Of a stretch of 64,000 nt of DNA, positions 1-64,000 are shown one piece after another. The stretch's first letter is position 1. The number at the start of each line of letters is the position of its first letter. The notes beneath the pieces are model-generated. The model saw only the letters and a program-made list of their open reading frames with translations. It made no database searches and had not been told where the DNA came from. The position numbers and the translations under genes were made by a program. The stretch comes from Actinoplanes octamycinicus (GTDB lineage: Bacteria > Actinomycetota > Actinomycetes > Mycobacteriales > Micromonosporaceae): contig NZ_JACHNB010000001.1 in the NCBI RefSeq assembly GCF_014205225.1, forward strand, positions 9,281,501 to 9,345,500. The letters run 5' to 3'.

Positions 1-77
1 CACTGCAGGGCGGTCCAGTCGGCCGCCACCGCGATCACCTCGAGGATCGCGACGGCGATGAAGATCTTCAGTTTCAT
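1..77 (-). CDS. Partial small membrane protein, lysoplasmalogenase-like (N-terminus only)
   Basis: Only the first 25 codons are inside the window; the gene runs off the left edge. Its ATG at 77 overlaps the TGA of the upstream hydroxylase gene by four bases (ATGA, 74-77), so the two are translationally coupled. The visible peptide begins MKLKIFIAVAILE and forms one hydrophobic helix. Lysoplasmalogenases (YhhN/TMEM86 family, which cleave the vinyl-ether bond of lysoplasmalogens) start with such a helix and in my knowledge often lie beside sterol desaturase genes in actinobacteria. The assignment rests on context and 25 residues only; any small polytopic membrane protein is possible. Confidence 0.4.
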   Translation of the reverse strand, partial: MKLKIFIAVAILEVIAVAADWTALQ

Positions 78-901
78 CCGGCCGGCTGCCAGCCGGGACG
101 GCCGAAGACGTAGCCGAGGCGGGCCCGCCAGGAGGTGGCGGTGCGCAGGTCACGCCAGATCGCGGCGTACTCGTGGGTGGCCACCTTGAGCGGGTTGTAG
201 GTGGTGATGTTCGTGGTCAGGCCGTACTTCACCGGCTCGCCCTCCGGCTCGAAGCTGCGGAACATCCGGTCCCAGACGATCAGGATGCCGCCGTAGTTGC
301 GGTCCAGGTAGGGGTCGTTGGAGCCGTGGTGCACCCGGTGGTGCGACGGGGTGTTGAAGAACCACTCGATCGGCCGGGGCAGCCGGTCGATCCGCTCGGT
401 GTGCAGGAAGAACTGGTAGGCCAGGCTGATCGACTGCTGCAGGAAGATCATCCACGGCGGGAGGCCGAGCAGGGCCAGGGGCAGCCAGAACGGCAGCGAC
501 GTCATCGGGGTCCAGCTCTGCCGCAGCGCGGTGGACAGGTTGTAGAACTGGCTGGAGTGGTGCACCACGTGGCTGGCCCAGAGCACCCGCACCTCGTGGT
601 GCAGCCGGTGGAACCAGTAGTACGCGAGGTCGTCGGCGAAGAACAGCAGCACCCAGACCCACCAGTGGTGCGGGTCCAGCTTGAACGGGCTGAGCACGTA
701 GAGCCCGGCGTAGACGACGGCGGTGAACAGCTTCCACGGGAAACCGATCACCTGGCTGCCGGCGCCCATGGTGAGGCTGGTCGCGGTGTCGCGGGCCTCG
801 TAGCCACGCTCCTCGTCGTCGGGCAGGAAGCGGTAGGACAGCACCTCCATGACGATCAGCAGCAGGAAGGCCGGGACGGCGTAGAGGACGGCGGGGATCA
901 T
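74..901 (-). CDS. Sterol desaturase / fatty acid hydroxylase superfamily membrane protein
   Basis: Protein of 275 residues starting MIPAVLYAVP. Three HXXHH boxes are visible: HRLHH (residues 98-102), HVVHH (111-115) and HRVHH (188-192). These are the di-iron ligands of the sterol desaturase/fatty acid hydroxylase superfamily, which uses O2 to hydroxylate or desaturate membrane lipids. Hydrophobic segments lie around residues 5-20, 52-70, 80-95 and 133-165. The start at 901 is chosen because it overlaps the stop of the GntR gene by four bases (ATGA, 898-901); a longer reading upstream would run inside that gene. The downstream gene is coupled the same way. The lipid substrate is unknown. Confidence 0.9.
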   Translation of the reverse strand: MIPAVLYAVPAFLLLIVMEVLSYRFLPDDEERGYEARDTATSLTMGAGSQVIGFPWKLFTAVVYAGLYVLSPFKLDPHHWWVWVLLFFADDLAYYWFHRLHHEVRVLWASHVVHHSSQFYNLSTALRQSWTPMTSLPFWLPLALLGLPPWMIFLQQSISLAYQFFLHTERIDRLPRPIEWFFNTPSHHRVHHGSNDPYLDRNYGGILIVWDRMFRSFEPEGEPVKYGLTTNITTYNPLKVATHEYAAIWRDLRTATSWRARLGYVFGRPGWQPAG

Positions 902-1593
902 CGGACGGTCTCCTTCGCTTGCAGGAGGCCGCGCGCGGCCGCTTCGGCCTCGGCGGCGGCGCCGGCCTCGATCAGGGCGGCGAGCTTGCGGTGGGCGGCC
1001 ACATTCAAGATCTCTTCGGTACGCAGGTGGGGCGGCACCTGCCCGACCGCCAGCGTCCCGGCGGTGAGGCTGTTGAAGGCCAGCAGGTACGCGATGTTCC
1101 CGGAGCCCTCGATGATCCGCCGCCACAGGGCGAGGTCGGCGAGCCGCATCGCGGCCAGGTCGGGAACCGCCGCGGCGTAGGCCTCGACGGCGTCGCTCAC
1201 CCGCCGTTTCGCCTCCGGGGTGGCCCGCTCGGCGCAGAGCCGGGCGGCGTCGGCGCCGACGCAGGCGCGCATCTCCATCACGTCGCGGGCCAGGGTCTCG
1301 ACCGGCAGCACGTCCTCGGCCGCGGTGAGCGCCATGGCCAGGTCGAGCCCGGCGGTGGCCCGCCAGTCGAGCACCCGGGTGGCGCCGCCCTGGCTGACCT
1401 TGACCAGCCCGAGCTGCTGCAACCGGCGCAGCGCCTCACGAATCGCGTGCCGGTTGACCTCGAAGGTCGCGGCCAGCTCGCGCTCGCTGGGCAGCGCGTC
1501 GCCGGCTGGGTAGCGGCCGGCCAGGATGGCGTCGCGCAGCTGCCCGAACACGTGGTCGGAGACGGACTGGCGTGGTGCGGGATCGAAATCCAT
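898..1593 (-). CDS. GntR-family transcriptional regulator, FadR/FCD type
   Basis: Protein of 231 residues. The N-terminal winged helix contains the typical GntR stretch (LPSERELA, then NRHAIREALRRLQ, about residues 35-65), followed by an all-helical FCD-like ligand domain. First gene of a coupled three-gene operon with the sterol desaturase-type hydroxylase and the partial membrane gene, so it probably controls that lipid operon in response to an acyl or organic acid ligand. A TGGT-N3-ACCA operator lies 37 bases upstream at 1630-1644 and supports autoregulation. Start MDFDPAPRQ at 1593 is chosen over an upstream in-frame codon because it matches the family's usual N-terminal length. Confidence 0.85.
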   Translation of the reverse strand: MDFDPAPRQSVSDHVFGQLRDAILAGRYPAGDALPSERELAATFEVNRHAIREALRRLQQLGLVKVSQGGATRVLDWRATAGLDLAMALTAAEDVLPVETLARDVMEMRACVGADAARLCAERATPEAKRRVSDAVEAYAAAVPDLAAMRLADLALWRRIIEGSGNIAYLLAFNSLTAGTLAVGQVPPHLRTEEILNVAAHRKLAALIEAGAAAEAEAAARGLLQAKETVR

Positions 1594-1629
1594 GAGCGGC
1601 AGTGTGCCCCGCAACACATCAACCCGTCA

Positions 1630-1644
1630 ACTGGTTGGACCAGT
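1630..1644. promoter_or_regulatory. FadR-type operator (ACTGGT-TGG-ACCAGT)
   Basis: A perfect inverted repeat with arms ACTGGT and ACCAGT around TGG. It matches the TGGT-N3-ACCA pattern known for FadR-subfamily GntR regulators and sits just upstream of such a gene, so autoregulation of the GntR/hydroxylase operon is the simple reading. Confidence 0.7.
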
Positions 1645-1690
1645 AGCGGCACAAGAAAGCCGGGACGTCGCCGCCCCAGCTTGCGCTACG

Positions 1691-2788
1691 TCAGCGGCGC
1701 CCGAAGAACCGGCGCCACCCGCTGGGCCTCGGCTCCGGCTGAACCGGCTCCGGCGCCGCGTCCTCGTCGTCGCCCTCGTCCTCGCTCTGCCGCAGCACGG
1801 CCTGGGCCAGCGCCTTCTCCCCCTCGACCGCGCCCGGCGTGACCAGCATCAGGTGCGCCAGCGAGGTCCAGATCATCACCGGCCGGGGCGCCTCGGTCGC
1901 CGCGACCAGCCGGTCGCGGACCAGGACGCGGACCTCGTCGCGCAGCGCCGGCTCCCGGTACGCCGCGGTGACCAGGGCGAACAGCGCCGCGTCGGAGACC
2001 CAGTCCTCGACGCCGAAGGCCAGGTCGACCAGCACCTGACGGCGGGTGGAGGTGGCCCAGGGCTGGTCCTTCCGGTGGTGCAGGATGCCCAGGCAGACCC
2101 ACGGCTGCAGCAGCCGGTACCAGTACACCGGGTCGGACTGGGACAGGATCTGGTAGCGCCGGATGTCCGGCGCCTGCGGCGGGTGCACCAGCAGGCCGAG
2201 CAGGTCGTCCAGGCTCAGCGCGCCGAGCGGCTCGGCGCGGACGTAACCGGCCAGCGGCGACGGCCACGGCTCCGCGCCGACCCGGTGCAGCACCTCGACC
2301 GCCTCGGCCGACGGCGGGGCGACCGCGGCCACCGCGTCGTCGCCCTCGTAGCGCCAGACCGCGTACTTCCCGGGCCGCAGCGGGACCCGCATGTCCGGCT
2401 CACCGAACTCGGCGATGCCGATCTGCACCGGCCGGCCGACGAACCGGCGGAACGCGGCGAGCGCGCTGGCCGGCTCGCCGCCGGAGAGGCCCAGCTCGGT
2501 GATCATGCCGGTCTCCCCGGCGGCCTGCCGCCGGGCCATGTCCCGGGTGACGTTGCTGACCGCCTCCTCGGGCATCGGCACCCAGTTCAGCCAGGGGCGG
2601 CGCTGGCTGGCCATCGCGAAGAGCATCTCGGTGGTCGCGCAGGCGTGCGGATCGTCGGCGACCGCGACCAGGTCGGCCACGTCCCCGCCGTCCCGGAACC
2701 GCAGCGCCCGCCGGGCCGCCTCCTGATGCGGGAACCCCGCGTCCGCGGCGAGCTCCCGCAGCTTGTCTTCCACGTCTTGGCTGACCAT
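1691..2788 (-). CDS. Uncharacterised protein, 365 residues
   Basis: I do not recognise a family. The start MVSQDVEDK at 2788 is chosen because upstream in-frame codons look like non-coding sequence. The protein looks soluble, with no signal peptide or membrane segment; helix-rich stretches near residues 5-40 and 215-310 and many aromatic residues near 230-260. It ends in an acidic, proline-rich linker followed by a basic tail (WRRFFGRR), which could contact nucleic acid or membrane. It stands alone on the minus strand, 97 bases from the GntR gene start and 132 bases from the diguanylate cyclase gene end. Function unknown. Confidence 0.65.
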   Translation of the reverse strand: MVSQDVEDKLRELAADAGFPHQEAARRALRFRDGGDVADLVAVADDPHACATTEMLFAMASQRRPWLNWVPMPEEAVSNVTRDMARRQAAGETGMITELGLSGGEPASALAAFRRFVGRPVQIGIAEFGEPDMRVPLRPGKYAVWRYEGDDAVAAVAPPSAEAVEVLHRVGAEPWPSPLAGYVRAEPLGALSLDDLLGLLVHPPQAPDIRRYQILSQSDPVYWYRLLQPWVCLGILHHRKDQPWATSTRRQVLVDLAFGVEDWVSDAALFALVTAAYREPALRDEVRVLVRDRLVAATEAPRPVMIWTSLAHLMLVTPGAVEGEKALAQAVLRQSEDEGDDEDAAPEPVQPEPRPSGWRRFFGRR

Positions 2789-2920
2789 GGCGGCAGAGCC
2801 TAGACGATCAAAATGGACCCTCGCCAGCATCCGCACATCGGCTCGCTCGGCTTCACCCGGGAAATGTATGCGGAACATATGCCGCGAACCCCGGGCCGCT
2901 TCCCGACCGGACCCGCGGGA

Positions 2921-5182
2921 TCACGCCTGATCGACGGCGAACGGCTGGAGTCCCCCCGGGTCGAGCTGGCCACCGCGCTGGTCGTCCGGGACAGCACCGC
3001 CCAGGTCCAGCTCCGGGACGGGCCGGCCGAAGAAGTAGCCCTGCGCGTACTCGTAGCCGAGCTCACGCAGGTACTCGGCCTGTTCGGCGGTCTCCACGCC
3101 CTCCGCGACGGCGCGCAGCCCGAGCCCCTTGCTGACGTGGATCAGCGCGTCGACGATCACCGCCCGGCCGCCACCCTCGGTGATCTCGTCGACGAACGAC
3201 TTGTCGACCTTGAGCACGTCGACCGGGACGGTGCGCAGCAGGCCCAGCGACGAGTGGCCGGTGCCGAAGTCGTCCAGCGCGATCCGTACCCCGGCCCGGT
3301 GCAGGGTCTCCACCGCGTGCACCGCCAGGCCGCCGCCGAACAGCGCGGTCTCGGTCACCTCGACCAGCAGCTCGCCCGGGGTCAGCCCGCACTCGTCCAG
3401 GATGCCGGCCACCACCTCGGGGAAACCGGGCTCGCTCAGCTGGCGGGCCGAGACGTTCACGCTGATGTAGCCGAGCGCGTCCGGGCCGTACTCGCGCCGC
3501 CAGCCGGCGAACTTCCAGCACGCGGTCCGCATGACGAACTCGCCGAGCTCGACGATCAGCCCGTTGTCCTCGGCGACCGGGACGAAGTCGGCCGGGCTGA
3601 CCAGCCCGCGGACCGGATGGTGCCAGCGGACCAGCGCCTCGCAGGCCCGGATCCGCCCGGACGCCAGGTCGACGATCGGCTGATAGACCACCCGGAAGTC
3701 GCCGTCGTCCAGGCTGTGCCGCAGGTCGGCGCCGAGCCGCGCGGTCGCGTCGGCGCGCTCGTCCAGCTCCGGGGTGTAGACCATCAGCTGGCTGCCGGAC
3801 GCCTTCGCGGCGTACCGGGCGGTGTCCGCGCGGCGCACCAGCTCGGGCACCGGCACCGCGCCGCACTCCTCGCTGTCGGCCACCCCGAGCCGGGCGTTGA
3901 GCAGCAGCTCGTGCTCGCCCGAGACGACCGGGCGGCGCAGCACGTCGACCAGCCGGGACACCACCGTGTCGCCGTCGTCCTCGCCGGCGTCCAGGACCAG
4001 CACGGCGAACTCGTCGGCGCCCATCCGGGCCACCGCGTCGCCGTCGCGCAGCGACGCCCGCAGCACCCCGGCCACCGCGGCCAGCGCCTGGTCACCGGCG
4101 GTCCGGCCGAGCCGGTCGTTGACGTGCTTGAACCCGGCCAGGTCGATCATGATGAGCCGGCACGGGCCGGCCGCCACGCCCTTGGCCACCTCCTCCTCGA
4201 AGGCGCGCCGGTTCGGCAGGCCGGTCAGGTCGTCGCGCATGGCCAGGTCGTGCAGCCGCCGGGCCTGGCTGTGCACCCGGGCGATGTAACCGGACATCCG
4301 GGTGATGATCAGCAGGAACAGTGCCATCGAGCCGATCCCGACGGCGAGCCAGCTCATCTGGCCGCCGCCGCGCTCGCCCTGCACCAGCAGCACAGCCGGG
4401 ACCAGCAGCATCGAGGCGGTCAGCGCGAGCAGCCGGCTCCAGCCCAGGCTGTCCCCCTCCTCGACGGCCGGGGTGGGCGACGCCGGATGCGCGGCCGCGG
4501 CGGCCCAGCAGACGTAGGCGAGCAGGTAGCCGGCGTAGACGTAGGTGCCGCCACCGGCCACCGAGACCGGCCACAGCGTGTAGAAGACGTTGCAGGTCAG
4601 CGTGATCAGGCCACCCGCGGTGAGCAGCCACATGCTCCCGGTGCGCGGGCCGTGGCGCAGCAGCATCGGCACCAGCAGCGCGCAGAGCAGCACCCCCATC
4701 GTGGGGTAGCCCGCGGTCACCGCCCGGGTGAGCGGCGGCAACGAGTCGTCGATCACGATCGGCGCGATCACGAACGTCCAGTACGCGATGCCCACGCTGA
4801 TCGCCACGATCGCCGAGTCGATCAGGTTGCCGGACCAGACCGGGCCGCGCCGCCGGGTCAGCCGGAAGAGCGCGACCAGCAGCATCGGATAGGCGCCCAG
4901 GTAGAACGCGTCGGCCAGGGACGGGAACGGCGGCGGGCGCCCGGCCAGCTGCGGTGCGGCGTAGACCAGGTCGCCGGCCGCCCAGGTGGCGATCCCGGCC
5001 GCGAAGATCCGCCAGGCGGCCGACCGCCCGTACACCAGCATCAGCACCACGGACCCGACCGACACCAGGGAGGAGAGCAGCACGGCCGGCCATCCGTACG
5101 GCAGCAGCGCGTAGCCGCCGGCCGCCGCCGTACCGGCCAGCAGCCAGGCGAGCCACCTCGGGGGACGCCGGAGACCCGTCAC
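2921..5182 (-). CDS. Membrane-bound GGDEF-EAL protein (c-di-GMP turnover)
   Basis: Protein of 753 residues. Residues about 10-300 hold roughly ten hydrophobic helices, an integral membrane sensor. A GGDEF domain follows (DDLTGLPNRR near 317-326), with the signature reading GADEF at 388-392, a substitution in the second glycine that may lower cyclase activity. An EAL domain occupies about 490-740 with EAL at 515-517, and the metal and substrate motifs DDFGTG, KVDKSF and AEGVE are intact, so phosphodiesterase activity is likely. GTG start at 5182. The DUF5753 regulator gene lies 38 bases upstream on the same strand, so the two may be co-transcribed. Probably a sensor controlling c-di-GMP, which governs development in streptomycetes. 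Confidence 0.92.
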   Translation of the reverse strand: MTGLRRPPRWLAWLLAGTAAAGGYALLPYGWPAVLLSSLVSVGSVVLMLVYGRSAAWRIFAAGIATWAAGDLVYAAPQLAGRPPPFPSLADAFYLGAYPMLLVALFRLTRRRGPVWSGNLIDSAIVAISVGIAYWTFVIAPIVIDDSLPPLTRAVTAGYPTMGVLLCALLVPMLLRHGPRTGSMWLLTAGGLITLTCNVFYTLWPVSVAGGGTYVYAGYLLAYVCWAAAAAHPASPTPAVEEGDSLGWSRLLALTASMLLVPAVLLVQGERGGGQMSWLAVGIGSMALFLLIITRMSGYIARVHSQARRLHDLAMRDDLTGLPNRRAFEEEVAKGVAAGPCRLIMIDLAGFKHVNDRLGRTAGDQALAAVAGVLRASLRDGDAVARMGADEFAVLVLDAGEDDGDTVVSRLVDVLRRPVVSGEHELLLNARLGVADSEECGAVPVPELVRRADTARYAAKASGSQLMVYTPELDERADATARLGADLRHSLDDGDFRVVYQPIVDLASGRIRACEALVRWHHPVRGLVSPADFVPVAEDNGLIVELGEFVMRTACWKFAGWRREYGPDALGYISVNVSARQLSEPGFPEVVAGILDECGLTPGELLVEVTETALFGGGLAVHAVETLHRAGVRIALDDFGTGHSSLGLLRTVPVDVLKVDKSFVDEITEGGGRAVIVDALIHVSKGLGLRAVAEGVETAEQAEYLRELGYEYAQGYFFGRPVPELDLGGAVPDDQRGGQLDPGGLQPFAVDQA

Positions 5183-5220
5183 ACCCCCTCAGATCGGCAT
5201 CCCGCCCGCGAAGTTGAGCT

Positions 5221-6120
5221 TCACCGCCCGGGAACGTCTGACGATTGCCCTCCGCCGTCGTCGGTGAGCTGCGCGAGGTACCAGGTCCGGTACCGGTCCA
5301 GGATCGGCTCGATGTCGGTGGTGGCGACCTGGCGGAACAGATCGAAGACGTGCCGGTACTGCCGGACGACGCCACCGCCCCGGGACAGCAGGCCGGTGTT
5401 GAAGGCGTCGATGACCACCATGTCCTCGTCGTAGACGGTGAAGCCGTGCAGGGGCGGCAGCGGGGTGGGCACGCCCTCCGGCACGAGGGCGAGGATCACG
5501 TTGGGCCGGCGGGCCAGCAGACGCAGGTTGGTCAGCTGCTCCAGCATCGCCTCCGGCGGGCACAGCCGGTTGCGCAGCACCGCTTCGGTGACGACGAAGT
5601 GAAAGGTGGTGTCCGGGTCGGCGAGGACCTCCTGCCGGGCGGTCCGCGCGGTGACCGCGCGGGCCATCGCCGTCTCGTCGGCGTCCGGCTGCACCAGCCG
5701 CTGGAAGGACAGCAGCGCGGCGCGGATGTAGCTGCCGGTCTGCAGCAGCCCGGGCAGCACGGCCGGCTGGAAGTCCCGGATCTCGGTGGCCGACGCCTCC
5801 CACTCGGCCACACCGTTCTGGCGGTTGGCGAGGTCGGCGTTGGAGGGCCGCCAGTCGGTCATCCGGTCCTGCGCGCCCTCGGCCCGGCGCTGCAGGTCGG
5901 ACGCCACCGCGTCGTCGGCGCCCAGGGCCCGTGCGATGGTGACGACGTCCTTCGGGTCGGCCACCCCTCGACCGCGTTCGATGCGGGAGATCTTCGGCTG
6001 GCTCATCCCGACCCGGACGGCGAGCTCGGCGCCGCTCAGCCGCCGCGCCCGGCGCATCCGCGCGAGCGTGGTACCGACCGGTTCTTCCTGGTCGAGAGGG
6101 GCACCGGAATCCGAACTCAC
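5221..6120 (-). CDS. Helix-turn-helix regulator with DUF5753 domain
   Basis: Protein of 299 residues with GTG start. A Cro/CI-type helix-turn-helix lies at about residues 16-70 (LSGAELAVRVGMSQPKISRI), followed by a DUF5753 domain with the usual pattern (QPAVLPGLLQT near 112-122, later LRLLARRPN). Such proteins form the large actinobacterial family of developmental or drug-associated regulators that are usually paired with a small acidic partner gene. Here a small gene lies 23 bases upstream on the same strand. Ligand and targets unknown. Confidence 0.88.
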   Translation of the reverse strand: MSSDSGAPLDQEEPVGTTLARMRRARRLSGAELAVRVGMSQPKISRIERGRGVADPKDVVTIARALGADDAVASDLQRRAEGAQDRMTDWRPSNADLANRQNGVAEWEASATEIRDFQPAVLPGLLQTGSYIRAALLSFQRLVQPDADETAMARAVTARTARQEVLADPDTTFHFVVTEAVLRNRLCPPEAMLEQLTNLRLLARRPNVILALVPEGVPTPLPPLHGFTVYDEDMVVIDAFNTGLLSRGGGVVRQYRHVFDLFRQVATTDIEPILDRYRTWYLAQLTDDGGGQSSDVPGR

Positions 6121-6143
6121 ACCCCGGGCCCCTTCCTCGACCG

Positions 6144-6338
6144 TCAGGAGATGGCGCGGTGCGCCTCAGCGAGCAACTCGGCCGGGATCTCCACCAGCAT
6201 CTCGCCGTCGGGCACCTCGACGCCCGTCCGCTCAGCGGGCACGAAGTACCCCTGGACCACTACGGAACCGGAGTCGGTGCGGTAGATCGTCGGGCACGAG
6301 CCGGCCGTGCAACTACTCGCGACGACCTGCAGGGACAT
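6144..6338 (-). CDS. Small partner protein upstream of DUF5753 regulator
   Basis: Protein of 64 residues starting MSLQVVASSC with two cysteines in CTAGSC near the N-terminus and an acidic, helix-like C-terminus (LVEIPAELLAEAH). An earlier TTG at 6380 is in frame, but the ATG is preferred because the upstream DNA holds a good -10-like TATGAT (minus strand, 6363-6368) 24 bases before it. It lies 23 bases before the DUF5753 gene and reads in the same direction, as expected for the small companion of these regulators. It is not the common DUF397 type. Function not established. Confidence 0.7.
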   Translation of the reverse strand: MSLQVVASSCTAGSCPTIYRTDSGSVVVQGYFVPAERTGVEVPDGEMLVEIPAELLAEAHRAIS

Positions 6339-6556
6339 GTTGTTAGTCACACCGCAGACTAAATCATAGCGGATACCCAAAGTAGACCCGAATCACGGAC
6401 AAGCAGTCCGGCAAAATCCGGCTTACACCCCGGGTATCGGACACACTGTGCGATTCGGCTATAGACATCAGTAAAGCATCTCTTCATGCCAGCTGATCTG
6501 CCGCATGGCAACCTGCCTGATGGCCTGATCCGGACAAAGGCCAAAATTCGCGGCTC
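6339..6556. promoter_or_regulatory. AT-richer divergent promoter region
   Basis: Intergenic stretch between the minus-strand small protein/DUF5753 unit and the plus-strand membrane genes. It is visibly less GC-rich than its surroundings, as expected of a divergent promoter. A TATGAT on the minus strand (6363-6368) is a plausible -10 for the small partner gene. I see no clear inverted repeat and no credible gene, though a weak 61-codon reading exists on the minus strand. Confidence 0.4.
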
Positions 6557-6856
6557 GTGAATAAGTCGTCGACAAGCGCCTGTTATGCACGGAGGCTGTC
6601 GGTAATCACTCGACTACTCCTCCCTTTGGCGGTAGCGATGCTCTACCACTCCCCCGCGGCCGTGTCGTTTGCCGACGACCGGGCGCCGCTCTATCTCCTC
6701 CTCGCCGCGATCTTCATGGTCGTCGGCCTCCGGTACCTGAAACGGGCCCTGGAACCGTTCGGGGCGGTCATCGGCGCCGCCGCGGCCGCCGCCGTCGTCG
6801 CCTTCTCGCTCGGCGCCGGGCTCATCTTCCTGCTCGCCGCGATCGCCTCGCGCTGA
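6557..6856 (+). CDS. Small membrane protein
   Basis: Protein of 99 residues if the GTG at 6557 is used; the first 15 residues are polar and the start is uncertain. Three hydrophobic helices follow (about residues 18-36, 45-60 and 70-97), with a basic loop LRYLKRALEP between the second and third. No family recognised. It lies 15 bases before another small membrane protein gene and the two probably form a pair. Confidence 0.5.
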   Translation: MNKSSTSACYARRLSVITRLLLPLAVAMLYHSPAAVSFADDRAPLYLLLAAIFMVVGLRYLKRALEPFGAVIGAAAAAAVVAFSLGAGLIFLLAAIASR

Positions 6857-6871
6857 CCCGAGGAGCGCATC

Positions 6872-7135
6872 ATGACCGATCTGACCACCGCCGGGCTGAT
6901 CGCCGCGCTCGTCGGCCTCTTCCTGGTGTCCGAGCTGGCCGCCGCCACGCTGCCCCTGTTGATCGTGATAGCGGTGGTTCCGCCGCATGAACGCCCGGCC
7001 CTGGCGGCGGTGCTCGCCGCCACCGACAGCCGGCGTCGCCTGCACGTGTGGCCCGCGCTGCGGACCGCGGTCGCCGACCGGCGCCGGCTCCGGGCCGGGC
7101 GGTACGCCGCCGCCGGGCGACCCGGGCCGCCGTAG
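6872..7135 (+). CDS. Small membrane-anchored protein
   Basis: Protein of 87 residues with an ATG preceded by a good ribosome site (GAGG, 10-13 bases upstream). One long hydrophobic helix covers about residues 7-37, followed by a basic cytoplasmic tail rich in arginine. No family recognised. It follows the preceding small membrane gene by 15 bases. The ABC exporter genes start 111 bases downstream on the same strand, but that gap probably holds their own promoter. Confidence 0.5.
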   Translation: MTDLTTAGLIAALVGLFLVSELAAATLPLLIVIAVVPPHERPALAAVLAATDSRRRLHVWPALRTAVADRRRLRAGRYAAAGRPGPP

Positions 7136-7246
7136 CGGGCACGTCCGGCCGCTGGCGGGGTGCTGGCACCGGCGTGCCAGCGCGCTGTGCGGATCATGCC
7201 AGCGGGCTCCTCCACTCTCGGTGGCGTAACCGGATGAGGGGGGATC

Positions 7247-8226
<980 letters not shown>

Positions 8227-8230
<4 letters not shown>

Positions 8231-9036
8231 CCACGGCAGTTCTCGCCAAGCCGGCGAGCTTGGACACGCCGCGGCGGGGCGGGCTGATCCGGCACAGCGC
8301 CGCGCTCGCCAAGCGCAGCCTGATCAAGACGATCCGGACGCCGGAAGCGCTGATCGACGTGACCATCCAGCCGGTCATCTTCCTGCTGATGTTCACCTAC
8401 CTGTTCGGTGGCGCGATCGCCAACGGTGACCGGCACGGCTACCTGCAGCTCCTGCTGCCCGGCATGCTCGCCCAGTCGCTCGCGATGGGCGGCATCGCGC
8501 TCGGCCAGAACCTGAACGCCGACATCGAGAAGGGCGTCTTCGACCGGTTCCGGTCACTGCCGGTGTCCCGGTCGGCGCCGCTGGTCGGCGCGGTCGGCGC
8601 GGACATCGTCCGCTACCTCACGGTGTGCCTGGTGACGCTGGGCGTCGGCACCGTGATGGGCTTCCGGATCCAGACCGGCGCGGTGCCCACCCTCGCCGCG
8701 GTCGCCCTGGCCATCGGGTTCGGCCTGTGCTTCGGCTGGGTCTCGGTCTGGGTCGGCATGCTGGTGCGCACCTCGGGCGCGGTGCAGGGCGTGATGTTCC
8801 TGCTGGTCTTCCCGCTCTCGTTCGGCAGCGACGTGTTCGTCCCGGCCGACACGCTGCCCGGCTGGCTGCAGGGCTTCGTGCAGGTCAACCCGATCACCCA
8901 CCTGGTCGGCGCGGAACGCGGCCTGCTGATCGGCGGCCCGGTCGCCGACCACCTGCTGGCCACGCTGGCCTGGATGGCCGGTCTGCTGGTGGTCTTCGTG
9001 CCGCTGGCGCTGCGCGCCTACAACAAGCGCACCTGA
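8227..9036 (+). CDS. ABC-2 type exporter permease, DrrB type
   Basis: Protein of 269 residues starting MTTAVLAKPA, with six hydrophobic helices and the ABC-2 permease pattern (LLLPGMLAQSLAM near the second helix and a loop ending in FVQVNPITHLV before the last helices). It is the membrane partner of the overlapping ATPase. The stop codon TGA (9034-9036) touches the stop of the convergent SARP gene (TCA, 9037-9039), making TGATCA with no intergenic space, so transcription of the two genes must collide or end inside coding sequence. Confidence 0.92.
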
Positions 9037-12000
9037 TCACGACTCCAGCGCACGGTTCACCTGGCCCGGATCGATCCGGGCCAGTGCCGTGCCCGGGTCC
9101 AGGCCGAACCCGGCGGCGTACGCCTCGGCGAACGCCTCCTCCCCCAGCACCGCCCGGTTGCGCCGGGTCAGCTCGGCCACCTGCAGGTCGGTCGGGTCGT
9201 GCGCGCCGCGCAGCCGGGCGCCGGCGCCGAGCAGCTGCACCGCGTCCCGGTGCCGGCCGAGCAGGTCGGCCAGGCTCGCCGCGCCGATCGCGACCAGCGA
9301 CAGGATCGGCATGTCCCGGGTCGCCTGAGCGGCGGCGTACGCCCGGATCAGCGCTTTCTCGGCCTGGACCGGGTCGCCCCGGCGCAACGCCAGCGCGGCC
9401 CGCACCCCCTCGATGATCGCGGTGCCGTGGTCGCCGTTGATGAATTCCAGCGACTCCACCGGCAGCCCGGTCGCGGCCCGGGTGACCAGCTCCTCGGCCC
9501 GGTCCAGGTCGCCGAGCGCGACCAGCATCCCGGCCTCCAGGGCGTCGATGAGCAGCATCATCGCCGGGGACGCCGACCGGCCGGCCCGCTCCCGGGCGGC
9601 CCGCAGCGCGGCCCGGGCCTCGTCCGGCTCGCCGCGCCGCAGGTACAGGTCGGAGCGCCGCAGGTCGATGAAGACCTCGTCGCCCAGGTCCAGCGAACCG
9701 AACTCGGCGGCCAGCGAGGTGGCCGTGTCCAGGTCGGCGAGCGCGCCGTCCAGGTCGCCGTCGTACTGCCGGAGCAGGGCGCGCAGCGGCAGCACGGTGG
9801 CCTGGCCCCAGCGGTCGCCGGCCGCCCGGAACCCGGCCAGCGCGTCGGTCACGTCGACCCGGACCTGGGCCACATCGCCGTTGTTCTCCGCCACCTGGGC
9901 ACGGAACAGCAGGGCGAGCGCGGTCACCCAGCGGTCCGGGCCGGCCACCAGCTCGTCGATCCGGGCGCGGGCCGCCTCCGGCTCCTCGGCCATGTAGAGC
10001 ACCACCGCGGCCAGCGCGCCGGTCAGCCCGGGCAGATGCGGGTGCGCGACCAGCCGCCGGGCCAGCTCCCGCATCCGCTCCCGGCGCTGGTCGGCGCTCT
10101 CCAGCGCCATCGCGTACTCCGCGCTGACCCGGTTCAGCACCAGCACCGCCTCGGCGCAGTCCAGGGTCAACTGGTCCCGCTCACCGGGCACGTTCAGCGC
10201 CTCGCGCAGCCAGAACGCGGCGTCGGCGTGCCGGCCGAACATCTGCCAGTACCAGACCAGGCTCATCGCCAGGCGCAGCGCCTGCTCGGCCTCGCCCTGG
10301 TCACAGAGGTGGCGCAGGGCGGCTAGGGCGTTGTCGTACTCGGCGCGCAGCACCCGCAGGGCGTCCAGCTGCTCGGCGGTGCGCAGCCGCGGGTCGTGCT
10401 CGGCGACCAGGGCGGCCAGGTGGCGGGCGGCCAGACCCCGGACGGCGGGCAGCGTGCCCTGCTCGGCGAGGCGGTCGACGCCGTACTCGCGGAGCGTCTC
10501 CAGCATCCGGTACCGCCCGTCCGGGGCGCGGTGCAGCAGCGACTTGTCGACCAGAGCGGCCAGCAGGTCCGGGATGTCCGGGGCGTCCGGGCAGACCGCG
10601 CTCGCCGAGCCGATGGTCACCCCGCCGGGCAGCACCGACACCCGCTCGGCCAGAGCCCGCTCGTCGTCGGCGAGCAGATCCCAGCTCCAGGCGATCACCG
10701 CGCGCAGCGTCCGGTGCCGGGGCAGCGCGGTCCGGCTGCCCGTGGTGAGCAGCCGGAACCGGTCGTCCAGCCCGGCTGCCAGCTCGGCCAGCCCGAGCGT
10801 GCGCAGCCGGGCGGCGGCCAGCTCCAGGGCGAGCGGCAGCCCGTCCAGCCGGCGCACGATCTGCACCACCGGCGCCACGGTCGCCTCGCCGGCCCGCTCG
10901 TCGACCGCGAAGCCGGGCAGCACCGCGGCGGCCCGCTCGGCGAACAGCCGGACCGCCGGCGACCGGAGCACCTCGGCCGGCTCGGTGCTCTCCGGCACCC
11001 CGAGCGGACCGAGCGGGACCAGCGCCTCGCCGTCCACCGCGAGCGGCTCCCGGCTGGTGGCCAGGATCCGCAGCCCCGGGCAGCGCACCAGCAGCGCGGT
11101 GACCAGGTGCGCGACCGCGTCGATCAGGTGCTCGCAGTTGTCCACCACGAACAGGCACTCGCGCCCGGCGAACTGGTCGACCAGCACGTCGATCTCGCCG
11201 CGGCCCTCGAACCGGATCCCGGAGTTCTCGAAGATGGCCGCGGCGCGCAGACCGGTCGCGGTCAGCACCGCGGCGGGCAGCTCGGCCGGCGCGGTCACCG
11301 ACGCCAAGTCGATCAGCCACACGCCGTCGCGGTAGTCACCCCGCCGCCGGCGCGCCGCCTGCGTGGCCAGCCGCGTCTTGCCGGCCCCGCCCGGCCCGAG
11401 CACGGTGATCAGCCGACCGCCGCTGAGCAGCGCGTCCACCCGCTCCAGGTCGGCCTCCCGGCCGATGAAGCTGGTCAGTGGTTCCGGCAGATTGCTCGCC
11501 GCCGGGTGCGCCTCGTCCTTTTCCGGTACGGCCTGGTCTGCCCCGCCCAGCGCATCGGACGTCCACGCCCCGGACTCGCGCGAACTGCCGGCCGACCGGT
11601 GCGCCCGGTCGCGCGCCGCCGCGGACTCCGGGCCGCCGACCGGCCGCTGGTCGCGGTCCGCCGCCGCGTCCGGGCCGCGCGCCGGCCACTGCTCACGGTC
11701 CGCCGCCGCGTCCGGGCCACGCGCCGGCCACTGCGCACGGTCCGCTGCCGCGTCCGGGCCGCGGAGCAGCCGCAGGTGCCGCTCGCGCAACGCCGCACCC
11801 GGATCCGCGCCGAGCCGGTCGGCGACCTCCTCGCGCACCCGCTCGTACAGATCGAGGGCCTCCGCCTGCCGGCCCTGCGCGGCCAGCGCGTCCATCAGCA
11901 GCGCCACCACCCGCTCGTCCAGCGGATGGTCCTCGTGCAGCCGGCTCAGCCGCGCCTCGGCCGCCTCCGGCCGGCCCCGCCGCAGGTCGGTCTCGGCCGC

Positions 12001-12507
12001 GTCGGCCAGCGCCGCGGCCACCGCCCGCCCCAGCCGCACCGCGACCGCCTCGGCGACCGCGCCGACCTCCGCCGCCACCGGCCCGCGGACCAGTGCGCCG
12101 GCCTGGTCCAGCAGCTCGGCCGCCGCAGCGGTGTCGCCGTCCCGCAGCCGCTGCCGCCCGGCCGCGGCCAGCCGCTCGAACCGGGTCACGTCCACGTCGT
12201 CGCCGGTCACCGCGAGCCGGTAGCCGCCCTCGTCCTGAGTGACCGCGTCGGCGTCGCCGAGCACCCGGCGCAGCCGGGACACCAGGGACTGCAGCGCGTT
12301 GGCCGGGTCGGCCGGCCGGTCCCGCGGCCACAGCGCGTCGACCAGCGTCCCGGCCGGGACCGGCCGTCCACCGGCCAGCGCCAGCCGGACGAGCAGCCCG
12401 CGCAGCCGCGCACCGGGCACCGCCAGGCCGGCCTCGTCCCGCCGGACCCGCAACGTCCCGAACAGCTCGACCCGCAACCGGCCGGCACGCTCCCCGTGCT
12501 CGCTCAC
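9037..12507 (-). CDS. AfsR/SARP-family regulator with NB-ARC and TPR domains
   Basis: Protein of 1156 residues. An OmpR-like DNA-binding domain and a bacterial transcriptional activator domain occupy about residues 1-250, giving the SARP fold. A low-complexity linker contains three copies of a 14-residue unit (RGPDAAADRAQWPA type). An NB-ARC ATPase follows, with P-loop GPGGAGKTR and the Walker B-like stretch LFVVDNCEHL, then helical TPR-like repeats to the end. The architecture is that of AfsR-type activators of secondary metabolism. GTG start at 12507 (MSEHGERAG) is chosen because the SARP domain begins just after it and AGAGG lies upstream. It may regulate the convergent DrrAB-type exporter or an unlinked cluster. 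Confidence 0.93.
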   Translation of the reverse strand: MSEHGERAGRLRVELFGTLRVRRDEAGLAVPGARLRGLLVRLALAGGRPVPAGTLVDALWPRDRPADPANALQSLVSRLRRVLGDADAVTQDEGGYRLAVTGDDVDVTRFERLAAAGRQRLRDGDTAAAAELLDQAGALVRGPVAAEVGAVAEAVAVRLGRAVAAALADAAETDLRRGRPEAAEARLSRLHEDHPLDERVVALLMDALAAQGRQAEALDLYERVREEVADRLGADPGAALRERHLRLLRGPDAAADRAQWPARGPDAAADREQWPARGPDAAADRDQRPVGGPESAAARDRAHRSAGSSRESGAWTSDALGGADQAVPEKDEAHPAASNLPEPLTSFIGREADLERVDALLSGGRLITVLGPGGAGKTRLATQAARRRRGDYRDGVWLIDLASVTAPAELPAAVLTATGLRAAAIFENSGIRFEGRGEIDVLVDQFAGRECLFVVDNCEHLIDAVAHLVTALLVRCPGLRILATSREPLAVDGEALVPLGPLGVPESTEPAEVLRSPAVRLFAERAAAVLPGFAVDERAGEATVAPVVQIVRRLDGLPLALELAAARLRTLGLAELAAGLDDRFRLLTTGSRTALPRHRTLRAVIAWSWDLLADDERALAERVSVLPGGVTIGSASAVCPDAPDIPDLLAALVDKSLLHRAPDGRYRMLETLREYGVDRLAEQGTLPAVRGLAARHLAALVAEHDPRLRTAEQLDALRVLRAEYDNALAALRHLCDQGEAEQALRLAMSLVWYWQMFGRHADAAFWLREALNVPGERDQLTLDCAEAVLVLNRVSAEYAMALESADQRRERMRELARRLVAHPHLPGLTGALAAVVLYMAEEPEAARARIDELVAGPDRWVTALALLFRAQVAENNGDVAQVRVDVTDALAGFRAAGDRWGQATVLPLRALLRQYDGDLDGALADLDTATSLAAEFGSLDLGDEVFIDLRRSDLYLRRGEPDEARAALRAARERAGRSASPAMMLLIDALEAGMLVALGDLDRAEELVTRAATGLPVESLEFINGDHGTAIIEGVRAALALRRGDPVQAEKALIRAYAAAQATRDMPILSLVAIGAASLADLLGRHRDAVQLLGAGARLRGAHDPTDLQVAELTRRNRAVLGEEAFAEAYAAGFGLDPGTALARIDPGQVNRALES
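11635..11760. repeat. 42-bp in-frame tandem repeat in the SARP linker
   Basis: Three nearly identical 42-bp units at 11635, 11677 and 11719, with a diverged fourth beside them. They encode 14-residue units (RGPDAAADREQWPA type) between the DNA-binding/activator domain and the NB-ARC domain. The length is a multiple of three, so the frame is kept and only the linker length changes. Confidence 0.85.
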
Positions 12508-12585
12508 GCCTGCGATCCTCTCGCGTACCGCCAACCCACACCAAACCGGTCCAGCGCGATAGCTGTGCCCGTCCACAGTTGCGGG

Positions 12586-12661
12586 TTGTCCACAGGTGGC
12601 CCGCCGGAGCGCGCGCTTTTCCGCCACACTGCTCTGCGGGGGCTCCCCCTGGGAGGGCGGG
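12586..12661 (+). other. Conserved non-coding element, copy 1 (TTGTCCACA ... CGCCACACTG ... CCCCTGGG)
   Basis: Contains TTGTCCACA (12586-12594), CGCCACACTG (12622-12631) and CCCCTGGG (12646-12653) followed by GGGCGGG. The same blocks, in the same order, orientation and spacing (36 bases between the first two, 24 or 25 between the next two), occur at 63275-63352. Each copy is next to a repeat array. Role unknown. Confidence 0.6.
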
Positions 12662-12799
12662 CTGTGATGATCTTGCGCGCTGCCTGGTGGATCACGGCAT
12701 CAGGGGTGATGCGTGCCGGGGAGGCCGACGGCCCGGCGCAGAGGAAGAATGGCCAGCGGAGGGCGGGCGGCCCAGCGGAAGCCGAACGGCCCGGCGGAA

Positions 12800-13150
12800 G
12801 GCGAACGGCCCAGCACGGAAGCGGGACCACGGCTTGCTCGGCGATGGCTGGCCAACTGGGGCGCGGAAAGCGCGGAAGCCGAACGGCCTCAGCACGGAAG
12901 CGGGACCACGGCCCGCTCGGCGATGACGGGCCAACTGGGGCGCGGAAAACGCGAAACCCGAACGGCCCAGCAGAAGGCGAACCGCCCAGCACGGAAGCGA
13001 GACCACGACCCGCTCGACGATGACGGGCCAGCCGGGGCACGGAAAAACGCGGAAGCCGAACGGCCCAGCAGAACGCGAACGGCCCAGCACGGAAACGGGA
13101 CCACGACCCGCTCGGCGATGACGGGCCAACTGGGGCGCGGAAAAAACGCG
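12800..13150. repeat. Degenerate array of about 79-98 bp units
   Basis: Four units each carry GACCACG, then CGCTCGGCGATGACGGGCC and CAACTGGGGCGCGGAAA with a few changes. The GACCAC marks are at 12825, 12904, 13001 and 13099, so the period is 79, 97 and 98. Each unit can form a short hairpin (GGCCCG with CGGGCC). Shorter purine-rich blocks (GAACGGCCCAGCACGGAAGC type) are repeated between them. It is unlike the 108-bp palindromic arrays in sequence. Confidence 0.75.
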
Positions 13151-13211
13151 GAGGGCGGGCGGCCCGGCGCGAAGGGGGACGGCCTGCACACGGGGAGGAC
13201 CACGGACCGGT

Positions 13212-13304
13212 CCGCGGTGGCTGTGGGCGAGGACGACCTCAGGGGGCCATCCACCGGCCCGCGGTGGCGGTGGGCGAGGACGACCTCAGGGGGCCATCCA
13301 CCGG
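13212..13304. repeat. 47-bp tandem duplication covering the methyltransferase stop codon
   Basis: CCGCGGTGG starts at 13212 and again at 13259, and both copies run through the block GGACGACCTCAGGGGGCCAT to CCACCGG. The second copy includes the last codons and TGA of the RNA methyltransferase; the first is a copy of that gene end lying just beyond it. Confidence 0.85.
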
Positions 13305-14020
13305 CGGGAATAGAGGGTGATGGCTACCGAGGTGGCCAGGTTGAGGCTGGAGACGTCGGGGCGCATCGGGATGCGGACGCGGACGTCGGCGCGGGCCAGG
13401 AGGTCCGGGGAGAGGCCGTCGCGTTCGGTGCCGAAGGCGAGGACGGCCCGGTCCGGGATGGCGGCCGGGGAGATCTCGACGCCGTCCGGGTCGAGGGCGA
13501 CGATCGGGCGGCCGGTCAGGGCGGCCACGTCGGTGCGGGCGACCGGGAGGGCGTAGTGCAGGCCGGCCGCGCCGCGGATCGCCGCCGGATCCCACGGGTC
13601 GCTGACCCCGTCGGTGAGGACCGCGGCCGCGCCGGCCGCGGCGGCCACCCGGATCACCGCGCCGACGTTGCCCAGGTTGCGCGGATCCTCGAGGAAGACG
13701 ACCGGGGCGGCGGACCCGGCGCGCAGCACCGCGTCCACATCGACCGGCGGGCGCTCGGCGATCGCGATCACCTCGGTGCGGACCGGGTTCTTCGACAGCT
13801 GCCGGAAAGCGTCCCGGGCGACCGGCCGGGCCAGCTCGCGGAACCGGCCGAGCAGGTCGGGCGCCAGGTCGGCGGCGAGCCGTTCCAGGTGTTCCGGGTC
13901 GACGGCGGCGACCTGGCGCACGGTGGCGCCGAACCGGAGGGCGTGCTTGAGGGCGTGGAACCCTTCGAGCACCGCCAGGTCACGGTCGGCGCGAGCCTGG
14001 GCGAACGCGGCGAGGGTCAT
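13286..14020 (-). CDS. SpoU/TrmH-family RNA 2'-O-methyltransferase
   Basis: Protein of 244 residues. The three SPOUT motifs are present: ED-PRNLGNVGAVIR (motif 1), LAFGTERDGLS (motif 2) and IPMRPDVSSLNLATS (motif 3, the trefoil-knot SAM site). An N-terminal RNA-binding extension includes NPVRTEVIAIAE. Members methylate ribose 2'-OH in rRNA or tRNA; the exact target cannot be read here. The last codons and stop lie inside a 47-bp duplication. Divergent from the phospholipase C gene. Confidence 0.92.
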   Translation of the reverse strand: MTLAAFAQARADRDLAVLEGFHALKHALRFGATVRQVAAVDPEHLERLAADLAPDLLGRFRELARPVARDAFRQLSKNPVRTEVIAIAERPPVDVDAVLRAGSAAPVVFLEDPRNLGNVGAVIRVAAAAGAAAVLTDGVSDPWDPAAIRGAAGLHYALPVARTDVAALTGRPIVALDPDGVEISPAAIPDRAVLAFGTERDGLSPDLLARADVRVRIPMRPDVSSLNLATSVAITLYSRRWMAP

Positions 14021-14113
14021 CGCCGCTGATTATGACGAGCGCGCCCAGACCGTACGCCAATAGGGGTTTGGTTTTCATCCGTGGGCCACCTTCGGTCGTT
14101 AACGTGCCCGGCC

Positions 14114-16105
14114 GTGACCAGCGTGGATCGTCGTAAATTCTTGCAGATGCTGGGTGTGCCGGCGGTTGCCGCCGCGATGCCCGCCGGGCTGGAGAAGGCC
14201 CTCGCCATTCCGGCGAACAACCGCACCGGGTCGATCGAGGACGTCGAGCACGTCATCTTCCTGATGCAGGAGAACCGTTCCTTCGACCATTATTTCGGTA
14301 CGTTGCGCGGCGTGCGCGGGTTCGCCGATCCGCACCCGGCGAAACGGCCGGACGGCCGGACGGTCTGGCATCAGGAGGAGCTGCTGCCGTTCCGCCCGGA
14401 GGTCAAGGATCTGGGCGGCGCCTTCCTGCCGGACCCGCCGCACGGCTGGAACGACGGGCACGCCGCCTGGAACGGCGGCCGGTTCGACCAGTGGGTGCCC
14501 CACAAGGGCGTGCAGACGATGACCCACCACACCCGCGCCGACCTGCCCTATCATTTCGCGCTCGCGGACGCTTTCACGGTTCTCGACGGCTACCACTGTT
14601 CGCTGCTCGGCCCGACCGACCCGAACCGCTATCACATGTGGAGCGGCTGGGTCGGCAACGACGGCAAGGGCGGCGGCCCGGTCATCACCAATGCCGAGGC
14701 CGGTTACGACTGGACGACCTATCCGGAGCGGCTGGAGGCGGCCGGCGTCTCCTGGAAGATCTATCAGGACATCGGGCTCGGGCTGACCGCGGCGGGTTCC
14801 TGGGGCTGGACCTCGGACCCGTTCATCGGCAATTACGGCGACAATTCGCTGCTCTACTTCCACCAGTACCAGAACGCGACGCCGGGCAATCCGCTCGCCG
14901 ACCGTGCGAAGACCGGCACCGAGGTGAACACCCTCGGCCGCGACCCGGAGAAATTGCTCACCGATTTCCGATCCGACGTGGCGAACGGGACGCTGCCGCA
15001 GGTCACCTGGCTGGTGGCGCCGGAGGCGTACACCGAGCACCCGAACTGGGAGCCGCACAACGGCGCCTGGTACGTCTCCCAGGTGATCGACATCCTGGCG
15101 TCGAACCCGGCGATCTGGTCGAAGATGGCGCTGTTCATCACCTACGACGAGGAGGGCGGCTTCTTCGACCACCTGGTCCCGCCGACCCCCGACCCGGCGC
15201 GCTCGACGGTGTCCACGGTCAACGAGATCTTCCCGGGCGGCGACGGGCACCCGGCCGGCCCGTACGGTCTCGGCATCCGCGTCCCGACGATCGTCGTCTC
15301 ACCGTGGACCCGGGGCGGCTGGGTGAACTCGCAGACCTTCGACCACACTTCGCTGATCCGCTTCCTGGAGCGCCGGTTCGGCGTCACCGAGCCGAACATC
15401 ACCCCGTGGCGGCGGGCCGTGGCCGGCGACCTGACCAGCGCCTTCGACTTCCGGACCCCGAACCGCCGGCCGGTCGGCCTGCCGGACACCACGGCGTTCA
15501 AGCCGGCCGACCTGACCCGGCAGCCGGACCTGGTCCCGGTCCCGCCGGCCGACCCGGAACTGCCGAAGCAGGAGCGCGGCGTGCGGCCGGCCCGGGCGCT
15601 GCCCTACACCCTGCACGCGGACGTCCTCGGCGACGCCGTCGAGCTGCGCAACAGCGGCCGGGCGACGGCGGTCTTCCAGGTCCGTCCGGCCGGCGGCGAC
15701 CCGCTGTCGATCACCGTCGAGCCGGGCAAGCGGCTGTCCGAGCCGCTCACCGCGACCGAGGTCGAGGTGCACGGGCCGAACGGTTTCTACCGCCGGTTCC
15801 GCCACGGCACCGGGGCCGTGCGGGTCCGGGCGCGCTACGACGAGCACCGGGACACCGTCCTGCTGGAGATCCGCAACACCGGCCGGGAACGGGCCGAGGT
15901 ACGGGTCGCCGACCGCTACACCGGGCACGCGTCGACGCTGACCCTGCGGGCCGGCACCGCCCGGACCTCGCAGATCAGCGCGGCCCGCACCCGCGGCTGG
16001 TACGACGTCACGGTCACCTCCGGCAGCGTCGTCGCGCAGTACGCCGGCCACCTGGAGAACGGCCGGGACAGCATCACCGACCCGGGCATGGGCGGCCTGG
16101 TCTGA
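14114..16105 (+). CDS. Secreted phosphocholine-type phospholipase C, Tat signal
   Basis: Protein of about 663 residues. A Tat signal starts the protein (DRRKFLQMLG, then an alanine-rich stretch and an AIP-type cleavage region). The phosphoesterase domain has the family hallmark FLMQENRSFDHYFG near residue 50 and later catalytic-type motifs (ITYDEEGGFFDH, FDHTSLIRFLE). Two C-terminal DUF756-like beta domains follow, as in PlcN/PlcC of bacteria. It should hydrolyse phosphatidylcholine or sphingomyelin-type lipids outside the cell, often to gain phosphate. GTG at 14114 places the Tat motif near the N-terminus; GTG at 14081 is an alternative. A strong hairpin follows the stop. Confidence 0.93.
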   Translation: MTSVDRRKFLQMLGVPAVAAAMPAGLEKALAIPANNRTGSIEDVEHVIFLMQENRSFDHYFGTLRGVRGFADPHPAKRPDGRTVWHQEELLPFRPEVKDLGGAFLPDPPHGWNDGHAAWNGGRFDQWVPHKGVQTMTHHTRADLPYHFALADAFTVLDGYHCSLLGPTDPNRYHMWSGWVGNDGKGGGPVITNAEAGYDWTTYPERLEAAGVSWKIYQDIGLGLTAAGSWGWTSDPFIGNYGDNSLLYFHQYQNATPGNPLADRAKTGTEVNTLGRDPEKLLTDFRSDVANGTLPQVTWLVAPEAYTEHPNWEPHNGAWYVSQVIDILASNPAIWSKMALFITYDEEGGFFDHLVPPTPDPARSTVSTVNEIFPGGDGHPAGPYGLGIRVPTIVVSPWTRGGWVNSQTFDHTSLIRFLERRFGVTEPNITPWRRAVAGDLTSAFDFRTPNRRPVGLPDTTAFKPADLTRQPDLVPVPPADPELPKQERGVRPARALPYTLHADVLGDAVELRNSGRATAVFQVRPAGGDPLSITVEPGKRLSEPLTATEVEVHGPNGFYRRFRHGTGAVRVRARYDEHRDTVLLEIRNTGRERAEVRVADRYTGHASTLTLRAGTARTSQISAARTRGWYDVTVTSGSVVAQYAGHLENGRDSITDPGMGGLV

Positions 16106-16113
16106 CGGCTGCC

Positions 16114-16159
16114 GCCCCGGCGAGCCGGACTCCAGCCGGAGTACCCGGCTCGCCGGGGC
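16114..16159. terminator. Bidirectional terminator hairpin
   Basis: A 15-bp perfect stem (GCCCCGGCGAGCCGG at 16114-16128 with its complement at 16145-16159), with an inner ACTCC/GGAGT stem. It lies 8 bases after the phospholipase C stop and 11 bases from the end of the convergent small gene, so it can serve both. Confidence 0.8.
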
Positions 16160-16170
16160 GGACCGGCAGC

Positions 16171-16506
16171 TCAGCTCAGCTGGGCCCAGGCTCCGGGGGC
16201 GGCACGGACGGCCCGGACGACGGCGGGGGCGGCGCGGTAGGTGACGTGGCCGCGCGGGCAGGTCAGCTCGTAGATCAGGTCGGCGTGGTGGCGCAGCAGC
16301 ATCTCCCGGAGGGTGTCCGGGTCCGGGTCGCCCGGCAGCTCGCCGGCCAGCAGCTCGCGCTCCACGGCGGCGCTGCGCCGGGGCATCACCTCGTAGCCGG
16401 CGGGGGCGCGGACCGTGAGCGTCGCCGGGAACCGCCGGTGGACGGCCTCGGCGATGATGTCGCCGCAGGCCGGGCAGAGCAGCTGCTTGCGCACCGTCCA
16501 TGCCAT
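16171..16506 (-). CDS. Small protein with zinc-ribbon-like N-terminus
   Basis: Protein of 111 residues starting MAWTVRKQLL. CPAC near residues 11-14 and CPRGH near 82-86 could together bind one zinc ion. The middle is helical. No named family recognised. Single gene on the minus strand, convergent with phospholipase C and divergent from the PRC-barrel gene. ATG at 16506 is preferred over an upstream in-frame codon because the latter adds only glycine-rich, non-conserved-looking sequence. Confidence 0.65.
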   Translation of the reverse strand: MAWTVRKQLLCPACGDIIAEAVHRRFPATLTVRAPAGYEVMPRRSAAVERELLAGELPGDPDPDTLREMLLRHHADLIYELTCPRGHVTYRAAPAVVRAVRAAPGAWAQLS

Positions 16507-16641
16507 TCTCCCAGCCTGCCCTCCCGGCCCGCTCCGCACCAGTCGAGCGGGCCCGGCTGGTCGGCGGGCCGGGTTGGGGGCGGGCCGGATCGGGTATCCG
16601 GGAGGTCAGGTGATCTTCAAGAGGTGGCGGAGGTGACTGCC

Positions 16642-17067
16642 ATGACCACACCGAGTGCCAGCATCGAGCTGATCGAGCTGAGTGACAGCGACCAGGTGGT
16701 GGAGGATCCGGCGGAGGACATCCGGGGCCGGAAGGTCCGGGACCGGGACGGGCACGAGCTCGGGCGGGTCGACGACCTGCTGATCGACCCGGAGGAGCGG
16801 AAGGTGCGGTTCCTGCGGGTGGCGCACGGCGGGATCCTCGGTTTCGGCGGGACCGCGTCGTTCGTGCCGGTGGAGGCGATCCGGGCGATCGACGACGAGA
16901 TCGTGCACGTGGCCGAGCCGAAGCAGATCGTGGCCGAGGCGCCCGCCTACGACCCGGAGCTGATCGACGCGACCGAGTACTACCACGATCTGTACCGGCA
17001 CTACGGGTACCCGCCGTTCTGGAGCACCGGCTACATCTACCCGGGATATCCGCACTACCGCATCTGA
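16642..17067 (+). CDS. PRC-barrel domain protein
   Basis: Protein of 141 residues. The PRC-barrel core (IRGRKVRDRDGHELGRVDDL, then RFLRVA-GILGFGG and FVPVEAI) covers about residues 25-95. The C-terminus is rich in tyrosine, histidine and proline (YYHDLYRHYGYPPFW). ATG at 16642 has GGAGG at 16629-16633 with ideal spacing; a GTG at 16633 is less suitable. Members bind RNA or other proteins and are often stress-associated in actinobacteria. The last 13 bases overlap the end of the convergent ABC exporter gene. Confidence 0.9.
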   Translation: MTTPSASIELIELSDSDQVVEDPAEDIRGRKVRDRDGHELGRVDDLLIDPEERKVRFLRVAHGGILGFGGTASFVPVEAIRAIDDEIVHVAEPKQIVAEAPAYDPELIDATEYYHDLYRHYGYPPFWSTGYIYPGYPHYRI

Positions 17068-18776
17068 TCGGCCCGGTGCCAGGAGCGCCACAGGGCGGCG
17101 TACGAGCCGTCCGCGGCGAGCAGCTCGTCGTGGGTGCCGAGCTCGACGATCCGGCCGTCGTGCATGACCGCGACCCGGTCGGCGTCGTGGGCGGTCTGCA
17201 GGCGGTGCGCGATGGCGATCACGGTACGGCCGTGCAGCACCGCCGCGAGGGCCCGTTCCGCGTCCCGGGCGGCGGTCGGGTCGAGCAGCGCGGTCGCCTC
17301 GTCCAGGATGACCGTGTGCGGGCCGGCGAGCAGCACCCGGGCCAGCGCCAGCTGCTGCGCCTGCGCACCGTCGAGCGGGTGTTCGCCCAGGTCACGGTCC
17401 AGGTCGTCGGCCCAGTCGGCGCCCACCGTGGCGAGCGCCCGGCGCAGCTCGTCGTCCGGGGCCGGGACCATCAGGTTGTCCCGGACCGTCTCCCGGAAGA
17501 CATGGTGCTCCTGGGTGACCAGCACGACCTGCTGGCGGAGCAGCTCCGGGGGCAGGTCGGCGATCGGGACGCCGCCGACCGTGACGCTGCCGGCGGTGGG
17601 ACGGTCGACGCCGGCGAGCAGGCGGCCGAGCGTGGACTTGCCGGCGCCGGAGAGGCCGACCACGGCGAGGCGCTCGCCCGGCCGTACCGTCAACTCGACG
17701 TCGTGCAGCACGTCGCGGCCGCGGTCGTAGGCGAAGCGGACGCCGCGCACCTCGATCCGGTCGCCGGCCGGCGGGTCCGGCGCGTAAGCCGGCGGCGCCG
17801 GCGTCGCGGCGAGTCCCTCGACCCGGGCGAACGACGCGGCCGCCGCCTGCAGCTGCTCGATCCGGATCAGCAGGGTGTCCAGCGGGTTGGCCAGCTGGCG
17901 CAGGTAGAGCACGGCCGCGCTGAGCACGCCGAGGCTGATCCGGTCGTCCAGGTAGAGCAGGCCGCCGGCGAGCAGCACCAGCACCAGCGGGACCGCGTAG
18001 GACGCCTCGACGCCGGGCAGGAAGACGCTGCGCAGGGCGAGCGTGAGCAGCCGGGTCCGGCGGGTCTCGTCGATCGCCGCGTGCCCGGCTGCCAGCCGCC
18101 GGTCGGCCAGCCCGAACGCCTCGACGGTGCGGGCGCCCGCGGTGGTCGCGGCCAGCTCCTCGGCCAGCCAGGAGTTCGCGTCGCCCTCGCGCAGGTAGGC
18201 GTCCCGGGCCCGTTTCAGGTACCACCGGGTGACCAGCCAGATGCTGGTCAGCCCGAGCACCCCGAGCAGCCCCAGCAACGGGCTGAGCAGGAACACCGCG
18301 ATCAGGATGAAGATCATCTCGACCAGGCCGATGAGCAGCCGGGGCAGCAGGTCGCGCAGGGTGCTGGCGACCGCGTCCACGTCGGTGGTGCCACGGGCCG
18401 CCACGTCGCCGGCCGGGATCCGCTCGATCACCGACGCGGGCAGCTCCAGCGCCCGGCGCAGGAACGTCTCGCGGATCCGGGCCGAGGTCCGCTCGCCGAA
18501 CCGGTAGCCCAGGGCGAGCGCCAGCCGGGCCAGTGCGATCTGGGTGAGCGCGCAGGCCAGCACGCCCAGCGCGAGCCGGTCGACGGCGGCCGCGCCGCCT
18601 CCCCCGGCCACCGTGTCGATCACCCGGCCGAGCAGCCACGGGCCGCCCAGCCCGGCGATCGCGGCCAGCGAGTTCAATCCGATCAGGACGGCCACCGAGC
18701 GCTTGTCGGCGGCGATCAGGCGGAGCGTGGCGCGCAGCACGAGGCGCTGGTCGGCGACCGGCAGGGTGGCGCTCAT
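17055..18776 (-). CDS. ABC exporter half-transporter with intact Walker motifs but degenerate signature
   Basis: Protein of 573 residues: six-helix exporter membrane domain (about 1-310) and ATPase domain (about 330-573). Walker A GLSGAGKST, the Q-loop VTQEHHVF, Walker B VILDEATALLD and the switch histidine in IAIAHRL are intact. The signature reads LDGAQ instead of LSGGQ. The gene overlaps its upstream partner by four bases (ATGA, 18773-18776); the partner has the reverse defects. Together they should form a heterodimer with one working ATP site. Substrate unknown. Stop TAG at 17055 lies inside the end of the convergent PRC-barrel gene. Confidence 0.93.
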   Translation of the reverse strand: MSATLPVADQRLVLRATLRLIAADKRSVAVLIGLNSLAAIAGLGGPWLLGRVIDTVAGGGGAAAVDRLALGVLACALTQIALARLALALGYRFGERTSARIRETFLRRALELPASVIERIPAGDVAARGTTDVDAVASTLRDLLPRLLIGLVEMIFILIAVFLLSPLLGLLGVLGLTSIWLVTRWYLKRARDAYLREGDANSWLAEELAATTAGARTVEAFGLADRRLAAGHAAIDETRRTRLLTLALRSVFLPGVEASYAVPLVLVLLAGGLLYLDDRISLGVLSAAVLYLRQLANPLDTLLIRIEQLQAAAASFARVEGLAATPAPPAYAPDPPAGDRIEVRGVRFAYDRGRDVLHDVELTVRPGERLAVVGLSGAGKSTLGRLLAGVDRPTAGSVTVGGVPIADLPPELLRQQVVLVTQEHHVFRETVRDNLMVPAPDDELRRALATVGADWADDLDRDLGEHPLDGAQAQQLALARVLLAGPHTVILDEATALLDPTAARDAERALAAVLHGRTVIAIAHRLQTAHDADRVAVMHDGRIVELGTHDELLAADGSYAALWRSWHRADQMR

Positions 18777-20431
18777 TCGGCGAACACCCGGGTCACCAGC
18801 GCCCGGTAGCCGGGCTCGGCCGACAGCAGCTCGCGGTGCGTGCCGGTGGCCGCGACCCGCCCGCCGACCAGGTAGTGCACCACGTCGGCGCGGTCCAGCA
18901 GCACCGGCGAGGTGGTCGCGACCACGGTCCCGCGCCCGGCCCGGCGCTCGGCCAGCCGTTCCGCGATGGCCGACTCGGTGTGCGCGTCGACCGCCGAGGT
19001 GGGCTCGGCGAGCAGCAGCATCTCCGGGTCGGCGTGCAGCGCGCGGGCCAGCCGGACCCGCTGCCGCTGACCGCCGGAGAGGTTGCGGCCACCCCACTCG
19101 ACCGGGTGGTCCAGGTCGGCGGCCACGTCGTGGGCGACCGCGGTGTCGATCGCGGCCCGGATCAGGTCGTCGTCCGGGTCGTGCCGCCCGGCCACCACCT
19201 CGCGCAGCGGGCCGGCGAACAGGTCGGCGCCGTTCTCGGCGACCAGGATCCGCTCCCGGATCGCGTCCCGGGCCAGGGTGTCCAGCCGGTAGCCGGCCCA
19301 GGTGGTGTCGCCGGGCAGGTAGCGGCCGAGGCGGTCGAGCACCTCGACGGCGTCGGCCGGGCGGGCGCCGGCCAGCGCGGTGAGCCGGCCCGGCTCGGCG
19401 GTCACCCCGGAGGCCGGATCGTGCAGGTGGCCCGGACCGGCCGGGGCGGCGGCGCCGGCCGGGTCCTCCAGCGGCAGGTTCAGGAAGCCGGTCACCCGGC
19501 GGGCGGCGACCAGGCCGTAGGTCAGGTCGAAGCCACAGAAGATCAGCACGCTGATCGGGATGACCAGCAGCGCGGTGTAGCCGTAGACGCCGACCAGCTC
19601 GCCCACGGTGATCTCGCCGTTCGCCGCCTTCCGCGCGGCCACCCAGATCACCAGGGCCAGGAACACCATCGGCAGGCCGTCGCCGAGCGCGCCGACCCAG
19701 CTGGCCGGGCGGCCGACCCGGTAGCCCTGGTCGCGCAGCCGGGCCGACTCCCGCCGGTAGCGGGCCAGGTGGGTGTCGGCGCCGCCGAGCCCGTTCAGCA
19801 CCCGCAGGCCGCCGACCACGTCGACCAGCCGGGCGTTGAGCGCGCCCTGGCGTTCCCGATAGCGCGAGCCGGCCCGCTGGGTGCCGAGCAGCAGCGGGGT
19901 GACCAGCAGGCCGAAGGCGGGCACGCCGAGCACCACGACCAGCGCGAGCACCGGGGTGGTCCGGTAGAGCATGGTGGCCACCACGGTGCAGGAGCAGAGG
20001 CAGGCCAGGCCGATCCCGGCGACGTTCATCGCCCGGCCGATCAGCCACACGTCGGAGATGCCGATGGTGACCACCTCACCGGCGGTGATCCGGCGGGGCA
20101 GCGACGCGCCCAGCCGGGTGGCGTGGGTCAGCACCAGATCGGCGGTGCGCAGCGCGGCGGCCAGCCGCAGCTTGGTCATGTTGCGGTGCCGCAGGATCCC
20201 GAGGACCGCGTTGACCAGCCCCATCACCAGCACCGCGGCGGTCCAGGCGAGCAGCGGGCCGGCCCGGCGCGGGGTGAGGCCCCGGTCGATGGCCTGGGTG
20301 AGCAGCCACGGCATCGCGGCCAGGCTGACGAACCAGAGCGAGCCGCACAGCGCGCCGAGCGCCACCCGGCCCCTCAACTGTCGCGCCAACCACCAGAGGT
20401 AACGACCGGGTCCCCGTTCCACAACCGACAT
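18773..20431 (-). CDS. ABC exporter half-transporter with intact signature but no Walker A
   Basis: Protein of 552 residues: exporter membrane domain (about 1-310) and ATPase-like domain. The signature LSGGQRQRVRLARAL is perfect, but the Walker A position reads ALAGARPADAVEVL with no GxxGxGKS/T, the Walker B reads LLLAEPTSAVD with alanine in place of aspartate, and the switch histidine is missing (VVATTSPVLL). It cannot hydrolyse ATP at its own Walker site but can give its signature to the partner encoded downstream. Start MSVVERGPG at 20431; longer readings run into non-coding sequence. GNAT gene 32 bases upstream. Confidence 0.93.
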   Translation of the reverse strand: MSVVERGPGRYLWWLARQLRGRVALGALCGSLWFVSLAAMPWLLTQAIDRGLTPRRAGPLLAWTAAVLVMGLVNAVLGILRHRNMTKLRLAAALRTADLVLTHATRLGASLPRRITAGEVVTIGISDVWLIGRAMNVAGIGLACLCSCTVVATMLYRTTPVLALVVVLGVPAFGLLVTPLLLGTQRAGSRYRERQGALNARLVDVVGGLRVLNGLGGADTHLARYRRESARLRDQGYRVGRPASWVGALGDGLPMVFLALVIWVAARKAANGEITVGELVGVYGYTALLVIPISVLIFCGFDLTYGLVAARRVTGFLNLPLEDPAGAAAPAGPGHLHDPASGVTAEPGRLTALAGARPADAVEVLDRLGRYLPGDTTWAGYRLDTLARDAIRERILVAENGADLFAGPLREVVAGRHDPDDDLIRAAIDTAVAHDVAADLDHPVEWGGRNLSGGQRQRVRLARALHADPEMLLLAEPTSAVDAHTESAIAERLAERRAGRGTVVATTSPVLLDRADVVHYLVGGRVAATGTHRELLSAEPGYRALVTRVFAE

Positions 20432-20463
20432 CCTGCCGCCGCGGCTGCCGCACGGAAACCGGA

Positions 20464-20991
20464 TTAGTCCAGCTTTCGGCGCATCCGCAGGCAGCGGATG
20501 TGGTCGTCGGCCCGGGACAGGCCGGCCTGCACGGTCTCCACCGGCTGGAAGCCGCGCGAGCGGTAGAAACCGATCCCGGCCGCGTCGCCGAGGAACACCG
20601 ACAGCCACACCTCGGCGCCGCCGGCCGCCCGGATCTGCTCGACCACCCGGTTCAGCAGCAGGGTGCCGAGGCCGCGGTGCCGCTCCGCCGGGTCCAGGTA
20701 GATCAGGTGCAGCTCGCCGACGCCGTCCCCGGTCAGTCCGCCACCGGCCGCGCCGACCAGCCGCCCGCCCTCCTCGGCCACCTGGTAGCCGAACCACCGC
20801 GGCGGGTGGGCCGGCACCTGCCGGGCGACCCGCTCGGCGCCGAAGTAGACGGCGACGGTCCGGTCGATGTAGCCGGGCGGCAGCAGGTCGCGGTAGGCGG
20901 CCCGGTACGCGGAGGCGCAGATCTCGGCGACCCGGAAGGCGTCGGCGCTGGTCGCGGGTCGGGCAACGGCGGTCAACGATGGTCCTGGCAC
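20464..20991 (-). CDS. GNAT-family N-acetyltransferase
   Basis: Protein of 175 residues. The acetyl-CoA loop RHRGLGTLLL (R/Q-x-x-G-x-G/A type) near residue 110 follows LHLIYLDPAE, and GIGFYRSRGF near 143 is the typical C-terminal beta-bulge region. Acetylates an amine of an unknown small molecule or protein. Same strand and 32 bases before the heterodimeric ABC exporter genes; self-protection acetylation plus export is possible but only an inference. Confidence 0.9.
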   Translation of the reverse strand: MPGPSLTAVARPATSADAFRVAEICASAYRAAYRDLLPPGYIDRTVAVYFGAERVARQVPAHPPRWFGYQVAEEGGRLVGAAGGGLTGDGVGELHLIYLDPAERHRGLGTLLLNRVVEQIRAAGGAEVWLSVFLGDAAGIGFYRSRGFQPVETVQAGLSRADDHIRCLRMRRKLD

Positions 20992-21006
20992 GCGGCTCAG
21001 ATTAGA

Positions 21007-21654
21007 TCACCGCCGAAGCTGCCCGGTCAGGTTGCTGATCCGGCCCTGCCCGTCGAACTCCACCCGCATCTCGCTGCCGCTCGGATGCACACCGGTGACC
21101 AGGCCGTCCTCGCTCGCCACCCGCCAGCCCTGCTGGCTGAGGAACGCGGTCACCATGGCCCGGTGCTCGACCGGGTAGCCCATCAGCACCTGGTTCACCA
21201 CGGTGAAGGCGCGCTCCGGGGCGACCGGCTGGTCCGGGACGCCCTCCAGGTGGAAGAAGACCGCGCCGCCGTCGTACGGACCGCGGTAGTAGCAGCGGCC
21301 GGTCAGCCCGGAGGCGACCAGGGCGAGCCGGTGCCCGTCCGCCCGGTCCAGCGGGAACGTCGCGTCGGTCAGCTCGGTCACGCCCTGCCGGACCCCGAAC
21401 TCGCGCATCCAGCTGCTCAGCGCGAGCAGCTGCCGGGGCAGGCCGCTCTGCTCGTTCGCCCAGGCCCAGAGCCAGGTGCCGTCGAGGTGGCTCTCGGTGC
21501 CGAGCAGCTGGATCGGGAAGCTCAGATCGTCGCCGAAGGTGACCTGGCCGGCGGTCAGGTCGAGCTGCCAGTCCCGCTCGCCGATCAGGTCGGCGAGCGC
21601 CAGCTGGCGGGCGTGGGCGGTGGCGACGTACTGGGTGAGCAGATCGGAGAACAT
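21007..21654 (-). CDS. DUF6882-like protein
   Basis: Protein of 215 residues with the pattern RDWQLDLTAGQVTFGD followed by GTWLWAWANEQS, which I associate with the DUF6882 family of unknown function. No signal peptide or membrane segment. It lies 15 bases before the GNAT gene and 13 bases after the PLP decarboxylase gene, so it is probably part of one long minus-strand transcript. No catalytic motif recognised. Confidence 0.65.
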   Translation of the reverse strand: MFSDLLTQYVATAHARQLALADLIGERDWQLDLTAGQVTFGDDLSFPIQLLGTESHLDGTWLWAWANEQSGLPRQLLALSSWMREFGVRQGVTELTDATFPLDRADGHRLALVASGLTGRCYYRGPYDGGAVFFHLEGVPDQPVAPERAFTVVNQVLMGYPVEHRAMVTAFLSQQGWRVASEDGLVTGVHPSGSEMRVEFDGQGRISNLTGQLRR

Positions 21655-21667
21655 GGCGGGCAGTCTG

Positions 21668-23038
21668 TCACCCGTCCGCGAGGGCCTTGGCCAGGGCGGC
21701 GATCACCCGGTCGGCGTCCGCCTCGCCGGTGCGCCAGTTGGCGAAGGCCGCGCGGAGCGCCGGGACACCCCGATGGACGGTCGGCGTCAGGAACGCCTCG
21801 CCGGAGCGGGCCACCGCGGCCAGGACCGCGGGCACGTCATCGACCGCGAAACACACGACATTGAGACGTACGGGGGCGAGCACCCGCACTCCGGGCAGGC
21901 CAGCCACCTGCTCGCCGAACCGGCGGGCCGCGGCGACGTTCCGCTCGACGACCTCCCGATGCCCCTCGGCGCCGTAGGCCGCGAGCGTGAACCAGGCGGT
22001 CAGCGCGCGCAGCCGGCGGGAGTTCTCCGGGGTGAGGTGGAACAGGTCGGGGTCGCCCTCGGGCGGGGTGAGATAGGCCGCCGCGTTCTGGAAGACGTTC
22101 AGCTGCAGGTCGCGGCGGCGGGTGAACTGGATGGCGGCGTCGTACGGCACGTTGAGCCACTTGTGCAGGTCGATGCAGATGGAGTCGGCTTGGTCGAGGC
22201 CGGCTACCAGGTGCTTGTGGTCCTCGGACAGCGCCGCGAAGCCGCCGAAGGCGGCGTCGACGTGCAGCCAGAACGGATATTTCGATTTGAGCCGGGAGAT
22301 GGCGCTCAAGTCGTCGAAGTCGACCGTGTTGACCGTGCCGGCGTTCGCGACCACGATCGCCGGCCCGTCGATCGCGGCGAGAGCCGCCTCCAGAGCCGCC
22401 ACATCAACGGCTTCACGATCATCGAGCAGCGGGACCGTCCGCAGCTGATCACGGCCGATGCCGAGCATCGACAGCGCCTTGTAGATGCTGGAGTGCGGCG
22501 CTCCGGACAGGACCGAGATGTCGCCCAGGGCCGCGACGCCCTGCCGGGCGACACTGATCCCCTGCTGCGCGCCGAGCCACTCCCGCCCGATCGCCAGCCC
22601 GACCGTGTTCGACATGGTCGCCCCGGACACGAACGTCCCGTGGTGCCCCGCGCCGAGCCCGAAGAGCGACCGGAGCCACCCGACCGTCTCCCGCTCCAGG
22701 TCGACCGCCGACGAGTCCTGCCGGGTCACCGCGTTCTGGTCGAACGCCCCGGTCAGCCAGTCCCCCACCAGCGCGGCCGGTGTCGCCCCGCCGGTGACGA
22801 ACCCGAGGTAGCGCGGCCCGGCGCTGCCGGAGAACCCGGGCGCCCACCGCTCCCGGAAGACCTGCAGGGCCCGCGCCGCCCCGACCCCGGCGACCGGGAG
22901 CGGCTGCGGCGCGAACTCGGCGCGCGTCGCCGCGACCGGCCGCTCGCCGAGGTCGTCCAGGATCCCGGCGGCGTAGTCACGGGCGGCGGTCAGCAGGTCG
23001 GGCAGGCCGGCCAGGTCGGCAGCGAGGCGAGAGTCCAC
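21668..23038 (-). CDS. PLP-dependent group II decarboxylase
   Basis: Protein of 456 residues in the aromatic-L-amino-acid/glutamate decarboxylase family. Seen: YLGFVTGGATPAA, FVSGATMSNT, the cofactor-contact stretch LHVDAAFGG and the lysine motif DLHKWLNVPYD that forms the internal aldimine. GTG start at 23038 gives the normal family length; a longer reading would overlap the upstream gene. It decarboxylates an amino acid to an amine, substrate not predictable. Neighbours on the same strand (DUF6882-like, GNAT, ABC exporter) are close, so the amine could be acetylated and exported, but this is inference. Confidence 0.92.
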   Translation of the reverse strand: MDSRLAADLAGLPDLLTAARDYAAGILDDLGERPVAATRAEFAPQPLPVAGVGAARALQVFRERWAPGFSGSAGPRYLGFVTGGATPAALVGDWLTGAFDQNAVTRQDSSAVDLERETVGWLRSLFGLGAGHHGTFVSGATMSNTVGLAIGREWLGAQQGISVARQGVAALGDISVLSGAPHSSIYKALSMLGIGRDQLRTVPLLDDREAVDVAALEAALAAIDGPAIVVANAGTVNTVDFDDLSAISRLKSKYPFWLHVDAAFGGFAALSEDHKHLVAGLDQADSICIDLHKWLNVPYDAAIQFTRRRDLQLNVFQNAAAYLTPPEGDPDLFHLTPENSRRLRALTAWFTLAAYGAEGHREVVERNVAAARRFGEQVAGLPGVRVLAPVRLNVVCFAVDDVPAVLAAVARSGEAFLTPTVHRGVPALRAAFANWRTGEADADRVIAALAKALADG

Positions 23039-23097
23039 CCGAGCACGGTAGGCAGGCGGACACCGGCGCGTCGCGGTCCAGTTCCGGGTGTCTGGCC

Positions 23098-23550
23098 TCA
23101 GTCGTCGTCGCTGCCCAGCGCGGGCACGCCAGCGGCGCAGGTCACCCGGACCTTCACCCGGACGTGGTTGTCCCGGACGCTGCGGAACTCGCCCTCCCGG
23201 CCGCGCTGCTCGTGCACCGCGAAGCCCTGGGCCGGCGCCATCGAGATGATCCCGCCGCAGTCGGCCACCACGGTCCCGCCGCGGGTGGGGAAGGAGCGGC
23301 CGGCGTCCTTCGCGGGCGCGGCTGTCGTGGGCGCGGCCGTCGCGGGCGCCGCTGTCGTGGGCGCCGACGACGGGACGGCCGGAAGGTCGCCGAGCTCCTG
23401 CTCCACCTGCGCCTCGCTGACCGCGTCCCCGGGCCGGGTGGTCAGATCCGCGCCGACCAGCCGGATCCCGATCACTCCCACCAGCACGGCGAGGATCGCC
23501 GCCACCACCCATCCCGCGCCGATCACCACGCGCTGCCCCAGTCGACTCAC
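23098..23550 (-). CDS. Membrane-anchored extracytoplasmic protein
   Basis: Protein of 150 residues. One helix at about residues 8-30 anchors it, followed by an alanine/threonine/proline linker of ATAAPTTAA type and a C-terminal domain with two cysteines (VADCGG and VTCAAG) that could pair outside the cell. No family recognised. Divergent from the two-component genes and sharing with them an intergenic region containing 11-bp-spaced direct repeats, so it could be part of that regulon. Confidence 0.65.
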   Translation of the reverse strand: MSRLGQRVVIGAGWVVAAILAVLVGVIGIRLVGADLTTRPGDAVSEAQVEQELGDLPAVPSSAPTTAAPATAAPTTAAPAKDAGRSFPTRGGTVVADCGGIISMAPAQGFAVHEQRGREGEFRSVRDNHVRVKVRVTCAAGVPALGSDDD

Positions 23551-23573
23551 CCGGCCACTATGCGCCCCGCTCG

Positions 23574-23612
23574 GCTAAGTCCGGCCCGGGACACCGCTAA
23601 GAGAGGGTTAAG
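23574..23612. promoter_or_regulatory. Direct repeats with 11- and 22-bp spacing, likely response-regulator sites
   Basis: GCTAAG at 23574, GCTAAG at 23596 and GTTAAG at 23607, so the starts are 22 and 11 bases apart. OmpR/PhoB-type regulators bind direct repeats with 11-bp period. The site lies between the small secreted-type gene and the response regulator gene and may control both. GTTAAG/GCTAAG with 11-bp spacing recurs before the PepSY gene at 42134-42150. Confidence 0.55.
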
Positions 23613-23652
23613 AACCGCCCGAACCGCCTGGTCCAGCCGTTACCGTGCAGCC

Positions 23653-24333
23653 GTGGCGAGACTCCTGCTGATCGAGGATGACCCGGCGATCCGGAACACC
23701 CTGCTGCGCGCCCTGCGCGAGCGCGGGCACGCGGTGGCCGCGTCGCCGGCCGCGATGGACGGCCTGCAGACCGCCCTCGCCGAGAAACCCGACCTGATCG
23801 TCCTGGACCTGGGACTGCCCGACCTGGACGGGCGGGAGCTGCTGCGGATGCTGCGCGCGGTCAGCCGGACCCCGGTGATCATCGCGACCGCCCGGGACGA
23901 GGAGACCGAGATGGTCCGGCTGCTCGACGCGGGCGCCGACGACTACGTGGTGAAACCGTTCACCGCCGCGCAGCTGGACGCCCGGATCCGGGCGGTGCTG
24001 CGGCGCGGCGCGACCGTCGAGGAGACGCCGGTGCTCGCGGTCGGCGGCCTGCGGATCGACCCGGCCGGCCGCACGGTCACCCTGGACGGCGCGCCGGTCG
24101 AGCTCACCCCGCGCGAGTTCGACCTGCTGCACCACCTCGCGGCCCGGGCCGGGCAGGTGGTCACCAAGCGGGAGCTGCTCAGCGAGGTGTGGCAGGTGCC
24201 GTACGGCGGGGCGGACAAGACCGTCGACGTGCACCTGTCCTGGCTGCGGCGCAAGCTGGGCGAGACCGCGCAGGAGCCGCGCTACCTGCACACCGTGCGC
24301 GGGGTCGGGGTCAAGCTGAGCGAGCCGGCGTGA
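23653..24333 (+). CDS. OmpR-family response regulator
   Basis: Protein of 226 residues with GTG start. Receiver domain: acidic pair ED-D at residues 8-10, phospho-acceptor D52 in LIVLDLGLPD, T79 and K101 (VVKPF). Winged-helix output domain from about 130 (LTPREFDLLHHLA, then the recognition region VDVHLSWLRRKLG). A -10-like TACCGT (23641-23646) ends 6 bases before the GTG, so the mRNA may be leaderless. Overlaps the kinase gene by GTGA. Probable sites: 11-bp direct repeats just upstream and at 42.1 kb. Confidence 0.95.
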   Translation: MARLLLIEDDPAIRNTLLRALRERGHAVAASPAAMDGLQTALAEKPDLIVLDLGLPDLDGRELLRMLRAVSRTPVIIATARDEETEMVRLLDAGADDYVVKPFTAAQLDARIRAVLRRGATVEETPVLAVGGLRIDPAGRTVTLDGAPVELTPREFDLLHHLAARAGQVVTKRELLSEVWQVPYGGADKTVDVHLSWLRRKLGETAQEPRYLHTVRGVGVKLSEPA

Positions 24334-25580
24334 GGGCCCGGCTGACGCTGCTGGTCGCGGCGACCACCGTGCTGGTGCTGCTGGCCTTCCTGGTGCCGAT
24401 CGGGCTGCTGCTGCGCCAGGTCGCGCAGGACCGGGCGCTCGGGCAGGCCGACGACGTGGTGCAGACGATCGTGCCGCTGGCCGGCGGCGACGTGGCGACG
24501 TTGCGGCTGGTGGTGACGGCTCAGGACGTACCGGTGACGGTGTTTCTCCCGGACGGGACCGCGGTGGGCGCGCCGGCGACCATGACCCCCGCGGTCCGGC
24601 TGGCGCAAGCCAGCAATCAGGCGCTGACCGTGGCCACCGGCGCCGGGCGGGAGCTGGTGGTGCCGGTGGTCGGCGCGGCCGGGACCAGCGTGGTGCGCAC
24701 CGTGGTCACCGACGCCGAGCTGTCCCGCGGCGTCACCCGGTCCTGGCTCACCCTGGGCGGTCTCGGCGTGGCGCTGCTGCTGCTCGGCCTGCTCGTCGCG
24801 GACCGGCTGGCGCGCGCCATCACCGCCCCGATCACCCAGCTCAGTGAGGTGTCGCACCGCCTGGCGAACGCCGAACTGACCGCCCGCGCCACCCCGGCCG
24901 GCCCGCCCGAGCTGCGCGAGGTGGCCGGCGCGCTGAATCATCTCGCCGGCCGCATCGAGGACCTGCTCGCCGCCGAACGGGAACGGGTCGCCGATCTCTC
25001 GCACCGGCTGCGCACGCCGCTCACCGCGCTGCGCCTGGAGGCCGAGTCGCTGCGCGACCCGGAGGAGTCGGCCCGGGTCGCGTCCGCCGCCGACGGGGTG
25101 GCCCGCGCGGTCACCGCGGTGATCCAGCAGGCCCGCCGGGACGTCCGGGCCCACTCGGCCACCTGCGACGCGACCGCGGTGGTCGGGGACCGGGTGGCCT
25201 TCTGGCGGGTGCTGGCGGAGGACACCGGGCGCGCGGTGACCCAGTCCCTTCCGGACCGCCCGCTGCCGGTCGCGGTGGCCGCGGACGACCTGGCGGCGGC
25301 GTTGGACGCGCTGCTCGGCAACGTTTTCGCGCACACCCCGGACGAGACGCCGTTCTCGGTCACGCTGATGGCGCAGCCGGCGGGTGGCGCGCTGCTCACG
25401 GTCGCCGACGAGGGTCCCGGCCTGCCGCCGTCGGCCGCCGCCCGCGGCGCCTCCGGCGGCGATTCCACCGGCCTCGGGCTGGACATCGCCCGGCAGGTCG
25501 CGGCCACGTTCGAGATCGCGGGTGGTCCGGGCGGCGCCGTCGTCTCGCTGTCCCTGCCGGGCGTTTCCGGTACGCCCTGA
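24330..25580 (+). CDS. Two-component sensor histidine kinase
   Basis: Protein of 416 residues starting with GTG at 24330 inside the stop of the regulator gene. Helix 1 (about 5-25), an extracytoplasmic sensor of about 110 residues, helix 2 (about 140-160), HAMP, then the H-box LSHRLRTPLTAL (phospho-accepting histidine), N-box LLGNVFAHTP, and G-boxes DEGPGLP and GLGLDIA. The sensor has no recognised ligand fold. A shared site suggests that PepSY protein expression at 41.3 kb is one output of this system. Confidence 0.94.
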   Translation: MRARLTLLVAATTVLVLLAFLVPIGLLLRQVAQDRALGQADDVVQTIVPLAGGDVATLRLVVTAQDVPVTVFLPDGTAVGAPATMTPAVRLAQASNQALTVATGAGRELVVPVVGAAGTSVVRTVVTDAELSRGVTRSWLTLGGLGVALLLLGLLVADRLARAITAPITQLSEVSHRLANAELTARATPAGPPELREVAGALNHLAGRIEDLLAAERERVADLSHRLRTPLTALRLEAESLRDPEESARVASAADGVARAVTAVIQQARRDVRAHSATCDATAVVGDRVAFWRVLAEDTGRAVTQSLPDRPLPVAVAADDLAAALDALLGNVFAHTPDETPFSVTLMAQPAGGALLTVADEGPGLPPSAAARGASGGDSTGLGLDIARQVAATFEIAGGPGGAVVSLSLPGVSGTP

Positions 25581-25639
25581 GCCGTCCCGCCGCCGGTAGG
25601 GACTGCGCGGATACCTTCGCAGCCGATATATTGCCTCGC

Positions 25640-26122
25640 GTGGAGACACCCCTGCGCGAACCGACCTTCCTGATCCTCACCGCCCTGGCCGGCGACCCGC
25701 TGCACGGCTACGGCCTGATCGCCGAGGTGGACCGGCTCTCCGACGGCCGGATCACGCTGCGGCCCGGCACGCTTTACGGCGCCCTCGACCGGCTGACCGA
25801 CGCCGGCCTGGTCGCCGTCGACCGGGAGGAGACCGTCGACGGCCGGCTGCGCCGCTACTACCGCCTCTCCGACCAGGGCACCACCGTGCTCGCCGAGGAG
25901 ACCGAGCGCATGCGCCGCAACGTCGAAGCCGCCACCGCCCGCCTCCGCGCCCGCCCCAGCCCGGCCCCGCACCTGGCCCGCCTCGCGTCACCCCGCACCG
26001 CCCGCCTCGCGTCGCCTCTCATCGCCCGCCTCGCGTCGCCCCGCACCGCCCGCCTCGCGTCGCCCCGCACCGCTCGCCTCGCGTCGCCCCTCACCGGCCG
26101 CCTCGACGGAGGAATGGCATGA
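25640..26122 (+). CDS. PadR-family regulator with repetitive C-terminal tail
   Basis: Protein of 160 residues. The PadR winged helix is clear (ILTALAGDPLHGYGLIAEV, then PGTLYGALDRLTDAGL and RRYYRLSDQG). The usual helical C-terminus is followed by five 8-residue repeats of RLASPRTA type (residues 114-153). GTG at 25640 is chosen because a -10-like TATATT (25627-25632) ends 7 bases before it, suggesting a leaderless message; a TTG at 25631 is the alternative. Overlaps the next gene by ATGA (26119-26122), so it probably controls the membrane protein beside it, as PadR regulators often do. Confidence 0.88.
   Translation: METPLREPTFLILTALAGDPLHGYGLIAEVDRLSDGRITLRPGTLYGALDRLTDAGLVAVDREETVDGRLRRYYRLSDQGTTVLAEETERMRRNVEAATARLRARPSPAPHLARLASPRTARLASPLIARLASPRTARLASPRTARLASPLTGRLDGGMA
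25979..26098. repeat. 24-bp in-frame tandem repeat, five copies
   Basis: Units start at 25979, 26003, 26027, 26051 and 26075 and encode RLASPRTA, RLASPLIA, RLASPRTA, RLASPRTA, RLASPLTG. They form the C-terminal tail of the PadR regulator just before its stop. Confidence 0.9.
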
Positions 26123-27147
26123 CCGACCTGGAACGCCGCTACTCCCGCCTGGTTCGCTGGTTCTACCCGGCCGCCTACCACCGAGCCCGCGGCACCGAGA
26201 TCGTCGGCACATACCTGGAGCTGACCGGCCCGGACCAGCGCCGCCCGGCCGTCGCCGACATCGTGGACCTCGCAGCCGGCGGTCTCCGCGAACACGTCCG
26301 CGCCGCCGGCGCCACCACGCTCGGTCCGGGCCTGCGCCTGGCCGGCACGCTCGCCATGATCACCCTTGCCGCCATCGCCGGCACCGCCGCGGTCGCCGAG
26401 AGCGCTGAACTCGCCGAGCACCCGGTCCGCTGGCAGAGTCCCCATTTCGGCCCGTTCGCCATAGTCAACCTCACGGTCTGGGCGGCATGGCTGCTCGCCG
26501 TCACCGTGCACCTGTTCGCCCCTGGCCGCCCGGCCCGCCTGACCCTCGGCGCGGCCCTCGCCGTCACCGTGGCCGTCATCCCGCTCGCGGACTACCGCCC
26601 GCCGCTCTACATCCTCGTGCCGCAGGCCAGCCTCGGCCTGGTCGCCCTGGCCGCCGGCCACCAAGCCCGGCGAATCCGCGCACTCCCGGTCCTCGCCGCC
26701 GCAGCCGCCGCCTCCTACGTGGGAAGCCTGCTGTCAGCGGCCGACCCCTGGTACCCCGCCTGGTTCTACATCTCGGCTGCCGATGAGCTCCTGCCGGGCG
26801 CGGCGGTCGCCCTGCTCCTCACCGCGCTGCTGCTCGCCACCGGCCTGGCCGCCCGGGGCGACCTGCGCGGCGGCTGGACCCTGCTGGCCCTGCTCGCCCC
26901 GATCGGCCTGCTGACCCTGCACCCGCTGACCGCCGCCATCACCAGTACCACCGCCAACGTCCCGAACCCGGCCTGGTCGTCGATGGCCGTGGTCGCCGTC
27001 GCCATCACCCTGGTCCCGCCGTCCTCCTCGCCCTGGCCACCCCGTTCCGCCGGCACCGCCGCGCGCCACGGCCGCACTGCCCCAGCTGCGGCGGCCCCGC
27101 CCCGGATGCCGGACCGCCATCCTGATCAGACTTACCGTCCACTCTAA
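26119..27147 (+). CDS. Polytopic membrane protein, C-terminus probably frameshifted
   Basis: Protein of 342 residues as read. N-terminal cytoplasmic part resembles the region next to PadR regulators (RLVRWFYPAAYHRARGTEI), then about seven hydrophobic helices. The last helix reads AVVAVAITLVP and then breaks into PPSSSPWPPRS. Reading one base differently from about 27015 continues it as AVLLALATPFRRHRRAPRPH followed by CPSCGG and a stop at 27123-27125, which is a much better membrane helix plus a zinc-ribbon-like end. I therefore suspect a one-base deletion, natural or from sequencing. Overlaps the PadR gene by ATGA. Function unknown. Confidence 0.8.
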   Translation: MTDLERRYSRLVRWFYPAAYHRARGTEIVGTYLELTGPDQRRPAVADIVDLAAGGLREHVRAAGATTLGPGLRLAGTLAMITLAAIAGTAAVAESAELAEHPVRWQSPHFGPFAIVNLTVWAAWLLAVTVHLFAPGRPARLTLGAALAVTVAVIPLADYRPPLYILVPQASLGLVALAAGHQARRIRALPVLAAAAAASYVGSLLSAADPWYPAWFYISAADELLPGAAVALLLTALLLATGLAARGDLRGGWTLLALLAPIGLLTLHPLTAAITSTTANVPNPAWSSMAVVAVAITLVPPSSSPWPPRSAGTAARHGRTAPAAAAPPRMPDRHPDQTYRPL

Positions 27148-27164
27148 CCTAGGTTAGAGTGGAC
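27137..27164. promoter_or_regulatory. Perfect 28-bp palindromic operator for PadR/MFS operon
   Basis: The arm GTCCACTCTAACCT (27137-27150) is followed directly by its exact complement (27151-27164), ending one base before the ATG of the PadR gene. A TAGGTT at its centre could be the -10 box, so binding would block transcription of a nearly leaderless PadR/MFS message. Autorepression by the PadR protein is the natural reading. Confidence 0.8.
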
Positions 27165-27165
27165 T

Positions 27166-27681
27166 ATGTTTCTCGACATCCTGATCTTGAGCCACCTGCG
27201 CGGCGGGCCGATTCACGGCTACGAGCTGAAGCGGAAGGTCGCCGACACGATCGCCGTCGCGCTGAACAACAACACGCTCTATCCGGCGCTGCGCCGGTTC
27301 GAGGCGGCCGGCGCGGTGACCAAGGTCGCCGAGCAGCAGACCGGCCGGCCGCCCCGGCACGTCTACGAGATCACCGACGTGGGACGCGAGCTGCTGCACG
27401 ACATGGTCGCCGAGCTGCCCGCCGAGCTGGCCGGGGAGGAGGCCGAGTTCCTCACCCGGCTGGGCATGTTCGACGAGCTGACCCCGGACGAGCGGGCCGC
27501 GGTGCTGGCCGCCCGGGATCAGGCCCTGGCCCGCCGGCTGGAGCATCTCGGCGGGCAGGCCGCCCGCGCGCGGAACAGCCGGAACAACCGGGACTGGGGC
27601 GGCCTGGTCACCGCCGAGCTGATCGCCCGGACCGAGCGCGAGCGCACCTGGCTCGACGAGCTGCGAAGGCGCTCGTCATGA
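27166..27681 (+). CDS. PadR-family regulator (drug-efflux type)
   Basis: Protein of 171 residues starting MFLDILILSH. Winged helix motifs: GGPIHGYELKRKV, NNNTLYPALRRFEAAGAV and RHVYEITDVGRELL; the C-terminal helical half is of the normal dimerising type. ATG lies one base after a perfect 28-bp palindrome. Overlaps the MFS exporter gene by ATGA (27678-27681), so it most likely represses its own operon and responds to a transported compound. Confidence 0.93.
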   Translation: MFLDILILSHLRGGPIHGYELKRKVADTIAVALNNNTLYPALRRFEAAGAVTKVAEQQTGRPPRHVYEITDVGRELLHDMVAELPAELAGEEAEFLTRLGMFDELTPDERAAVLAARDQALARRLEHLGGQAARARNSRNNRDWGGLVTAELIARTERERTWLDELRRRSS

Positions 27682-29147
27682 CCGGCCACGCCGAAAGGAA
27701 GCCGGCCGCTCCTGGAATCGCCGCGCGGGAGACGGCCGCCGCGAGCGACGCCGCGCCGGAGACGGCCGCCCCGAAGGAGGCCGGCAGCCCTCGCCTCAGC
27801 CGGCCCGCCCAGCTGGGGCTGATGATCGGGCCGGTGCTGACCATGGTGGACTCCAGCATCGTCAACGTCGCGGTCGCCGACATCGCCCGCGAGCTGCACG
27901 CCACCCTGGACGGCGTCCAGTGGGTGGTCAGCGGCTACCTGCTGGCGCTCGCCGCCGGGCTGGCCGCGAGCGCGTACCTGGCCCGCCGCTTCGGGACGCT
28001 CCGGACGTACCGGATGGCTCTGATCGGTTTCGTGGCCGCCTCGGCGGCCTGTGCCGTCGCACCCACCGTGCCGCTGCTGATCACCGCCCGGGCCGCCCAG
28101 GGTCTGCTCGGCGCCCCGCTGGTGCCGCTCGCGATGACCCTGCTGCTCGGCCGGCAGGGTGCGGCCCGGCGCATCCCGATCGCCGCCGGCCTGCTGTTCT
28201 TCCTGGCCCCGGCGCTCGGGCCGACGCTCGGCGGCCTGCTCGTCGCGACCGGCGGCTGGCCGTGGATCTTCCTGGTCAACGTGCCGGTCGGCGTCGCCGG
28301 GCTGCTCGGCCTGCGCCGGGTCCCGGCCGGCGCCGCCGCACCGGCCGATCCGGGCGCGCGGTTCGACCCGATCGGCCTCACGCTGCTCGCGGCCGGGCTG
28401 ACCGCCGTGCTCTACGGGGTCAGCCGCGCCCCACTCACCGGCTGGCTCAGTCCGGTCGTGATCGGCACGGTCAGCGCCGGGCTGGCGCTGCTCGCCGGCT
28501 ACCTGTGGTGGGCGTCCCGCCGCGCCCAGCCGGCCGTCGACCTGGCGCTGGTGCGCTACGCCCAGTCCCGCCTCGCGCTCACCCTGAGCGTGGTCTCCTC
28601 GGTGGTCGCCTACGCCGCGGTCTTCCTGCTGCCGGTCTTCACCCAGGCGGTGCAGGGCCACTCCACGCTGGCCACCGGCCTGGCGCTGCTGCCGCAGGGG
28701 CTGATCACCGGGGTCGGCACCGCGCTCGGCCAGCGGCTGGCCACCCGGATCCCGGTGCGCACCCTGGTCACCGGCGGGTTCCTGGTGCTCGGCGCGACCA
28801 GCGCCGGGTTGCTGCTGCTGCAGGCGGACACCCCGCTCGGGGTGACCGCGATCATCCTGTCCGGGCGGGCCGTGGCAATCGGCTTCGGGATCACCCCGCT
28901 GCTGTTCGCGATGCTCGCCCCACTCGGCGACGGGCAGCTGGCCGACGGCAACACGATCTTCAACATCGCGCAGCGGCTGGGCGGGGCGCTGGGCGTCAGC
29001 CTGCTCGCCACGCTGTACGCCGCGCAGGTCGCGGCCACCGATCCGGTGACCGGCTTTCATCACATCGGGGTGATCCTCACCGGGGTCGCGCTCGGGGCGG
29101 CGTTGCTGGCGCTCCGGCTCGCCCCGATCCGGCAACCAAGCGGCTGA
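27678..29147 (+). CDS. MFS drug exporter, DHA2 (14-helix) type
   Basis: Protein of 489 residues. A hydrophilic N-terminal extension of about 45 residues (alanine/proline/glutamate-rich) comes before about 14 membrane helices. Motifs: MVDSSIVNVAVADI (DHA2 motif D1) and the loop YLARRFGTLRTYR (motif A). Members export drugs or metabolites with proton exchange. Coupled to the PadR gene by ATGA overlap, so probably inducible by its substrate. The lipase gene starts 13 bases downstream and may be co-transcribed. Confidence 0.92.
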   Translation: MTGHAERKPAAPGIAARETAAASDAAPETAAPKEAGSPRLSRPAQLGLMIGPVLTMVDSSIVNVAVADIARELHATLDGVQWVVSGYLLALAAGLAASAYLARRFGTLRTYRMALIGFVAASAACAVAPTVPLLITARAAQGLLGAPLVPLAMTLLLGRQGAARRIPIAAGLLFFLAPALGPTLGGLLVATGGWPWIFLVNVPVGVAGLLGLRRVPAGAAAPADPGARFDPIGLTLLAAGLTAVLYGVSRAPLTGWLSPVVIGTVSAGLALLAGYLWWASRRAQPAVDLALVRYAQSRLALTLSVVSSVVAYAAVFLLPVFTQAVQGHSTLATGLALLPQGLITGVGTALGQRLATRIPVRTLVTGGFLVLGATSAGLLLLQADTPLGVTAIILSGRAVAIGFGITPLLFAMLAPLGDGQLADGNTIFNIAQRLGGALGVSLLATLYAAQVAATDPVTGFHHIGVILTGVALGAALLALRLAPIRQPSG

Positions 29148-29160
29148 CCGGATCGTTGCG

Positions 29161-30075
29161 GTGCACGTGAGTCTTGCGATCTTGCTGTCGACCGTCCTCC
29201 TGGCCGCCCCCGTGCCGCATCAGTCAGAAATGCCGGAGTTGCACTGCACCGGTAGCCCCGCCGCCAGTGCCCGGGCCGGCCGCACCCCGGTCCTGCTGAT
29301 CCACGGCACCACCTCGAACTCCCGGGCCAACTTCTCCTGGAACTGGGCCCGGGCGTTCGACCGGGAGGGCCGCGCGCACTGCGAGATCGACCTGCCGGAC
29401 AGCGGTAACAGCGACATCCAGGTCGCCGCCGAACGGGTCTCCCGGGCGATCCGGCACCTGCACCGGGCCACCGGCGCCCGGATCGACCTGGTCGGGCACA
29501 GCCAGGGCGGGATGATCGGCCGCTGGGCGCTGAAGCACCACCCGGAGACCCGCCGGATGGTGGACGACTACGTGTCGCTGGCCGCGTCGAACCACGGGAC
29601 CGACGAGTTCGTGGTGCAGTGCGCCGCGCAGACCGTGTGCTCGGCGGCGTACTGGCAGCAGCGGACCGGCTCGGCCTTCCTGACCGCGCTCAACCGTGGA
29701 CCGCAGACCTGGCCGGGGATCGACTACACCCAGCTCTACACGCGATACGACGAGATCATCCTGCCGTACCGCCGGTCCGCGCTGCCGCCCGCGCGCAACG
29801 TCAGCAACCTCGCGGTCCAGGATCTCTGTCCGACCGAGACGGTCGAGCACTTCGGGATGGCCTACGACAACGCGGCCTGGCTGCTCGGCATCGACGCGAT
29901 CCGGCACCCCGGCCCGGCCCGGCTGTCGCGGGTGAGCCGGGCGACCTGCGGCTGGCCGCTGATGCCGGCGGTCGACCCGGTCAGCTTCCCGTCACACGCG
30001 TCGCAGGCGCTGGCGCAGAGCGCCCGCTCGATGCTGACCACCCCGCAACTGACCGCGGAGCCGCCCCTGCGGTAG
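29161..30075 (+). CDS. Secreted lipase, alpha/beta hydrolase
   Basis: Protein of 304 residues with GTG start. Signal peptide at about residues 1-16 (LAILLSTVLLAAPV). The oxyanion loop LIHGTTSNSRANFSWNW and the nucleophile elbow GHSQGG (S114) follow, then AASNHGT. This matches the extracellular triacylglycerol lipase class of actinobacteria (LipA/CalB-like). Cysteines (ELHC, AHCE, VVQCA, TVCSA, DLCPT, ATCGW) suggest disulfides outside the cell. It follows the MFS gene closely but has a different role, so its own expression control cannot be excluded. Confidence 0.9.
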   Translation: MHVSLAILLSTVLLAAPVPHQSEMPELHCTGSPAASARAGRTPVLLIHGTTSNSRANFSWNWARAFDREGRAHCEIDLPDSGNSDIQVAAERVSRAIRHLHRATGARIDLVGHSQGGMIGRWALKHHPETRRMVDDYVSLAASNHGTDEFVVQCAAQTVCSAAYWQQRTGSAFLTALNRGPQTWPGIDYTQLYTRYDEIILPYRRSALPPARNVSNLAVQDLCPTETVEHFGMAYDNAAWLLGIDAIRHPGPARLSRVSRATCGWPLMPAVDPVSFPSHASQALAQSARSMLTTPQLTAEPPLR

Positions 30076-30098
30076 GTGGCCCCGTGGCGGTAATCGCC

Positions 30099-30126
30099 TT
30101 GACTTCAACCGAGGGTCAGGTGCCAC
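30099..30126 (+). promoter_or_regulatory. Possible promoter with -35 TTGACT and imperfect dyad
   Basis: TTGACT (30099-30104) is followed by an imperfect inverted repeat, ACTTCAACC then GGGTCAGGT (6 of 9 positions pair), where MerR-type operators usually lie between -35 and -10. No convincing -10 box is seen. It would drive the ABC exporter gene at 30137. Confidence 0.3.
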
Positions 30127-30136
30127 GGTGGCCGTC

Positions 30137-31999
30137 ATGAGCATGGAGATGGCGGCCTGGAACTCGATGTACCACGCGATGAACCAGCAGGACGACAAGC
30201 GTCCGTTCTCGCTGGCGACGTTACGGCGGATAGCCGGGTTCGCCCGGCCACACCGGCGGGCGCTCACCGGCTTCCTGCTGGTCAGCGTGGTCACCGCGTT
30301 CCTCGCGGTGGCCGGGCCGGTGCTGGCCGGCCGGGTGGTCGACGCGATCGTCGAGGGCCGGGACACCGAGCTGGTGGTGATGCTCGCGGTGGCGATCGCG
30401 GTGGTCGCGCTCGGCGAGTCCGGGCTCGGGCTGGTGCAGCGGTGGTTCTCGGCGCGGATCGGCGAGGGGCTGATCCTGGACCTGCGCACCGCGGTCTTCG
30501 ACCACGTGCAGCGGATGCCGATCGCCTTCTTCACCCGGACCCGGACCGGCGCGCTGGTCAGCCGGCTCAACAACGACGTGATCGGGGCGCAGCGGGCGTT
30601 CAGCGACACCCTCTCCGGGGTGGTCGGCAACCTGGTCACGCTGATCCTGACGCTGATCGTGATGGTCGGCATCTCCTGGCAGATCACCCTGCTCGCGCTG
30701 GCCCTGCTGCCGATCTTCGTGCTGCCGGCCCGGCGGATGGGCGGCCGGCTGGCCAAGCTGGAGCGCGAGGCGGCCGAGCACAACGCGGCGATGAACACCC
30801 AGATGACCGAGCGGTTCTCGGCGCCCGGCGCGACCCTGGTCAAGCTCTACGGCCGGCCGGAGGCGGAATCGGCCGAGTTCGCCGCCCGGGCCCGCCGGGT
30901 CCGCGACATCGGCGTGCGCACCGCGATGGCCCAGTGGGTGTTCCTGACCGCGCTGGTCTCGGTCTCCGGGCTGGCGGTCGCCCTGGTCTACGGCCTGGGC
31001 GGCTACTACGCGCTGCGCGGCACCCTGGACCCGGGCAACGTGGTCGCGCTGGCCATCCTGCTCACCCGGCTCTACGCCCCGCTCACCTCGCTGGCCAGTG
31101 CTCGGGTCGAGGTGATGAGCGCACTGGTCAGCTTCGAGCGGGTGTTCGAGGTGCTCGACCTGAAACCGCTGATCGAGGAGAAGCCGGACGCCCGGGCGGT
31201 GCCGGACGGGCCGGTGTCGGTCGAGTTCGACGGGGTCACGTTCGCCTACCCGGCCGCCGACCAGGTGTCGCTCGCCTCGCTGGAGGAGGTGGCGACGCTG
31301 GACACCCGGGGCGGGGCGGAGGTGCTGCACGGGGTGTCGTTCAAGGCCGAGCCGGGTCAGATGGTCGCCCTGGTCGGCTCGTCCGGGGCCGGCAAGTCGA
31401 CGATGGCCAGCCTGCTTCCCCGGCTCTACGACGCCGGGTCCGGGGCGGTCCGGCTGGCCGGGGTGGACGTGCGGGACCTGACCGCCGGGTCGCTGCGCGC
31501 CACGCTCGGCATGGTCACCCAGGACGGGCACCTGTTCCACGACACGGTCCGGGCGAATTTGCTGCTGGCCCGGCCGGAGGCGACCGAGGAGGAGATCTGG
31601 GAGGTGCTGCGCCGGGCGCACATCGCCGACCTGATCGCGTCGCTCCCGGACGGCCTGGACACGGTGATCGGCGAGCGCGGGTACCGGCTCTCCGGCGGCG
31701 AGCGGCAGCGCCTCACCATCGCCCGCCTGCTGCTGGCCCGGCCGCGGGTGGTGGTCCTGGACGAGGCCACCGCGCACCTCGACTCGACCTCCGAGCAGGC
31801 GGTGCAGGCCGCGCTCGGTGAGGCGCTGGCCGGCCGGACCGCGGTGGTGATCGCGCACCGCCTGTCCACGGTCCGGGCCGCCGACCAGATCCTGGTGATC
31901 GAGGACGGCCGGGTCGCCGAGCGCGGCACCCACGCGGAGCTGCTCGAGGCGGGCGGCCGGTACGAGGAGCTCTACCGGACGCAGTTCGCCGCGGTCTGA
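30137..31999 (+). CDS. Homodimer-type ABC exporter (fused membrane and ATPase domains)
   Basis: Protein of 620 residues. Six-helix exporter membrane domain at about 50-340 and ATPase domain at about 370-620. Walker A GSSGAGKST, Q-loop VTQDGHLF, signature LSGGERQRLTIARLL, Walker B VVVLDEATAHLD and the switch histidine (VIAHRLSTV) are all canonical, so it can work as a homodimer. Start ATG at 30137; a GTG at 30128 is also in frame. An insert between strand one and the P-loop (SLASLEEVATLDTRGG) is unusual. The last 28 bases overlap the convergent monooxygenase gene, and the gene end is duplicated just downstream. Substrate unknown. Confidence 0.93.
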   Translation: MSMEMAAWNSMYHAMNQQDDKRPFSLATLRRIAGFARPHRRALTGFLLVSVVTAFLAVAGPVLAGRVVDAIVEGRDTELVVMLAVAIAVVALGESGLGLVQRWFSARIGEGLILDLRTAVFDHVQRMPIAFFTRTRTGALVSRLNNDVIGAQRAFSDTLSGVVGNLVTLILTLIVMVGISWQITLLALALLPIFVLPARRMGGRLAKLEREAAEHNAAMNTQMTERFSAPGATLVKLYGRPEAESAEFAARARRVRDIGVRTAMAQWVFLTALVSVSGLAVALVYGLGGYYALRGTLDPGNVVALAILLTRLYAPLTSLASARVEVMSALVSFERVFEVLDLKPLIEEKPDARAVPDGPVSVEFDGVTFAYPAADQVSLASLEEVATLDTRGGAEVLHGVSFKAEPGQMVALVGSSGAGKSTMASLLPRLYDAGSGAVRLAGVDVRDLTAGSLRATLGMVTQDGHLFHDTVRANLLLARPEATEEEIWEVLRRAHIADLIASLPDGLDTVIGERGYRLSGGERQRLTIARLLLARPRVVVLDEATAHLDSTSEQAVQAALGEALAGRTAVVIAHRLSTVRAADQILVIEDGRVAERGTHAELLEAGGRYEELYRTQFAAV

Positions 32000-33240
32000 C
32001 CCGTTCGATCCGCCGCGGTCTGACCCGTTCCCTCCGCGGCGGTCGTCCGATCCCGGAAGCCGTCGGGGCGGACCCGCACCCCGTCGATCACCTTGCGGCG
32101 GCCGTCGTGCAGCAGGCTGAGGTCCAGGCCGGGCACGCGGTCGCCGTGGTCGAGACCGGCCACCCGCTCGGCCAGCGCGCGGGCGTCGACCAGCTCGGTG
32201 AAGACGTCGCGGAGCGCGGCCACGTCCTCGTCCGGCAGGAACAGCACCCCCTGGGCCCGGCTGGCCTGCAGGACCCGGGCGGCGACCGGATGCCGCTCGG
32301 CGTGATAGGTGTCGAGCAGTTCGTCGCCGGCCTCGCCGCGGATCACCTCGGCGAGCTTCCAGCCCAGGTTGACGGCGTCCTGCAGGCCCAAGTTCAGGCC
32401 CTGCCCACCGGCCGGCGAGTGGATGTGCGCCGCGTCGCCGGCCAGAAACACCCGCCCTGACCGATACCGCACAGCCTGCCGGGTGGCGTCGGTGAACCGG
32501 CTGGCCCACCGCACCTCCGCCAGCGTCAGGCCGTCGCGGGCCAGCGCCTCGGCGAGCTCGGTGTCCGGGATCGGGTCGTCCCGTCCGGCGGCCGTCTGCG
32601 CGGGCCCGGCCGCCAGCATCCGGAACACGCCGTCGCCGAGCGGCAGCACGGTCAGCAGGCCGTCGCCCCGCGGCGCCGGCAACTCCCAGCCGCTCGGCCC
32701 GCCGTCAGCCAGCGTCACGTCCGCCACCAGCGCACACACCCGTGCGTCCCGACCCTCAAAGGCCACCCCCGACTGCTTGCGTACGACACTCCGCGCCCCG
32801 TCGCAGCCGACCAGCCAGGACGCCCGCTCCCCGTCGACGTCGACTCCCGCCGCGTCCTGGTGGAACGCGGTCACCGCGCTGCCGTAGCGGATCTCGGCGC
32901 CGAGCGACAGCGCCCACCGGGCCAGCCGCTCCTCGACCCGGGCCTGCGGGATGCCGACCTGGTAGGGATGCGGGGTGTCCAATCCGGAATAGTCCAGCGG
33001 GATCCCGGCGAAGTGGCCGCGCGGCAGCAGCACCGGCGCCTGGGCCAGGATGTCGTCGAGCAGCCCGCGCGAGGCGAGCACCTCGGCCGAGCGGGGCTGC
33101 AGGTTGAGCGCCTTGGACTGGCCGGTGCGGGCGGTCAGCCGTTCCCGCACCAGCACCCGGGCCCCGCCGAGGGCCAGCTCCCCGGCCAGCATCAGCCCGG
33201 TCGGCCCGGCCCCCACGATGATCACGTCATGATCGGTCAT
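31972..33240 (-). CDS. FAD-dependent aromatic monooxygenase, C-terminal domain truncated
   Basis: Protein of 422 residues. FAD-binding GxGxxG (VIIVGAGPTGLMLA, residues 6-19), the DG motif (VGCDGARSVVRK) and the GD motif (VFLAGDAAHIHSPAGGQGLN) are present, so this is a class A flavoprotein hydroxylase of the PHBH/RdmE type. Polyketide-type members have a further thioredoxin-like C-terminal domain; here the protein leaves that pattern after VRVRPDGFRDR and ends in a short repeat (GTGQTAADRTGQTAA), reading 28 bases into the convergent ABC gene. Third gene after TetR and a membrane protein on the minus strand. Probably oxidises an aromatic compound in a TetR-controlled detoxification or catabolic unit. 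Confidence 0.9.
   Translation of the reverse strand: MTDHDVIIVGAGPTGLMLAGELALGGARVLVRERLTARTGQSKALNLQPRSAEVLASRGLLDDILAQAPVLLPRGHFAGIPLDYSGLDTPHPYQVGIPQARVEERLARWALSLGAEIRYGSAVTAFHQDAAGVDVDGERASWLVGCDGARSVVRKQSGVAFEGRDARVCALVADVTLADGGPSGWELPAPRGDGLLTVLPLGDGVFRMLAAGPAQTAAGRDDPIPDTELAEALARDGLTLAEVRWASRFTDATRQAVRYRSGRVFLAGDAAHIHSPAGGQGLNLGLQDAVNLGWKLAEVIRGEAGDELLDTYHAERHPVAARVLQASRAQGVLFLPDEDVAALRDVFTELVDARALAERVAGLDHGDRVPGLDLSLLHDGRRKVIDGVRVRPDGFRDRTTAAEGTGQTAADRTGQTAANCVR
31987..32030. repeat. 24-bp tandem duplication at the ABC exporter stop codon
   Basis: CGCCGCGGTCTGACCCGTTC occurs at 31987-32006 and again at 32011-32030. The first copy holds the final codons and TGA of the ABC exporter. 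On the other strand both copies are read as part of the monooxygenase tail. Confidence 0.85.
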
Positions 33241-33313
33241 ACCGAGCCCTCCCTGGCATGTTCTCCGGCCCCTCGCATGTGGCGTTCGCTGGTCGGTGCG
33301 GCCGGCGGGGCGG

Positions 33314-33976
33314 TCATGCCCTCAGGTCCTTCTTCTTCGTGTAGTACAGATGGAAGATCAAGGTCGGGACGAGGATCACCGGCCAGCTGGCGTTGAGCAC
33401 GGCGGGGGCCAGGTCGAGCGGCATCAGGTAGGCCGCGAGAACGGTGACGACCACGTTGAGCAGAGTGGCGCAGCCCCAGACGAAGGTGAGCAGCCGCAGC
33501 GCGAACCGGAAGTCGCGGTCGGTGTCCCAGCGGCTCTCCCAGGCGCGCAGGCCCTCGGGGCCGACCTTGGTGCGCACGAAGGCGCGGATCAGGTACATCA
33601 GCGCGGGGCGGCCGGCCCCGACCGAGGCGAGCAGCCAGACGCCGATCAGGCCGGCGATCAGGCCGCCCCAGGCGTCGCGGATCAGCATGGTGCGCGGGTC
33701 GCCGGTCATCGCCGAGACGCCGACGCTGAGAGCGACCGCGGAGAGCACGAACAGGGCCAGGAAGTCGACCTTGCGAGATCTGACGAACCGGGCGATCACC
33801 ACCACGGCGGGGACGGTCGCCGAGATCAGCAGCGACCACCACTGGTCGACGCCGGCGGCCCGCAGACCGTAGTAGACAGCGAGCGGCAGACCGAAGTCGA
33901 TCAGCAGGGGCAGCAGCAGTGCGATGCGGCTCGGCGTCTTCACGGGCTTCTTCGCGGGGGCGGCCGGCGCGGTCAT
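33314..33976 (-). CDS. Six-helix membrane protein, VC0807-like
   Basis: Protein of 220 residues with about six hydrophobic segments and the pattern LLPLLIDFGLPLAVYYGLR near the N-terminus and RFVRSRKVDFLALF near residue 65, which I associate with the VC0807/DUF3159-like group of unknown function. It lies 58 bases after the TetR gene and 73 bases before the monooxygenase gene, all on the minus strand, so it is probably the middle gene of a TetR-controlled operon. Transport of the monooxygenase substrate is possible but not shown. Confidence 0.75.
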   Translation of the reverse strand: MTAPAAPAKKPVKTPSRIALLLPLLIDFGLPLAVYYGLRAAGVDQWWSLLISATVPAVVVIARFVRSRKVDFLALFVLSAVALSVGVSAMTGDPRTMLIRDAWGGLIAGLIGVWLLASVGAGRPALMYLIRAFVRTKVGPEGLRAWESRWDTDRDFRFALRLLTFVWGCATLLNVVVTVLAAYLMPLDLAPAVLNASWPVILVPTLIFHLYYTKKKDLRA

Positions 33977-34034
33977 GCGGGGTCCCCCTGCGGGTGGCTC
34001 GGATGGATGGGCTTCGGCGAGGCGGCCGGGATGG

Positions 34035-34634
34035 TCATACGGGATCCTTCCGGATGGCGCGGGTGAAGAGCGCGACCAGCTCGGCCGCGTAGGCGTGCGG
34101 GTCGAGGCCGGGGCGCCCGGCGGCGGCGTCGATCGCGGCCCGCACGGTGGTCGCCATGACGGCGGCGTCGAACTCGCGGAACTCCCCGGCCGCCTGGCCC
34201 TCGCGGAACATCGCGGCCAGCCGCGACTCCGGGTCGTCGACCTCCTCGGGCCGCACCAGCATGGCGCCGTCGTCGGTGCGGGCGCTCATCGCGATCTCCA
34301 GGTACGCCCGGATGGCGGCCGGGCGCTCGACGAAGAACTCCAGGTTCGACTCGATGTAGGTGGCCAGCAGCTCCAGACGGTCCCCGGTGACCGCCCGCAG
34401 CCGCTTGCCCATGAAATCGGCGGCCTCTGCGAAGACCGCGGCGACCACCGCCCGGACCAGGTCGGCCTTGTCGTCGAAGTGGTACGAGATCAGCCGGGTG
34501 CTGCTGATCCCGGCCCGCTTGGCGATCCGGGCGAAGGAGGCGTTGCCATAGCCCAGCTCCGCGATGGTGTCGATCGCGGCGCTGACGATCTGGGCGCGCC
34601 GGGCACCGGTCGCCACCGTGTCGTTTACTCGCAT
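34035..34634 (-). CDS. TetR-family repressor
   Basis: Protein of 199 residues. The helix-turn-helix is clear (IVSAAIDTIAELGYGNASF, then ISSTRLISYHFDDKADLV), followed by a helical ligand domain. ATG at 34634 lies within the first of two palindromic operators (34624-34641), so repressor binding would cover its own start codon and the transcript must be leaderless or nearly so. A longer reading upstream would cross both operators and is rejected. Likely represses itself together with the membrane protein and monooxygenase genes. Confidence 0.92.
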   Translation of the reverse strand: MRVNDTVATGARRAQIVSAAIDTIAELGYGNASFARIAKRAGISSTRLISYHFDDKADLVRAVVAAVFAEAADFMGKRLRAVTGDRLELLATYIESNLEFFVERPAAIRAYLEIAMSARTDDGAMLVRPEEVDDPESRLAAMFREGQAAGEFREFDAAVMATTVRAAIDAAAGRPGLDPHAYAAELVALFTRAIRKDPV

Positions 34635-34660
34635 GAGTAAATTTTTACTCGCCTGAGTAA
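34624..34660. promoter_or_regulatory. Two tandem TetR operators (TTTACTC-N4-GAGTAAA)
   Basis: Palindrome 1 (34624-34641) has arms TTTACTC/GAGTAAA around GCAT. Palindrome 2 (34645-34660) has arms TTACTC/GAGTAA around GCCT. Their centres are 20 bases apart, about two helical turns, so dimers would bind on the same DNA face. Palindrome 1 contains the TetR start codon. Confidence 0.85.
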
Positions 34661-34683
34661 TGGACGTCAACGCCTTTCCTTGC

Positions 34684-34751
34684 GAGAGCACTGCTCTTGA
34701 CAAGGAGCGCCGCTACGGAGTTCACTGATTTCAACAGAGAGCACTGCTCTC
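34684..34751. promoter_or_regulatory. Second operator pair (GAGAGCACTGCTCTC type) with -35 TTGACA
   Basis: GAGAGCACTGCTCTT (34684-34698) and the perfect palindrome GAGAGCACTGCTCTC (34737-34751) flank the probable promoter of the deazaflavin-dependent gene. A consensus -35 TTGACA (34697-34702) touches the first copy. The sequence is different from the TTTACTC operators next door, so a different regulator is expected. Confidence 0.75.
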
Positions 34752-34768
34752 GAAACGAGGAGGACGAC

Positions 34769-35206
34769 ATGCGGTACCTGGCACCGAAGCGGGCGACGAA
34801 CCTGTTCAACGACTTCGCCAAGTGGCTGACCGCGCACGGCGTGAGCCTGATGGGCAGCCGGGTGCTGGCGGTCCGCGGGCGCAAGAGCGGCGAGGTGCGG
34901 ACGACCGTGGTGAACGTGTTCGAGCACGACGGCGAGCGCTATCTGCTGGCGCCGCGCGGGCACACCCAGTGGGTGCGCAACCTGCGGGCGGCCGGCGCCG
35001 GCGAGCTGCGGCTGGGGCGGCGCCGCCAGGGTTTCACCCCGGTCGAGATGGCGGACCGGGACAAGCCCGAGCTGATCCGGCTCTACCTGCGCAAGTGGGC
35101 GTGGGAGACGGGGGCGTTCTTCGACGGGCTCAAGGCGGACTCGCCGGAGGCCGACATCGCGGCGGCCGCCCCCGGCTTCCCGGTCTTCAAGATCGTCCCG
35201 AAGTGA
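34769..35206 (+). CDS. Deazaflavin (F420)-dependent nitroreductase-family protein
   Basis: Protein of 145 residues of the Ddn/FDOR-A type split-barrel family: VLAVRGRKSGEVRTTVVNV near residues 30-48 and YLLAPRGHTQWVRNLRAAG near 57-75 are the family's hallmark segments. Members use reduced F420 to reduce quinones, nitroaromatics or other electrophiles. Good ribosome site GAGGAGG before ATG. Flanked upstream by a pair of GAGAGCACTGCTCTC operators, suggesting inducible expression. Followed by a very long terminator-like palindrome. Confidence 0.9.
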   Translation: MRYLAPKRATNLFNDFAKWLTAHGVSLMGSRVLAVRGRKSGEVRTTVVNVFEHDGERYLLAPRGHTQWVRNLRAAGAGELRLGRRRQGFTPVEMADRDKPELIRLYLRKWAWETGAFFDGLKADSPEADIAAAAPGFPVFKIVPK

Positions 35207-35230
35207 GTCGGCGGATCGCGTCGCGGTTTT

Positions 35231-35289
35231 CCCGGCTGGTCCTCACGGGTGTCTCGGCCGGGCCGAGACACCCGTGAGGACCAGCCGGG
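35231..35289. terminator. 59-base perfect palindrome, single copy of the dispersed element
   Basis: A 29-bp stem without mismatch: CCCGGCTGGTCCTCACGGGT followed by GTCTCGGCC on the left, its exact complement on the right and one central base. It lies 24 bases after the nitroreductase-family gene and 47 bases from the end of the convergent LGFP gene, so it can terminate both. The same core (CTCACGGGTGTCTC and its complement) builds the 108-bp arrays at 43.4 and 52.9 kb. Confidence 0.85.
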
Positions 35290-35336
35290 GGGACCGTGAG
35301 TCGCGCGGCCGTCCGGGCCCCGAGCTTTCGCGCGTC

Positions 35337-35789
35337 TCAGCAGACCGCGCTCACCTTGCCGTCGTTCCAGCGCCAGATCGTGCCGTGCTGGAAGTGCTGG
35401 TAGCGGCCGCGGCGGTCCGGGGTGGCCGACTCCTCGTCGGTCGGGTATCCGATGCAGCCCGCCTCGCCCCGGTTGCCGCGCCACAGGTCGAGGATGTGCC
35501 CGGTGACCGCGTGCGCGCCGGTCGCCGGGGACCAGTAGATCGAGCCGCCGGCGAACTGCTGCATCCGGCCGCCGTCGGCCGCGGACTGCTCGATGCCGAG
35601 CGGGCAGCCGAGCCGGCCCTTGTTCGAGCCGAGCGACACGTATCGCGCCAGGATCCCGCCGTGCACCCGGAGCCGGCAGTAGGTCGCGCTCTTGTCCGAG
35701 GACTCGCTCTCCTCGGCGTGCGCGGACGGGGTCACACCGAGCACGGCGATGAGGCCTAGCGTGACGGCTGTCAGTGCTCCGAGTTTCAT
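35337..35789 (-). CDS. Secreted LGFP-repeat protein
   Basis: Protein of 150 residues with a signal peptide (MKLGALTAVTLGLIAVLG, cleavage near AHA at 24). The mature part has two LGFP-type repeats (GCPLGIEQSAADGGRMQQF then GGSIYWSP, and GCIGYPTDEESA then QHFQHGTIW). LGFP repeats are found in actinobacterial cell-wall proteins and wall hydrolases and are thought to anchor proteins to the envelope. No catalytic domain is attached here. Convergent with the nitroreductase-family gene. Confidence 0.9.
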   Translation of the reverse strand: MKLGALTAVTLGLIAVLGVTPSAHAEESESSDKSATYCRLRVHGGILARYVSLGSNKGRLGCPLGIEQSAADGGRMQQFAGGSIYWSPATGAHAVTGHILDLWRGNRGEAGCIGYPTDEESATPDRRGRYQHFQHGTIWRWNDGKVSAVC

Positions 35790-36085
35790 AGCAATCCATA
35801 CCGTTGAGGGTGTTTACTTCACCTTCGTACCATTGCCGACTTGGTGAAGTGCGAGTTTCGCCCCAGGATCATCCGGCTCGTCGCTTGGTGGGGCACCTGT
35901 TCCGCAACCACCGGATTCAGCCCGGCGGTCGCCGGGCGGCCCGGTGTCCGGCGGACCTCGCGGGCCGCCACGGGACGGCCGCCTGCGGTTGGGGGCGGCC
36001 CAGCCCGTACCGAAAAAAATGGGGTGGCGTCCTGCTGGCTGATCACCGCGACCACAGGCTTGGTTTCGCCGACTAGCATGGCCCG
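35790..36085. promoter_or_regulatory. Divergent promoter region between LGFP and kinase genes
   Basis: Nearly 300 bases without a gene. CTTCACC (35817-35823) and GGTGAAG form a distant inverted repeat on the LGFP side. On the kinase side a -10-like TAGCAT (36074-36079) ends 6 bases before the GTG at 36086, so the kinase message may be leaderless. Nothing else stands out. Confidence 0.4.
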
Positions 36086-37786
36086 GTGCTTGCCCCGGGG
36101 ATTGTGCTCAACGGCCGCTATCAGCTGACCCACCGCATCGCGGCCGGCGGGATGGGCGAGGTGTGGCGCGGCGGGGACCTGCTGCTGCACCGCGAGGTGG
36201 CGGTGAAGGTGCTGCTCCCGGCCCTGATGAACGACAACGACTTCATCACCCGGTTCCGGTCCGAGGCGCGGATGATGGCGCAGCTGCGGCACCCGGGGAT
36301 CGTGCAGGTCTACGACTACGGCGAGAACGCGGTGGTCGACGGCGAGCGGTTCGACTACCTGGTGATGGAGTTCATCGACGGCACGTCGCTGTCGAAGAAG
36401 GTCCAGCAGGCCGGGCGGCTGAGCCCGGCCGAGACGATGTCGATCGTGGCCGGGATGGCGGACGCGCTGCACGCGGCGCACCAGTCCGGGATCATCCACC
36501 GCGACGTGAAACCGAGCAACCTGCTGGTCCGGCCCGGCGGGGCGATCGTGCTGGTCGACTTCGGGATCGCCCGGTCGGTCGGGATCAGCGGCATCACCAG
36601 TACGAACGTGGTGATGGGCTCGGCGCACTACATGGCGCCGGAGCAGGCCGAGGGGCTGCCGGTGACGGCGGCCACCGACGTCTACGCGCTCGGGGCGGTG
36701 GCGTTCACCTGCCTGACCGGGCGGCCGCCCTATGTCGGGGACAACCCGCTCGCGGTGCTGGCGCAGCTGGTGCACGGGCAGCCGCCGGTGCTGCCGCCGG
36801 ACGTGCCGCGGCCGGTGGCGTCGGTGGTGCTGCGGGCGCTGGCCAAGGATCCGGCGCAGCGGTTCCCCAGCGGGGCGGCGCTGGCCGACGCGGCGCGGAA
36901 CGCGGGACGGCCGGCGCCCGGGCCTGGGGGCTGGGGGACGCAGACGGTTCAGCAGCAGGTTTCCGCACCTACTTTTCCGACATTTCCGGTTCAGCAGCCG
37001 GGCCCTCCCGGCGGGTTCCGGGCGGGGTCGGCGCCGGTCGCGGCGGCTCCGACCGCGTCGGGGGCCACGTTCGTCCCGCCTTCCCGCCCGGACAAGCCGG
37101 GCAAGTCACGAAATCTCGCTCTTGTCGGTGGTGCGCTGGCGCTGATCGTCCTCGGCGTCGGGATCATGCTGGCGACCCGGCCCGACAAGGGGCAGGCGGA
37201 CAGCCAGGGCGTGCCGGCCGGCGGCGTCCAGGCGCAGGCCGGGGCCGATCAGCAGCTGCCCGGGGAGGCCGAGGACGAGGTGCTGCCGGCGCCCACCCCG
37301 ACCAAGAAGAACGGCAAGCGCGACAAGGACCAGAAGCCGAAGCCGGGCGCGAGCGAACCGTCCGCCGACCCGTCGGCGGACGGGCCGGGCGACGAGTCCC
37401 CGTCGCCCGACCCGAGCACGGCCACCCCGGAGGAGACCGAGGAGCCGAACAAGTACACCCCCACCCAGGTGTGCGGCAGCGACTTCACGGTGTCCGACCA
37501 GCACAACCTGAAGTCCGCCGCGGGCGTCGTGAAGGGCAAGATCTACCTGCTCTACCGCGCCTCGGACGGGTCGAACTGCGTGGTGACGATGCGGACCGCC
37601 GGACTGGCCAAGAAGGGCGCGGCGTCGGCCTTCCTCGAGGTGCAGGGCAAGAGCGGGAAGACCGACAGCGGCTCGTTCCAGTACTACGCCGGGCCGGTCA
37701 CCGCGGTGGCCAAGGCGACCTGCGTGAAGTGGGGCGGCTCGGTCGGCACGCTCTCCTGGACCAGCGGGTTCGAGCACTGCGACTAG
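36086..37786 (+). CDS. Transmembrane Ser/Thr protein kinase with cysteine-containing outer domain
   Basis: Protein of 566 residues. Kinase domain at about 10-270: glycine loop IAAGGMGEVW, lysine K41 (VAVKVL), catalytic HRDVKPSN (138-145), DFG (158-160) and APEQ (185-188). A proline-rich linker, one membrane helix (about 342-362) and an outside domain follow. The outside part starts with an alanine/proline/aspartate-rich stalk and ends with a domain holding four cysteines (TQVCG, SNCVV, ATCVK, EHCD), probably the sensor. It is not of the PASTA type. GTG start at 36086. The GGDEF gene 52 bases downstream on the same strand could be co-expressed. Confidence 0.94.
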   Translation: MLAPGIVLNGRYQLTHRIAAGGMGEVWRGGDLLLHREVAVKVLLPALMNDNDFITRFRSEARMMAQLRHPGIVQVYDYGENAVVDGERFDYLVMEFIDGTSLSKKVQQAGRLSPAETMSIVAGMADALHAAHQSGIIHRDVKPSNLLVRPGGAIVLVDFGIARSVGISGITSTNVVMGSAHYMAPEQAEGLPVTAATDVYALGAVAFTCLTGRPPYVGDNPLAVLAQLVHGQPPVLPPDVPRPVASVVLRALAKDPAQRFPSGAALADAARNAGRPAPGPGGWGTQTVQQQVSAPTFPTFPVQQPGPPGGFRAGSAPVAAAPTASGATFVPPSRPDKPGKSRNLALVGGALALIVLGVGIMLATRPDKGQADSQGVPAGGVQAQAGADQQLPGEAEDEVLPAPTPTKKNGKRDKDQKPKPGASEPSADPSADGPGDESPSPDPSTATPEETEEPNKYTPTQVCGSDFTVSDQHNLKSAAGVVKGKIYLLYRASDGSNCVVTMRTAGLAKKGAASAFLEVQGKSGKTDSGSFQYYAGPVTAVAKATCVKWGGSVGTLSWTSGFEHCD

Positions 37787-37838
37787 GTCCGTCCTGGATC
37801 TTTCTCAGGGCCAGCCGCCGCCGGTCGATCAAAGCGGC

Positions 37839-38564
37839 ATGACCGGTGGACGGGTGCGTGCGGCGCGGGCCGCGCTGATCGGCCTCACCGTCGGCGTGCT
37901 CGCGCTGGCCGGGCTGGCCGCCTTCGGCATCGGCGGCTACCCGGCCGTCGGCGCGGTGCTCGTCGCCGACCTGGCGATGCTGGCGGTGTGCGCCCGGGCG
38001 TTGTTCGGCAGCGCGCCCGAGGAACGCGAGCAGCCACTGCACGACGGGCTGACCGGCCTGCCGAACCGGGCGATGATGACCGCGGCCGTGGAACGCGCCC
38101 TGCCGGTCGCCGCCGCCGGGCAGGAGCCGGCCGGCCTGCTGGTCTTCGACGTGGACGACCTGACCGACGTGAACTACTCGCTCGGCCAGCGGATCGGCGA
38201 CCTGCTGCTCACCGAGGTGGCGTCCCGGCTGTCCGCCGCGGTGCGCGACACCGACACGGTGGCCCGGGTCGGCGACGACGAGTTCGCCGTGCTGCTCCCC
38301 CGGATCGGTTCGGCGGCGGCCTGCCTGGAGACCGCCCGCCGGCTGCTGGACGCCGTCCGCGGCCCGGCCGACCTGGACGGCTTCCAGGTCCGGATCAGCG
38401 CCGCGGTCGGCGCGGCCGTCTATCCGGCGCACGCCGCCACCCCGACGGAACTCTTCCAACGCGCCGAGACCGCGATGCGCACGGCCAAACAGTCCCGCTC
38501 GGCCACCGCGATGTTCGGCCCGGAACCCAGCCCGGACGACCGCCGCGCGCTGCCCTCCCGCTGA
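37839..38564 (+). CDS. Membrane-anchored GGDEF protein (diguanylate cyclase-like)
   Basis: Protein of 241 residues: two hydrophobic helices (about 10-30 and 33-50), then a GGDEF domain (DGLTGLPNRAMM near 67, metal-site stretch VFDVDDLTDVNYSLG, and the signature VGDDEFAVLL). The second glycine of GGDEF is aspartate, so cyclase activity is uncertain. No EAL domain. Stop TGA (38562-38564) directly meets the stop TCA (38565-38567) of the convergent Uma2 gene, giving TGATCA with no spacer. Confidence 0.9.
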   Translation: MTGGRVRAARAALIGLTVGVLALAGLAAFGIGGYPAVGAVLVADLAMLAVCARALFGSAPEEREQPLHDGLTGLPNRAMMTAAVERALPVAAAGQEPAGLLVFDVDDLTDVNYSLGQRIGDLLLTEVASRLSAAVRDTDTVARVGDDEFAVLLPRIGSAAACLETARRLLDAVRGPADLDGFQVRISAAVGAAVYPAHAATPTELFQRAETAMRTAKQSRSATAMFGPEPSPDDRRALPSR

Positions 38565-39146
38565 TCAGATCCGGTCGATCTCGGTGAGGTCGATGTCGAT
38601 GGGGAACGGCACGGTCAACGTGACCCGGTCATGGAATATCCCGAGAGGCGCGTACTGCCGGGTGGCGGGGTCGAGTTCGTACGCATAGAGAATGACCTTG
38701 CCGGCACCGTCCTCGACACGCCAGAAGTACTCAATCCCGGCCTCAGCATAGAGTTGGGGCTTGCGCTTCCGGTCGCGCTCCTCCGAGTCGGGCGAGACGA
38801 CCTCGACGACCAGCGCGACCGCGTCGGCCGGATACCAGGTGGCCGCTGAGTCGATCTCGGCGTCGGCGTGGACCAGCATCACATCGGGTTCCAAGCGCTG
38901 ACGCGGCCCGAGCACGACCGACATCTCCCGCCGGGCCCGGTAGTGATCCCAGGGAGCCAGTCGGGCAAGCGCATTCTCCAGCAGACGCAGCGCCTTCATG
39001 TGGAAGAGCTGCTGCGGACTCATGGTGACGATGGCTCCGTCGATGAGTTCGGTGTGTGGCGGCAGACCGGGAAGCCGATCCAGGTCGTCAGCGAAATAGC
39101 CCTCCGCCGGAGGCCGTTGCCACTCGGCCAGCGGTTCGGCACTCAT
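38565..39146 (-). CDS. Uma2-family (DUF820) putative nuclease
   Basis: Protein of 193 residues with the PD-(D/E)XK-like pattern of the family: EPDVMLVHAD, then LVVEVVSPDSEERDR and KPQLYAEAGIEYFWRV. The family is abundant in cyanobacteria and actinobacteria, carries a restriction-endonuclease fold and has no firmly known role. Single gene, convergent with the GGDEF gene; its start is 100 bases from the end of the S9 peptidase gene, also on the minus strand. Confidence 0.9.
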   Translation of the reverse strand: MSAEPLAEWQRPPAEGYFADDLDRLPGLPPHTELIDGAIVTMSPQQLFHMKALRLLENALARLAPWDHYRARREMSVVLGPRQRLEPDVMLVHADAEIDSAATWYPADAVALVVEVVSPDSEERDRKRKPQLYAEAGIEYFWRVEDGAGKVILYAYELDPATRQYAPLGIFHDRVTLTVPFPIDIDLTEIDRI

Positions 39147-39246
39147 GCATTCGACCCCCCTGATGGTGACTGACTTCCACGGCAGAGCCTACCCGTCGAA
39201 GAGCCGGAACGACTGATGGCGAGCAGCGAGGCGTGGCCTTCCGGAG

Positions 39247-41277
39247 TCAGCCCAGGAGGTCGGGACGCTGCCAGGGTTGACCGTGGACGTGGTGGGCCAG
39301 GAAGGCGAAGACCGTCTCGTACCAGACCTTGGCGTGGCCCGGGGTGAGGATCCAGTGGTTCTCGGTCGGGAAGAAGAGGAAGCGGTGCGGGCTGGCGCCG
39401 TCCGCGGCCTTCGACCGGGACAGCAGGTCCCACCAGAGGCGCAGCGACTCACCGATCGGCACCCGGTAGTCCTTGTCCCCGTGGATCACCAGCATCGGCG
39501 TGGTGATCCGGTCGGCGAACCGGTGCGGTGAGTTCACCTCGTTCGCCTCCGGGGTCATCTCACGGGTCCAGTAGAACGACGCGTCCGTGGTGCCCATCAT
39601 CTGGTCCAGCGCCCACAGCGAGGCGTGCGTGACGATCGCCGCGAACCGGTCGGTGTGCCCGGCGATCCAGTTCGCCATGTAGCCGCCGAAGCTGCCACCC
39701 ATCGCCGCGACCCGGGTCTCGTCGATGTCGGCGCGCTGCTCGGCGGCGTCGGTGATGGTCATCAGATCGGTGTACGGCGCCGCGCCCCACGCGCCCCAGC
39801 CGCGCCTGATGAACTCCAGCCCGTAGCCGGTGGACAACGCCGGGTCGGGCAGCAACACCGCGTAGCCCCGGGCCACCGCGAGCCACGGGTTCCACCGCCA
39901 GGACCAGGAACTCCACGAGGCCAGCGGCCCGCCGTGGATCCACAGCAGCAGCGGCGCCGGCCGATCCGGGCCGGCCGAGTCCGGCAGCGCCAGCCAGGCG
40001 CGCAGCGGGGTGCCGTCTTCGGCGGTGGCGGTCACCTCGGCCACCCGCCCCGGGATCGGCAGGTCGTCGACCGGGCTGAGCAGGCGCTCCACCGCCGGGG
40101 TGCCCTCCACCGAGACCCGGACCGGGACGGCCGGGCTGTCGGTGGCCGAGCGCAGCGCGTAGATCGACCGGCCGTCCGGGGCCACCTCGAAGTCGGTGTA
40201 CGACCCGTCGTCGGTGGTCAGCCGGGTGGGCTGGCCGGTACGCGCGTCCACCCGCCACAGCGGAGCCCGCCCGTGATGGTCGGCGGCCACGATCAGCGCC
40301 GCGCCGTCCGGCATCCAGCGCAGGCCGGTCGGCCAGCGGTCCCACGACCCGGTCAGCTCCCGGACCGGGCCGCCGGCCAGCGGCACCAGGGCCAGCCAGC
40401 GGTCGCCCGGATCCGCGGCGGTCGACCGGCGGTAGACCACGACGGCCACCTGGGTGCCGTCCGGCGAGATGCGCGGCGCCTCGTACTCGTACTCGGCGTC
40501 GTCGGCCAGGGTGCGGCGCTCGCCGGTCGCCACGTCGATCGCCACCAGGGTGTAGCGCTGCGACCCGGCCGGCTCGGCGACCGCCCAGGTGGCGACCACG
40601 GTCCGGCCGTCCGGGGCGAGATCCCAGCTCGCCATGTCGCCGAGCGCGCGGCCGACGTGCCCGGTCAGGTCGGTCAGCTCCGGCTGCTCGGCGTCGCCGA
40701 GACGGGCGGTGAGCAGCCGGGTGCGGTCCGGGCCGAACGCCTCGTCCCAGTGCCGGATCGGGTAGTCCTCGTAGAGCACCGCGGTGACGCCGGCGTCCTT
40801 GCGCTTCTTCCGGAACTCCCGGTCGTCGTCCGGGTCGGCCGAGGTGGCCGCCAGCGCCGAGCCGAACACCACGGTGCCGCCGGTGCCGGCCACCAGGCCG
40901 CGGACACCGCCGGGCGGGGACGTCACCACCCGGGCGTCGCCGCCGCCGGCGGGCAGCAGCCACAGTGAACTCACCGGCTCGTCGCCGGGATCGTCCGCCG
41001 GGTCCGGCCGGGCCGAGGTGAACAGCAGATCGCCGTCCGCGGTGAAGGCGGCCGCGGTCTCCCCCTTGTCGCTGCGGGTGAGCCGGCGGGCCGGACGGGC
41101 GCCCGCCGGGTCCACCTCCCAGAGCGCGGTGACGTAGCGGTTCCTCTTACGGTCCGGGGTGCTCACCCCGACCACCAGCCGGCGACCGTCCGGGGACAGT
41201 CGCAGGCCGGTGATCCGGGGCAGGGCGACGTAGGCATCGAGGTCAGCGAAAGGGGCCGAACGGTCATCGATGATCAC
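39247..41277 (-). CDS. S9-family prolyl oligopeptidase-type serine peptidase
   Basis: Protein of 676 residues. An N-terminal beta-propeller region (WD40-like PD40 repeats, e.g. GLRLSPDGRRLVVGV and APRISPDGTQVAVVV) covers about 1-400. The catalytic alpha/beta-hydrolase domain follows with IHGGPLASW (oxyanion), the nucleophile AAMGGSFGGYMA, the acid in IHGDKDYRVP and the histidine in TENHWI. No signal peptide, so it acts inside the cell on peptides or acylated peptides. Stands alone on the minus strand, 41 bases beyond the end of the PepSY gene. Confidence 0.93.
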   Translation of the reverse strand: MIIDDRSAPFADLDAYVALPRITGLRLSPDGRRLVVGVSTPDRKRNRYVTALWEVDPAGARPARRLTRSDKGETAAAFTADGDLLFTSARPDPADDPGDEPVSSLWLLPAGGGDARVVTSPPGGVRGLVAGTGGTVVFGSALAATSADPDDDREFRKKRKDAGVTAVLYEDYPIRHWDEAFGPDRTRLLTARLGDAEQPELTDLTGHVGRALGDMASWDLAPDGRTVVATWAVAEPAGSQRYTLVAIDVATGERRTLADDAEYEYEAPRISPDGTQVAVVVYRRSTAADPGDRWLALVPLAGGPVRELTGSWDRWPTGLRWMPDGAALIVAADHHGRAPLWRVDARTGQPTRLTTDDGSYTDFEVAPDGRSIYALRSATDSPAVPVRVSVEGTPAVERLLSPVDDLPIPGRVAEVTATAEDGTPLRAWLALPDSAGPDRPAPLLLWIHGGPLASWSSWSWRWNPWLAVARGYAVLLPDPALSTGYGLEFIRRGWGAWGAAPYTDLMTITDAAEQRADIDETRVAAMGGSFGGYMANWIAGHTDRFAAIVTHASLWALDQMMGTTDASFYWTREMTPEANEVNSPHRFADRITTPMLVIHGDKDYRVPIGESLRLWWDLLSRSKAADGASPHRFLFFPTENHWILTPGHAKVWYETVFAFLAHHVHGQPWQRPDLLG

Positions 41278-41318
41278 TCGGTCTTTCTATCACTCGGGCA
41301 CCCGTTCCGGCCGAAAGG

Positions 41319-42062
41319 TCAGTCGTCGTCGCGACCGTGGTGACGGTCCTTGCCGCCCTTGTCGTCGCCGCCCTTGCCGCTCTTGCCGCCTTTGTCGTCG
41401 TGGCCCTTGTCGTCGGAGGCCCGGCTGCCGCCCTTGTCGTCGCCGGCTTCGGTGCTGCGGGTGCGGCTACCGCCCTTGTCGTCACCCGGCTCGGCGCTGC
41501 GGGTGCGGTTACCGCCCTTGTCATCGCCCGGCTCGGCGTGACGGGTGCGGCTACCGCCCTTGTCGTCACCCGGCTCGGCGTGACGGGTGCGGCTACCGCC
41601 CTTGTCATCGGCGCCCCGGCTCCGGCCGCCCTTGTCGTCGGCGCCCCGGCTCCGGCCACCCTTGTCATCGGCGCTGGCCGAGGCGCTCGGCGAGGCGCTC
41701 GGCGACACCCGGACCTCCGCGCCGCCCTTGATCCGGTGCCGGAGCACCGCCCCGGTGGCGCTGTCCACGTCGATGTCGTGCTCCACCCCGCCGACGATCA
41801 CGTCGACGTCCCAGACCAGCACGCCGTGCTCGGTCTCCCGCTCCACCGACTCGACCGAGCCGCCGCCGGCCGCCCGGATGGCGATCGCCTTGGCCGCTTC
41901 GACGCTGATGGCGACGGAGCTGCTGGCGTACGTCGAAGAGGACGAGGCCGAAGGCGCAGCCGAGGCCGAGAAGCCCCGGTCGCCGGCGAATGCGGCGCCG
42001 GCCGCGCCGATGACGGCGAACGCGCCGGTGGCCAGGACGATAGCGGTGCGAATCTTGAACAT
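41319..42062 (-). CDS. Secreted PepSY-domain protein with charged repeat tail
   Basis: Protein of 247 residues. Signal peptide (about 1-26, TAIVLATGAFAVIGAAGAAFA), a serine/alanine linker, then a PepSY-like domain at about 50-115 (ISVEAAKAIAIRAAGGGSVE, WDVDVIVGG, DIDVDSATGAVL). The C-terminal half is a charged tail built of 14-residue units (DDKGGSRTRHAEPG type) ending in HHGRDDD. PepSY domains are thought to restrain peptidases or act as sensor accessories. ATG at 42062 has GGAGG upstream. GTTAAG and GCTAAG, 11 bases apart, lie upstream and match the sites before the OmpR-type regulator at 23.6 kb. Confidence 0.88.
   Translation of the reverse strand: MFKIRTAIVLATGAFAVIGAAGAAFAGDRGFSASAAPSASSSSTYASSSVAISVEAAKAIAIRAAGGGSVESVERETEHGVLVWDVDVIVGGVEHDIDVDSATGAVLRHRIKGGAEVRVSPSASPSASASADDKGGRSRGADDKGGRSRGADDKGGSRTRHAEPGDDKGGSRTRHAEPGDDKGGNRTRSAEPGDDKGGSRTRSTEAGDDKGGSRASDDKGHDDKGGKSGKGGDDKGGKDRHHGRDDD
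41380..41680. repeat. In-frame repeats encoding the DDKGG tail of the PepSY protein
   Basis: Four units of 42 bases (about 41440-41610) encode DDKGGSRTRHAEPG-type blocks; shorter 30-base units beside them encode ADDKGGRSRG. The tail alternates acidic and basic residues and is expected to be disordered. Confidence 0.85.
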
Positions 42063-42133
42063 GTGTGAAACCTCCAGTCGATCCGTTGGGGAAGACCTTC
42101 GCCGCAAGATCGCTATCCGCACGCTGTCCGATC

Positions 42134-42150
42134 GTTAAGGCACGGCTAAG
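42134..42150. promoter_or_regulatory. 11-bp-spaced GTTAAG/GCTAAG repeats before the PepSY gene
   Basis: GTTAAG at 42134-42139 and GCTAAG at 42145-42150, starts 11 bases apart, about 72 bases upstream of the PepSY start. The spacing and hexamers match the repeats in front of the response regulator gene (23596 and 23607), suggesting control by that two-component system. Confidence 0.55.
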
Positions 42151-42198
42151 ACCCTTTCCCGGTACGCCTCCGTCCCGCCCCGCCCGTCCCGCGCGACG

Positions 42199-43281
42199 TC
42201 ACCGCCGCTCACGGCCGCCGCGCGCCACCGGCCAGCCCTCACCCCGGACCGAGACAAGCCGCACCTCCCCACCCCGCTCCACCCCGACCAGTTCCTCCCC
42301 CTCACCGGGCCGCACCTCCCACTCCGCGCCGCCCGGCTTCCTGCCCCGGCCGGGTTCCGCCTCCCGATCCGCGCCGCCCGGCGTCCCGCCCCGGCCGGCT
42401 TGCGCCTCCTGATCCCCGCCACCCGGCTTCCTGCCCCGCCCGGCTTGCGCCTCCCGATCCGCGCCGCCCGGCTTCCGGCCCCGGCCGGGCAGGACTCGGG
42501 TGACGATCGTGGACAACAGCAGCCAACCGGCCGCGACCAGGGTGATCGCCGGACCGGCCGCGACGTTCCCGTGTGCCGACGCATACAGGCCGGCCAGGCC
42601 CGCGAGGACCCCGAAGAGCACGGCCAGCACGGTGATCACCGGAAGCCGGTCGGACCAGAGGCGGGCCGCCGCGGCCGGGGCCACGATCAGCGCCACAGCC
42701 AGGAAGGTGCCCGCCGCCGGAACCGTCACGACCACCGTGACCTGCACGATGAGCAGCAACATCAGGTCCCAGAACGGCACCCTCACCCCGGCCGCCCGCG
42801 CCCCGGCCGGGTCGAACCCGCTGAACCTCAGCGGCCGGGCGAAGGCCACCAGCAGCCCGGCCACCACGATCAGCACGACCCCCGTGGTGATGAGATCGCG
42901 GTCGCCGACGGTGAGGATCGAACCGGTCAGCACGGCGGACAGGTCCTTGCCGAACCCGTTCCGGCTCGCCACCAGCGCCGCACCCAACGCGAACCCGGCG
43001 GACAGCAGCACCCCGGTCGCCGCCGTCGCCCCCTGCCCGGCGCGACGGCTGAGCGCCACCACCCCAAGGGTCACCACGGTGCCGGCCACCACCCCGCCGA
43101 CCAGGATGTTCACGCCGAGCAGCGCGGCGGCGACCACCCCCGGGAAGGTCGCGTGGGTCAACGCCATCGTGAAGAACGACAACCGCCGCACCACCACCTG
43201 CACGCCGACGACCGCCCCCAGCGTCCCGGCCAGCACCGCCTCGACCACCGCCCGATGCACCGCGTCGTCCCACCAGCTCAC
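42199..43281 (-). CDS. Zinc/manganese-type ABC importer permease 2, with repetitive tail
   Basis: Protein of 360 residues of the ZnuB/TroC family: about eight to nine hydrophobic helices (residues 10-265), with family stretches RRLSFFTMALTHATFPGV near the N-terminus, FDPAGARAAGVRVPFWDLML in the middle and VALIVAPAAAARLW. The last 95 residues are hydrophilic and begin with four 15-residue units (GRGRKPGGADREAQA type), unusual for this family of about 270 residues. GTG start overlaps the stop of permease 1 (GTGA, 43278-43281). With the upstream permease it probably forms a heterodimeric channel for zinc. Confidence 0.9.
   Translation of the reverse strand: MSWWDDAVHRAVVEAVLAGTLGAVVGVQVVVRRLSFFTMALTHATFPGVVAAALLGVNILVGGVVAGTVVTLGVVALSRRAGQGATAATGVLLSAGFALGAALVASRNGFGKDLSAVLTGSILTVGDRDLITTGVVLIVVAGLLVAFARPLRFSGFDPAGARAAGVRVPFWDLMLLLIVQVTVVVTVPAAGTFLAVALIVAPAAAARLWSDRLPVITVLAVLFGVLAGLAGLYASAHGNVAAGPAITLVAAGWLLLSTIVTRVLPGRGRKPGGADREAQAGRGRKPGGGDQEAQAGRGGTPGGADREAEPGRGRKPGGAEWEVRPGEGEELVGVERGGEVRLVSVRGEGWPVARGGRERR
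42310..42490. repeat. 45-bp in-frame repeats in permease 2 tail
   Basis: About four units encoding GRGRKPGGADREAQA, with variants GGGDQEAQA, GGADREAEP and GGAEWEV. They extend the cytoplasmic end of the permease. Confidence 0.85.
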
Positions 43282-44714
43282 GCCGTCCTCCCCGCACTCA
43301 CACCCGCCCGCCCGCCCGAACCACCGGAGGCAGCCGTCCGCCCGCCGCCGAGAGATCCGTCCTGCCCCGCACAGCCGGCAGTCCCGTCCAGCCCCGCCAC
43401 GCCCACCGGCCCGTCCGGCCCCGCGCCGCCCGCCGGTACAGGCGGTCGGCTGGCCCTCACGGGTGCCTCAGCCCCCGCGAGACACCCCTCAGCACCAGCC
43501 GAGACCCGGCAGCCAACAGCCGACCGCACGGAAACGCCTCCCGGTGCGGACGCCCGGCTGGGACTGACAGGTGCCTCCGGCCCTACGAGACACCCCTCAG
43601 CCCCAGCCGAGACCCGGCAGCCAACAGCCGACCGCACGGAAACGCCTCCCGGTGCGGACGCCCGGCTGGGACTGACAGGTGCCTCCGGCCCTACGAGACA
43701 CCCCTCAGCACCAGCCGAAACCCGGCAGCCAACAGCCGACCGCACGGAAACGCCTCCCGGTGCGGACGCCCGGCTGGGACTGACAGGTCCCTCCGGCCCT
43801 ACGAGACACCCCTCAGGACCAGCCGAGACCCGGCAGCCAACAGCCGACAGTGGGGTGGGACGGGTCTCGGCGGCGGCGGGGGCCCGGCGGAGGGCGGCGG
43901 TGGCGAGGGCGAGCAGGTAGGCGAGGACCAGGAGCAGGACGACCGTGGGGGCGGCGCCGAGTGGCACCCCGTGGTCGACCGACGCGGTCCAGCTCAGCCA
44001 CAGGCCGAGTGGGCCGGCGAGCAGGATCAGGGCGGTGCTGAGCAGGACGATCGGGATCGGGCGGGTGGACACCAGGCGGGCGGCGGCGGGCGGGACCACC
44101 AGCAGGGCGACCACCAGGATGGTGCCGACCGCCTGGACGGTGGCTACCACGACGAGGGCGACCAGGACGTTGAGCCAGAGGTCGAGCCAGGACGCGCGGT
44201 ATCCGGCGGCTGCGGCGCCGGCCGGGTCGAAGGCCCGGAAGAGGAGGGCGCGGGCGAGCATCGCGAGTCCGGCGAGGATCAGGGCGACCAGGACGGCGGT
44301 TGCGGCGACCTGGGCCGGTGACACGGTGAGCAGCCGGCCGAAGAGGAAGGCGGTCAGGTCCGCGGTGTAGGACGGCTTCCGGGACACCAGCGCCACGCCG
44401 ATCGCGAACATCGAGGTGAGCAGGACCGCCGTGGCGGCGTCGTCGGTGACGCCGCCACGGCGGGTGATCAGGGTCAGCACCACGGCGGTGAGCAGCGCGG
44501 CGGTCAGCGCGCCGGCCAGCAGCCCGGAGGCGCCGCCGGCCAGGAAGCCGATCACCACCCCGGGGAAGACGGTGTGGGTGAGCGCGTCCGCGGTGAACGA
44601 CAGCCGCCGGGCGAAGACGAAGAACCCGACCGGCCCGCACACCAGCCCGAGCAGCAGCAGTTCGGCGAGCGCCCGCCCCATGAACGGCACGGTGAAGGCG
44701 GTCACCGTCAGCAC
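43278..44714 (-). CDS. Zinc-type ABC importer permease 1, with tail encoded by the 108-bp palindromic array
   Basis: Protein of 478 residues, far longer than the family's usual 270-300. Residues 1-285 are a normal ZnuB-type permease (FMGRALAELLLLGLVCG, RRLSFTADALTHTVFPGVVI, FDPAGAAAAGYRASWLDLWL). The remaining 190 residues are translated from the 108-bp repeats and contain about three to four copies of a 36-residue unit (AVGCRVSAGAEGCLVG, then PEAPVSPSRASAPGG). The stop overlaps the start of permease 2 as GTGA (43278-43281), so translation through the array seems required for coupling. Start GTG at 44714 gives the normal N-terminus; GTG 44705 or ATG 44681 are alternatives. It overlaps the end of the ATPase gene by 7 bases. 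Confidence 0.85.
   Translation of the reverse strand: MLTVTAFTVPFMGRALAELLLLGLVCGPVGFFVFARRLSFTADALTHTVFPGVVIGFLAGGASGLLAGALTAALLTAVVLTLITRRGGVTDDAATAVLLTSMFAIGVALVSRKPSYTADLTAFLFGRLLTVSPAQVAATAVLVALILAGLAMLARALLFRAFDPAGAAAAGYRASWLDLWLNVLVALVVVATVQAVGTILVVALLVVPPAAARLVSTRPIPIVLLSTALILLAGPLGLWLSWTASVDHGVPLGAAPTVVLLLVLAYLLALATAALRRAPAAAETRPTPLSAVGCRVSAGPEGCLVGPEGPVSPSRASAPGGVSVRSAVGCRVSAGAEGCLVGPEAPVSPSRASAPGGVSVRSAVGCRVSAGAEGCLVGPEAPVSPSRASAPGGVSVRSAVGCRVSAGAEGCLAGAEAPVRASRPPVPAGGAGPDGPVGVAGLDGTAGCAGQDGSLGGGRTAASGGSGGRAGVSAGRTA
43447..43850. repeat. 108-bp tandem array of the palindromic element (about four copies), inside a permease gene
   Basis: Units start (CGGCTGG) at 43447, 43555, 43663 and 43771, exactly 108 bases apart. 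Each holds an imperfect palindrome: left arm with CTGACAGGTGCCTC (CTCACGGGTGCCTC in the first), right arm GAGACACCCCTCAG, and outer CGGCTGG/CCAGCCG. The 50-base spacer (from GACCCGGCAGCC to GTGCGGACGCC) is specific to this array. All units are in frame with the permease. Confidence 0.92.
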
Positions 44715-45652
44715 CCGCGCGCCGGACGCACGCCGGACGACCGTCCCGCTGCGGGCGCTACCGTCAACGCCCGGCCGACGGACGCGCCGGACGACTCTTC
44801 CGCTGCGCGCGCCACCGGCACCGTCCGGCCGACGGACGCGCCGGACGACTCTTCCGCTGCGCGCGCCACCGGCACCGTCCAGCTGACGGACGCGCCGGAC
44901 GACCCTTCCGCTGCGCGCGCCAGCGGCACCGTCCGGCCGACGGACGCGCCGGACGACCCGCTGGCGGCGGGGGCCACGGTCAGCACGCGGTCGGCGAAGC
45001 GCTCCGCGAGGGGCTCGTCGTGGGTGCTCAGGACCAGCGCGGCGCCGGCTGTGGTGAGTTCGGCTAGGACGGTGAGGATGGCCTGCTGGCTCTCCGCGTC
45101 GACGCCATTGAACGGCTCGTCCAGCAGCAGCAGCGACGGTTCGGCGGCGATCGCCCGGGCCAGCAGGACGCGCTGCCGCTGGCCGCCGGAGAGCAGTCCG
45201 AACCGGACGCCGGCCCGGTCGGCCAGCCCGACCCGGTCCAGCGCGGCGCGGGCGGCCCGGCGGTCGGCCGGGCGGGTGGGCCGCCACCAGCCGGTCCGCC
45301 GGTAGCGGCCCATCAGCACCACGTGGCCGGCGGTGACCGGGAAGTCCGGGTCGAGGTCGGCGGCCTGCGGGACGTAGCCACACAGGCCGCCTGCCCGGCC
45401 GGGGGAGCGGCCGAACACCTCCACCGCGCCGCCGAGCACGGCGGCGAGCCCGAGGACACTCTTGATCAGAGTGGACTTGCCGGCGCCGTTCGGACCGACC
45501 AGGGCGAGCCGTTCGCCGGCCCGCAGGTCCAGGTCCAGTCCGGTGAGGACCGCGTTACCCGGGTACCCGATCGTTGCCCGGTTGAATCGCAGGACGGGGT
45601 CACCGGGCACGGCGGGCGGGCTCGGGGCGTACCGAAAAGGGGCCGCGACCAT
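44708..45652 (-). CDS. znuC: Zinc-type ABC importer ATPase, with repetitive tail
   Basis: Protein of 314 residues. Walker A GPNGAGKSTL, Q-loop YVPQAADLD, signature LSGGQRQRVLLARA and Walker B LLLLDEPFNGVD are intact, and the family sequence ends near residue 225. A tail of about 85 residues follows, made of 18-residue units (SSGASVGRTVPVARAAEE type). ATG at 45652 shares one base with the TGA of the binding-protein gene (TGATG), so translation is coupled. Gene order lipoprotein, ATPase, permease 1, permease 2 is that of a complete importer. The symbol is by family; zinc rather than manganese is inferred from the binding protein and upstream Zur-like box. Confidence 0.9.
   Translation of the reverse strand: MVAAPFRYAPSPPAVPGDPVLRFNRATIGYPGNAVLTGLDLDLRAGERLALVGPNGAGKSTLIKSVLGLAAVLGGAVEVFGRSPGRAGGLCGYVPQAADLDPDFPVTAGHVVLMGRYRRTGWWRPTRPADRRAARAALDRVGLADRAGVRFGLLSGGQRQRVLLARAIAAEPSLLLLDEPFNGVDAESQQAILTVLAELTTAGAALVLSTHDEPLAERFADRVLTVAPAASGSSGASVGRTVPLARAAEGSSGASVSWTVPVARAAEESSGASVGRTVPVARAAEESSGASVGRALTVAPAAGRSSGVRPARGC
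44740..44990. repeat. 54-bp in-frame repeats in the ATPase tail
   Basis: About four units of 54 bases (for example CTCTTCCGCTGCGCGCGCCA at the start of the unit on the plus strand) encode SSGASVGRTVPVARAAEE-type blocks. The array ends at the ATPase stop, right next to the permease start. Confidence 0.85.
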
Positions 45653-46569
45653 CAGCGGCCGGCCAGCGCCGCGGTGATCACCTGGGTGTTGTGGCGTTCG
45701 GCGCCGAGGTAGCTGCCCTCCGGGGTGCCGGGCGCGCCGAGGCTGTCGCCGAACAGCGCGTCCTCGCCGCCGATCACCCGGACGCCGGCCTGCTCGGCGA
45801 TCGCCTCGGCGGTCTTCGGCGGCAGCGAGCTCTCGGTGAAGATGGCCTTGACGCCGGTCGCCTCGATCTTGGCGACCAGGTCGGTGAGCTGCTGGGCGGA
45901 GAGTTCCGCGGAGGTGTCCATGCTGGGGATCACCGAGCCGACGAACTGCAGCCGGTAACGGTCGACGTAGTAGCCGAAGGCGTCGTGGTCGGTGACCAGC
46001 TTGCGGTCCGCGGCGGGCAGCGCGTCGAAGGCGGCCTGGTTCTCCCGGTCCAGCTCGTCGATCTCGGCGGTGTAGGCCGCGCTGTTCTTCGCGTAGTCGG
46101 CGGCGTGCGCCGGATCGGCCGCGGCCAGGCCCTTCTCGATGTTGCCGACCATCAGCCTGGCGTTCTGCGGGTTGTGCCAGATGTGCGGGTCGTCCGGGCG
46201 CAGCGCGACGCCCCGGCTGGAGTCGACGACCGGGCCGCGGAATCCGGCCGAGGAGATCGTCGGGGCGAGCCACTCCTCCAGGCCGACGCCGTTCTCGACG
46301 ACCAGTTCGGCGTCGCTGATCGCCTTGATGTCGGCCGGGGTGGGCTCGTACTCGTGCGGGTCGACGCCGACCTTGATGAGCTGGGTGAGCGTGATGTGGT
46401 CGCCGCCGACCGCGCGGGCGAAGTCGGCGACCTCGGGGGTGGTGGCCACGACGGTGAGCCCGGTGGTCCCGGCGGCGTCGGCCTTGGCGTCGGCTTCGCC
46501 GCAGGCGGCGAGGGGGATCAGGGCCGTCGCGGCGGCGGTGAGGGCGAGGATGCGGTACCGGTGACTCAT
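45652..46569 (-). CDS. znuA: Zinc-binding lipoprotein of ABC importer (ZnuA/TroA type)
   Basis: Protein of 305 residues with a lipoprotein signal ending LAAC (C23 lipidated). The four metal ligands of the cluster A-I family can be read: H72 (DPHEYEP), H132 (HIWHNPQ), H195 (TDHDAFGYY) and D275 (LFGDSL). Three histidines plus aspartate is the zinc pattern; manganese-type proteins have glutamate at the third place. A long histidine-rich loop is absent. ATG at 46569; a Zur-like box (46584-46598) lies 15 bases upstream. First gene of the importer operon. Confidence 0.92.
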   Translation of the reverse strand: MSHRYRILALTAAATALIPLAACGEADAKADAAGTTGLTVVATTPEVADFARAVGGDHITLTQLIKVGVDPHEYEPTPADIKAISDAELVVENGVGLEEWLAPTISSAGFRGPVVDSSRGVALRPDDPHIWHNPQNARLMVGNIEKGLAAADPAHAADYAKNSAAYTAEIDELDRENQAAFDALPAADRKLVTDHDAFGYYVDRYRLQFVGSVIPSMDTSAELSAQQLTDLVAKIEATGVKAIFTESSLPPKTAEAIAEQAGVRVIGGEDALFGDSLGAPGTPEGSYLGAERHNTQVITAALAGR

Positions 46570-46583
46570 GCCCGAAAAGCTAA

Positions 46584-46598
46584 TGGGAACCATTTTCA
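46584..46598 (-). promoter_or_regulatory. Zur-like box before the zinc importer operon
   Basis: Read on the minus strand: TGAAAATGGTTCCCA. It resembles the TGAAAA-N3-TTTTCA type of actinobacterial Zur sites and shares 11 of 15 bases with the box at 47399-47413. It lies just before the binding-protein start, consistent with repression when zinc is sufficient. Confidence 0.65.
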
Positions 46599-46626
46599 AT
46601 TGTCTAATGCGTACCCGTTCATCGAT

Positions 46627-47370
46627 TCAGCGGCGGGCCGCCAGCGCCGCGTGGCGACCCTCCCGCCACAGCGCGCCGGCCTCGCGGAAGCCGGCCGCCC
46701 GGGCCACGGCCGCGTGCCAGCCCAGGTCCGCGGTGAAACCGGCGGGCGGGCGATCCCGGAAGAGGTCCGCGCGGGCGGCGAGCAGACCGACGATTTCCGG
46801 TACGGCGGTCAGCCCGCTCCACCACTGCGCCCACGCCAGCTCCGCGGCCGCCTCCCCCGGCCCGGGGTCGAGCACCCGCATCACCTCGGGCAGCCCGTCG
46901 TCGGGCATCAGGTCGGCGACCACCAGCAGGCCACCGGGCGCCAGCGCGTCCCGGGCCGCGGCGTACAGCGACCGGATCACCGCCGGCGTCAGGTAGTGCA
47001 CCGTCATCACCACGGTGACCAGGTCGTATCCGCCTCCGGCAGCGGCCGGCCAGGCGGGTGAGGTCAGGTCGGCGCGGACCACCCCGATCTCCGGTGGCAG
47101 GCCGGCCCGGGCGACTTCGAGCAGTACCGGGTCGACGTCGAGCAGGGTGACCGCGGCGTCCGGCCAGCGCCCGGCCATCCGCTCGGCGAACACTCCGGGA
47201 CCGCCGCCGAGGTCGAGCACCCGGGCCGGCGGGGCGCCGCGGACCGCCTCGACGGCGGTGGCGATGACCCGTTCCAGGGCGGGCAGGCCCGGGACGAAGC
47301 CGAGCATCATCGCGTCCCAGGCGGCCCGCCAGCCGGCGACACGGGCGGGGTCGAGGGCGATCGGCGTCAT
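46627..47370 (-). CDS. Class I SAM-dependent methyltransferase with its own Zur-like box
   Basis: Protein of 247 residues. SAM-binding motif I VLDLGGGPGVFAERM near residues 51-65, an acidic motif II (TLLDVDPVLLE) and motif VVADLMPDDG later. The substrate type resembles small-molecule O- or C-methyltransferases; target unknown. It stands between the zinc importer operon and the PLP-enzyme operon, same strand, and has the best Zur-like box of the region 29 bases upstream (47399-47413). Zinc control of a methyltransferase is unusual and suggests a role in making or modifying a metal ligand, or a zinc-free replacement enzyme. Confidence 0.88.
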   Translation of the reverse strand: MTPIALDPARVAGWRAAWDAMMLGFVPGLPALERVIATAVEAVRGAPPARVLDLGGGPGVFAERMAGRWPDAAVTLLDVDPVLLEVARAGLPPEIGVVRADLTSPAWPAAAGGGYDLVTVVMTVHYLTPAVIRSLYAAARDALAPGGLLVVADLMPDDGLPEVMRVLDPGPGEAAAELAWAQWWSGLTAVPEIVGLLAARADLFRDRPPAGFTADLGWHAAVARAAGFREAGALWREGRHAALAARR

Positions 47371-47398
47371 GACGGCTGCTTTCGTGACGGCACGGAAA

Positions 47399-47413
47399 TG
47401 ACAACCGTTTTTA
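47399..47413 (-). promoter_or_regulatory. Zur-like box before the methyltransferase gene
   Basis: Read on the minus strand: TAAAAACGGTTGTCA, close to a TGAAAACGGTTTTCA palindrome (13 of 15 positions). It lies 29 bases before the methyltransferase start and after the end of the PLP operon. Confidence 0.7.
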
Positions 47414-47431
47414 ACAGACCCCGGTTGCGCG

Positions 47432-48604
47432 TCAGCCGGAATTCAGGTCCGCGAGTCGCTCCAGCAGGCGGTCGATCTCCTGGACGGTGTTGTAGGCGTG
47501 CAGGCTCACCCGTACCGAAGAGGCTTTCTCGCCCTGATCGCCCTGGCAGTGACCGTCGGAGCGGACCAGCAGGCCGTCCGCGGCCAGGATGAAGCCGAGA
47601 TCGGCGGAGCCGATCTCGCGGTGCCGGAAGGTGACGATGCCCTGCCGGCGCTGGACGTCGGAGGCGGCCGCGAGGCTGTGCTGACAGCCGAGGACCTGGT
47701 AGGCGCCGAGACCGGACAGGCCGTCGGTGAGCCGCGCGCCGAGCTCCCGGGTCCAGTCCGCGATCCGGTCCACGCCGGCCGCGTCCAGCCAGTCCAGGGC
47801 GGCGACCAGGCTGACGATCCCGCTGGTGTTCGGGGTGCCCGGCCAGCCGGCCGGGACGTACTCCGGGCCACGCTGGTTGCGGGCCCAGACCGCGCCGGTG
47901 CCGGGCAGGGCCATCGCCTTGTGCCCGGAGAAGACCAGGAAGTCGACGTCCAGGCCGGCGACCGAGATCGGCAGGTGGCCGACGCTCTGCGCGGCGTCCA
48001 GGCAGATCGGCACGTCCGGGCCGGCGGCGGCGCGCAGCCGGGACACGTGCATGTCGTTGCCGTAGACGTGGTGCACGTGGGTGGCCGCGATCAGCCTGGT
48101 CCGCGGGGTGACCAGGGCGGCGAGCCGGGCGGTGTCGTAGTCGTGGGCGGCGTCGTAGGGCATGGCACGCAGGGTGACCTGCACGCCACGGGCGCGGGCC
48201 AGGGCGGCGGCCTCGTGCCAGGGGACGATGTTGGCGTTGTGGTCGGCGTACGGCACCACGATCTCGTCGCCGTCGCGCAGCTGCGGGGCCAGCCAGTCGC
48301 GGGCGACCGCGCGCAGCCCCTCGGTGGCGCCGCTGACGAAGTGGACGCCGGAGCGGGCCGGGACCGGGTCGCCGAGGAAGGCGCGGACCCGGTCCCGGGC
48401 CTGCTCGACCCGAGCCGTGGTGCGGTTGGCCCACGGGTACGTACCCCGGGCGGCGTTCGCGTTCTCGCTGGTCAGGTACTCCATGACGGCGGTCAGGACG
48501 GGTTGTGGCTTCTGTGCGGTGGCGGCGCTGTCCAGGTAGGCGATGTCCGGGTGCGCGGCCACGATCGGGAACTGGGCGCGCAGCTCGCGTTGCCAGTCGG
48601 TCAT
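47432..48604 (-). CDS. SufS-like class V aminotransferase / cysteine desulfurase
   Basis: Protein of 390 residues. N-terminal LDSAATAQKPQPV, the cofactor stretch DHNANIVPWH (123-132), CLDAAQSVGH (201-210) with the PLP aspartate, and the lysine K229 in FSGHKAMALPGTG are those of SufS/CsdA. The active-site cysteine position is kept as C353 (RSDGHCQG), followed by VRVSLHAYNT with the substrate arginine. It can therefore remove sulfur from cysteine and carry a persulfide. No suf genes are nearby; instead it is coupled by ATGA (48601-48604) to a cysteine synthase-rhodanese fusion, suggesting a specialised sulfur route rather than Fe-S assembly. Confidence 0.9.
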   Translation of the reverse strand: MTDWQRELRAQFPIVAAHPDIAYLDSAATAQKPQPVLTAVMEYLTSENANAARGTYPWANRTTARVEQARDRVRAFLGDPVPARSGVHFVSGATEGLRAVARDWLAPQLRDGDEIVVPYADHNANIVPWHEAAALARARGVQVTLRAMPYDAAHDYDTARLAALVTPRTRLIAATHVHHVYGNDMHVSRLRAAAGPDVPICLDAAQSVGHLPISVAGLDVDFLVFSGHKAMALPGTGAVWARNQRGPEYVPAGWPGTPNTSGIVSLVAALDWLDAAGVDRIADWTRELGARLTDGLSGLGAYQVLGCQHSLAAASDVQRRQGIVTFRHREIGSADLGFILAADGLLVRSDGHCQGDQGEKASSVRVSLHAYNTVQEIDRLLERLADLNSG

Positions 48605-49914
48605 CGGACCAGCTCGAGTCCGGCGTCGCGCCAGGCGATGATCCCGCCGGTCAGCGACTGCACGTCGGGGTGACCCATCCGGCGCAGCAGGGCGGCGAAC
48701 CGGGCCGACTTCTCCCCCACCGGGCAGACCAGCAGCACCGGGCGGTGCCGGCTGACCGGCAGGCCGGCGTGCAGCAGGTCGGCGAAGACCTCGTCGACGA
48801 TGTTGACCGAGCCGGGGATGTGCAGCGCCTGGAACGCGTACGGGCTGCGCAGGTCGACCACCAGCGCGTTGGTCGAGGCGATCCAGCACTGGGCGGCGCG
48901 GGCGTCGAGGACCGGGGCGGCGGCCAGCTCGGCGTCGGTCAGGGTGCCGGTGGCGTTGCGCCGGGGCGGGCGGCCGAACAGCTCGGGGCGGCGCTCCCGG
49001 ACGTACGAAAGGTAGCTCTCCAGCCGGTCGCAGACGATGAACACGGCGGTCTTCCGGCTGGTCAGCTCGGCGTCGACGGTACGCAACCGGCGGACCGCGC
49101 CGGCGAACGCCCCGCCGCCGGTCGGCCCGGTCAGGATCCCGCACCGGCGGACCAGCGTGAGCAGTCCGTCGATCGCCTCGTCCGCGCTGACCGTCTCGAC
49201 GGCGTCGTAGACGCCCGGGTCGAAGAGGCCGACCTGCTGCACCTCGTCGATGGTCCGGATCCCCGGGATGAAGTCGCTCTTCGCGGCGACCAGCCCGACC
49301 ACCTCGACGTCCGGGTCGTGCTGGCGCAGCGCCCGGGCCACCCCGGTGGACGAGCCGGCGGTGCCGACACAGGCCACGAAGTAGTCCGGGGCGCGGCCGT
49401 CCAGATCCTTGATGATCTCCGGCCCGGTGCCGTGCAGGTGGGCCTCCACATTGCGCTCGTTGAAGTACTGGTCGGTGTGCAGGTACCGCCCGCCGGAGGT
49501 GGCGAGCTGCTGGTGCATCCGGGTGAGCGGGTCCTCGGTGTCGGTCGGGTCGAGGCACTCGGACTGGCCGGGCAGCTCGTCGATCTCCGCGCCGAGCAGC
49601 AGCAACAGCTCCTTGATCTCGGGCACCTTCATCCGGTTCGTGACGCTCTTGAACGGCAGCCCGTGCATCCCGGCGAGCAGCGCCAGCGCCTTGGCGGTGT
49701 TGCCGCTGGACAACTCGACCAGGGTGGCGCCGGCCGGGGCGCCGGCCAGCAGCGGGCGGGCCATCTGCCAGGCGGCCCGGTCCTTGACCGAGCCGAACGG
49801 GTTGAGCATCTCCAGCTTGGCGTAGAGGTCGATGTGGCGCAGGCCGTGCACGGCCGGGTCGATCCGCACGAGCGGGGTGTTGCCGATCGCCTCGGTGATG
49901 TCGTCGTGTCTCAT
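48601..49914 (-). CDS. Cysteine synthase-family enzyme fused to a C-terminal rhodanese domain
   Basis: Protein of 437 residues. Residues 1-315: PLP enzyme of the CysK/CysM/SbnA group, with NPFGSVKDR (lysine K44), LSSGNTAK (67-74) and GPTGGGAF (263-270) for phosphate binding. Residues about 325-437: rhodanese domain (VVDLRSPYAFQALHIPGS, active cysteine C397 in VCPVGEKSARF, end LTGGIIAWRDAG). The first part should make a beta-substituted alanine from activated serine; the second can carry sulfane sulfur. ATG at 49914 overlaps the upstream decarboxylase stop (ATGA). It recalls SbnA of staphyloferrin B synthesis, but no SbnB-like dehydrogenase is present. Confidence 0.9.
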   Translation of the reverse strand: MRHDDITEAIGNTPLVRIDPAVHGLRHIDLYAKLEMLNPFGSVKDRAAWQMARPLLAGAPAGATLVELSSGNTAKALALLAGMHGLPFKSVTNRMKVPEIKELLLLLGAEIDELPGQSECLDPTDTEDPLTRMHQQLATSGGRYLHTDQYFNERNVEAHLHGTGPEIIKDLDGRAPDYFVACVGTAGSSTGVARALRQHDPDVEVVGLVAAKSDFIPGIRTIDEVQQVGLFDPGVYDAVETVSADEAIDGLLTLVRRCGILTGPTGGGAFAGAVRRLRTVDAELTSRKTAVFIVCDRLESYLSYVRERRPELFGRPPRRNATGTLTDAELAAAPVLDARAAQCWIASTNALVVDLRSPYAFQALHIPGSVNIVDEVFADLLHAGLPVSRHRPVLLVCPVGEKSARFAALLRRMGHPDVQSLTGGIIAWRDAGLELVR

Positions 49915-51356
49915 GGGGTCTCCTGCCGGGGGTGGACAGGCCAGTACTGCTCGTCGAGGCACCACCGGCGGACGCCGCCGGACCGGTAGACCGCGACCTT
50001 GCGGGCCATCGGCTGGTGCAGGGCGTTGGTGGCGCTGAAGTCCATGAAGTAGCCGGCCGTGTTGACGAAGGCGAGCAGGTCGCCGGGGCGGGGCACGACC
50101 GGCAGGAACACCTTGCGGCGGGTGATCAGGTCGGCCTCCAGGCAGAGGTTGCCGAGCAGGTGGACGCCGGCCGGCCCGGCCCGCCGATCACCGGTGCGGC
50201 GGTCTTCCACGCGCGGGATCACCACCGGGTCCATCTGGACGCCGTGCTCTTCCAGGCTGACGTCGCGGGCGTTGAGATCCAGGCGGACCTCTTCTCCGGT
50301 GACCGACAGCACGCGCGTCAGGATCAGGCCGCACTGGTCCAGCAGCGCGCGGCCCGGTTCGACGTCCAGGTCGTACATGTGGTCCAGCAGCAGCTCGCCG
50401 AGAGCCCGGCCGCGCTCCGGGGCGGGGGTGCCGAGCAGGCGGTCCAGGTAGGCCGCCCCGGCCACCGGCCGATATGACGGATACAGCGCGAGATTTCCGC
50501 GCAGGGTGCCGGTCTCGGCGCGCAGGCCGTACCCGTGCCCCTCCCAGGTCAGCGCCGGCCGCCGCCCGAGCACGGCCTGACCCAGTTCGGTCGTCCACCG
50601 CTCCCACTCGGCGCCGTCGGCCAGGTAGTTCACGCCGAAGCCGCCACCGATGTCGAGCGAGCGCGGCCGCAGCCCGCGGGCCCGGCACTCGTCGAGCGCG
50701 GCCAGGCAGCTCTCCAGCGCGACCGCCTTCTCCGGCAGCTCGACGGTGTCCAGGTGGTAGGCCACGCCGGTCAGCTCGACCTGGTCGGCCCGCTTCTCCA
50801 GCAGGTCGAGCAGGTCGGTGAGCTCCCCGGCCGGGGTGCCGAAGCGGCTGCGCCGGGTCAGCACCCGGACCCCGGACGAGGCGAATCCGGACAGCCGCAG
50901 GCTGACCGGGACCCGGGGCAGCCGGTGCCCGGCCACGATGCCGGCGAGCTCGGCGAGCTCGTCCGGGGAATCGACGCTCACGGTCACCCCGGCACGGGCG
51001 GCCAGCCAGAGGAATTCGCGGTTCTTCGGCCCGGTCGCGACGATCCGGCCGGGGGTGAATCCGGCACCGAGCGCGTGTTGCAACTCGCCGAGCGAGGCCA
51101 CGTCGACACCGGCGTCACCGGCGGCGAGCTCGCGCAGGATCGCGCTGGAGCGGTTGGCCTTGTGCGCGTAGTAGAGGCGGCCGGTCAGGCGGTGACGACG
51201 ATACGTCTCGCGGAAGGCGTGCACGTTTTTCGTCACCCGCTGCGGCAGGAGGACGCCGAGCGGGGAGCCCAGCGCATCCAGCAGTTCGGCCAGGAAGTCA
51301 CGGTCGTCGAGCAGGGACTGGAGGGTCGTATCGATTTTAGGCGTCAGACTGAGCAT
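49911..51356 (-). CDS. Fold-type III PLP decarboxylase (diaminopimelate/ornithine-type)
   Basis: Protein of 481 residues. The alanine-racemase-like barrel has the lysine motif YYAHKANRS (K66), GVDVASLGEL, the phosphate loop DIGGGFGVNY near 236 and the second-domain stretch GNLCLEADLI with the conserved cysteine region, ending in AGYFMDF. This is the family of lysA-type decarboxylases but the context is not lysine synthesis. Such enzymes in siderophore clusters decarboxylate diamino acids or their conjugates (e.g. SbnH). First gene of a three-gene operon coupled by two ATGA overlaps. Good ribosome site GGGAG before ATG at 51356. Confidence 0.9.
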   Translation of the reverse strand: MLSLTPKIDTTLQSLLDDRDFLAELLDALGSPLGVLLPQRVTKNVHAFRETYRRHRLTGRLYYAHKANRSSAILRELAAGDAGVDVASLGELQHALGAGFTPGRIVATGPKNREFLWLAARAGVTVSVDSPDELAELAGIVAGHRLPRVPVSLRLSGFASSGVRVLTRRSRFGTPAGELTDLLDLLEKRADQVELTGVAYHLDTVELPEKAVALESCLAALDECRARGLRPRSLDIGGGFGVNYLADGAEWERWTTELGQAVLGRRPALTWEGHGYGLRAETGTLRGNLALYPSYRPVAGAAYLDRLLGTPAPERGRALGELLLDHMYDLDVEPGRALLDQCGLILTRVLSVTGEEVRLDLNARDVSLEEHGVQMDPVVIPRVEDRRTGDRRAGPAGVHLLGNLCLEADLITRRKVFLPVVPRPGDLLAFVNTAGYFMDFSATNALHQPMARKVAVYRSGGVRRWCLDEQYWPVHPRQETP

Positions 51357-51629
51357 CTGCGTCTCCCGATTTCACCGGCGTTTTTTCAACGTAACTGACA
51401 ACCGGATTCGTGACCAGTCCGGGATCGGGTGAATGCCGTGTCAATGGATCTGTCGGTGATTCAGCAGAATGCGCATATGAGCACGTGTTAATGGGTGCCG
51501 CCGGCCCGCCCCGCGCCTATTCACTCATCCGTTGACTGCCATTGCGGAAAAGTGCGAGGTGTCGTTCTGCCACCCGGCGTCTTCCGAAGCCGGGTTGAAA
51601 ACCGTACGTACGTCTTGTTAGATCGACGC
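51357..51629. promoter_or_regulatory. Divergent promoter region with two weak Zur-like half-sites
   Basis: Between the PLP operon and the MFS gene. Minus-strand readings CGAATCCGGTTGTCA (51396-51410) and TACGTACGGTTTTCA (51596-51610) each share 11 of 15 bases with the strong box at 47399-47413 and keep the half-site GGTTNTCA. The palindrome TACGTACGTA (51601-51612 region) lies in the second. On the MFS side TTAGAT (51618-51623) ends 6 bases before the ATG, suggesting a leaderless message. Confidence 0.45.
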
Positions 51630-52832
51630 ATGCGCGTCCTCCTCCTCGCCACGCTGATCAACGCGTTCGGCAACGGCGCCTACCTGACCACCAGCGTGCT
51701 GTTCCTGACCACGGTCGCCGGGCTCAGCCCCGCGATGATCGCGATCGGACTCAGCGCCGGGGCCGGGGCCGGCGTGCTGTCCACCACCCCGCTCGGCTAC
51801 CTCGCCGACCGGTACGGCCCGAAACGACTGTCCATCCTGGCCGTGCTGGTGCTCGCGGGCGCCTACACGGCCCTGCTCACGGTGCACTCGGCGGTGCCGT
51901 TCGTGCTGCTCTCCTGTGTGATCGCGGTGGCCACCGCGCTGGCCAAGGGCGCCAACGGGGCGCTCGCCGCCGGGGTGGTGCCGGCCGCCGAGCGGCTCCG
52001 GATGCGCGCCAGGATGCGGAGCCTGACCAATGCCGGCATGGGCTTGGGCACGCTGGCCGGGAGCGTGCCGCTGCTGGTCCAGGGGGATGTCGCGTACGTC
52101 GTGATCCTGCTCGTCAACGCGATGACGTTCCTGGTCGCGGCCCTGCTGCTGACCCGCGCCCCGCAGGTCGCCCGGCAGACCACGCCAGCCGGCGGACCGC
52201 GCCTGGTGGCGTTGCGGGACCGGGCGTTCCTCGGCTTCGCGGCCCTCGACGGGCTGCTCACCAGCACCTACAACGACCTGCTCGGGCTCGGCCTGCCGCT
52301 GTGGCTGGCCACCGGAGCGCACGCCCCGCTCTGGCTGATCTCGGTCACCCTGGTGATCAACACGGCCGGCTGCGTGCTGCTGCAGGTGCGGATGGCCCGC
52401 GACGTGTCCGGGCTGGCCGCGGCCCGCCGGTCCGCGGTGCGCGGCAGCGTGGTGATCGCGGCGGCCTGCGCGGTGATCGCGGCCGGCGCCGGCCGGTCAC
52501 CGTGGCTGGCCGGGACGCTGATCGCGGTGGCCGCGGTGATCCACGTGCTCGGCGAGGTGCAGCTGTCCACCGGCAGCTGGGGCATCGTCTTCGAGCTGGC
52601 GCCGACCTGGGCGCAGGGCCAGTACCAGGGCGCCTACTTCGCCGGCCGCGGCCTGGGCGACATGGTCGCGCCGCCGCTGGTCACCGCGTGCGTGCTCGGC
52701 CTGCACACCTACGGCTGGCTCCTGCTCGGCGCCTTCTTCGCCCTCGGCGGCCTCCTCTACGGCCCGGTCACCCGCTGGGCCGCCCGCACCCGCCCCGCCG
52801 GCCACCCCACCCCCGCCCCCTCCCTCATCTGA
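51630..52832 (+). CDS. MFS transporter, probable exporter for the divergent PLP operon product
   Basis: Protein of 400 residues with about 12 membrane helices. The loop between helices 2 and 3 reads YLADRYGPKRLS (MFS motif A), and PAAERLRMRARMRSLTNAG lies in the central loop region. Small-siderophore exporters such as SbnD have this size and type. Starts at ATG 51630; a TATA-like TTAGAT ends 6 bases upstream. Divergent from the decarboxylase gene, with weak Zur-like half-sites between them. Followed directly by the six-copy palindromic array. Function as exporter is inferred from context. Confidence 0.88.
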   Translation: MRVLLLATLINAFGNGAYLTTSVLFLTTVAGLSPAMIAIGLSAGAGAGVLSTTPLGYLADRYGPKRLSILAVLVLAGAYTALLTVHSAVPFVLLSCVIAVATALAKGANGALAAGVVPAAERLRMRARMRSLTNAGMGLGTLAGSVPLLVQGDVAYVVILLVNAMTFLVAALLLTRAPQVARQTTPAGGPRLVALRDRAFLGFAALDGLLTSTYNDLLGLGLPLWLATGAHAPLWLISVTLVINTAGCVLLQVRMARDVSGLAAARRSAVRGSVVIAAACAVIAAGAGRSPWLAGTLIAVAAVIHVLGEVQLSTGSWGIVFELAPTWAQGQYQGAYFAGRGLGDMVAPPLVTACVLGLHTYGWLLLGAFFALGGLLYGPVTRWAARTRPAGHPTPAPSLI

Positions 52833-53555
52833 CCGCCCCCTCCCCGCCGTCGCGGGCACGCGAGGTAGGCCCGGCCCCAGGCAGTCCCGCGCCTCACGGT
52901 TCCCCGGCTGTGCCTCACGGGTGTCTCAGGGCCGTCGAGACACCCGTGAGAGCCAGCCCAACCACCGCAAGCCGCGCCGCAACCCGGACCACAACGCGCC
53001 TCGCGGGTTCCCGGGCTGGGCCTCACGGGTGCCTCAGGGCCATCGAGACACCCGTGAGAGCCAGCCCAACCACCGCAAGCCGCGCCGCAACCCGGACCAC
53101 AACGCGCCTCGCGGGTTCCCGGGCTGGGCCTCACGGGTGCCTCAGGGCCATCGAGACACCCGTGAGAGCCAGCCCAACCACCGCAAGCCGCGCCGCAACC
53201 CGGACCACAACGCGCCTCACGGTTCCCCGGGCTGGGCCTCACGGGTGCCTCAGGGCCATCGAGACACCCGTGAGAGCCAGCCCAACCACCGCAAGCCGCG
53301 CCGCAACCCGGACCACAACGCGCCTCACGGTTCCCCGGGCTGGGCCTCACGGGTGCCTCAGGGCCATCGAGACACCCGTGAGAGCCAGCCCAACCACCGC
53401 AAGCCGCGCCGCAACCCGGACCACAACGCGCCTCACGGTTCCCCGGGCTGGGCCTCACGGGTGCCTCAGGGCCGTCGAGACACCCGTGGGGGCCAGCCGC
53501 ACTACCGTGAGCGGCGCTGCGGTCTGGGGACGGGCGGGTCTGGCGTACCGGAGGG
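52833..53555. other. Non-coding region between convergent MFS and pectinesterase genes
   Basis: About 720 bases, almost all taken by the 108-bp palindromic array. Open frames run through it on both strands because the unit is a multiple of three and has no stop codons, but there is no start/ribosome site context, no domain and the products are pure repeats. Confidence 0.75.
52889..53517. repeat. 108-bp tandem array of the palindromic element (six copies)
   Basis: CCTCACGGGTG starts at 52913, 53021, 53129, 53237, 53345 and 53453, always 108 bases apart. Each unit has left arm GGCTGG-CTCACGGGTG-CTC and right arm GAG-CACCCGTGAG-CCAGCC. The spacer (ACCACCGCAAGCCGCGCC to CACAACGCGCCTC) differs from that at 43.4 kb, so the arrays arose separately from the same palindrome. 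Two spacer variants (GCGGGTTCCC and ACGGTTCCCCG) occur in blocks. As it lies between convergent genes it can act as a multiple terminator. Confidence 0.93.
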
Positions 53556-54650
53556 TCAGCAGTGCGGGGACCAGCCGTCGGCGCCGCGGAGGAAGTCGGC
53601 GATGTCGTTGCCGGCCGCCTCGGACGGCGTGAGCTGGGGGCGGTCCGGGGACGCGATCGCGCCCGGGCCGGTGTTGCGGAACTCGGCGAGACGGGCCTGC
53701 CTCCAGGGCCAGGTGCCGAAGTCGCTCCAGGCCGTGGCGCCGATGTGCGCACCGATCCAGGAGTTGCGGATGATCGTCTCGCCGATGGCGTTCGGATCGT
53801 TGCTCGGGTGCCAGGGGCGGCCCAGGTACACGGTGCCGGCGGGCGCGTCGGAGGTGAGGCGGCAGTGGGCGAAGAGCAGGCCGTGCGGGTTCGCGATGTC
53901 GGTGCTCGGCGCGGTGACGTAGCCGTTGGGCGTGCTGCCCCGGTTGAGCGAGTGGATCCGGCAGCGATCGAAGACGGCCGTGGCGCGCCCGAAGATGAAG
54001 TCGACGTCGCCCTCCACGTAGCAGTCGCGGAAGTAGGCGCGGGCGATCACCCCGGCCGCGGTGCTGTTGACGTAGAGGGTGTCCTGGTTCGCCAGGAAAC
54101 GGACCCGCTCGAAGACCAGCCGGTCGGCCCGGGTGAGCACGGCGACCGCCTGCCGGTTGGTGATCTCCGGATGGGCGGCCTCGTCGAACAGGTTCGCGAA
54201 GGTCAGGTTGGCGGCCCGGAAGCCGGCGCCGCTGATCGTGACCGAGGCGCTGCCGGAGGTGCCCCACGGGGTGCCGTCCGGCTTGAGGGTGCCGTTGGCA
54301 CGGTCGTCGGCGATCAGGACCTCGGCCGGCGCGCGGCCGAGGCCGCGCAATTCCAGATTGGTCTTCTCCGCCGGCACGATCACCTGCCCGAGGTAGCCGC
54401 CGGGCCGGACCCCGATCCGGTACGGCGTGAGCGCACCGGCCGGCGCCGCGTCGATCGCCGCCTGAACGGTCGTGACATCGCCGGAGCCGTCCGCGGCGAC
54501 GATCAGGTCATACCGCGGATGACGCGGTCCCGCCGCGCGGTCGTCGCGACCGGGAGTAGCGCCCGGAGCGGCGCCGGCCGGGCCGGACCAGGCGACGGCA
54601 GCACCGGCGCCGAGCGTGGCGGAGAGTTCGAGGAAGTGTCGACGGCGCAT
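53556..54650 (-). CDS. Tat-exported pectinesterase (CE8)
   Basis: Protein of 364 residues. Tat signal MRRRHFLELSATLGAG followed by an alanine-rich stretch. Pectin methylesterase beta-helix motifs: TVQAAIDAAPAG, GGYLGQVIVPAEKT, the catalytic aspartates in NQDTLYVN and VDFIFGRATAVFD, and YLGRPWHPSN. It removes methyl groups from pectin outside the cell. Of two adjacent ATGs (54653 and 54650) the second has better spacing from GGAGG. A LacI-type palindrome lies 23 bases upstream. It probably belongs to a plant cell-wall-degradation regulon, as does the AbfB-domain protein at the right edge. Confidence 0.93.
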   Translation of the reverse strand: MRRRHFLELSATLGAGAAVAWSGPAGAAPGATPGRDDRAAGPRHPRYDLIVAADGSGDVTTVQAAIDAAPAGALTPYRIGVRPGGYLGQVIVPAEKTNLELRGLGRAPAEVLIADDRANGTLKPDGTPWGTSGSASVTISGAGFRAANLTFANLFDEAAHPEITNRQAVAVLTRADRLVFERVRFLANQDTLYVNSTAAGVIARAYFRDCYVEGDVDFIFGRATAVFDRCRIHSLNRGSTPNGYVTAPSTDIANPHGLLFAHCRLTSDAPAGTVYLGRPWHPSNDPNAIGETIIRNSWIGAHIGATAWSDFGTWPWRQARLAEFRNTGPGAIASPDRPQLTPSEAAGNDIADFLRGADGWSPHC

Positions 54651-54952
54651 CATGGCCTCCCGGCCCGAGCTGGAGGAAAGGGCTTTCCTCACGGCACCGT
54701 AGGCGACCCGATCCAGCCTCGTCAACGACCGGTTCCGCACCACGTCGGGAGTCACGGTGTTGCGCGCCCCGGATCGAATCGCGGCCGGTTCGGTCACGTG
54801 GCCCTGGACAACCATCCCCTTCGGGTACGAGGTCACGTCGCCCAGCGGCGGCCTCGACTTTCGTCACCAACAGCTACTCGGCGTCGGCGAGCTGACCATC
54901 CGGAAAAGGGAACGGGGCGGGGCCGGATCGCCCGCCCCGCTCCACCGGCGGG
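54651..54952. promoter_or_regulatory. Upstream region of the pectinesterase gene
   Basis: About 300 bases containing the LacI-type operator (54673-54690). The rest shows no clear gene; a minus-strand frame continues upstream of the pectinesterase start but has no ribosome site and is non-homologous to the family. No terminator hairpin is obvious beyond the small secreted-protein gene. Confidence 0.4.
54673..54690. promoter_or_regulatory. LacI-type palindromic operator (GAGGAAAG-GG-CTTTCCTC)
   Basis: Perfect 8-base arms around GG. It resembles GGAAAGCGCTTTCC-type sites used by LacI-family sugar regulators in actinobacteria. Position just before the pectinesterase start suggests repression released by a pectin-derived sugar. 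Confidence 0.65.
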
Positions 54953-55288
54953 TCAGCAGTATTCACGGAATCCCGCGCGGAATCCCCGGGCGAAACCGCG
55001 GTCATACCCCTGTTCGTAATCGCTGTTGCGGGAACGCAGGCCCATCATGCCCTTCATCGGCTCGTCGCAGTCCTCCTTGGCCTGGTCCCAGCCGTCGTTG
55101 TAGCCGGCCCGGTACCCCTTCCGGTAGTCCCAGTCGCTGCCGGCGACCCCGGTGGCGCCGCTGACGGCCAGCACGGCGGACGGCACGGGTGCGGCCGCGG
55201 CGGGCGACACGGCAAGGCCCTGTGCGATCCCGATCCCGCTGAGAAAAATCAGGGTGCCGGTCACGGCGCCCATTTTCCGGATGCTCAT
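54953..55288 (-). CDS. Small secreted protein with YxxGY repeats
   Basis: Protein of 111 residues. Signal peptide (about 1-33, ending AAAA). The mature part has repeated tyrosine/glycine motifs (YRKGYRAGYNDGWDQA and YEQGYDRGFARGFRAGF) and two cysteines (EDC and terminal REYC). I do not recognise a family; such aromatic-glycine repeats occur in small envelope proteins. Single gene on the minus strand. Confidence 0.75.
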   Translation of the reverse strand: MSIRKMGAVTGTLIFLSGIGIAQGLAVSPAAAAPVPSAVLAVSGATGVAGSDWDYRKGYRAGYNDGWDQAKEDCDEPMKGMMGLRSRNSDYEQGYDRGFARGFRAGFREYC

Positions 55289-55535
55289 CGTCGTCTCCCC
55301 CGATGTGACGATCCGAGCCGTCTGGCCCGGTATCTGAAAACTTACGCCGCTGTTTCGGGGCCGCTGGGGAACGACGATTTTCGCGCGATTTTCCGGAGAC
55401 GGAAAGCGCGTTCACGGACACCGGTCGCAGCCCGGCGTAATTCCGGTTCCCCCCTTCGGTCAGCCGGAACGGCCGATCATCGGAATGGGGGTGGGTTGAC
55501 GGGATGAGCGCGGAACCGGTTCGGGTCCGGGGACC

Positions 55536-55988
55536 TCACGGAGTGGCCGGAGCCGACTGGTCGGCACCGGTGGGTGGCTGATCAGAACCGGGCGGAGCGG
55601 GCTCCGGATCGATCGGCGCCCAGGCGAACGCCAGCGCCCCGCCGACCAGCGTCAACAGCAGACCGACCAGGAAGCCGCCCATGTTCGAGGTGATGAACGT
55701 GGCGAGCGCGCAGATCATCGCGATCAGCGAATAGAAGACGCGCTGCGCCGGATGGAAGATCAGCAGCACGCCGAGCAGAACGATCACCAACGGCATCAGG
55801 TAGCCGATGAAGTTCTGCATCCCGACGTGCAGCACCACGCCCAGCGGCGCCCAGACCGTGAACAGGATCTCGGCCCCGCCGAGCAGCACCAGCAGCCCGC
55901 CCCAGAACGGCCGGGTGCGGCGCCAGATCCGGAAGCCTCGCCAGGCGCGAGCACCCGGCGAGGCCCGATGCGTACCCGCCCCGGTCAT
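55536..55988 (-). CDS. DUF6114 membrane protein
   Basis: Protein of 150 residues with a basic N-terminus (RGFRIWRRTRPFWGG) and four hydrophobic helices, then a proline-rich tail. This matches DUF6114, which in actinobacteria is usually coded just after a DUF6230 protein, as here: the DUF6230 gene ends 2 bases upstream of this start. Likely envelope-related; function unknown. Confidence 0.88.
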   Translation of the reverse strand: MTGAGTHRASPGARAWRGFRIWRRTRPFWGGLLVLLGGAEILFTVWAPLGVVLHVGMQNFIGYLMPLVIVLLGVLLIFHPAQRVFYSLIAMICALATFITSNMGGFLVGLLLTLVGGALAFAWAPIDPEPAPPGSDQPPTGADQSAPATP

Positions 55989-55990
55989 GG

Positions 55991-56596
55991 TCAGCAGCCG
56001 TCCGAGGTGAACGCCATCCGCAGGTTGGGCAGGTGGAACGTGGCCGCCGTGGTGGCGTAGTTGTTCTGCTTCAGGTTGGTGATCGTCACCTCGTCGGCCT
56101 GCTGGCCGAAGACGCCGATCGCACCCTTCTTGCCCGGCACCGCGTCCAGCGTGCTGGCGTCCCGGCCGATCTCGATGTTGTTGAAGTCGGCGTTGCCGGT
56201 GATCAGGTCGGAGTCGACGACCAGGGTGTCCGCGGTGACCTTGTTCGAGGCGCTGCCCGCGGTGATCTTCAGGTTGATGCCGCCGAGCGCGATGCTCTGG
56301 CACAGGCCGTCCAGCTGGGCGTCGTTGATCGCCGAGACGATGACGACCACCTGGCCGCCGGTGTCACCCTCGTTGGGGCTGCCCGGCACCATCTGGTCGA
56401 GCTCCGCGTACTGCGCGAAGCCGGTGCCGTGCAGCCGGGGCGAGGTGACCGTGAACGGCATGCCGGAGATCGAGAAGGAGGCCGCGAGCACTCCCGTGCC
56501 GGTCAGCAGGATCAGGCCGGTGGTCGCCACGAGGCCGCCGAGCAGCATCGCGGTGAACCGGCGCCAGCGGGTCCGTCCGAGACGTGTGGGGGACAT
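55991..56596 (-). CDS. DUF6230 secreted/membrane-anchored protein
   Basis: Protein of 201 residues starting MSPTRLGRTRWRR, one hydrophobic helix at about 15-38, then an extracytoplasmic beta-type domain (FTVTSPRLHGTGFAQYAEL, VVVIVSAINDAQLDGLCQS). This is the DUF6230 pattern. Two cysteines (LCQS and terminal DGC) may form a disulfide. Coupled to the DUF6114 gene downstream. Sometimes annotated as a cholesterol esterase in databases, but I see no hydrolase motif. Confidence 0.88.
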   Translation of the reverse strand: MSPTRLGRTRWRRFTAMLLGGLVATTGLILLTGTGVLAASFSISGMPFTVTSPRLHGTGFAQYAELDQMVPGSPNEGDTGGQVVVIVSAINDAQLDGLCQSIALGGINLKITAGSASNKVTADTLVVDSDLITGNADFNNIEIGRDASTLDAVPGKKGAIGVFGQQADEVTITNLKQNNYATTAATFHLPNLRMAFTSDGC

Positions 56597-56726
56597 GCAC
56601 TCTCCTTACCCGGCCGGCCGGCACTGCGGATGCCGCCCGACGCCTCGTTATTGGCGTTTCTCGATGGATTTCGGGAAAGTTACGCCGCAGTAACAGGGGC
56701 GTCAAGCGGAGCCACCGGTCATTCAG

Positions 56727-57458
56727 TCAGTGAAAAACCCCATCGGTATCTGACGTCGCGCAGGGTGCCACCACGCGCTCGCCGGCGGGCCGGACGGCCA
56801 GTTCCGCGGCGGCCGCCTCACGACCGACGAACGGCGCCATCATGAAGTAGCTGAGCATCGGCAGCAGATCCGGCAGCGCGGCGGCCCGTCCGGCCGAGAC
56901 GTGCCCGTAGATCGTCGAGTAGACGCCGCCGACCACCGTGTCGACCAGGCCGTCCGGCACGTCTGGCGCCTCGGCGAAGAACCGGGAGAACCGGCCGAGC
57001 AGCTCGGTGCGCTCGCGCCGGGCGAGCGGCCCGGCCGCGTCGATCTCCACGATCGCCATCGCGGCGAAGGCCGGCACGCTGGCCAGCACGTCGAGCAGCA
57101 CCTTCAGCGCGGCCCGGGCGCCGGTCCGCCAATCCCCGGCATCCGCGTACGCGTCGTCCATCAACCGCAGCACCACACCGGTCCCGTGCCGGTAGGTGTC
57201 CAGGAAGGCGTCTTCCTTGCCGGCGAAGAGCGCGTAGAACGCCGGGCGGGTCACCCCGGCCGCCGTGCAGATGTCGCTCACTCGGGCATTCACGTAGCCC
57301 TTCTCGGCGACCGTGTGTACCAGCGCGTCGAACAGCCGCTCCCGCTGCGTGGCGGCGATGACCTCGGGCGGCAATGATCGCGGGCCGCGTTTGATCGCCC
57401 GCGCCGGATCACGTCCGGCCCGGGCGCCCGGCAGCGGGCTGAGTACTGGTTTCGTCAT
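56727..57458 (-). CDS. TetR-family regulator
   Basis: Protein of 243 residues. Helix-turn-helix at about 35-80 (LFDALVHTVAEKGYVNARV, then VTRPAFYALFAGKEDAFL), then a helical ligand domain. A basic 30-residue N-terminal extension precedes the DNA-binding domain. Divergent from two secreted-protein genes and next to DUF6230/DUF6114; in the divergent region ATACCG occurs twice as direct repeats around GGGGTTTTTT, a possible binding region. Target genes probably include the secreted proteins. Confidence 0.9.
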   Translation of the reverse strand: MTKPVLSPLPGARAGRDPARAIKRGPRSLPPEVIAATQRERLFDALVHTVAEKGYVNARVSDICTAAGVTRPAFYALFAGKEDAFLDTYRHGTGVVLRLMDDAYADAGDWRTGARAALKVLLDVLASVPAFAAMAIVEIDAAGPLARRERTELLGRFSRFFAEAPDVPDGLVDTVVGGVYSTIYGHVSAGRAAALPDLLPMLSYFMMAPFVGREAAAAELAVRPAGERVVAPCATSDTDGVFH

Positions 57459-57633
57459 CGTCGTCCCTCAATGTCTTGACATGGCATACCGCCGGGGTTT
57501 TTTATACCGTGAGGTGCGGATCTCGATGGTGCGTGAGGCGGAGTTCCCCCAGTATCGCCTCCCACTCAAGCCCCGGAACGCTGCGGAAACGGCCGGGTAC
57601 CCGTCCCGCCGACCCTGAAGAAGGAGTGACGCC

Positions 57634-58521
57634 ATGAAAGCGTCACGAGTCCTCGTCGCCGTCGCCGCGATCCTGGCACTCACCGCGTCCCCCGCCCGAG
57701 CCGCCGCGGGCGGCGCCTATGCCGGCCTGGACAACTGCCCGCTCACCTCCGCCACCATGAAGGACCCGACGAACCTCCAGGTGGGCTGCGTCCACTCGGT
57801 CACCAACGGCGGCAGCGTCACGATCGGCTCCAACGTCGTCCCGCTGACCACCCCGATCACCCTCCAATTCGGTGTCTACTGGCCGGCCGACGCGCCGACC
57901 CGGGAGTTCCCGGACGGCACCGTCGCCAACGTCTATTCCACCGTCCCCGCCGCCAAGGGCAAAACCCTGATCGCCAAACCGTTGCAGGTCAGCATCCCCG
58001 GCATCGCCAACATCATCCCCGGCGTCACCAGCGTCTTCGCCCAGGTCGAACTGGCCGGCTCGATCACCGAGTTCGTGCCGCTGGCCACCGGCGAGAACAC
58101 CCCGGTCTTCGTGCTGCCGATCAAACTGCACCTCTACAACGCGCTCTTCGGCACCCGCTGCTACATCGGCTCGGACACCAGCCCGATCCGGTTCAGCCCG
58201 ACCACCGGCACGACCAGCCCGCCGGCTCCGAACCAGCCGGTCACCGGGGACCCGGGCACGCTCGACGTGGTGCCCGACCCGAACGGCTTCGAGACCCTCG
58301 GCGTCGGGTTCACCGGCGCGACGCTCGTGGACAACGCTTACTCCGTACCGAAAGCGAATGGGTGCGGTCTGATCCCGGGCAGCCTGGACGGACTGATCAA
58401 CCTGGCCTTCGGACTGCCCTCCGCGGCCGGCCGGAACGCCGTCGTGTTCAGCGGCAACAACACCACCTTCGCTCTCTCCCCCAGCCTCGCCGACCTCACC
58501 GGGGCGCTCGCCGCCTCCTGA
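57634..58521 (+). CDS. Secreted protein of unknown function (295 residues)
   Basis: Signal peptide (about 1-24, ending ARA-AAGG). Mature protein is rich in glycine, threonine, proline and beta-type stretches, with cysteines at LDNCPL, VGCVH, TRCYIG and NGCGL, probably two disulfides. No catalytic motif recognised. Good ribosome site GAAGGAG before ATG. The next secreted-protein gene follows after 17 bases, so the two are likely one operon under the divergent TetR regulator. Confidence 0.8.
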   Translation: MKASRVLVAVAAILALTASPARAAAGGAYAGLDNCPLTSATMKDPTNLQVGCVHSVTNGGSVTIGSNVVPLTTPITLQFGVYWPADAPTREFPDGTVANVYSTVPAAKGKTLIAKPLQVSIPGIANIIPGVTSVFAQVELAGSITEFVPLATGENTPVFVLPIKLHLYNALFGTRCYIGSDTSPIRFSPTTGTTSPPAPNQPVTGDPGTLDVVPDPNGFETLGVGFTGATLVDNAYSVPKANGCGLIPGSLDGLINLAFGLPSAAGRNAVVFSGNNTTFALSPSLADLTGALAAS

Positions 58522-58538
58522 CCGAAAGGTGCACCCCC

Positions 58539-59195
58539 ATGCACAAGTCCTGGATCACCGCCGCCATGCTGACCGGCGCCACCGCCACCCTGCTGATCAC
58601 CGGCCCGGCGCTCGCCGACGACGCCACCGTCCTGACCACCGACAGCCTGGCCGGCCCCGCGGTCGCCGTCGGTGACACCATCGGGGCCGGCATCGTCCCC
58701 GGCAGCCAGGCGGTCTTCGCCACCGCGCCGGCCGGCCCCAACGGCATGAAGTGCGGCACGTCGAGCTTCAGCGCCGCGGTCAACGACAACCCGGCCGCGC
58801 CCGGCGCCGCCGCGCTCGGCTCCACGCTCGCCGTCTCCGGCTGCACGGTCACCGGCGTCCCGGGAGTGACCGGCGTCAACAGCGTCACGATCAACAACCA
58901 GCCGTACGCCACCACGGTCGCCAGCGACGGCACCGTCACGGTCACCGGCACCGACGCCGCGCCGATCTCCGCGACGCTCAACCTCAAGTCCCTGCTCGGC
59001 TCGGTGACCTGCAACTTCGTCGCCAACGGCAACACCATCACGGCGGTCGCCGACAACACCGACAACTCGATCACCTTCACCGACCAGCAGTTCGACAAGA
59101 CCAGCGGACCGGCCGCCTGCGTGGCCAACGGCTACTTCACCGCGAAGTACACCCCGGTGGTGACCGCCACGGGCGCCCTGGTCTTCGTCAACTGA
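58539..59195 (+). CDS. Secreted protein with GMKCG motif
   Basis: Protein of 218 residues. Signal peptide (about 1-26, ending ALA-DD). The mature part starts with ATVLTTDSLAGPAVAVGD, then GMKCGTSSFSAAVNDNPAAP, a pattern I know from streptomycete secreted proteins of unknown role. Further cysteines (SGCTV, VTCNF, AACVA). Beta-rich. Second gene of the secreted pair. Confidence 0.82.
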   Translation: MHKSWITAAMLTGATATLLITGPALADDATVLTTDSLAGPAVAVGDTIGAGIVPGSQAVFATAPAGPNGMKCGTSSFSAAVNDNPAAPGAAALGSTLAVSGCTVTGVPGVTGVNSVTINNQPYATTVASDGTVTVTGTDAAPISATLNLKSLLGSVTCNFVANGNTITAVADNTDNSITFTDQQFDKTSGPAACVANGYFTAKYTPVVTATGALVFVN

Positions 59196-59217
59196 CCACC
59201 GGAGTGGCCCGCCGGTC

Positions 59218-60006
59218 TCACGGCTTGCGGGCCACTCCCCCGTAGAGCGCCACCTGCGCGTCGGTGAACGGCGTCGGCTCCTCCGGGCGCCACCGCAGGA
59301 TCGGCACCACACCCGGCTCGACCAGCTCCAGCCCGTCGAAGAACCGGGCCACCTCGTCCCGGCTGCGCAGCCGCGTCGGGATCCCCTGCGCCCGCATCAC
59401 CTCGGCGAACTTCGCCCAGGCCACCGGATCGTGGTCCGCGGTGATGTGCGACACCACCAGGTGGCTGCCGCGCGGCACGGCGTCCATCAGGCGGGAGACG
59501 ATGTCGTACGGGTGAGCACTGTCCTCGATGAAGTGCAGCACCGCGAAGAGCAGCACCCCGACCGGCTCGGACAGGTCGAGGGTGCTCCGCAGCTCCGGCG
59601 CCTCCAGGATCTCCCCGACCCGGTGCAGATCCCCGTCCACATAACTGGTCATCCCCTGGGGCGTGCTGGTCAGCAGCGCCCGCCCGTGGGTCAGCACGAT
59701 CGGGTCCCGGTCCACGTAGACCACCCGGGCCGCCGGATCCCGCTGCTGCGCCACCTCGTGCACGTTCAGCGACGTCGGCAGGCCGCTCCCGATGTCCAGG
59801 AACTGCCGGATCCCCTGCCCGGCCAGGTACTGCACGGTGCGCCGCAGGAACGCCCGGTTCTGCAGCGGCGCGGTCGCCGCGTTCGGGTTCACCCGCAGCC
59901 CCTCGGCCGCCGCCGCCCGATCCGCCGCGAAGTTGTCCTTCCCACCGAGCAACACGTCATAGACCCGGGCCGGATGTGGCCGCCCGGTGTCCAACGCCTC
60001 CGCCAC
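59218..60006 (-). CDS. SAM-dependent methyltransferase, DUF574 type
   Basis: Protein of 262 residues with GTG start. Family marks: PARVYDVLLGGKDNFAADR at the N-terminus, NRAFLRRTVQYL, FLDIGSGLPTSLNVHE (SAM motif), VVYVDRDPIVLTHGRAL and GVLLFAVLHFI. DUF574 methyltransferases are very numerous in streptomycetes and relatives; substrates are mostly unknown. Convergent with the secreted-protein operon and divergent from the RNA-ligase-family gene. Confidence 0.92.
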   Translation of the reverse strand: MAEALDTGRPHPARVYDVLLGGKDNFAADRAAAAEGLRVNPNAATAPLQNRAFLRRTVQYLAGQGIRQFLDIGSGLPTSLNVHEVAQQRDPAARVVYVDRDPIVLTHGRALLTSTPQGMTSYVDGDLHRVGEILEAPELRSTLDLSEPVGVLLFAVLHFIEDSAHPYDIVSRLMDAVPRGSHLVVSHITADHDPVAWAKFAEVMRAQGIPTRLRSRDEVARFFDGLELVEPGVVPILRWRPEEPTPFTDAQVALYGGVARKP

Positions 60007-60099
60007 GAGCCCTCCAGGATCAACGCCCGACGATGCCCGCTCAGGATAGGCGGAAAATCACGTGGCGAGCAGCCCGGCAGCCGTGGGATACCTGTCGTC

Positions 60100-60873
60100 G
60101 TGGCCGATTTCGATGTGCGCACCGCCGACCTGCAGGCGCTCAACTCGCTGACCAAGTACCCGTCGATCCCGACGTACCACGAGCTCGACCCGCGCCACGG
60201 CGGGCTGACCGAGACGGTCACCTCGTTCCCCGGCCCGGTCATCGCCACCGAGAAGGTCGACGGCACGAACTCCCGGGTGATCCTGCTGCCGGACGGGAGT
60301 TACCTGCTCGGCTCGCGGGAGGAGCTGCTCTACGCGCGCGGCGACCTGATCGGCAACCCGGCCCAGGGCATCGTGGCCGCGCTGCGCGACGTCGCCGAGA
60401 ACCTGCCGGACCAGCAGCTGCCGCCGGACACCCTGCGGGTCTACTACCTGGAGCTGTACGGCGGAAAGATCGGTGGCCAGGCCAAGCAGTACAGCAGCCG
60501 GGGCACGGTCGGCTGGCGGCTCTTCGACGTCGCCGAGATCGGTGACCTGCGGGACCGGCTCGGCTGGCCGGGGCGGCAGATCGCCGCCTGGCGCGACGGT
60601 GGCGGCCAGCCCTGGTGGACCGAGGACGAGCTGCGGGCGGTGACCGATTTCGAGCTGGCGCCGCGGTTGTTCACGGTGGACCGGGCGGAGCTGCCCGCGG
60701 ACGTGGCCGGCATGCACGCCTTCCTGACCGAGCGGCTGCCGCGGACGCTGGTCGCGCTGGACGACAGCGGGCAGGGCCGGGCGGAGGGCATCGTGCTGCG
60801 CAGCCCGGACCGGGCGGTGATCGCCAAGGCGCGGTTCCAGGACTACGAGCGCACCCTGAAGCGGCGGCGCTGA
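60100..60873 (+). CDS. RNA ligase-family protein (nucleotidyltransferase fold)
   Basis: Protein of 257 residues with GTG start at 60100. The ligase motif I is ATEKVDGTNSRVILL (lysine at about residue 51 would take AMP), motif III-like region YYLELYGG, and the C-terminal motif AEGIVLRSPDRAVIAKARF holds motifs IV and V. This is the Rnl2/DRB0094-like RNA ligase domain. In actinobacteria such proteins are sparse and their role in RNA repair is unproven. No toxin-like or phage gene is next to it. It ends one base before the convergent small gene. Confidence 0.8.
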   Translation: MADFDVRTADLQALNSLTKYPSIPTYHELDPRHGGLTETVTSFPGPVIATEKVDGTNSRVILLPDGSYLLGSREELLYARGDLIGNPAQGIVAALRDVAENLPDQQLPPDTLRVYYLELYGGKIGGQAKQYSSRGTVGWRLFDVAEIGDLRDRLGWPGRQIAAWRDGGGQPWWTEDELRAVTDFELAPRLFTVDRAELPADVAGMHAFLTERLPRTLVALDDSGQGRAEGIVLRSPDRAVIAKARFQDYERTLKRRR

Positions 60874-60874
60874 C

Positions 60875-61177
60875 TCAGCTCTTGCCGTCGGCCTGCTCCT
60901 GCCGCAGTTTGCGCTGGAGGCGGCGCTCCTGGAGGCGGCGCCAGCGGTCGTAGACCTCGAAGGCGGCGACGGCCGGCTCGGCGGCCCGGCCGGCGTGCCA
61001 CTGGCGGGGCAGGAAGGCCTCGGCGCCGGCCCACAGCAGCTCGCTCATCGGGACGGTGCCGCCGTGCAGCTTCATCAGCTCGGCGGCCACCGCCACGGCG
61101 TGGTCGCTGCGCCGCCAGCGCTCCACCATCGACTGCCCGTGCAGCAGGTCGTCGTAGTCCTGCGGATCCAGGTCCAT
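60875..61177 (-). CDS. Small uncharacterised protein (100 residues)
   Basis: Starts MDLDPQDYDDLL at 61177; a longer reading upstream is possible but adds non-conserved-looking residues. Soluble, helical, with basic C-terminal part (RRLQERRLQRKLRQEQ). No family recognised. Convergent with the RNA-ligase-family gene, with stop codons one base apart, which is why I keep it as a gene. Confidence 0.55.
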   Translation of the reverse strand: MDLDPQDYDDLLHGQSMVERWRRSDHAVAVAAELMKLHGGTVPMSELLWAGAEAFLPRQWHAGRAAEPAVAAFEVYDRWRRLQERRLQRKLRQEQADGKS

Positions 61178-61509
61178 CCCGGTCCCCCTCACCGTGTGTA
61201 ACCAAGTGCCAACTGGCGGGTGCCGGGAGTGTGCTGCGGAGCTTTCCGAGATCAACCGGCCGTAGGCGGTACACCCTGCTGCGATGGACCGCGCCTGTCA
61301 AGGTCGCAGGTCACGTCACGGTTACCGCCGGCCAGACAGTCATCCGTACGGTCAGTGACGCCCGGGCTCAAGGGTCTGACCGGATGCCGACAGCGGAATC
61401 GCTCGATCGGATCGAAAACCGCCATTCGGAGTACCACCGGCGAGCGATTACCGAAAGAGCCGAACTCGCCTACGGTTCTTTCTCGTCCGATCAACTTCCC
61501 GATTGGCTC
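61178..61509. other. Intergenic region with no gene seen
   Basis: About 330 bases before the 30-bp repeats. Moderate GC; I see only short inverted stretches (CGATCGGATCG near 61415) and no good open frame with a ribosome site. It may hold the promoter of the broken dehydrogenase gene downstream. Confidence 0.4.
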
Positions 61510-61645
61510 ACCCGCGCCGTCCCGTCCCTCTTGTCTTGGCCCGCGCCGTCCCGTCCCTCTCGTCTTGCCGCCGCGCCGTCCCGTCCCTCTCGTCTTGCCG
61601 CCGCACCGTCCCGTCCCTCTTGTCTTGGCCCGCACCATCTCGTTC
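61510..61645. repeat. 30-bp tandem repeats upstream of the broken dehydrogenase gene
   Basis: Units CCGCGCCGTCCCGTCCCTCT followed by CGTCTTGCCG (or TGTCTTGGCC) start at 61510, 61540, 61570 and 61600, with a partial fifth. Non-coding by position. Confidence 0.85.
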
Positions 61646-61667
61646 TCGGATCGCAAGGAGCACCGCC

Positions 61668-62291
61668 ATCGCCACCATCCCCGAGCCCGCCGGGCACGGC
61701 CTCCGCGTCGCCGTCGTCGGGCAGGACCGCACCGGACTCCGTCTCGCCCGCACGGCGGTCACCGCCGGGCACACGGTCGCCGGCTTCGACCCCGACCCCG
61801 ACGTCGTCGCCAGGCTGCGGGCCGGCCGCTCGCCGCTCGGCGACGACCTGCCGGCCATGCACGAGACCGGGCGCTACCACGCGACCGACGATCCGGGCTG
61901 GCTGGCCGGCTGCACCGTCTACCTGATCGCCGCCCCGGTGCCGCTGCGCCGCGGCCGCCCGGACCTGCGCCCGGTGCTGGCCGCCGCCGACACCGTGGCC
62001 GGCCACCTGCGCCATCACGACCTGGTGATCCTGGAATCGTGGGTGGCGCCGGGCACCACCCGGGGCGTCTTCCAGGACGCGCTCGCGGCCCGCAGCAGCG
62101 CCCGTTACCACCTGGCCTTCTCCCCCGAACGCAACGGCCGCGCCAAGCTGGTCGGCGGCGTCGACCGCCGGTCCACGCTGGCCGCGACCGCGTTCTACCG
62201 CACCATGCACGACGTGGTCGTGGCCTGCGCCACTGCCGAGGAGGCGGAGTCCGCCAACCTGGCGGGCGCCTCCGAACGCCGCTCCGCGTAG
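61668..62291 (+). pseudogene. Truncated UDP-glucose/GDP-mannose dehydrogenase-like gene
   Basis: The reading VAVVGQDRTGLRLARTAVTAG, then AGFDPDPDVVARLR, YLIAAPVPLRRGRPDLRPV and FSPERNGRAKLVGG is the NAD-binding domain of a nucleotide-sugar 6-dehydrogenase. It stops after AESANLAGASERRSA, at about 207 residues, where the family (about 430) would go on to the central helical domain and catalytic cysteine. The expected start has a good AAGGAG (61655-61660) but the codon 8 bases later is ATC instead of ATG. Loss of start and of the C-terminal half, both next to simple repeats, indicates a pseudogene. Confidence 0.75.
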
Positions 62292-62339
62292 CCCGCCGCC
62301 GCTCCGCTCGATGCGCTGCCGGTCCGCCTAGCCCGTCGC

Positions 62340-62500
62340 CGGTCCGCTCGATCCGCCGCCGCTCCGCTTGATCCGCCGCCGCTCTTTTTGACCCGCCGCC
62401 GCTCCGCTTGATCCGCCGCCGCTCTTTTTGACCCGCCGCCGTTCCGCTCGACCTGCCGCTCTGCTTGACCCGCCGCCGCTCTGCTTGGCCCGCCGCCGGG
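62340..62500. repeat. 20-bp tandem repeats after the broken dehydrogenase gene
   Basis: Units of GATCCGCCGCCGCTCCGCTT and GACCCGCCGCCGCTCTTTTT alternate, making a 40-bp higher-order repeat; about seven units with decay at both ends. They begin 50 bases after the broken reading frame stops. Confidence 0.8.
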
Positions 62501-62650
62501 GCCTTCGGGCAGCAGCGGATCCAGTGCGCCACTGATCGTGCTCACGCGGCTCATTCGCTCTGGTGTCCTGGTCATTTTCGGTCAGAGCACCAGTCTGGCA
62601 ATCCACAGCCGTCACCACTCCCGGTCTCAGCCCGGTGACGGCAAAGGCGG

Positions 62651-62742
62651 GGTGGGCCACTGTCGCGGTCCCGGCGACCGTGGCCCACCCGGCCGCACGG
62701 AATCCGGCCCGCGCTCGCCGGCTGAGGAAGCGAGCGCGGGCC
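62651..62742. terminator. Two strong hairpins before the 34-bp array
   Basis: Hairpin 1: GGTGGGCCAC (62651-62660) pairs with GTGGCCCACC (62680-62689), with an inner GTCGC/GCGAC stem. Hairpin 2: GGCCCGCGCTCGC (62706-62718) pairs with GCGAGCGCGGGCC (62730-62742). No gene ends here except the broken dehydrogenase 360 bases before, so they may be relics of its terminator or belong to the repeat region. Confidence 0.6.
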
Positions 62743-63225
62743 GGGCCTGTGCACCCCGGTTACCCCGCGGGCCGGGCCCGGTTCCCCCGCGGGCCGGGCC
62801 TGTGCACCCACGGCTCCCGCAGGCAGGCTAGGCCTGTGCACCCCCGATTCCCGCAGGCAGGTCGGGCCTGTGCACCCACGGCTCCCGCAGGCAGGCCGGG
62901 CCTGTGCACCCACGGCTCCCGCAGGCAGGCCGGGCCTGTGCACCCACGGCTCCCGCAGGCAGGCCGGGCCTGTGCACCCACGGCTCCCGCAGGCAGGCCG
63001 GGCCTGTGCACCCACGGCTCCCGCAGGCAGGCCGGGCCTGTGCACCCACGGCTCCCGCAGGCAGGCCGGGCCTGTGCACCCACGGCTCCCGCAGGCAGGC
63101 CGGGCCTGTGCACCCACGGCTCCCGCAGGCAGGCCGGGCCTGTGCACCCACGGCTCCCGCAGGCAGGCCGGGCCTGTGCACCCACGGCTCCCGCAGGCAG
63201 GCCGGGCCTGTGCACTCCGGTATGC
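62740..63225. repeat. 34-bp tandem array, about 12 nearly identical units
   Basis: The unit GGGCCTGTGCACCCACGGCT followed by CCCGCAGGCAGGCC is repeated head-to-tail from about 62797 to 63205, with more divergent units at both ends. Within each unit GGCCTG and CAGGCC can pair and GTGCAC is a small palindrome. There are no unique spacers, so it is a minisatellite and not a CRISPR. Period 34 shifts the frame, so any translation would be meaningless. Confidence 0.93.
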
Positions 63226-63257
63226 CGCAGTCCGGCCGCTGCCGGCTCAGCCACGCG

Positions 63258-63352
63258 TTATCCACATCAGCGCGTCATCCACAGCCCGGCCCCGCGAGAT
63301 CTTGCTTTCGCGCCACACTGTCCTCGGGCAGGCCACCCCTGGGCGGGCGGGG
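63258..63352 (+). other. Conserved non-coding element, copy 2, with two DnaA-box-like 9-mers
   Basis: TTATCCACA (63258-63266, identical to the consensus DnaA box) and TCATCCACA (63275-63283), then CGCCACACTG (63311-63320) and CCCCTGGG (63336-63343) followed by GGGCGGG. Same order, orientation and spacing as at 12586-12661. It lies directly after the 34-bp array. Confidence 0.6.
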
Positions 63353-63754
63353 ACTGGAAAGTGGCCGGACCGGAAAGCGGCGAACCAGAAAGCGGCCGAA
63401 CCGGAAAGCGGCCGGACCGGACCGGCGCCCGGGCCGCAACCCGCGCGAGGCAGGCCGGCCAGCGACCTGGCGGAACTGGCGGGCGGGCTGGCGCTGGGGG
63501 CTGTCTCGGGGACCGGGGACAGCCCCCAGCGCTGACCGCAGCCTCGGGCGTGTGCGGCGGCGGCCTCACGTGGGGATTGGCGCGAGACCTGGCCCGAGGC
63601 GGGTGGAACCGTCGGAGGTGGCCGCAGCCGGGTGCTGCTGGCGTACCGGAAAAGGGGTCGATCGGAAGGGGGTTGATGGGAAGCGGGTTGGTGGGAAGGG
63701 GGCGATCGCAAGGGGGTCGATCAAAAGGGGTTGATGGGCAAGGGGGAACGGGAC
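63353..63754. other. Non-coding region with purine-rich and G-run repeats
   Basis: First part (about 63364-63422) has three or four units of ACCGGAAAGCGGCCG type. Last part (about 63655-63752) has many G runs in a 15-17 base rhythm (GGGGGTTGATGGGAAGCGGG type). No gene seen. The G-run block ends just before the stop of the AbfB-domain gene. Confidence 0.6.
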
Positions 63755-64000
63755 TCAGTAGCCGACGCGGAAGGTGGCGTCCTGCTTGTCGGTGGTGGCG
63801 GAGCTTGACGTGATCGGGTCGATGCGCAGGACGTAGTTGTAGTGGCGCAGGTAGCGGTCCGGGTAGTTGTGGGAGCGGAACGACGTCCACGAGGAGTCGG
63901 CGAGGCCGGCGGTCCGGTGGAATGTGGCGTCGGCGGCGAAGGCGCTGGTGCCGTCGTTCGCGCTGAGGGTCAGGGCGTAGTTGTAGTGGCGCAGGTAGCG
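63755..64000 (-). CDS. C-terminal end of a secreted AbfB-domain protein (partial)
   Basis: Only the last 81 codons are in the window; the gene continues beyond the right edge. The reading has two beta-trefoil-type repeats: RYLRHYNYALTLSAND, ATFHRTAGLADSSWTSFRS, NYPDRYLRHYNYVLRID and ATFRVGY at the end. These are hallmarks of the AbfB (arabinofuranosidase B) carbohydrate-binding module, family CBM42, that binds arabinose side chains of hemicellulose. The catalytic part, if any, is outside. Stop TGA at 63755-63757. Confidence 0.85.
   Translation of the reverse strand, partial: RYLRHYNYALTLSANDGTSAFAADATFHRTAGLADSSWTSFRSHNYPDRYLRHYNYVLRIDPITSSSATTDKQDATFRVGY

Follow-up and report, generated by a model that had tools for sequence, protein, structure and literature searches.

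A candidate Zur-controlled locus for a small zinc ligand in Actinoplanes octamycinicus

Related metallophore pathways

To our knowledge, zinc-scavenging molecules fall into few chemical classes, and a biosynthetic core that carries zinc boxes and an unusual combination of enzymes would add a class of zincophore. In the staphyloferrin B pathway, SbnA is a cysteine-synthase-like enzyme, SbnH a group III decarboxylase and SbnD an MFS exporter. The locus described here comes from the soil bacterium Actinoplanes octamycinicus (genome 10.28 Mb) and lies in a 64 kb stretch of DNA that was analysed as a whole and is called the window. It likewise contains an SbnA-like enzyme, an SbnH-like decarboxylase and an SbnD-like MFS exporter, but SufS-like and rhodanese parts are added, and the context is zinc, not iron. 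A previous sequence-only reading of this DNA had stated that SbnB and the NIS synthetases are missing. The SbnB-type ornithine cyclodeaminase (PF02423) is indeed without a match in the whole genome (8 of 14 control genomes were positive), and for this reason staphyloferrin B chemistry does not fit. For the NIS synthetases (PF04183) the statement holds at the locus but not for the genome, which has two regions with matches, at 6.59 and 6.72 Mb, 2.6–2.7 Mb from the window at 9.28–9.35 Mb. The cysteine synthase-rhodanese fusion of the locus scores 142 bits with the SbnA model (TIGR03945), far under the cut-off of 349.95, and the cysM model scores higher (161–166 bits). Membership of the staphyloferrin B pathway was rejected on these three grounds: the missed SbnA cut-off, the lack of an SbnB match in the genome and the lack of NIS synthetases at the locus.

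Another comparison is with the aminopolycarboxylates. The parts of PMC6103462 and PMC4993170 considered here describe [S,S]-EDDS of Amycolatopsis japonicum as a Zur-controlled actinobacterial metallophore, and control by Zur in an actinobacterium is what it would share with the window locus. An excerpt of PMC13206832 lists a Rhodococcus aminopolycarboxylate cluster with a cysteine synthase and a diaminopimelate decarboxylase, as in the window. An EDDS- or marasmine-like product is therefore an alternative: the cysteine synthase (PALP) domain would join activated serine to an amino acid, giving an N-substituted diaminopropionate, the decarboxylase would make an ethylenediamine unit, and the SufS-like and rhodanese parts would merely recycle or scavenge sulfide. 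The 142 bits with the SbnA model speak for this, while the distance from the cut-off and the higher cysM score speak against it. The ornithine cyclodeaminase in the excerpted Rhodococcus list was not found in this genome, the window has sulfur-transfer enzymes in addition, and the conserved catalytic cysteines of two sulfur-transfer domains would be left unexplained. We consider such a product unlikely. The gene set as listed in that excerpt for one Rhodococcus cluster was rejected, its ornithine cyclodeaminase not having been found.

Opine-like zincophores leave the cell by MFS export, as is proposed for the product of this locus. Staphylopine and pseudopaline resemble the proposed product in that zinc is captured by a small molecule. 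Their clusters are adjoined by oligopeptide or FecCD importers, according to the portion of PMC7438024 used here, and the same importer types are found near other copies of the three PLP genes of the locus (the triad: decarboxylase, cysteine synthase-rhodanese fusion and SufS-like enzyme). No opine dehydrogenase or nicotianamine-synthase-like family was found among the nine window proteins scanned with Pfam. In Sinorhizobium fredii, y4xP encodes a cysteine synthase beside y4yA (PMC3973906, in part); this resembles the triad, many of whose decarboxylase relatives carry the NCBI name 'Y4yA family'. The difference is that y4yA and y4xP belong to a type III secretion region and that their role is called enigmatic, and the pages concerned mention neither a SufS-like gene nor a zinc context. 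Literature searches listed nothing that describes the present gene set, and PMC4603692 contains no mention of zinc, siderophore, metallophore, cysteine synthase, decarboxylase or CocE.

Gene order and Zur-type boxes in the window

The importer genes all lie on the reverse strand and encode a ZnuA-type binding protein (45652–46569, ATG at 46569; PF01297, 4.5e-80), an ATPase with a repetitive C-terminal tail (44708–45652; PF00005) and two ABC-3 permeases (PF00950), one with a long repetitive C-terminal tail containing a 108-bp repeat (43278–44714) and a second with a repetitive tail based on a 45-bp repeat (42199–43281). The three families all score above their cut-offs, as expected for a ZnuABC-type importer, and the NCBIfam AztABC models score below theirs. 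On the same strand are a SAM-dependent methyltransferase (46627–47370; PF13649) with a homologue in 43 of the 56 triad loci discussed below, and the triad itself: a SufS-like cysteine desulfurase homologue of the class-V aminotransferases (47432–48604; PF00266), the cysteine synthase-rhodanese fusion (48601–49914; PF00291 and PF00581) and a group III PLP decarboxylase of the DAPDC/ODC fold (Orn/Arg/DAP type; 49911–51356; PF02784, 1e-26), with a 4-bp overlap at each junction of the three genes. A divergent MFS transporter and probable exporter follows on the forward strand (51630–52832; PF07690, 1.7e-19), and it is divergent from the decarboxylase likewise in four related loci (L001, L003, L011 and L056). 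Start codons are the analyst's choice. This is the gene set of the sequence-only reading, and Pfam confirmed its families.

That reading had also placed Zur-like 15-mers before the importer, the methyltransferase, the PLP operon and the exporter, and all four were located exactly there. The Zur pattern was written after the window sites had been seen, with the addition of an actinobacterial consensus. The scoring matrix came from 55 sites meant to lie away from triad promoters, collected by hand among the matches listed from a 17-genome scan (without G200) together with the two other sites of the window's own genome; at least one string in this set equals a methyltransferase site, and two are identical to the window importer site. 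A stricter matrix, for which all nine strings identical to a triad-cluster site had been dropped, used the remaining 46 sites. With the first matrix, the perfect box before the importer (46584–46598) ranks first in the 64 kb with 24.7 bits, and the box with one mismatch before the methyltransferase (47399–47413) ranks second with 20.7 bits; the ranks are the same with the stricter matrix (24.4 and 20.9 bits). The score of neither box was reached in any of 2000 single-base shuffles of their intergenic gaps, and these two stand far above chance.

In the whole genome the pattern has three perfect places: one is at the window importer, one at a second znuA, and the third is in the gap that separates an L28-like gene from a COG0523 GTPase. 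Both places outside the window are at zinc genes, so the lack of enrichment at other zinc genes that the earlier reading had named as an argument against itself was not observed. Up to one mismatch there are 24 places including the perfect ones, compared with 16 for the reversed-pattern control. As one-mismatch places are so common by chance, the box at 47399 draws its weight from position and conservation: it is aligned in L001, L003, L011 and L056, and the site upstream of the methyltransferase is perfect in 16 and has one mismatch in 4 of the 56 loci. A genome search with TGATANNNTATCA returned 0 places. In the 17 genomes scanned (18 loci, picked by hand), 83 perfect sites were found versus 2 reversed-pattern places.

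The two weaker sites did not fare as well. The one before the decarboxylase (51396–51410) scores 4.1 bits, which was reached by 196 of 2000 same-gap shuffles (225 in a repeat), and the one before the exporter (51596–51610) scores 4.7 bits, reached by 151 (repeat: 173). Since shuffled gaps reach these scores often, neither site alone is above chance, and both were rejected as stand-alone evidence. At the position equivalent to 51396, L001 and L003 have far better sites (20.4 and 19.3 bits). The half-site at 51596 is broken (TTTGCA) in L003, L011 and L056, which leaves the exporter box unsupported. Regulation of the window importer and methyltransferase by Zur is supported by this sequence evidence.

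The triad and zinc genes across actinobacteria

The triad recurs in 56 close loci, occurring in 28 of 200 genomes at the Micromonosporaceae family level and in several other actinobacterial families; nine more distant loci (L057–L065, 31–36% identity) were left out of every count. Locus genes were called by a composition-based script, which may overlook genes that are small or unusual; in L023 the methyltransferase call is too short, and in L033 and L048 part of the Streptomyces operon genes are missing or short. Of 29 triads, 10 have a znuA gene no more than 5 kb away, where 0.08 would be expected. One PF01297 search was kept out of the statistics because its genomes had been chosen partly for zinc neighbours, and only its G000 positions were used. 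Sites with at most one mismatch stand upstream of triad-cluster genes in 32 of the 56 loci (reversed pattern: 0). Zinc-type genes are found in 27, of which 3 count solely through a pair of Cu/Zn-efflux-like and TIGR03943 genes and 2 solely through a Fur-superfamily regulator. As an example of a site, a perfect box in L145 separates the decarboxylase from a divergent ZigA-like gene. Taken together, a zinc-type gene or a site is found beside the triad in 41 loci.

The remaining 15 have neither, which would agree with the triad being ordinary sulfur amino-acid metabolism that lies near zinc genes by chance. The znuA proximity, the 17-genome site counts and the 56-locus site counts all argue against this, and the association is seen again and again in separate genera, each time with other zinc genes, the zinc label requiring 13 changes on the tree. 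Chance neighbourhood is therefore very improbable. The sequence-only reading had further named conservation of the operon without zinc genes and with another clear role as a counter-case; the first half is seen in these 15 loci, and no alternative clear role for the triad was seen in them. Its link to zinc, which it had offered as conjecture, now has strong sequence evidence in the genome boxes, the znuA proximity and the sites in relatives.

In some loci the triad is found amid paralogues of ribosomal proteins that are characteristic of zinc starvation. This fits another alternative, in which the thiol made by the triad would stay inside the cell, to buffer zinc or to take the place of a zinc-dependent step, rather than being exported. 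Only 4 of the 56 loci have a called MFS gene of the window's type next to the triad, which also favours an intracellular role. MFS genes and importers nevertheless recur beside the triad, the importers being of FecCD (siderophore) or oligopeptide type, and we regard this alternative as decidedly unlikely. It is worth noting which observations weigh against a zincophore: the chance-level promoter site of the window triad, the loci lacking zinc marks, the few neighbouring MFS genes of the window's type, and a distant cousin, L140, in which no zinc markers were found.

A putative sulfur relay and its variants

The SufS-like protein does not reach the cut-off of the NCBIfam sufS model (257.8 vs 475.1 bits). 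C353, K229, R348 and R365 are invariant in an alignment of 11 sequences, and we take them to be the catalytic cysteine, the PLP lysine and the two carboxylate-binding arginines, so that all three kinds of residue looked for in a SufS are present. Its predicted structure matches SufS structures. In the fusion, Lys44 and Cys397 (CPVGEKS) are conserved, presumably as the PLP lysine and the rhodanese cysteine. The catalytic cysteine and lysine are kept even in a cousin with 40–48% identity. The predicted structure of the decarboxylase (mean pLDDT 80) is closest to diaminopimelate decarboxylases and BtrK. Fold searches gave nothing beyond the sequence-level families.

On balance we lean towards a Zur-controlled locus for zinc acquisition, in which the ZnuABC-type importer is coupled to enzymes that make a small zinc ligand (a zincophore) and to its export. 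At low zinc, Zur would leave the promoters of the importer and methyltransferase. The SufS-like enzyme would draw sulfur from cysteine, hold it as a persulfide on Cys353 and pass it to Cys397 of the rhodanese domain, and the cysteine-synthase domain would place it on an activated serine-like substrate by beta-replacement, giving a thiol amino acid. The acceptor must be one that does not yield cysteine, as a cycle from cysteine back to cysteine would be futile. The decarboxylase would then strip a carboxylate, the methyltransferase would complete the molecule, the MFS protein would export it, and the importer would bring back zinc or the complex. As far as can be judged from sequence, the triad probably makes a small molecule that aids zinc capture. 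Of the sequence-only reading, the genes and the two strong boxes stand, the regulation by zinc is supported at the sequence level, and the two weaker boxes do not rise above chance, that of the exporter being unsupported; its 'small cysteine- or diamino-acid-derived metal ligand' is a plausible description that is also preferred here. Conservation of the catalytic cysteines and lysines, the MFS genes and FecCD or oligopeptide importers near triads, and the lack of an SbnB-type enzyme are observations that sit well with a zincophore. In passing, the SufS-like protein is about 20 residues shorter than its L140 cousin, immediately before the GTPNT motif.

In other genera ATP-grasp ligases or a YcaO peptide pathway go with the same core. 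Eight Streptomyces loci have YcaO-type peptide genes that lead into the triad. More tentatively, the triad loci could represent a new actinobacterial class of zincophores, in which the persulfide relay (SufS-like enzyme to rhodanese to cysteine-synthase domain) and the group III decarboxylase build a sulfur-bearing ligand unit, which different genera finish by methylation, by ATP-grasp ligation or, in some Streptomyces, by attachment to a Zur-controlled ribosomal peptide, with a conserved 37-residue precursor candidate, YcaO/SagB-like enzymes and FecCD-type import. If so, the Streptomyces version would be a ribosomally made zincophore, that is, a ribosomal peptide metallophore under Zur. Six of the eight loci were followed beyond these genes, and all six have a Zur-boxed importer of siderophore type and the conserved 37-aa peptide upstream of them.

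Zur-type boxes in the window and the genome

The window spans 9281501-9345500 on a single 10.28-Mb contig, and its closest named relatives are Actinoplanes species. The gene classes that the sequence-only reading had named are each borne out by Pfam. Three PLP genes, here called the triad, are joined by 4-bp overlaps on the reverse strand (decarboxylase 49911-51356, PALP-rhodanese fusion 48601-49914, SufS-like 47432-48604), followed on the same strand by a methyltransferase (46627-47370) and then the importer (42199-46569). The MFS gene, for a probable exporter (51630-52832), is divergent. The permeases (478 and 360 aa) and the ATPase (314 aa) of the importer are longer than in relatives (∼295, 279 and 251 aa), and their C-termini are lengthened by tandem repeats of 108, 54 and 45 bp. 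Such repeats lie at 43447-43848, 44703-44959 and 42315-42488, and a 108-bp array (52888-53498) follows the exporter gene. An ORF rich in DDKGG repeats (41319-42122) adjoins the importer operon.

As Zur-type pattern we devised the degenerate palindrome TGRNAAYSRTTNYCA, with the reversed pattern as control. The genome contains three perfect matches. One is at 46584 in the window, a second precedes a second znuA (PF01297) that is followed by a same-strand ABC ATPase and a permease-like gene, and the third lies in the gap between an L28-like gene (read by eye) and a COG0523/CobW protein. L28-like and COG0523 genes are a typical zinc-starvation pair. A genome-wide scan had been suggested as a check on the zinc link, and both perfect places outside the window also adjoin zinc-type genes. 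Allowing one mismatch gives 24 places versus 16 with the reversed pattern, so a lone one-mismatch match in this genome weighs little by itself. Across 17 genomes, reached via 18 loci chosen by hand with L034 left out, there are 83 perfect places versus 2. A homologue search gave 65 loci, of which 56 at ≥66% identity were kept and nine at 31–36% dropped; these 56 close loci (1.16 Mb) have 30 perfect places versus none reversed.

All four 15-mers proposed from sequence alone are found: before the importer (46584-46598), methyltransferase (47399-47413), decarboxylase (51396-51410) and exporter (51596-51610). In a matrix built from 55 sites, 46584 ranks first and 47399 second within the 64 kb, and a stricter matrix of 46 sites, containing no string present at triad-cluster promoters, again places these two first and second. 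Taken alone, the weaker pair is at chance level: these sites score only 4–5 bits, reached in 196 of 2000 gap shuffles for 51396 (225 in a repeat) and in 151 for 51596 (173 in a repeat). The exporter half-site is not conserved, being broken in L003, L011 and L056.

Conservation of genes and boxes

The SufS-like gene follows the fusion in all 56 loci, the decarboxylase is called before it in 55 (none is called in L022), and 43 have a called homologue of the methyltransferase. Among 200 family genomes the fusion protein is found in 28, the window's genome included, at 29 places. A PF01297 gene lies within 5 kb of 10 of these 29 triads (expected 0.08), within 10 kb of 11 (0.16) and within 20 kb of 13 (0.33), figures that cannot be read as clean probabilities, since kinship among the genomes removes their independence. 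The stretch examined around 27 of the 56 loci contains one or more zinc-type genes (znuA-type in 13, Fur-family in 10, ribosomal paralogues in 6, COG0523 in 9; families checked on representative proteins). In three of the 27 the only zinc-type genes are a Cu/Zn-efflux-like gene paired with a TIGR03943 gene, and in two the only one is of the Fur family. The Fur-family regulator reaches 47 of the 167 bits needed for the NCBIfam Zur cut-off, and is therefore a Fur-superfamily protein and nothing narrower. A zinc-type gene, a site or both are present at 41 of the 56 loci; the other 15 have neither. A quick tree built from 59 fusion proteins requires 13 changes of the zinc label. The label is clustered, with so few changes in just 1 of 500 shuffles, yet it occupies more than one block.

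The methyltransferase box aligns in the window and in all four relatives compared. Upstream of this gene, 20 of 56 loci have a site with at most one mismatch (16 perfect); L023 has an extra perfect site at this position, left out of the 20 because the gene call there is short. Upstream of the decarboxylase such sites occur in 8 of 56 (L001, L003, L039, L040, L041, L042, L047 and L055), perfect in L055 alone, at 357 bp. Beyond these 56, the decarboxylase of L145 is separated from a divergent ZigA-like gene by 145 bp that contain a perfect box, and that of L143 is preceded, at 104 bp, by a one-mismatch site. In L148 a perfect box separates the methyltransferase from an L28-like gene, beyond which come L31-like and COG0523-like genes. 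When the 400 bp preceding each decarboxylase, methyltransferase, znuA-type gene or adjacent peptide importer are scored, sites with at most one mismatch occur in 32 of 56 loci (17 with a perfect one), and the reversed pattern gives 0. A 17-kb zinc-starvation island with four perfect boxes lies upstream of L037 (stretch L138); by eye it contains ribosomal protein paralogues, an ABC zinc importer and a His-rich protein.

Proposed chemistry

PALP Lys44, rhodanese Cys397 and SufS-like Lys229 and Cys353 are conserved family-wide. This includes the distant cousin L140, which retains 48% identity in the fusion, 39% in the decarboxylase and ∼40% in the SufS-like protein. Its triad (L140:8368-13636) comes with a 344-aa protein that has a C-terminal heavy-metal-associated domain, and no zinc marker is found in 18 kb. 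About 20 residues of its SufS-like protein are missing from the other 10 of 11 aligned. The predicted SufS-like model (mean pLDDT 83) matches SufS structures (TM ∼0.8), and for the decarboxylase model (mean pLDDT 80) the matches are to diaminopimelate decarboxylases and BtrK (TM ∼0.65). Based on the conserved catalytic residues and these matches we propose a sulfur relay, which would lead to the PALP domain; decarboxylation and then methylation would follow the PALP step.

An SbnA/SbnB route to diaminopropionate, in cis or in trans, is unlikely. SbnB had been noted as absent from the locus, and PF02423 has no match anywhere in the genome, while the same search is positive in 8 of 14 control genomes. 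A literature search outside subscription papers and preprints found no description of this gene set; the literature drawn on comprises PMC6103462, PMC9252823, PMC13206832, PMC10486106, PMC4993170, PMC10320115, PMC7438024 and PMC3973906.

Peptide-associated variants

In eight Streptomyces loci (L029-L035, L048) a leader-binding-like gene, a YcaO gene and two ABC transporter genes are found immediately upstream of the triad, with an S15-peptidase called in seven and a SagB-like gene in six. In L045, YcaO, SagB-like and ABC genes lie near the triad on the opposite strand. Families were tested on L031 as sole representative, where the leader-binding and SagB matches fall under the curated cut-offs and 85 bp separate the upstream gene from the decarboxylase. 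Further upstream, six loci were read (L127:4224-9472 for L031; L133-L137 for L030, L032, L048, L033 and L035), and in all six a perfect Zur-type box comes with genes for a binding protein, two permeases and an ATPase; next are a peptide gene and the gene of the leader-binding-like protein. Two proteins of L127 were run against Pfam, which assigns the binding protein to PF01497 and one permease to PF01032. The peptide has 37 residues, is nearly identical in all six, lacks cysteine and is a candidate precursor. With its Zur-type box, FecCD-type importer, YcaO, SagB-like protein and S15-peptidase, the operon is a candidate for a zinc-regulated ribosomal peptide pathway.

In other loci (L026, L042, L050, L143) the triad is followed by ATP-grasp proteins, two of which match the dapdiamide synthase model well under its cut-off. 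Oligopeptide importer genes are also present in L026 (tested) and in L050 and L143 (by homology). L055 adjoins an operon with an MFS gene and an oligopeptide-binding protein, with a perfect box at the called operon start.
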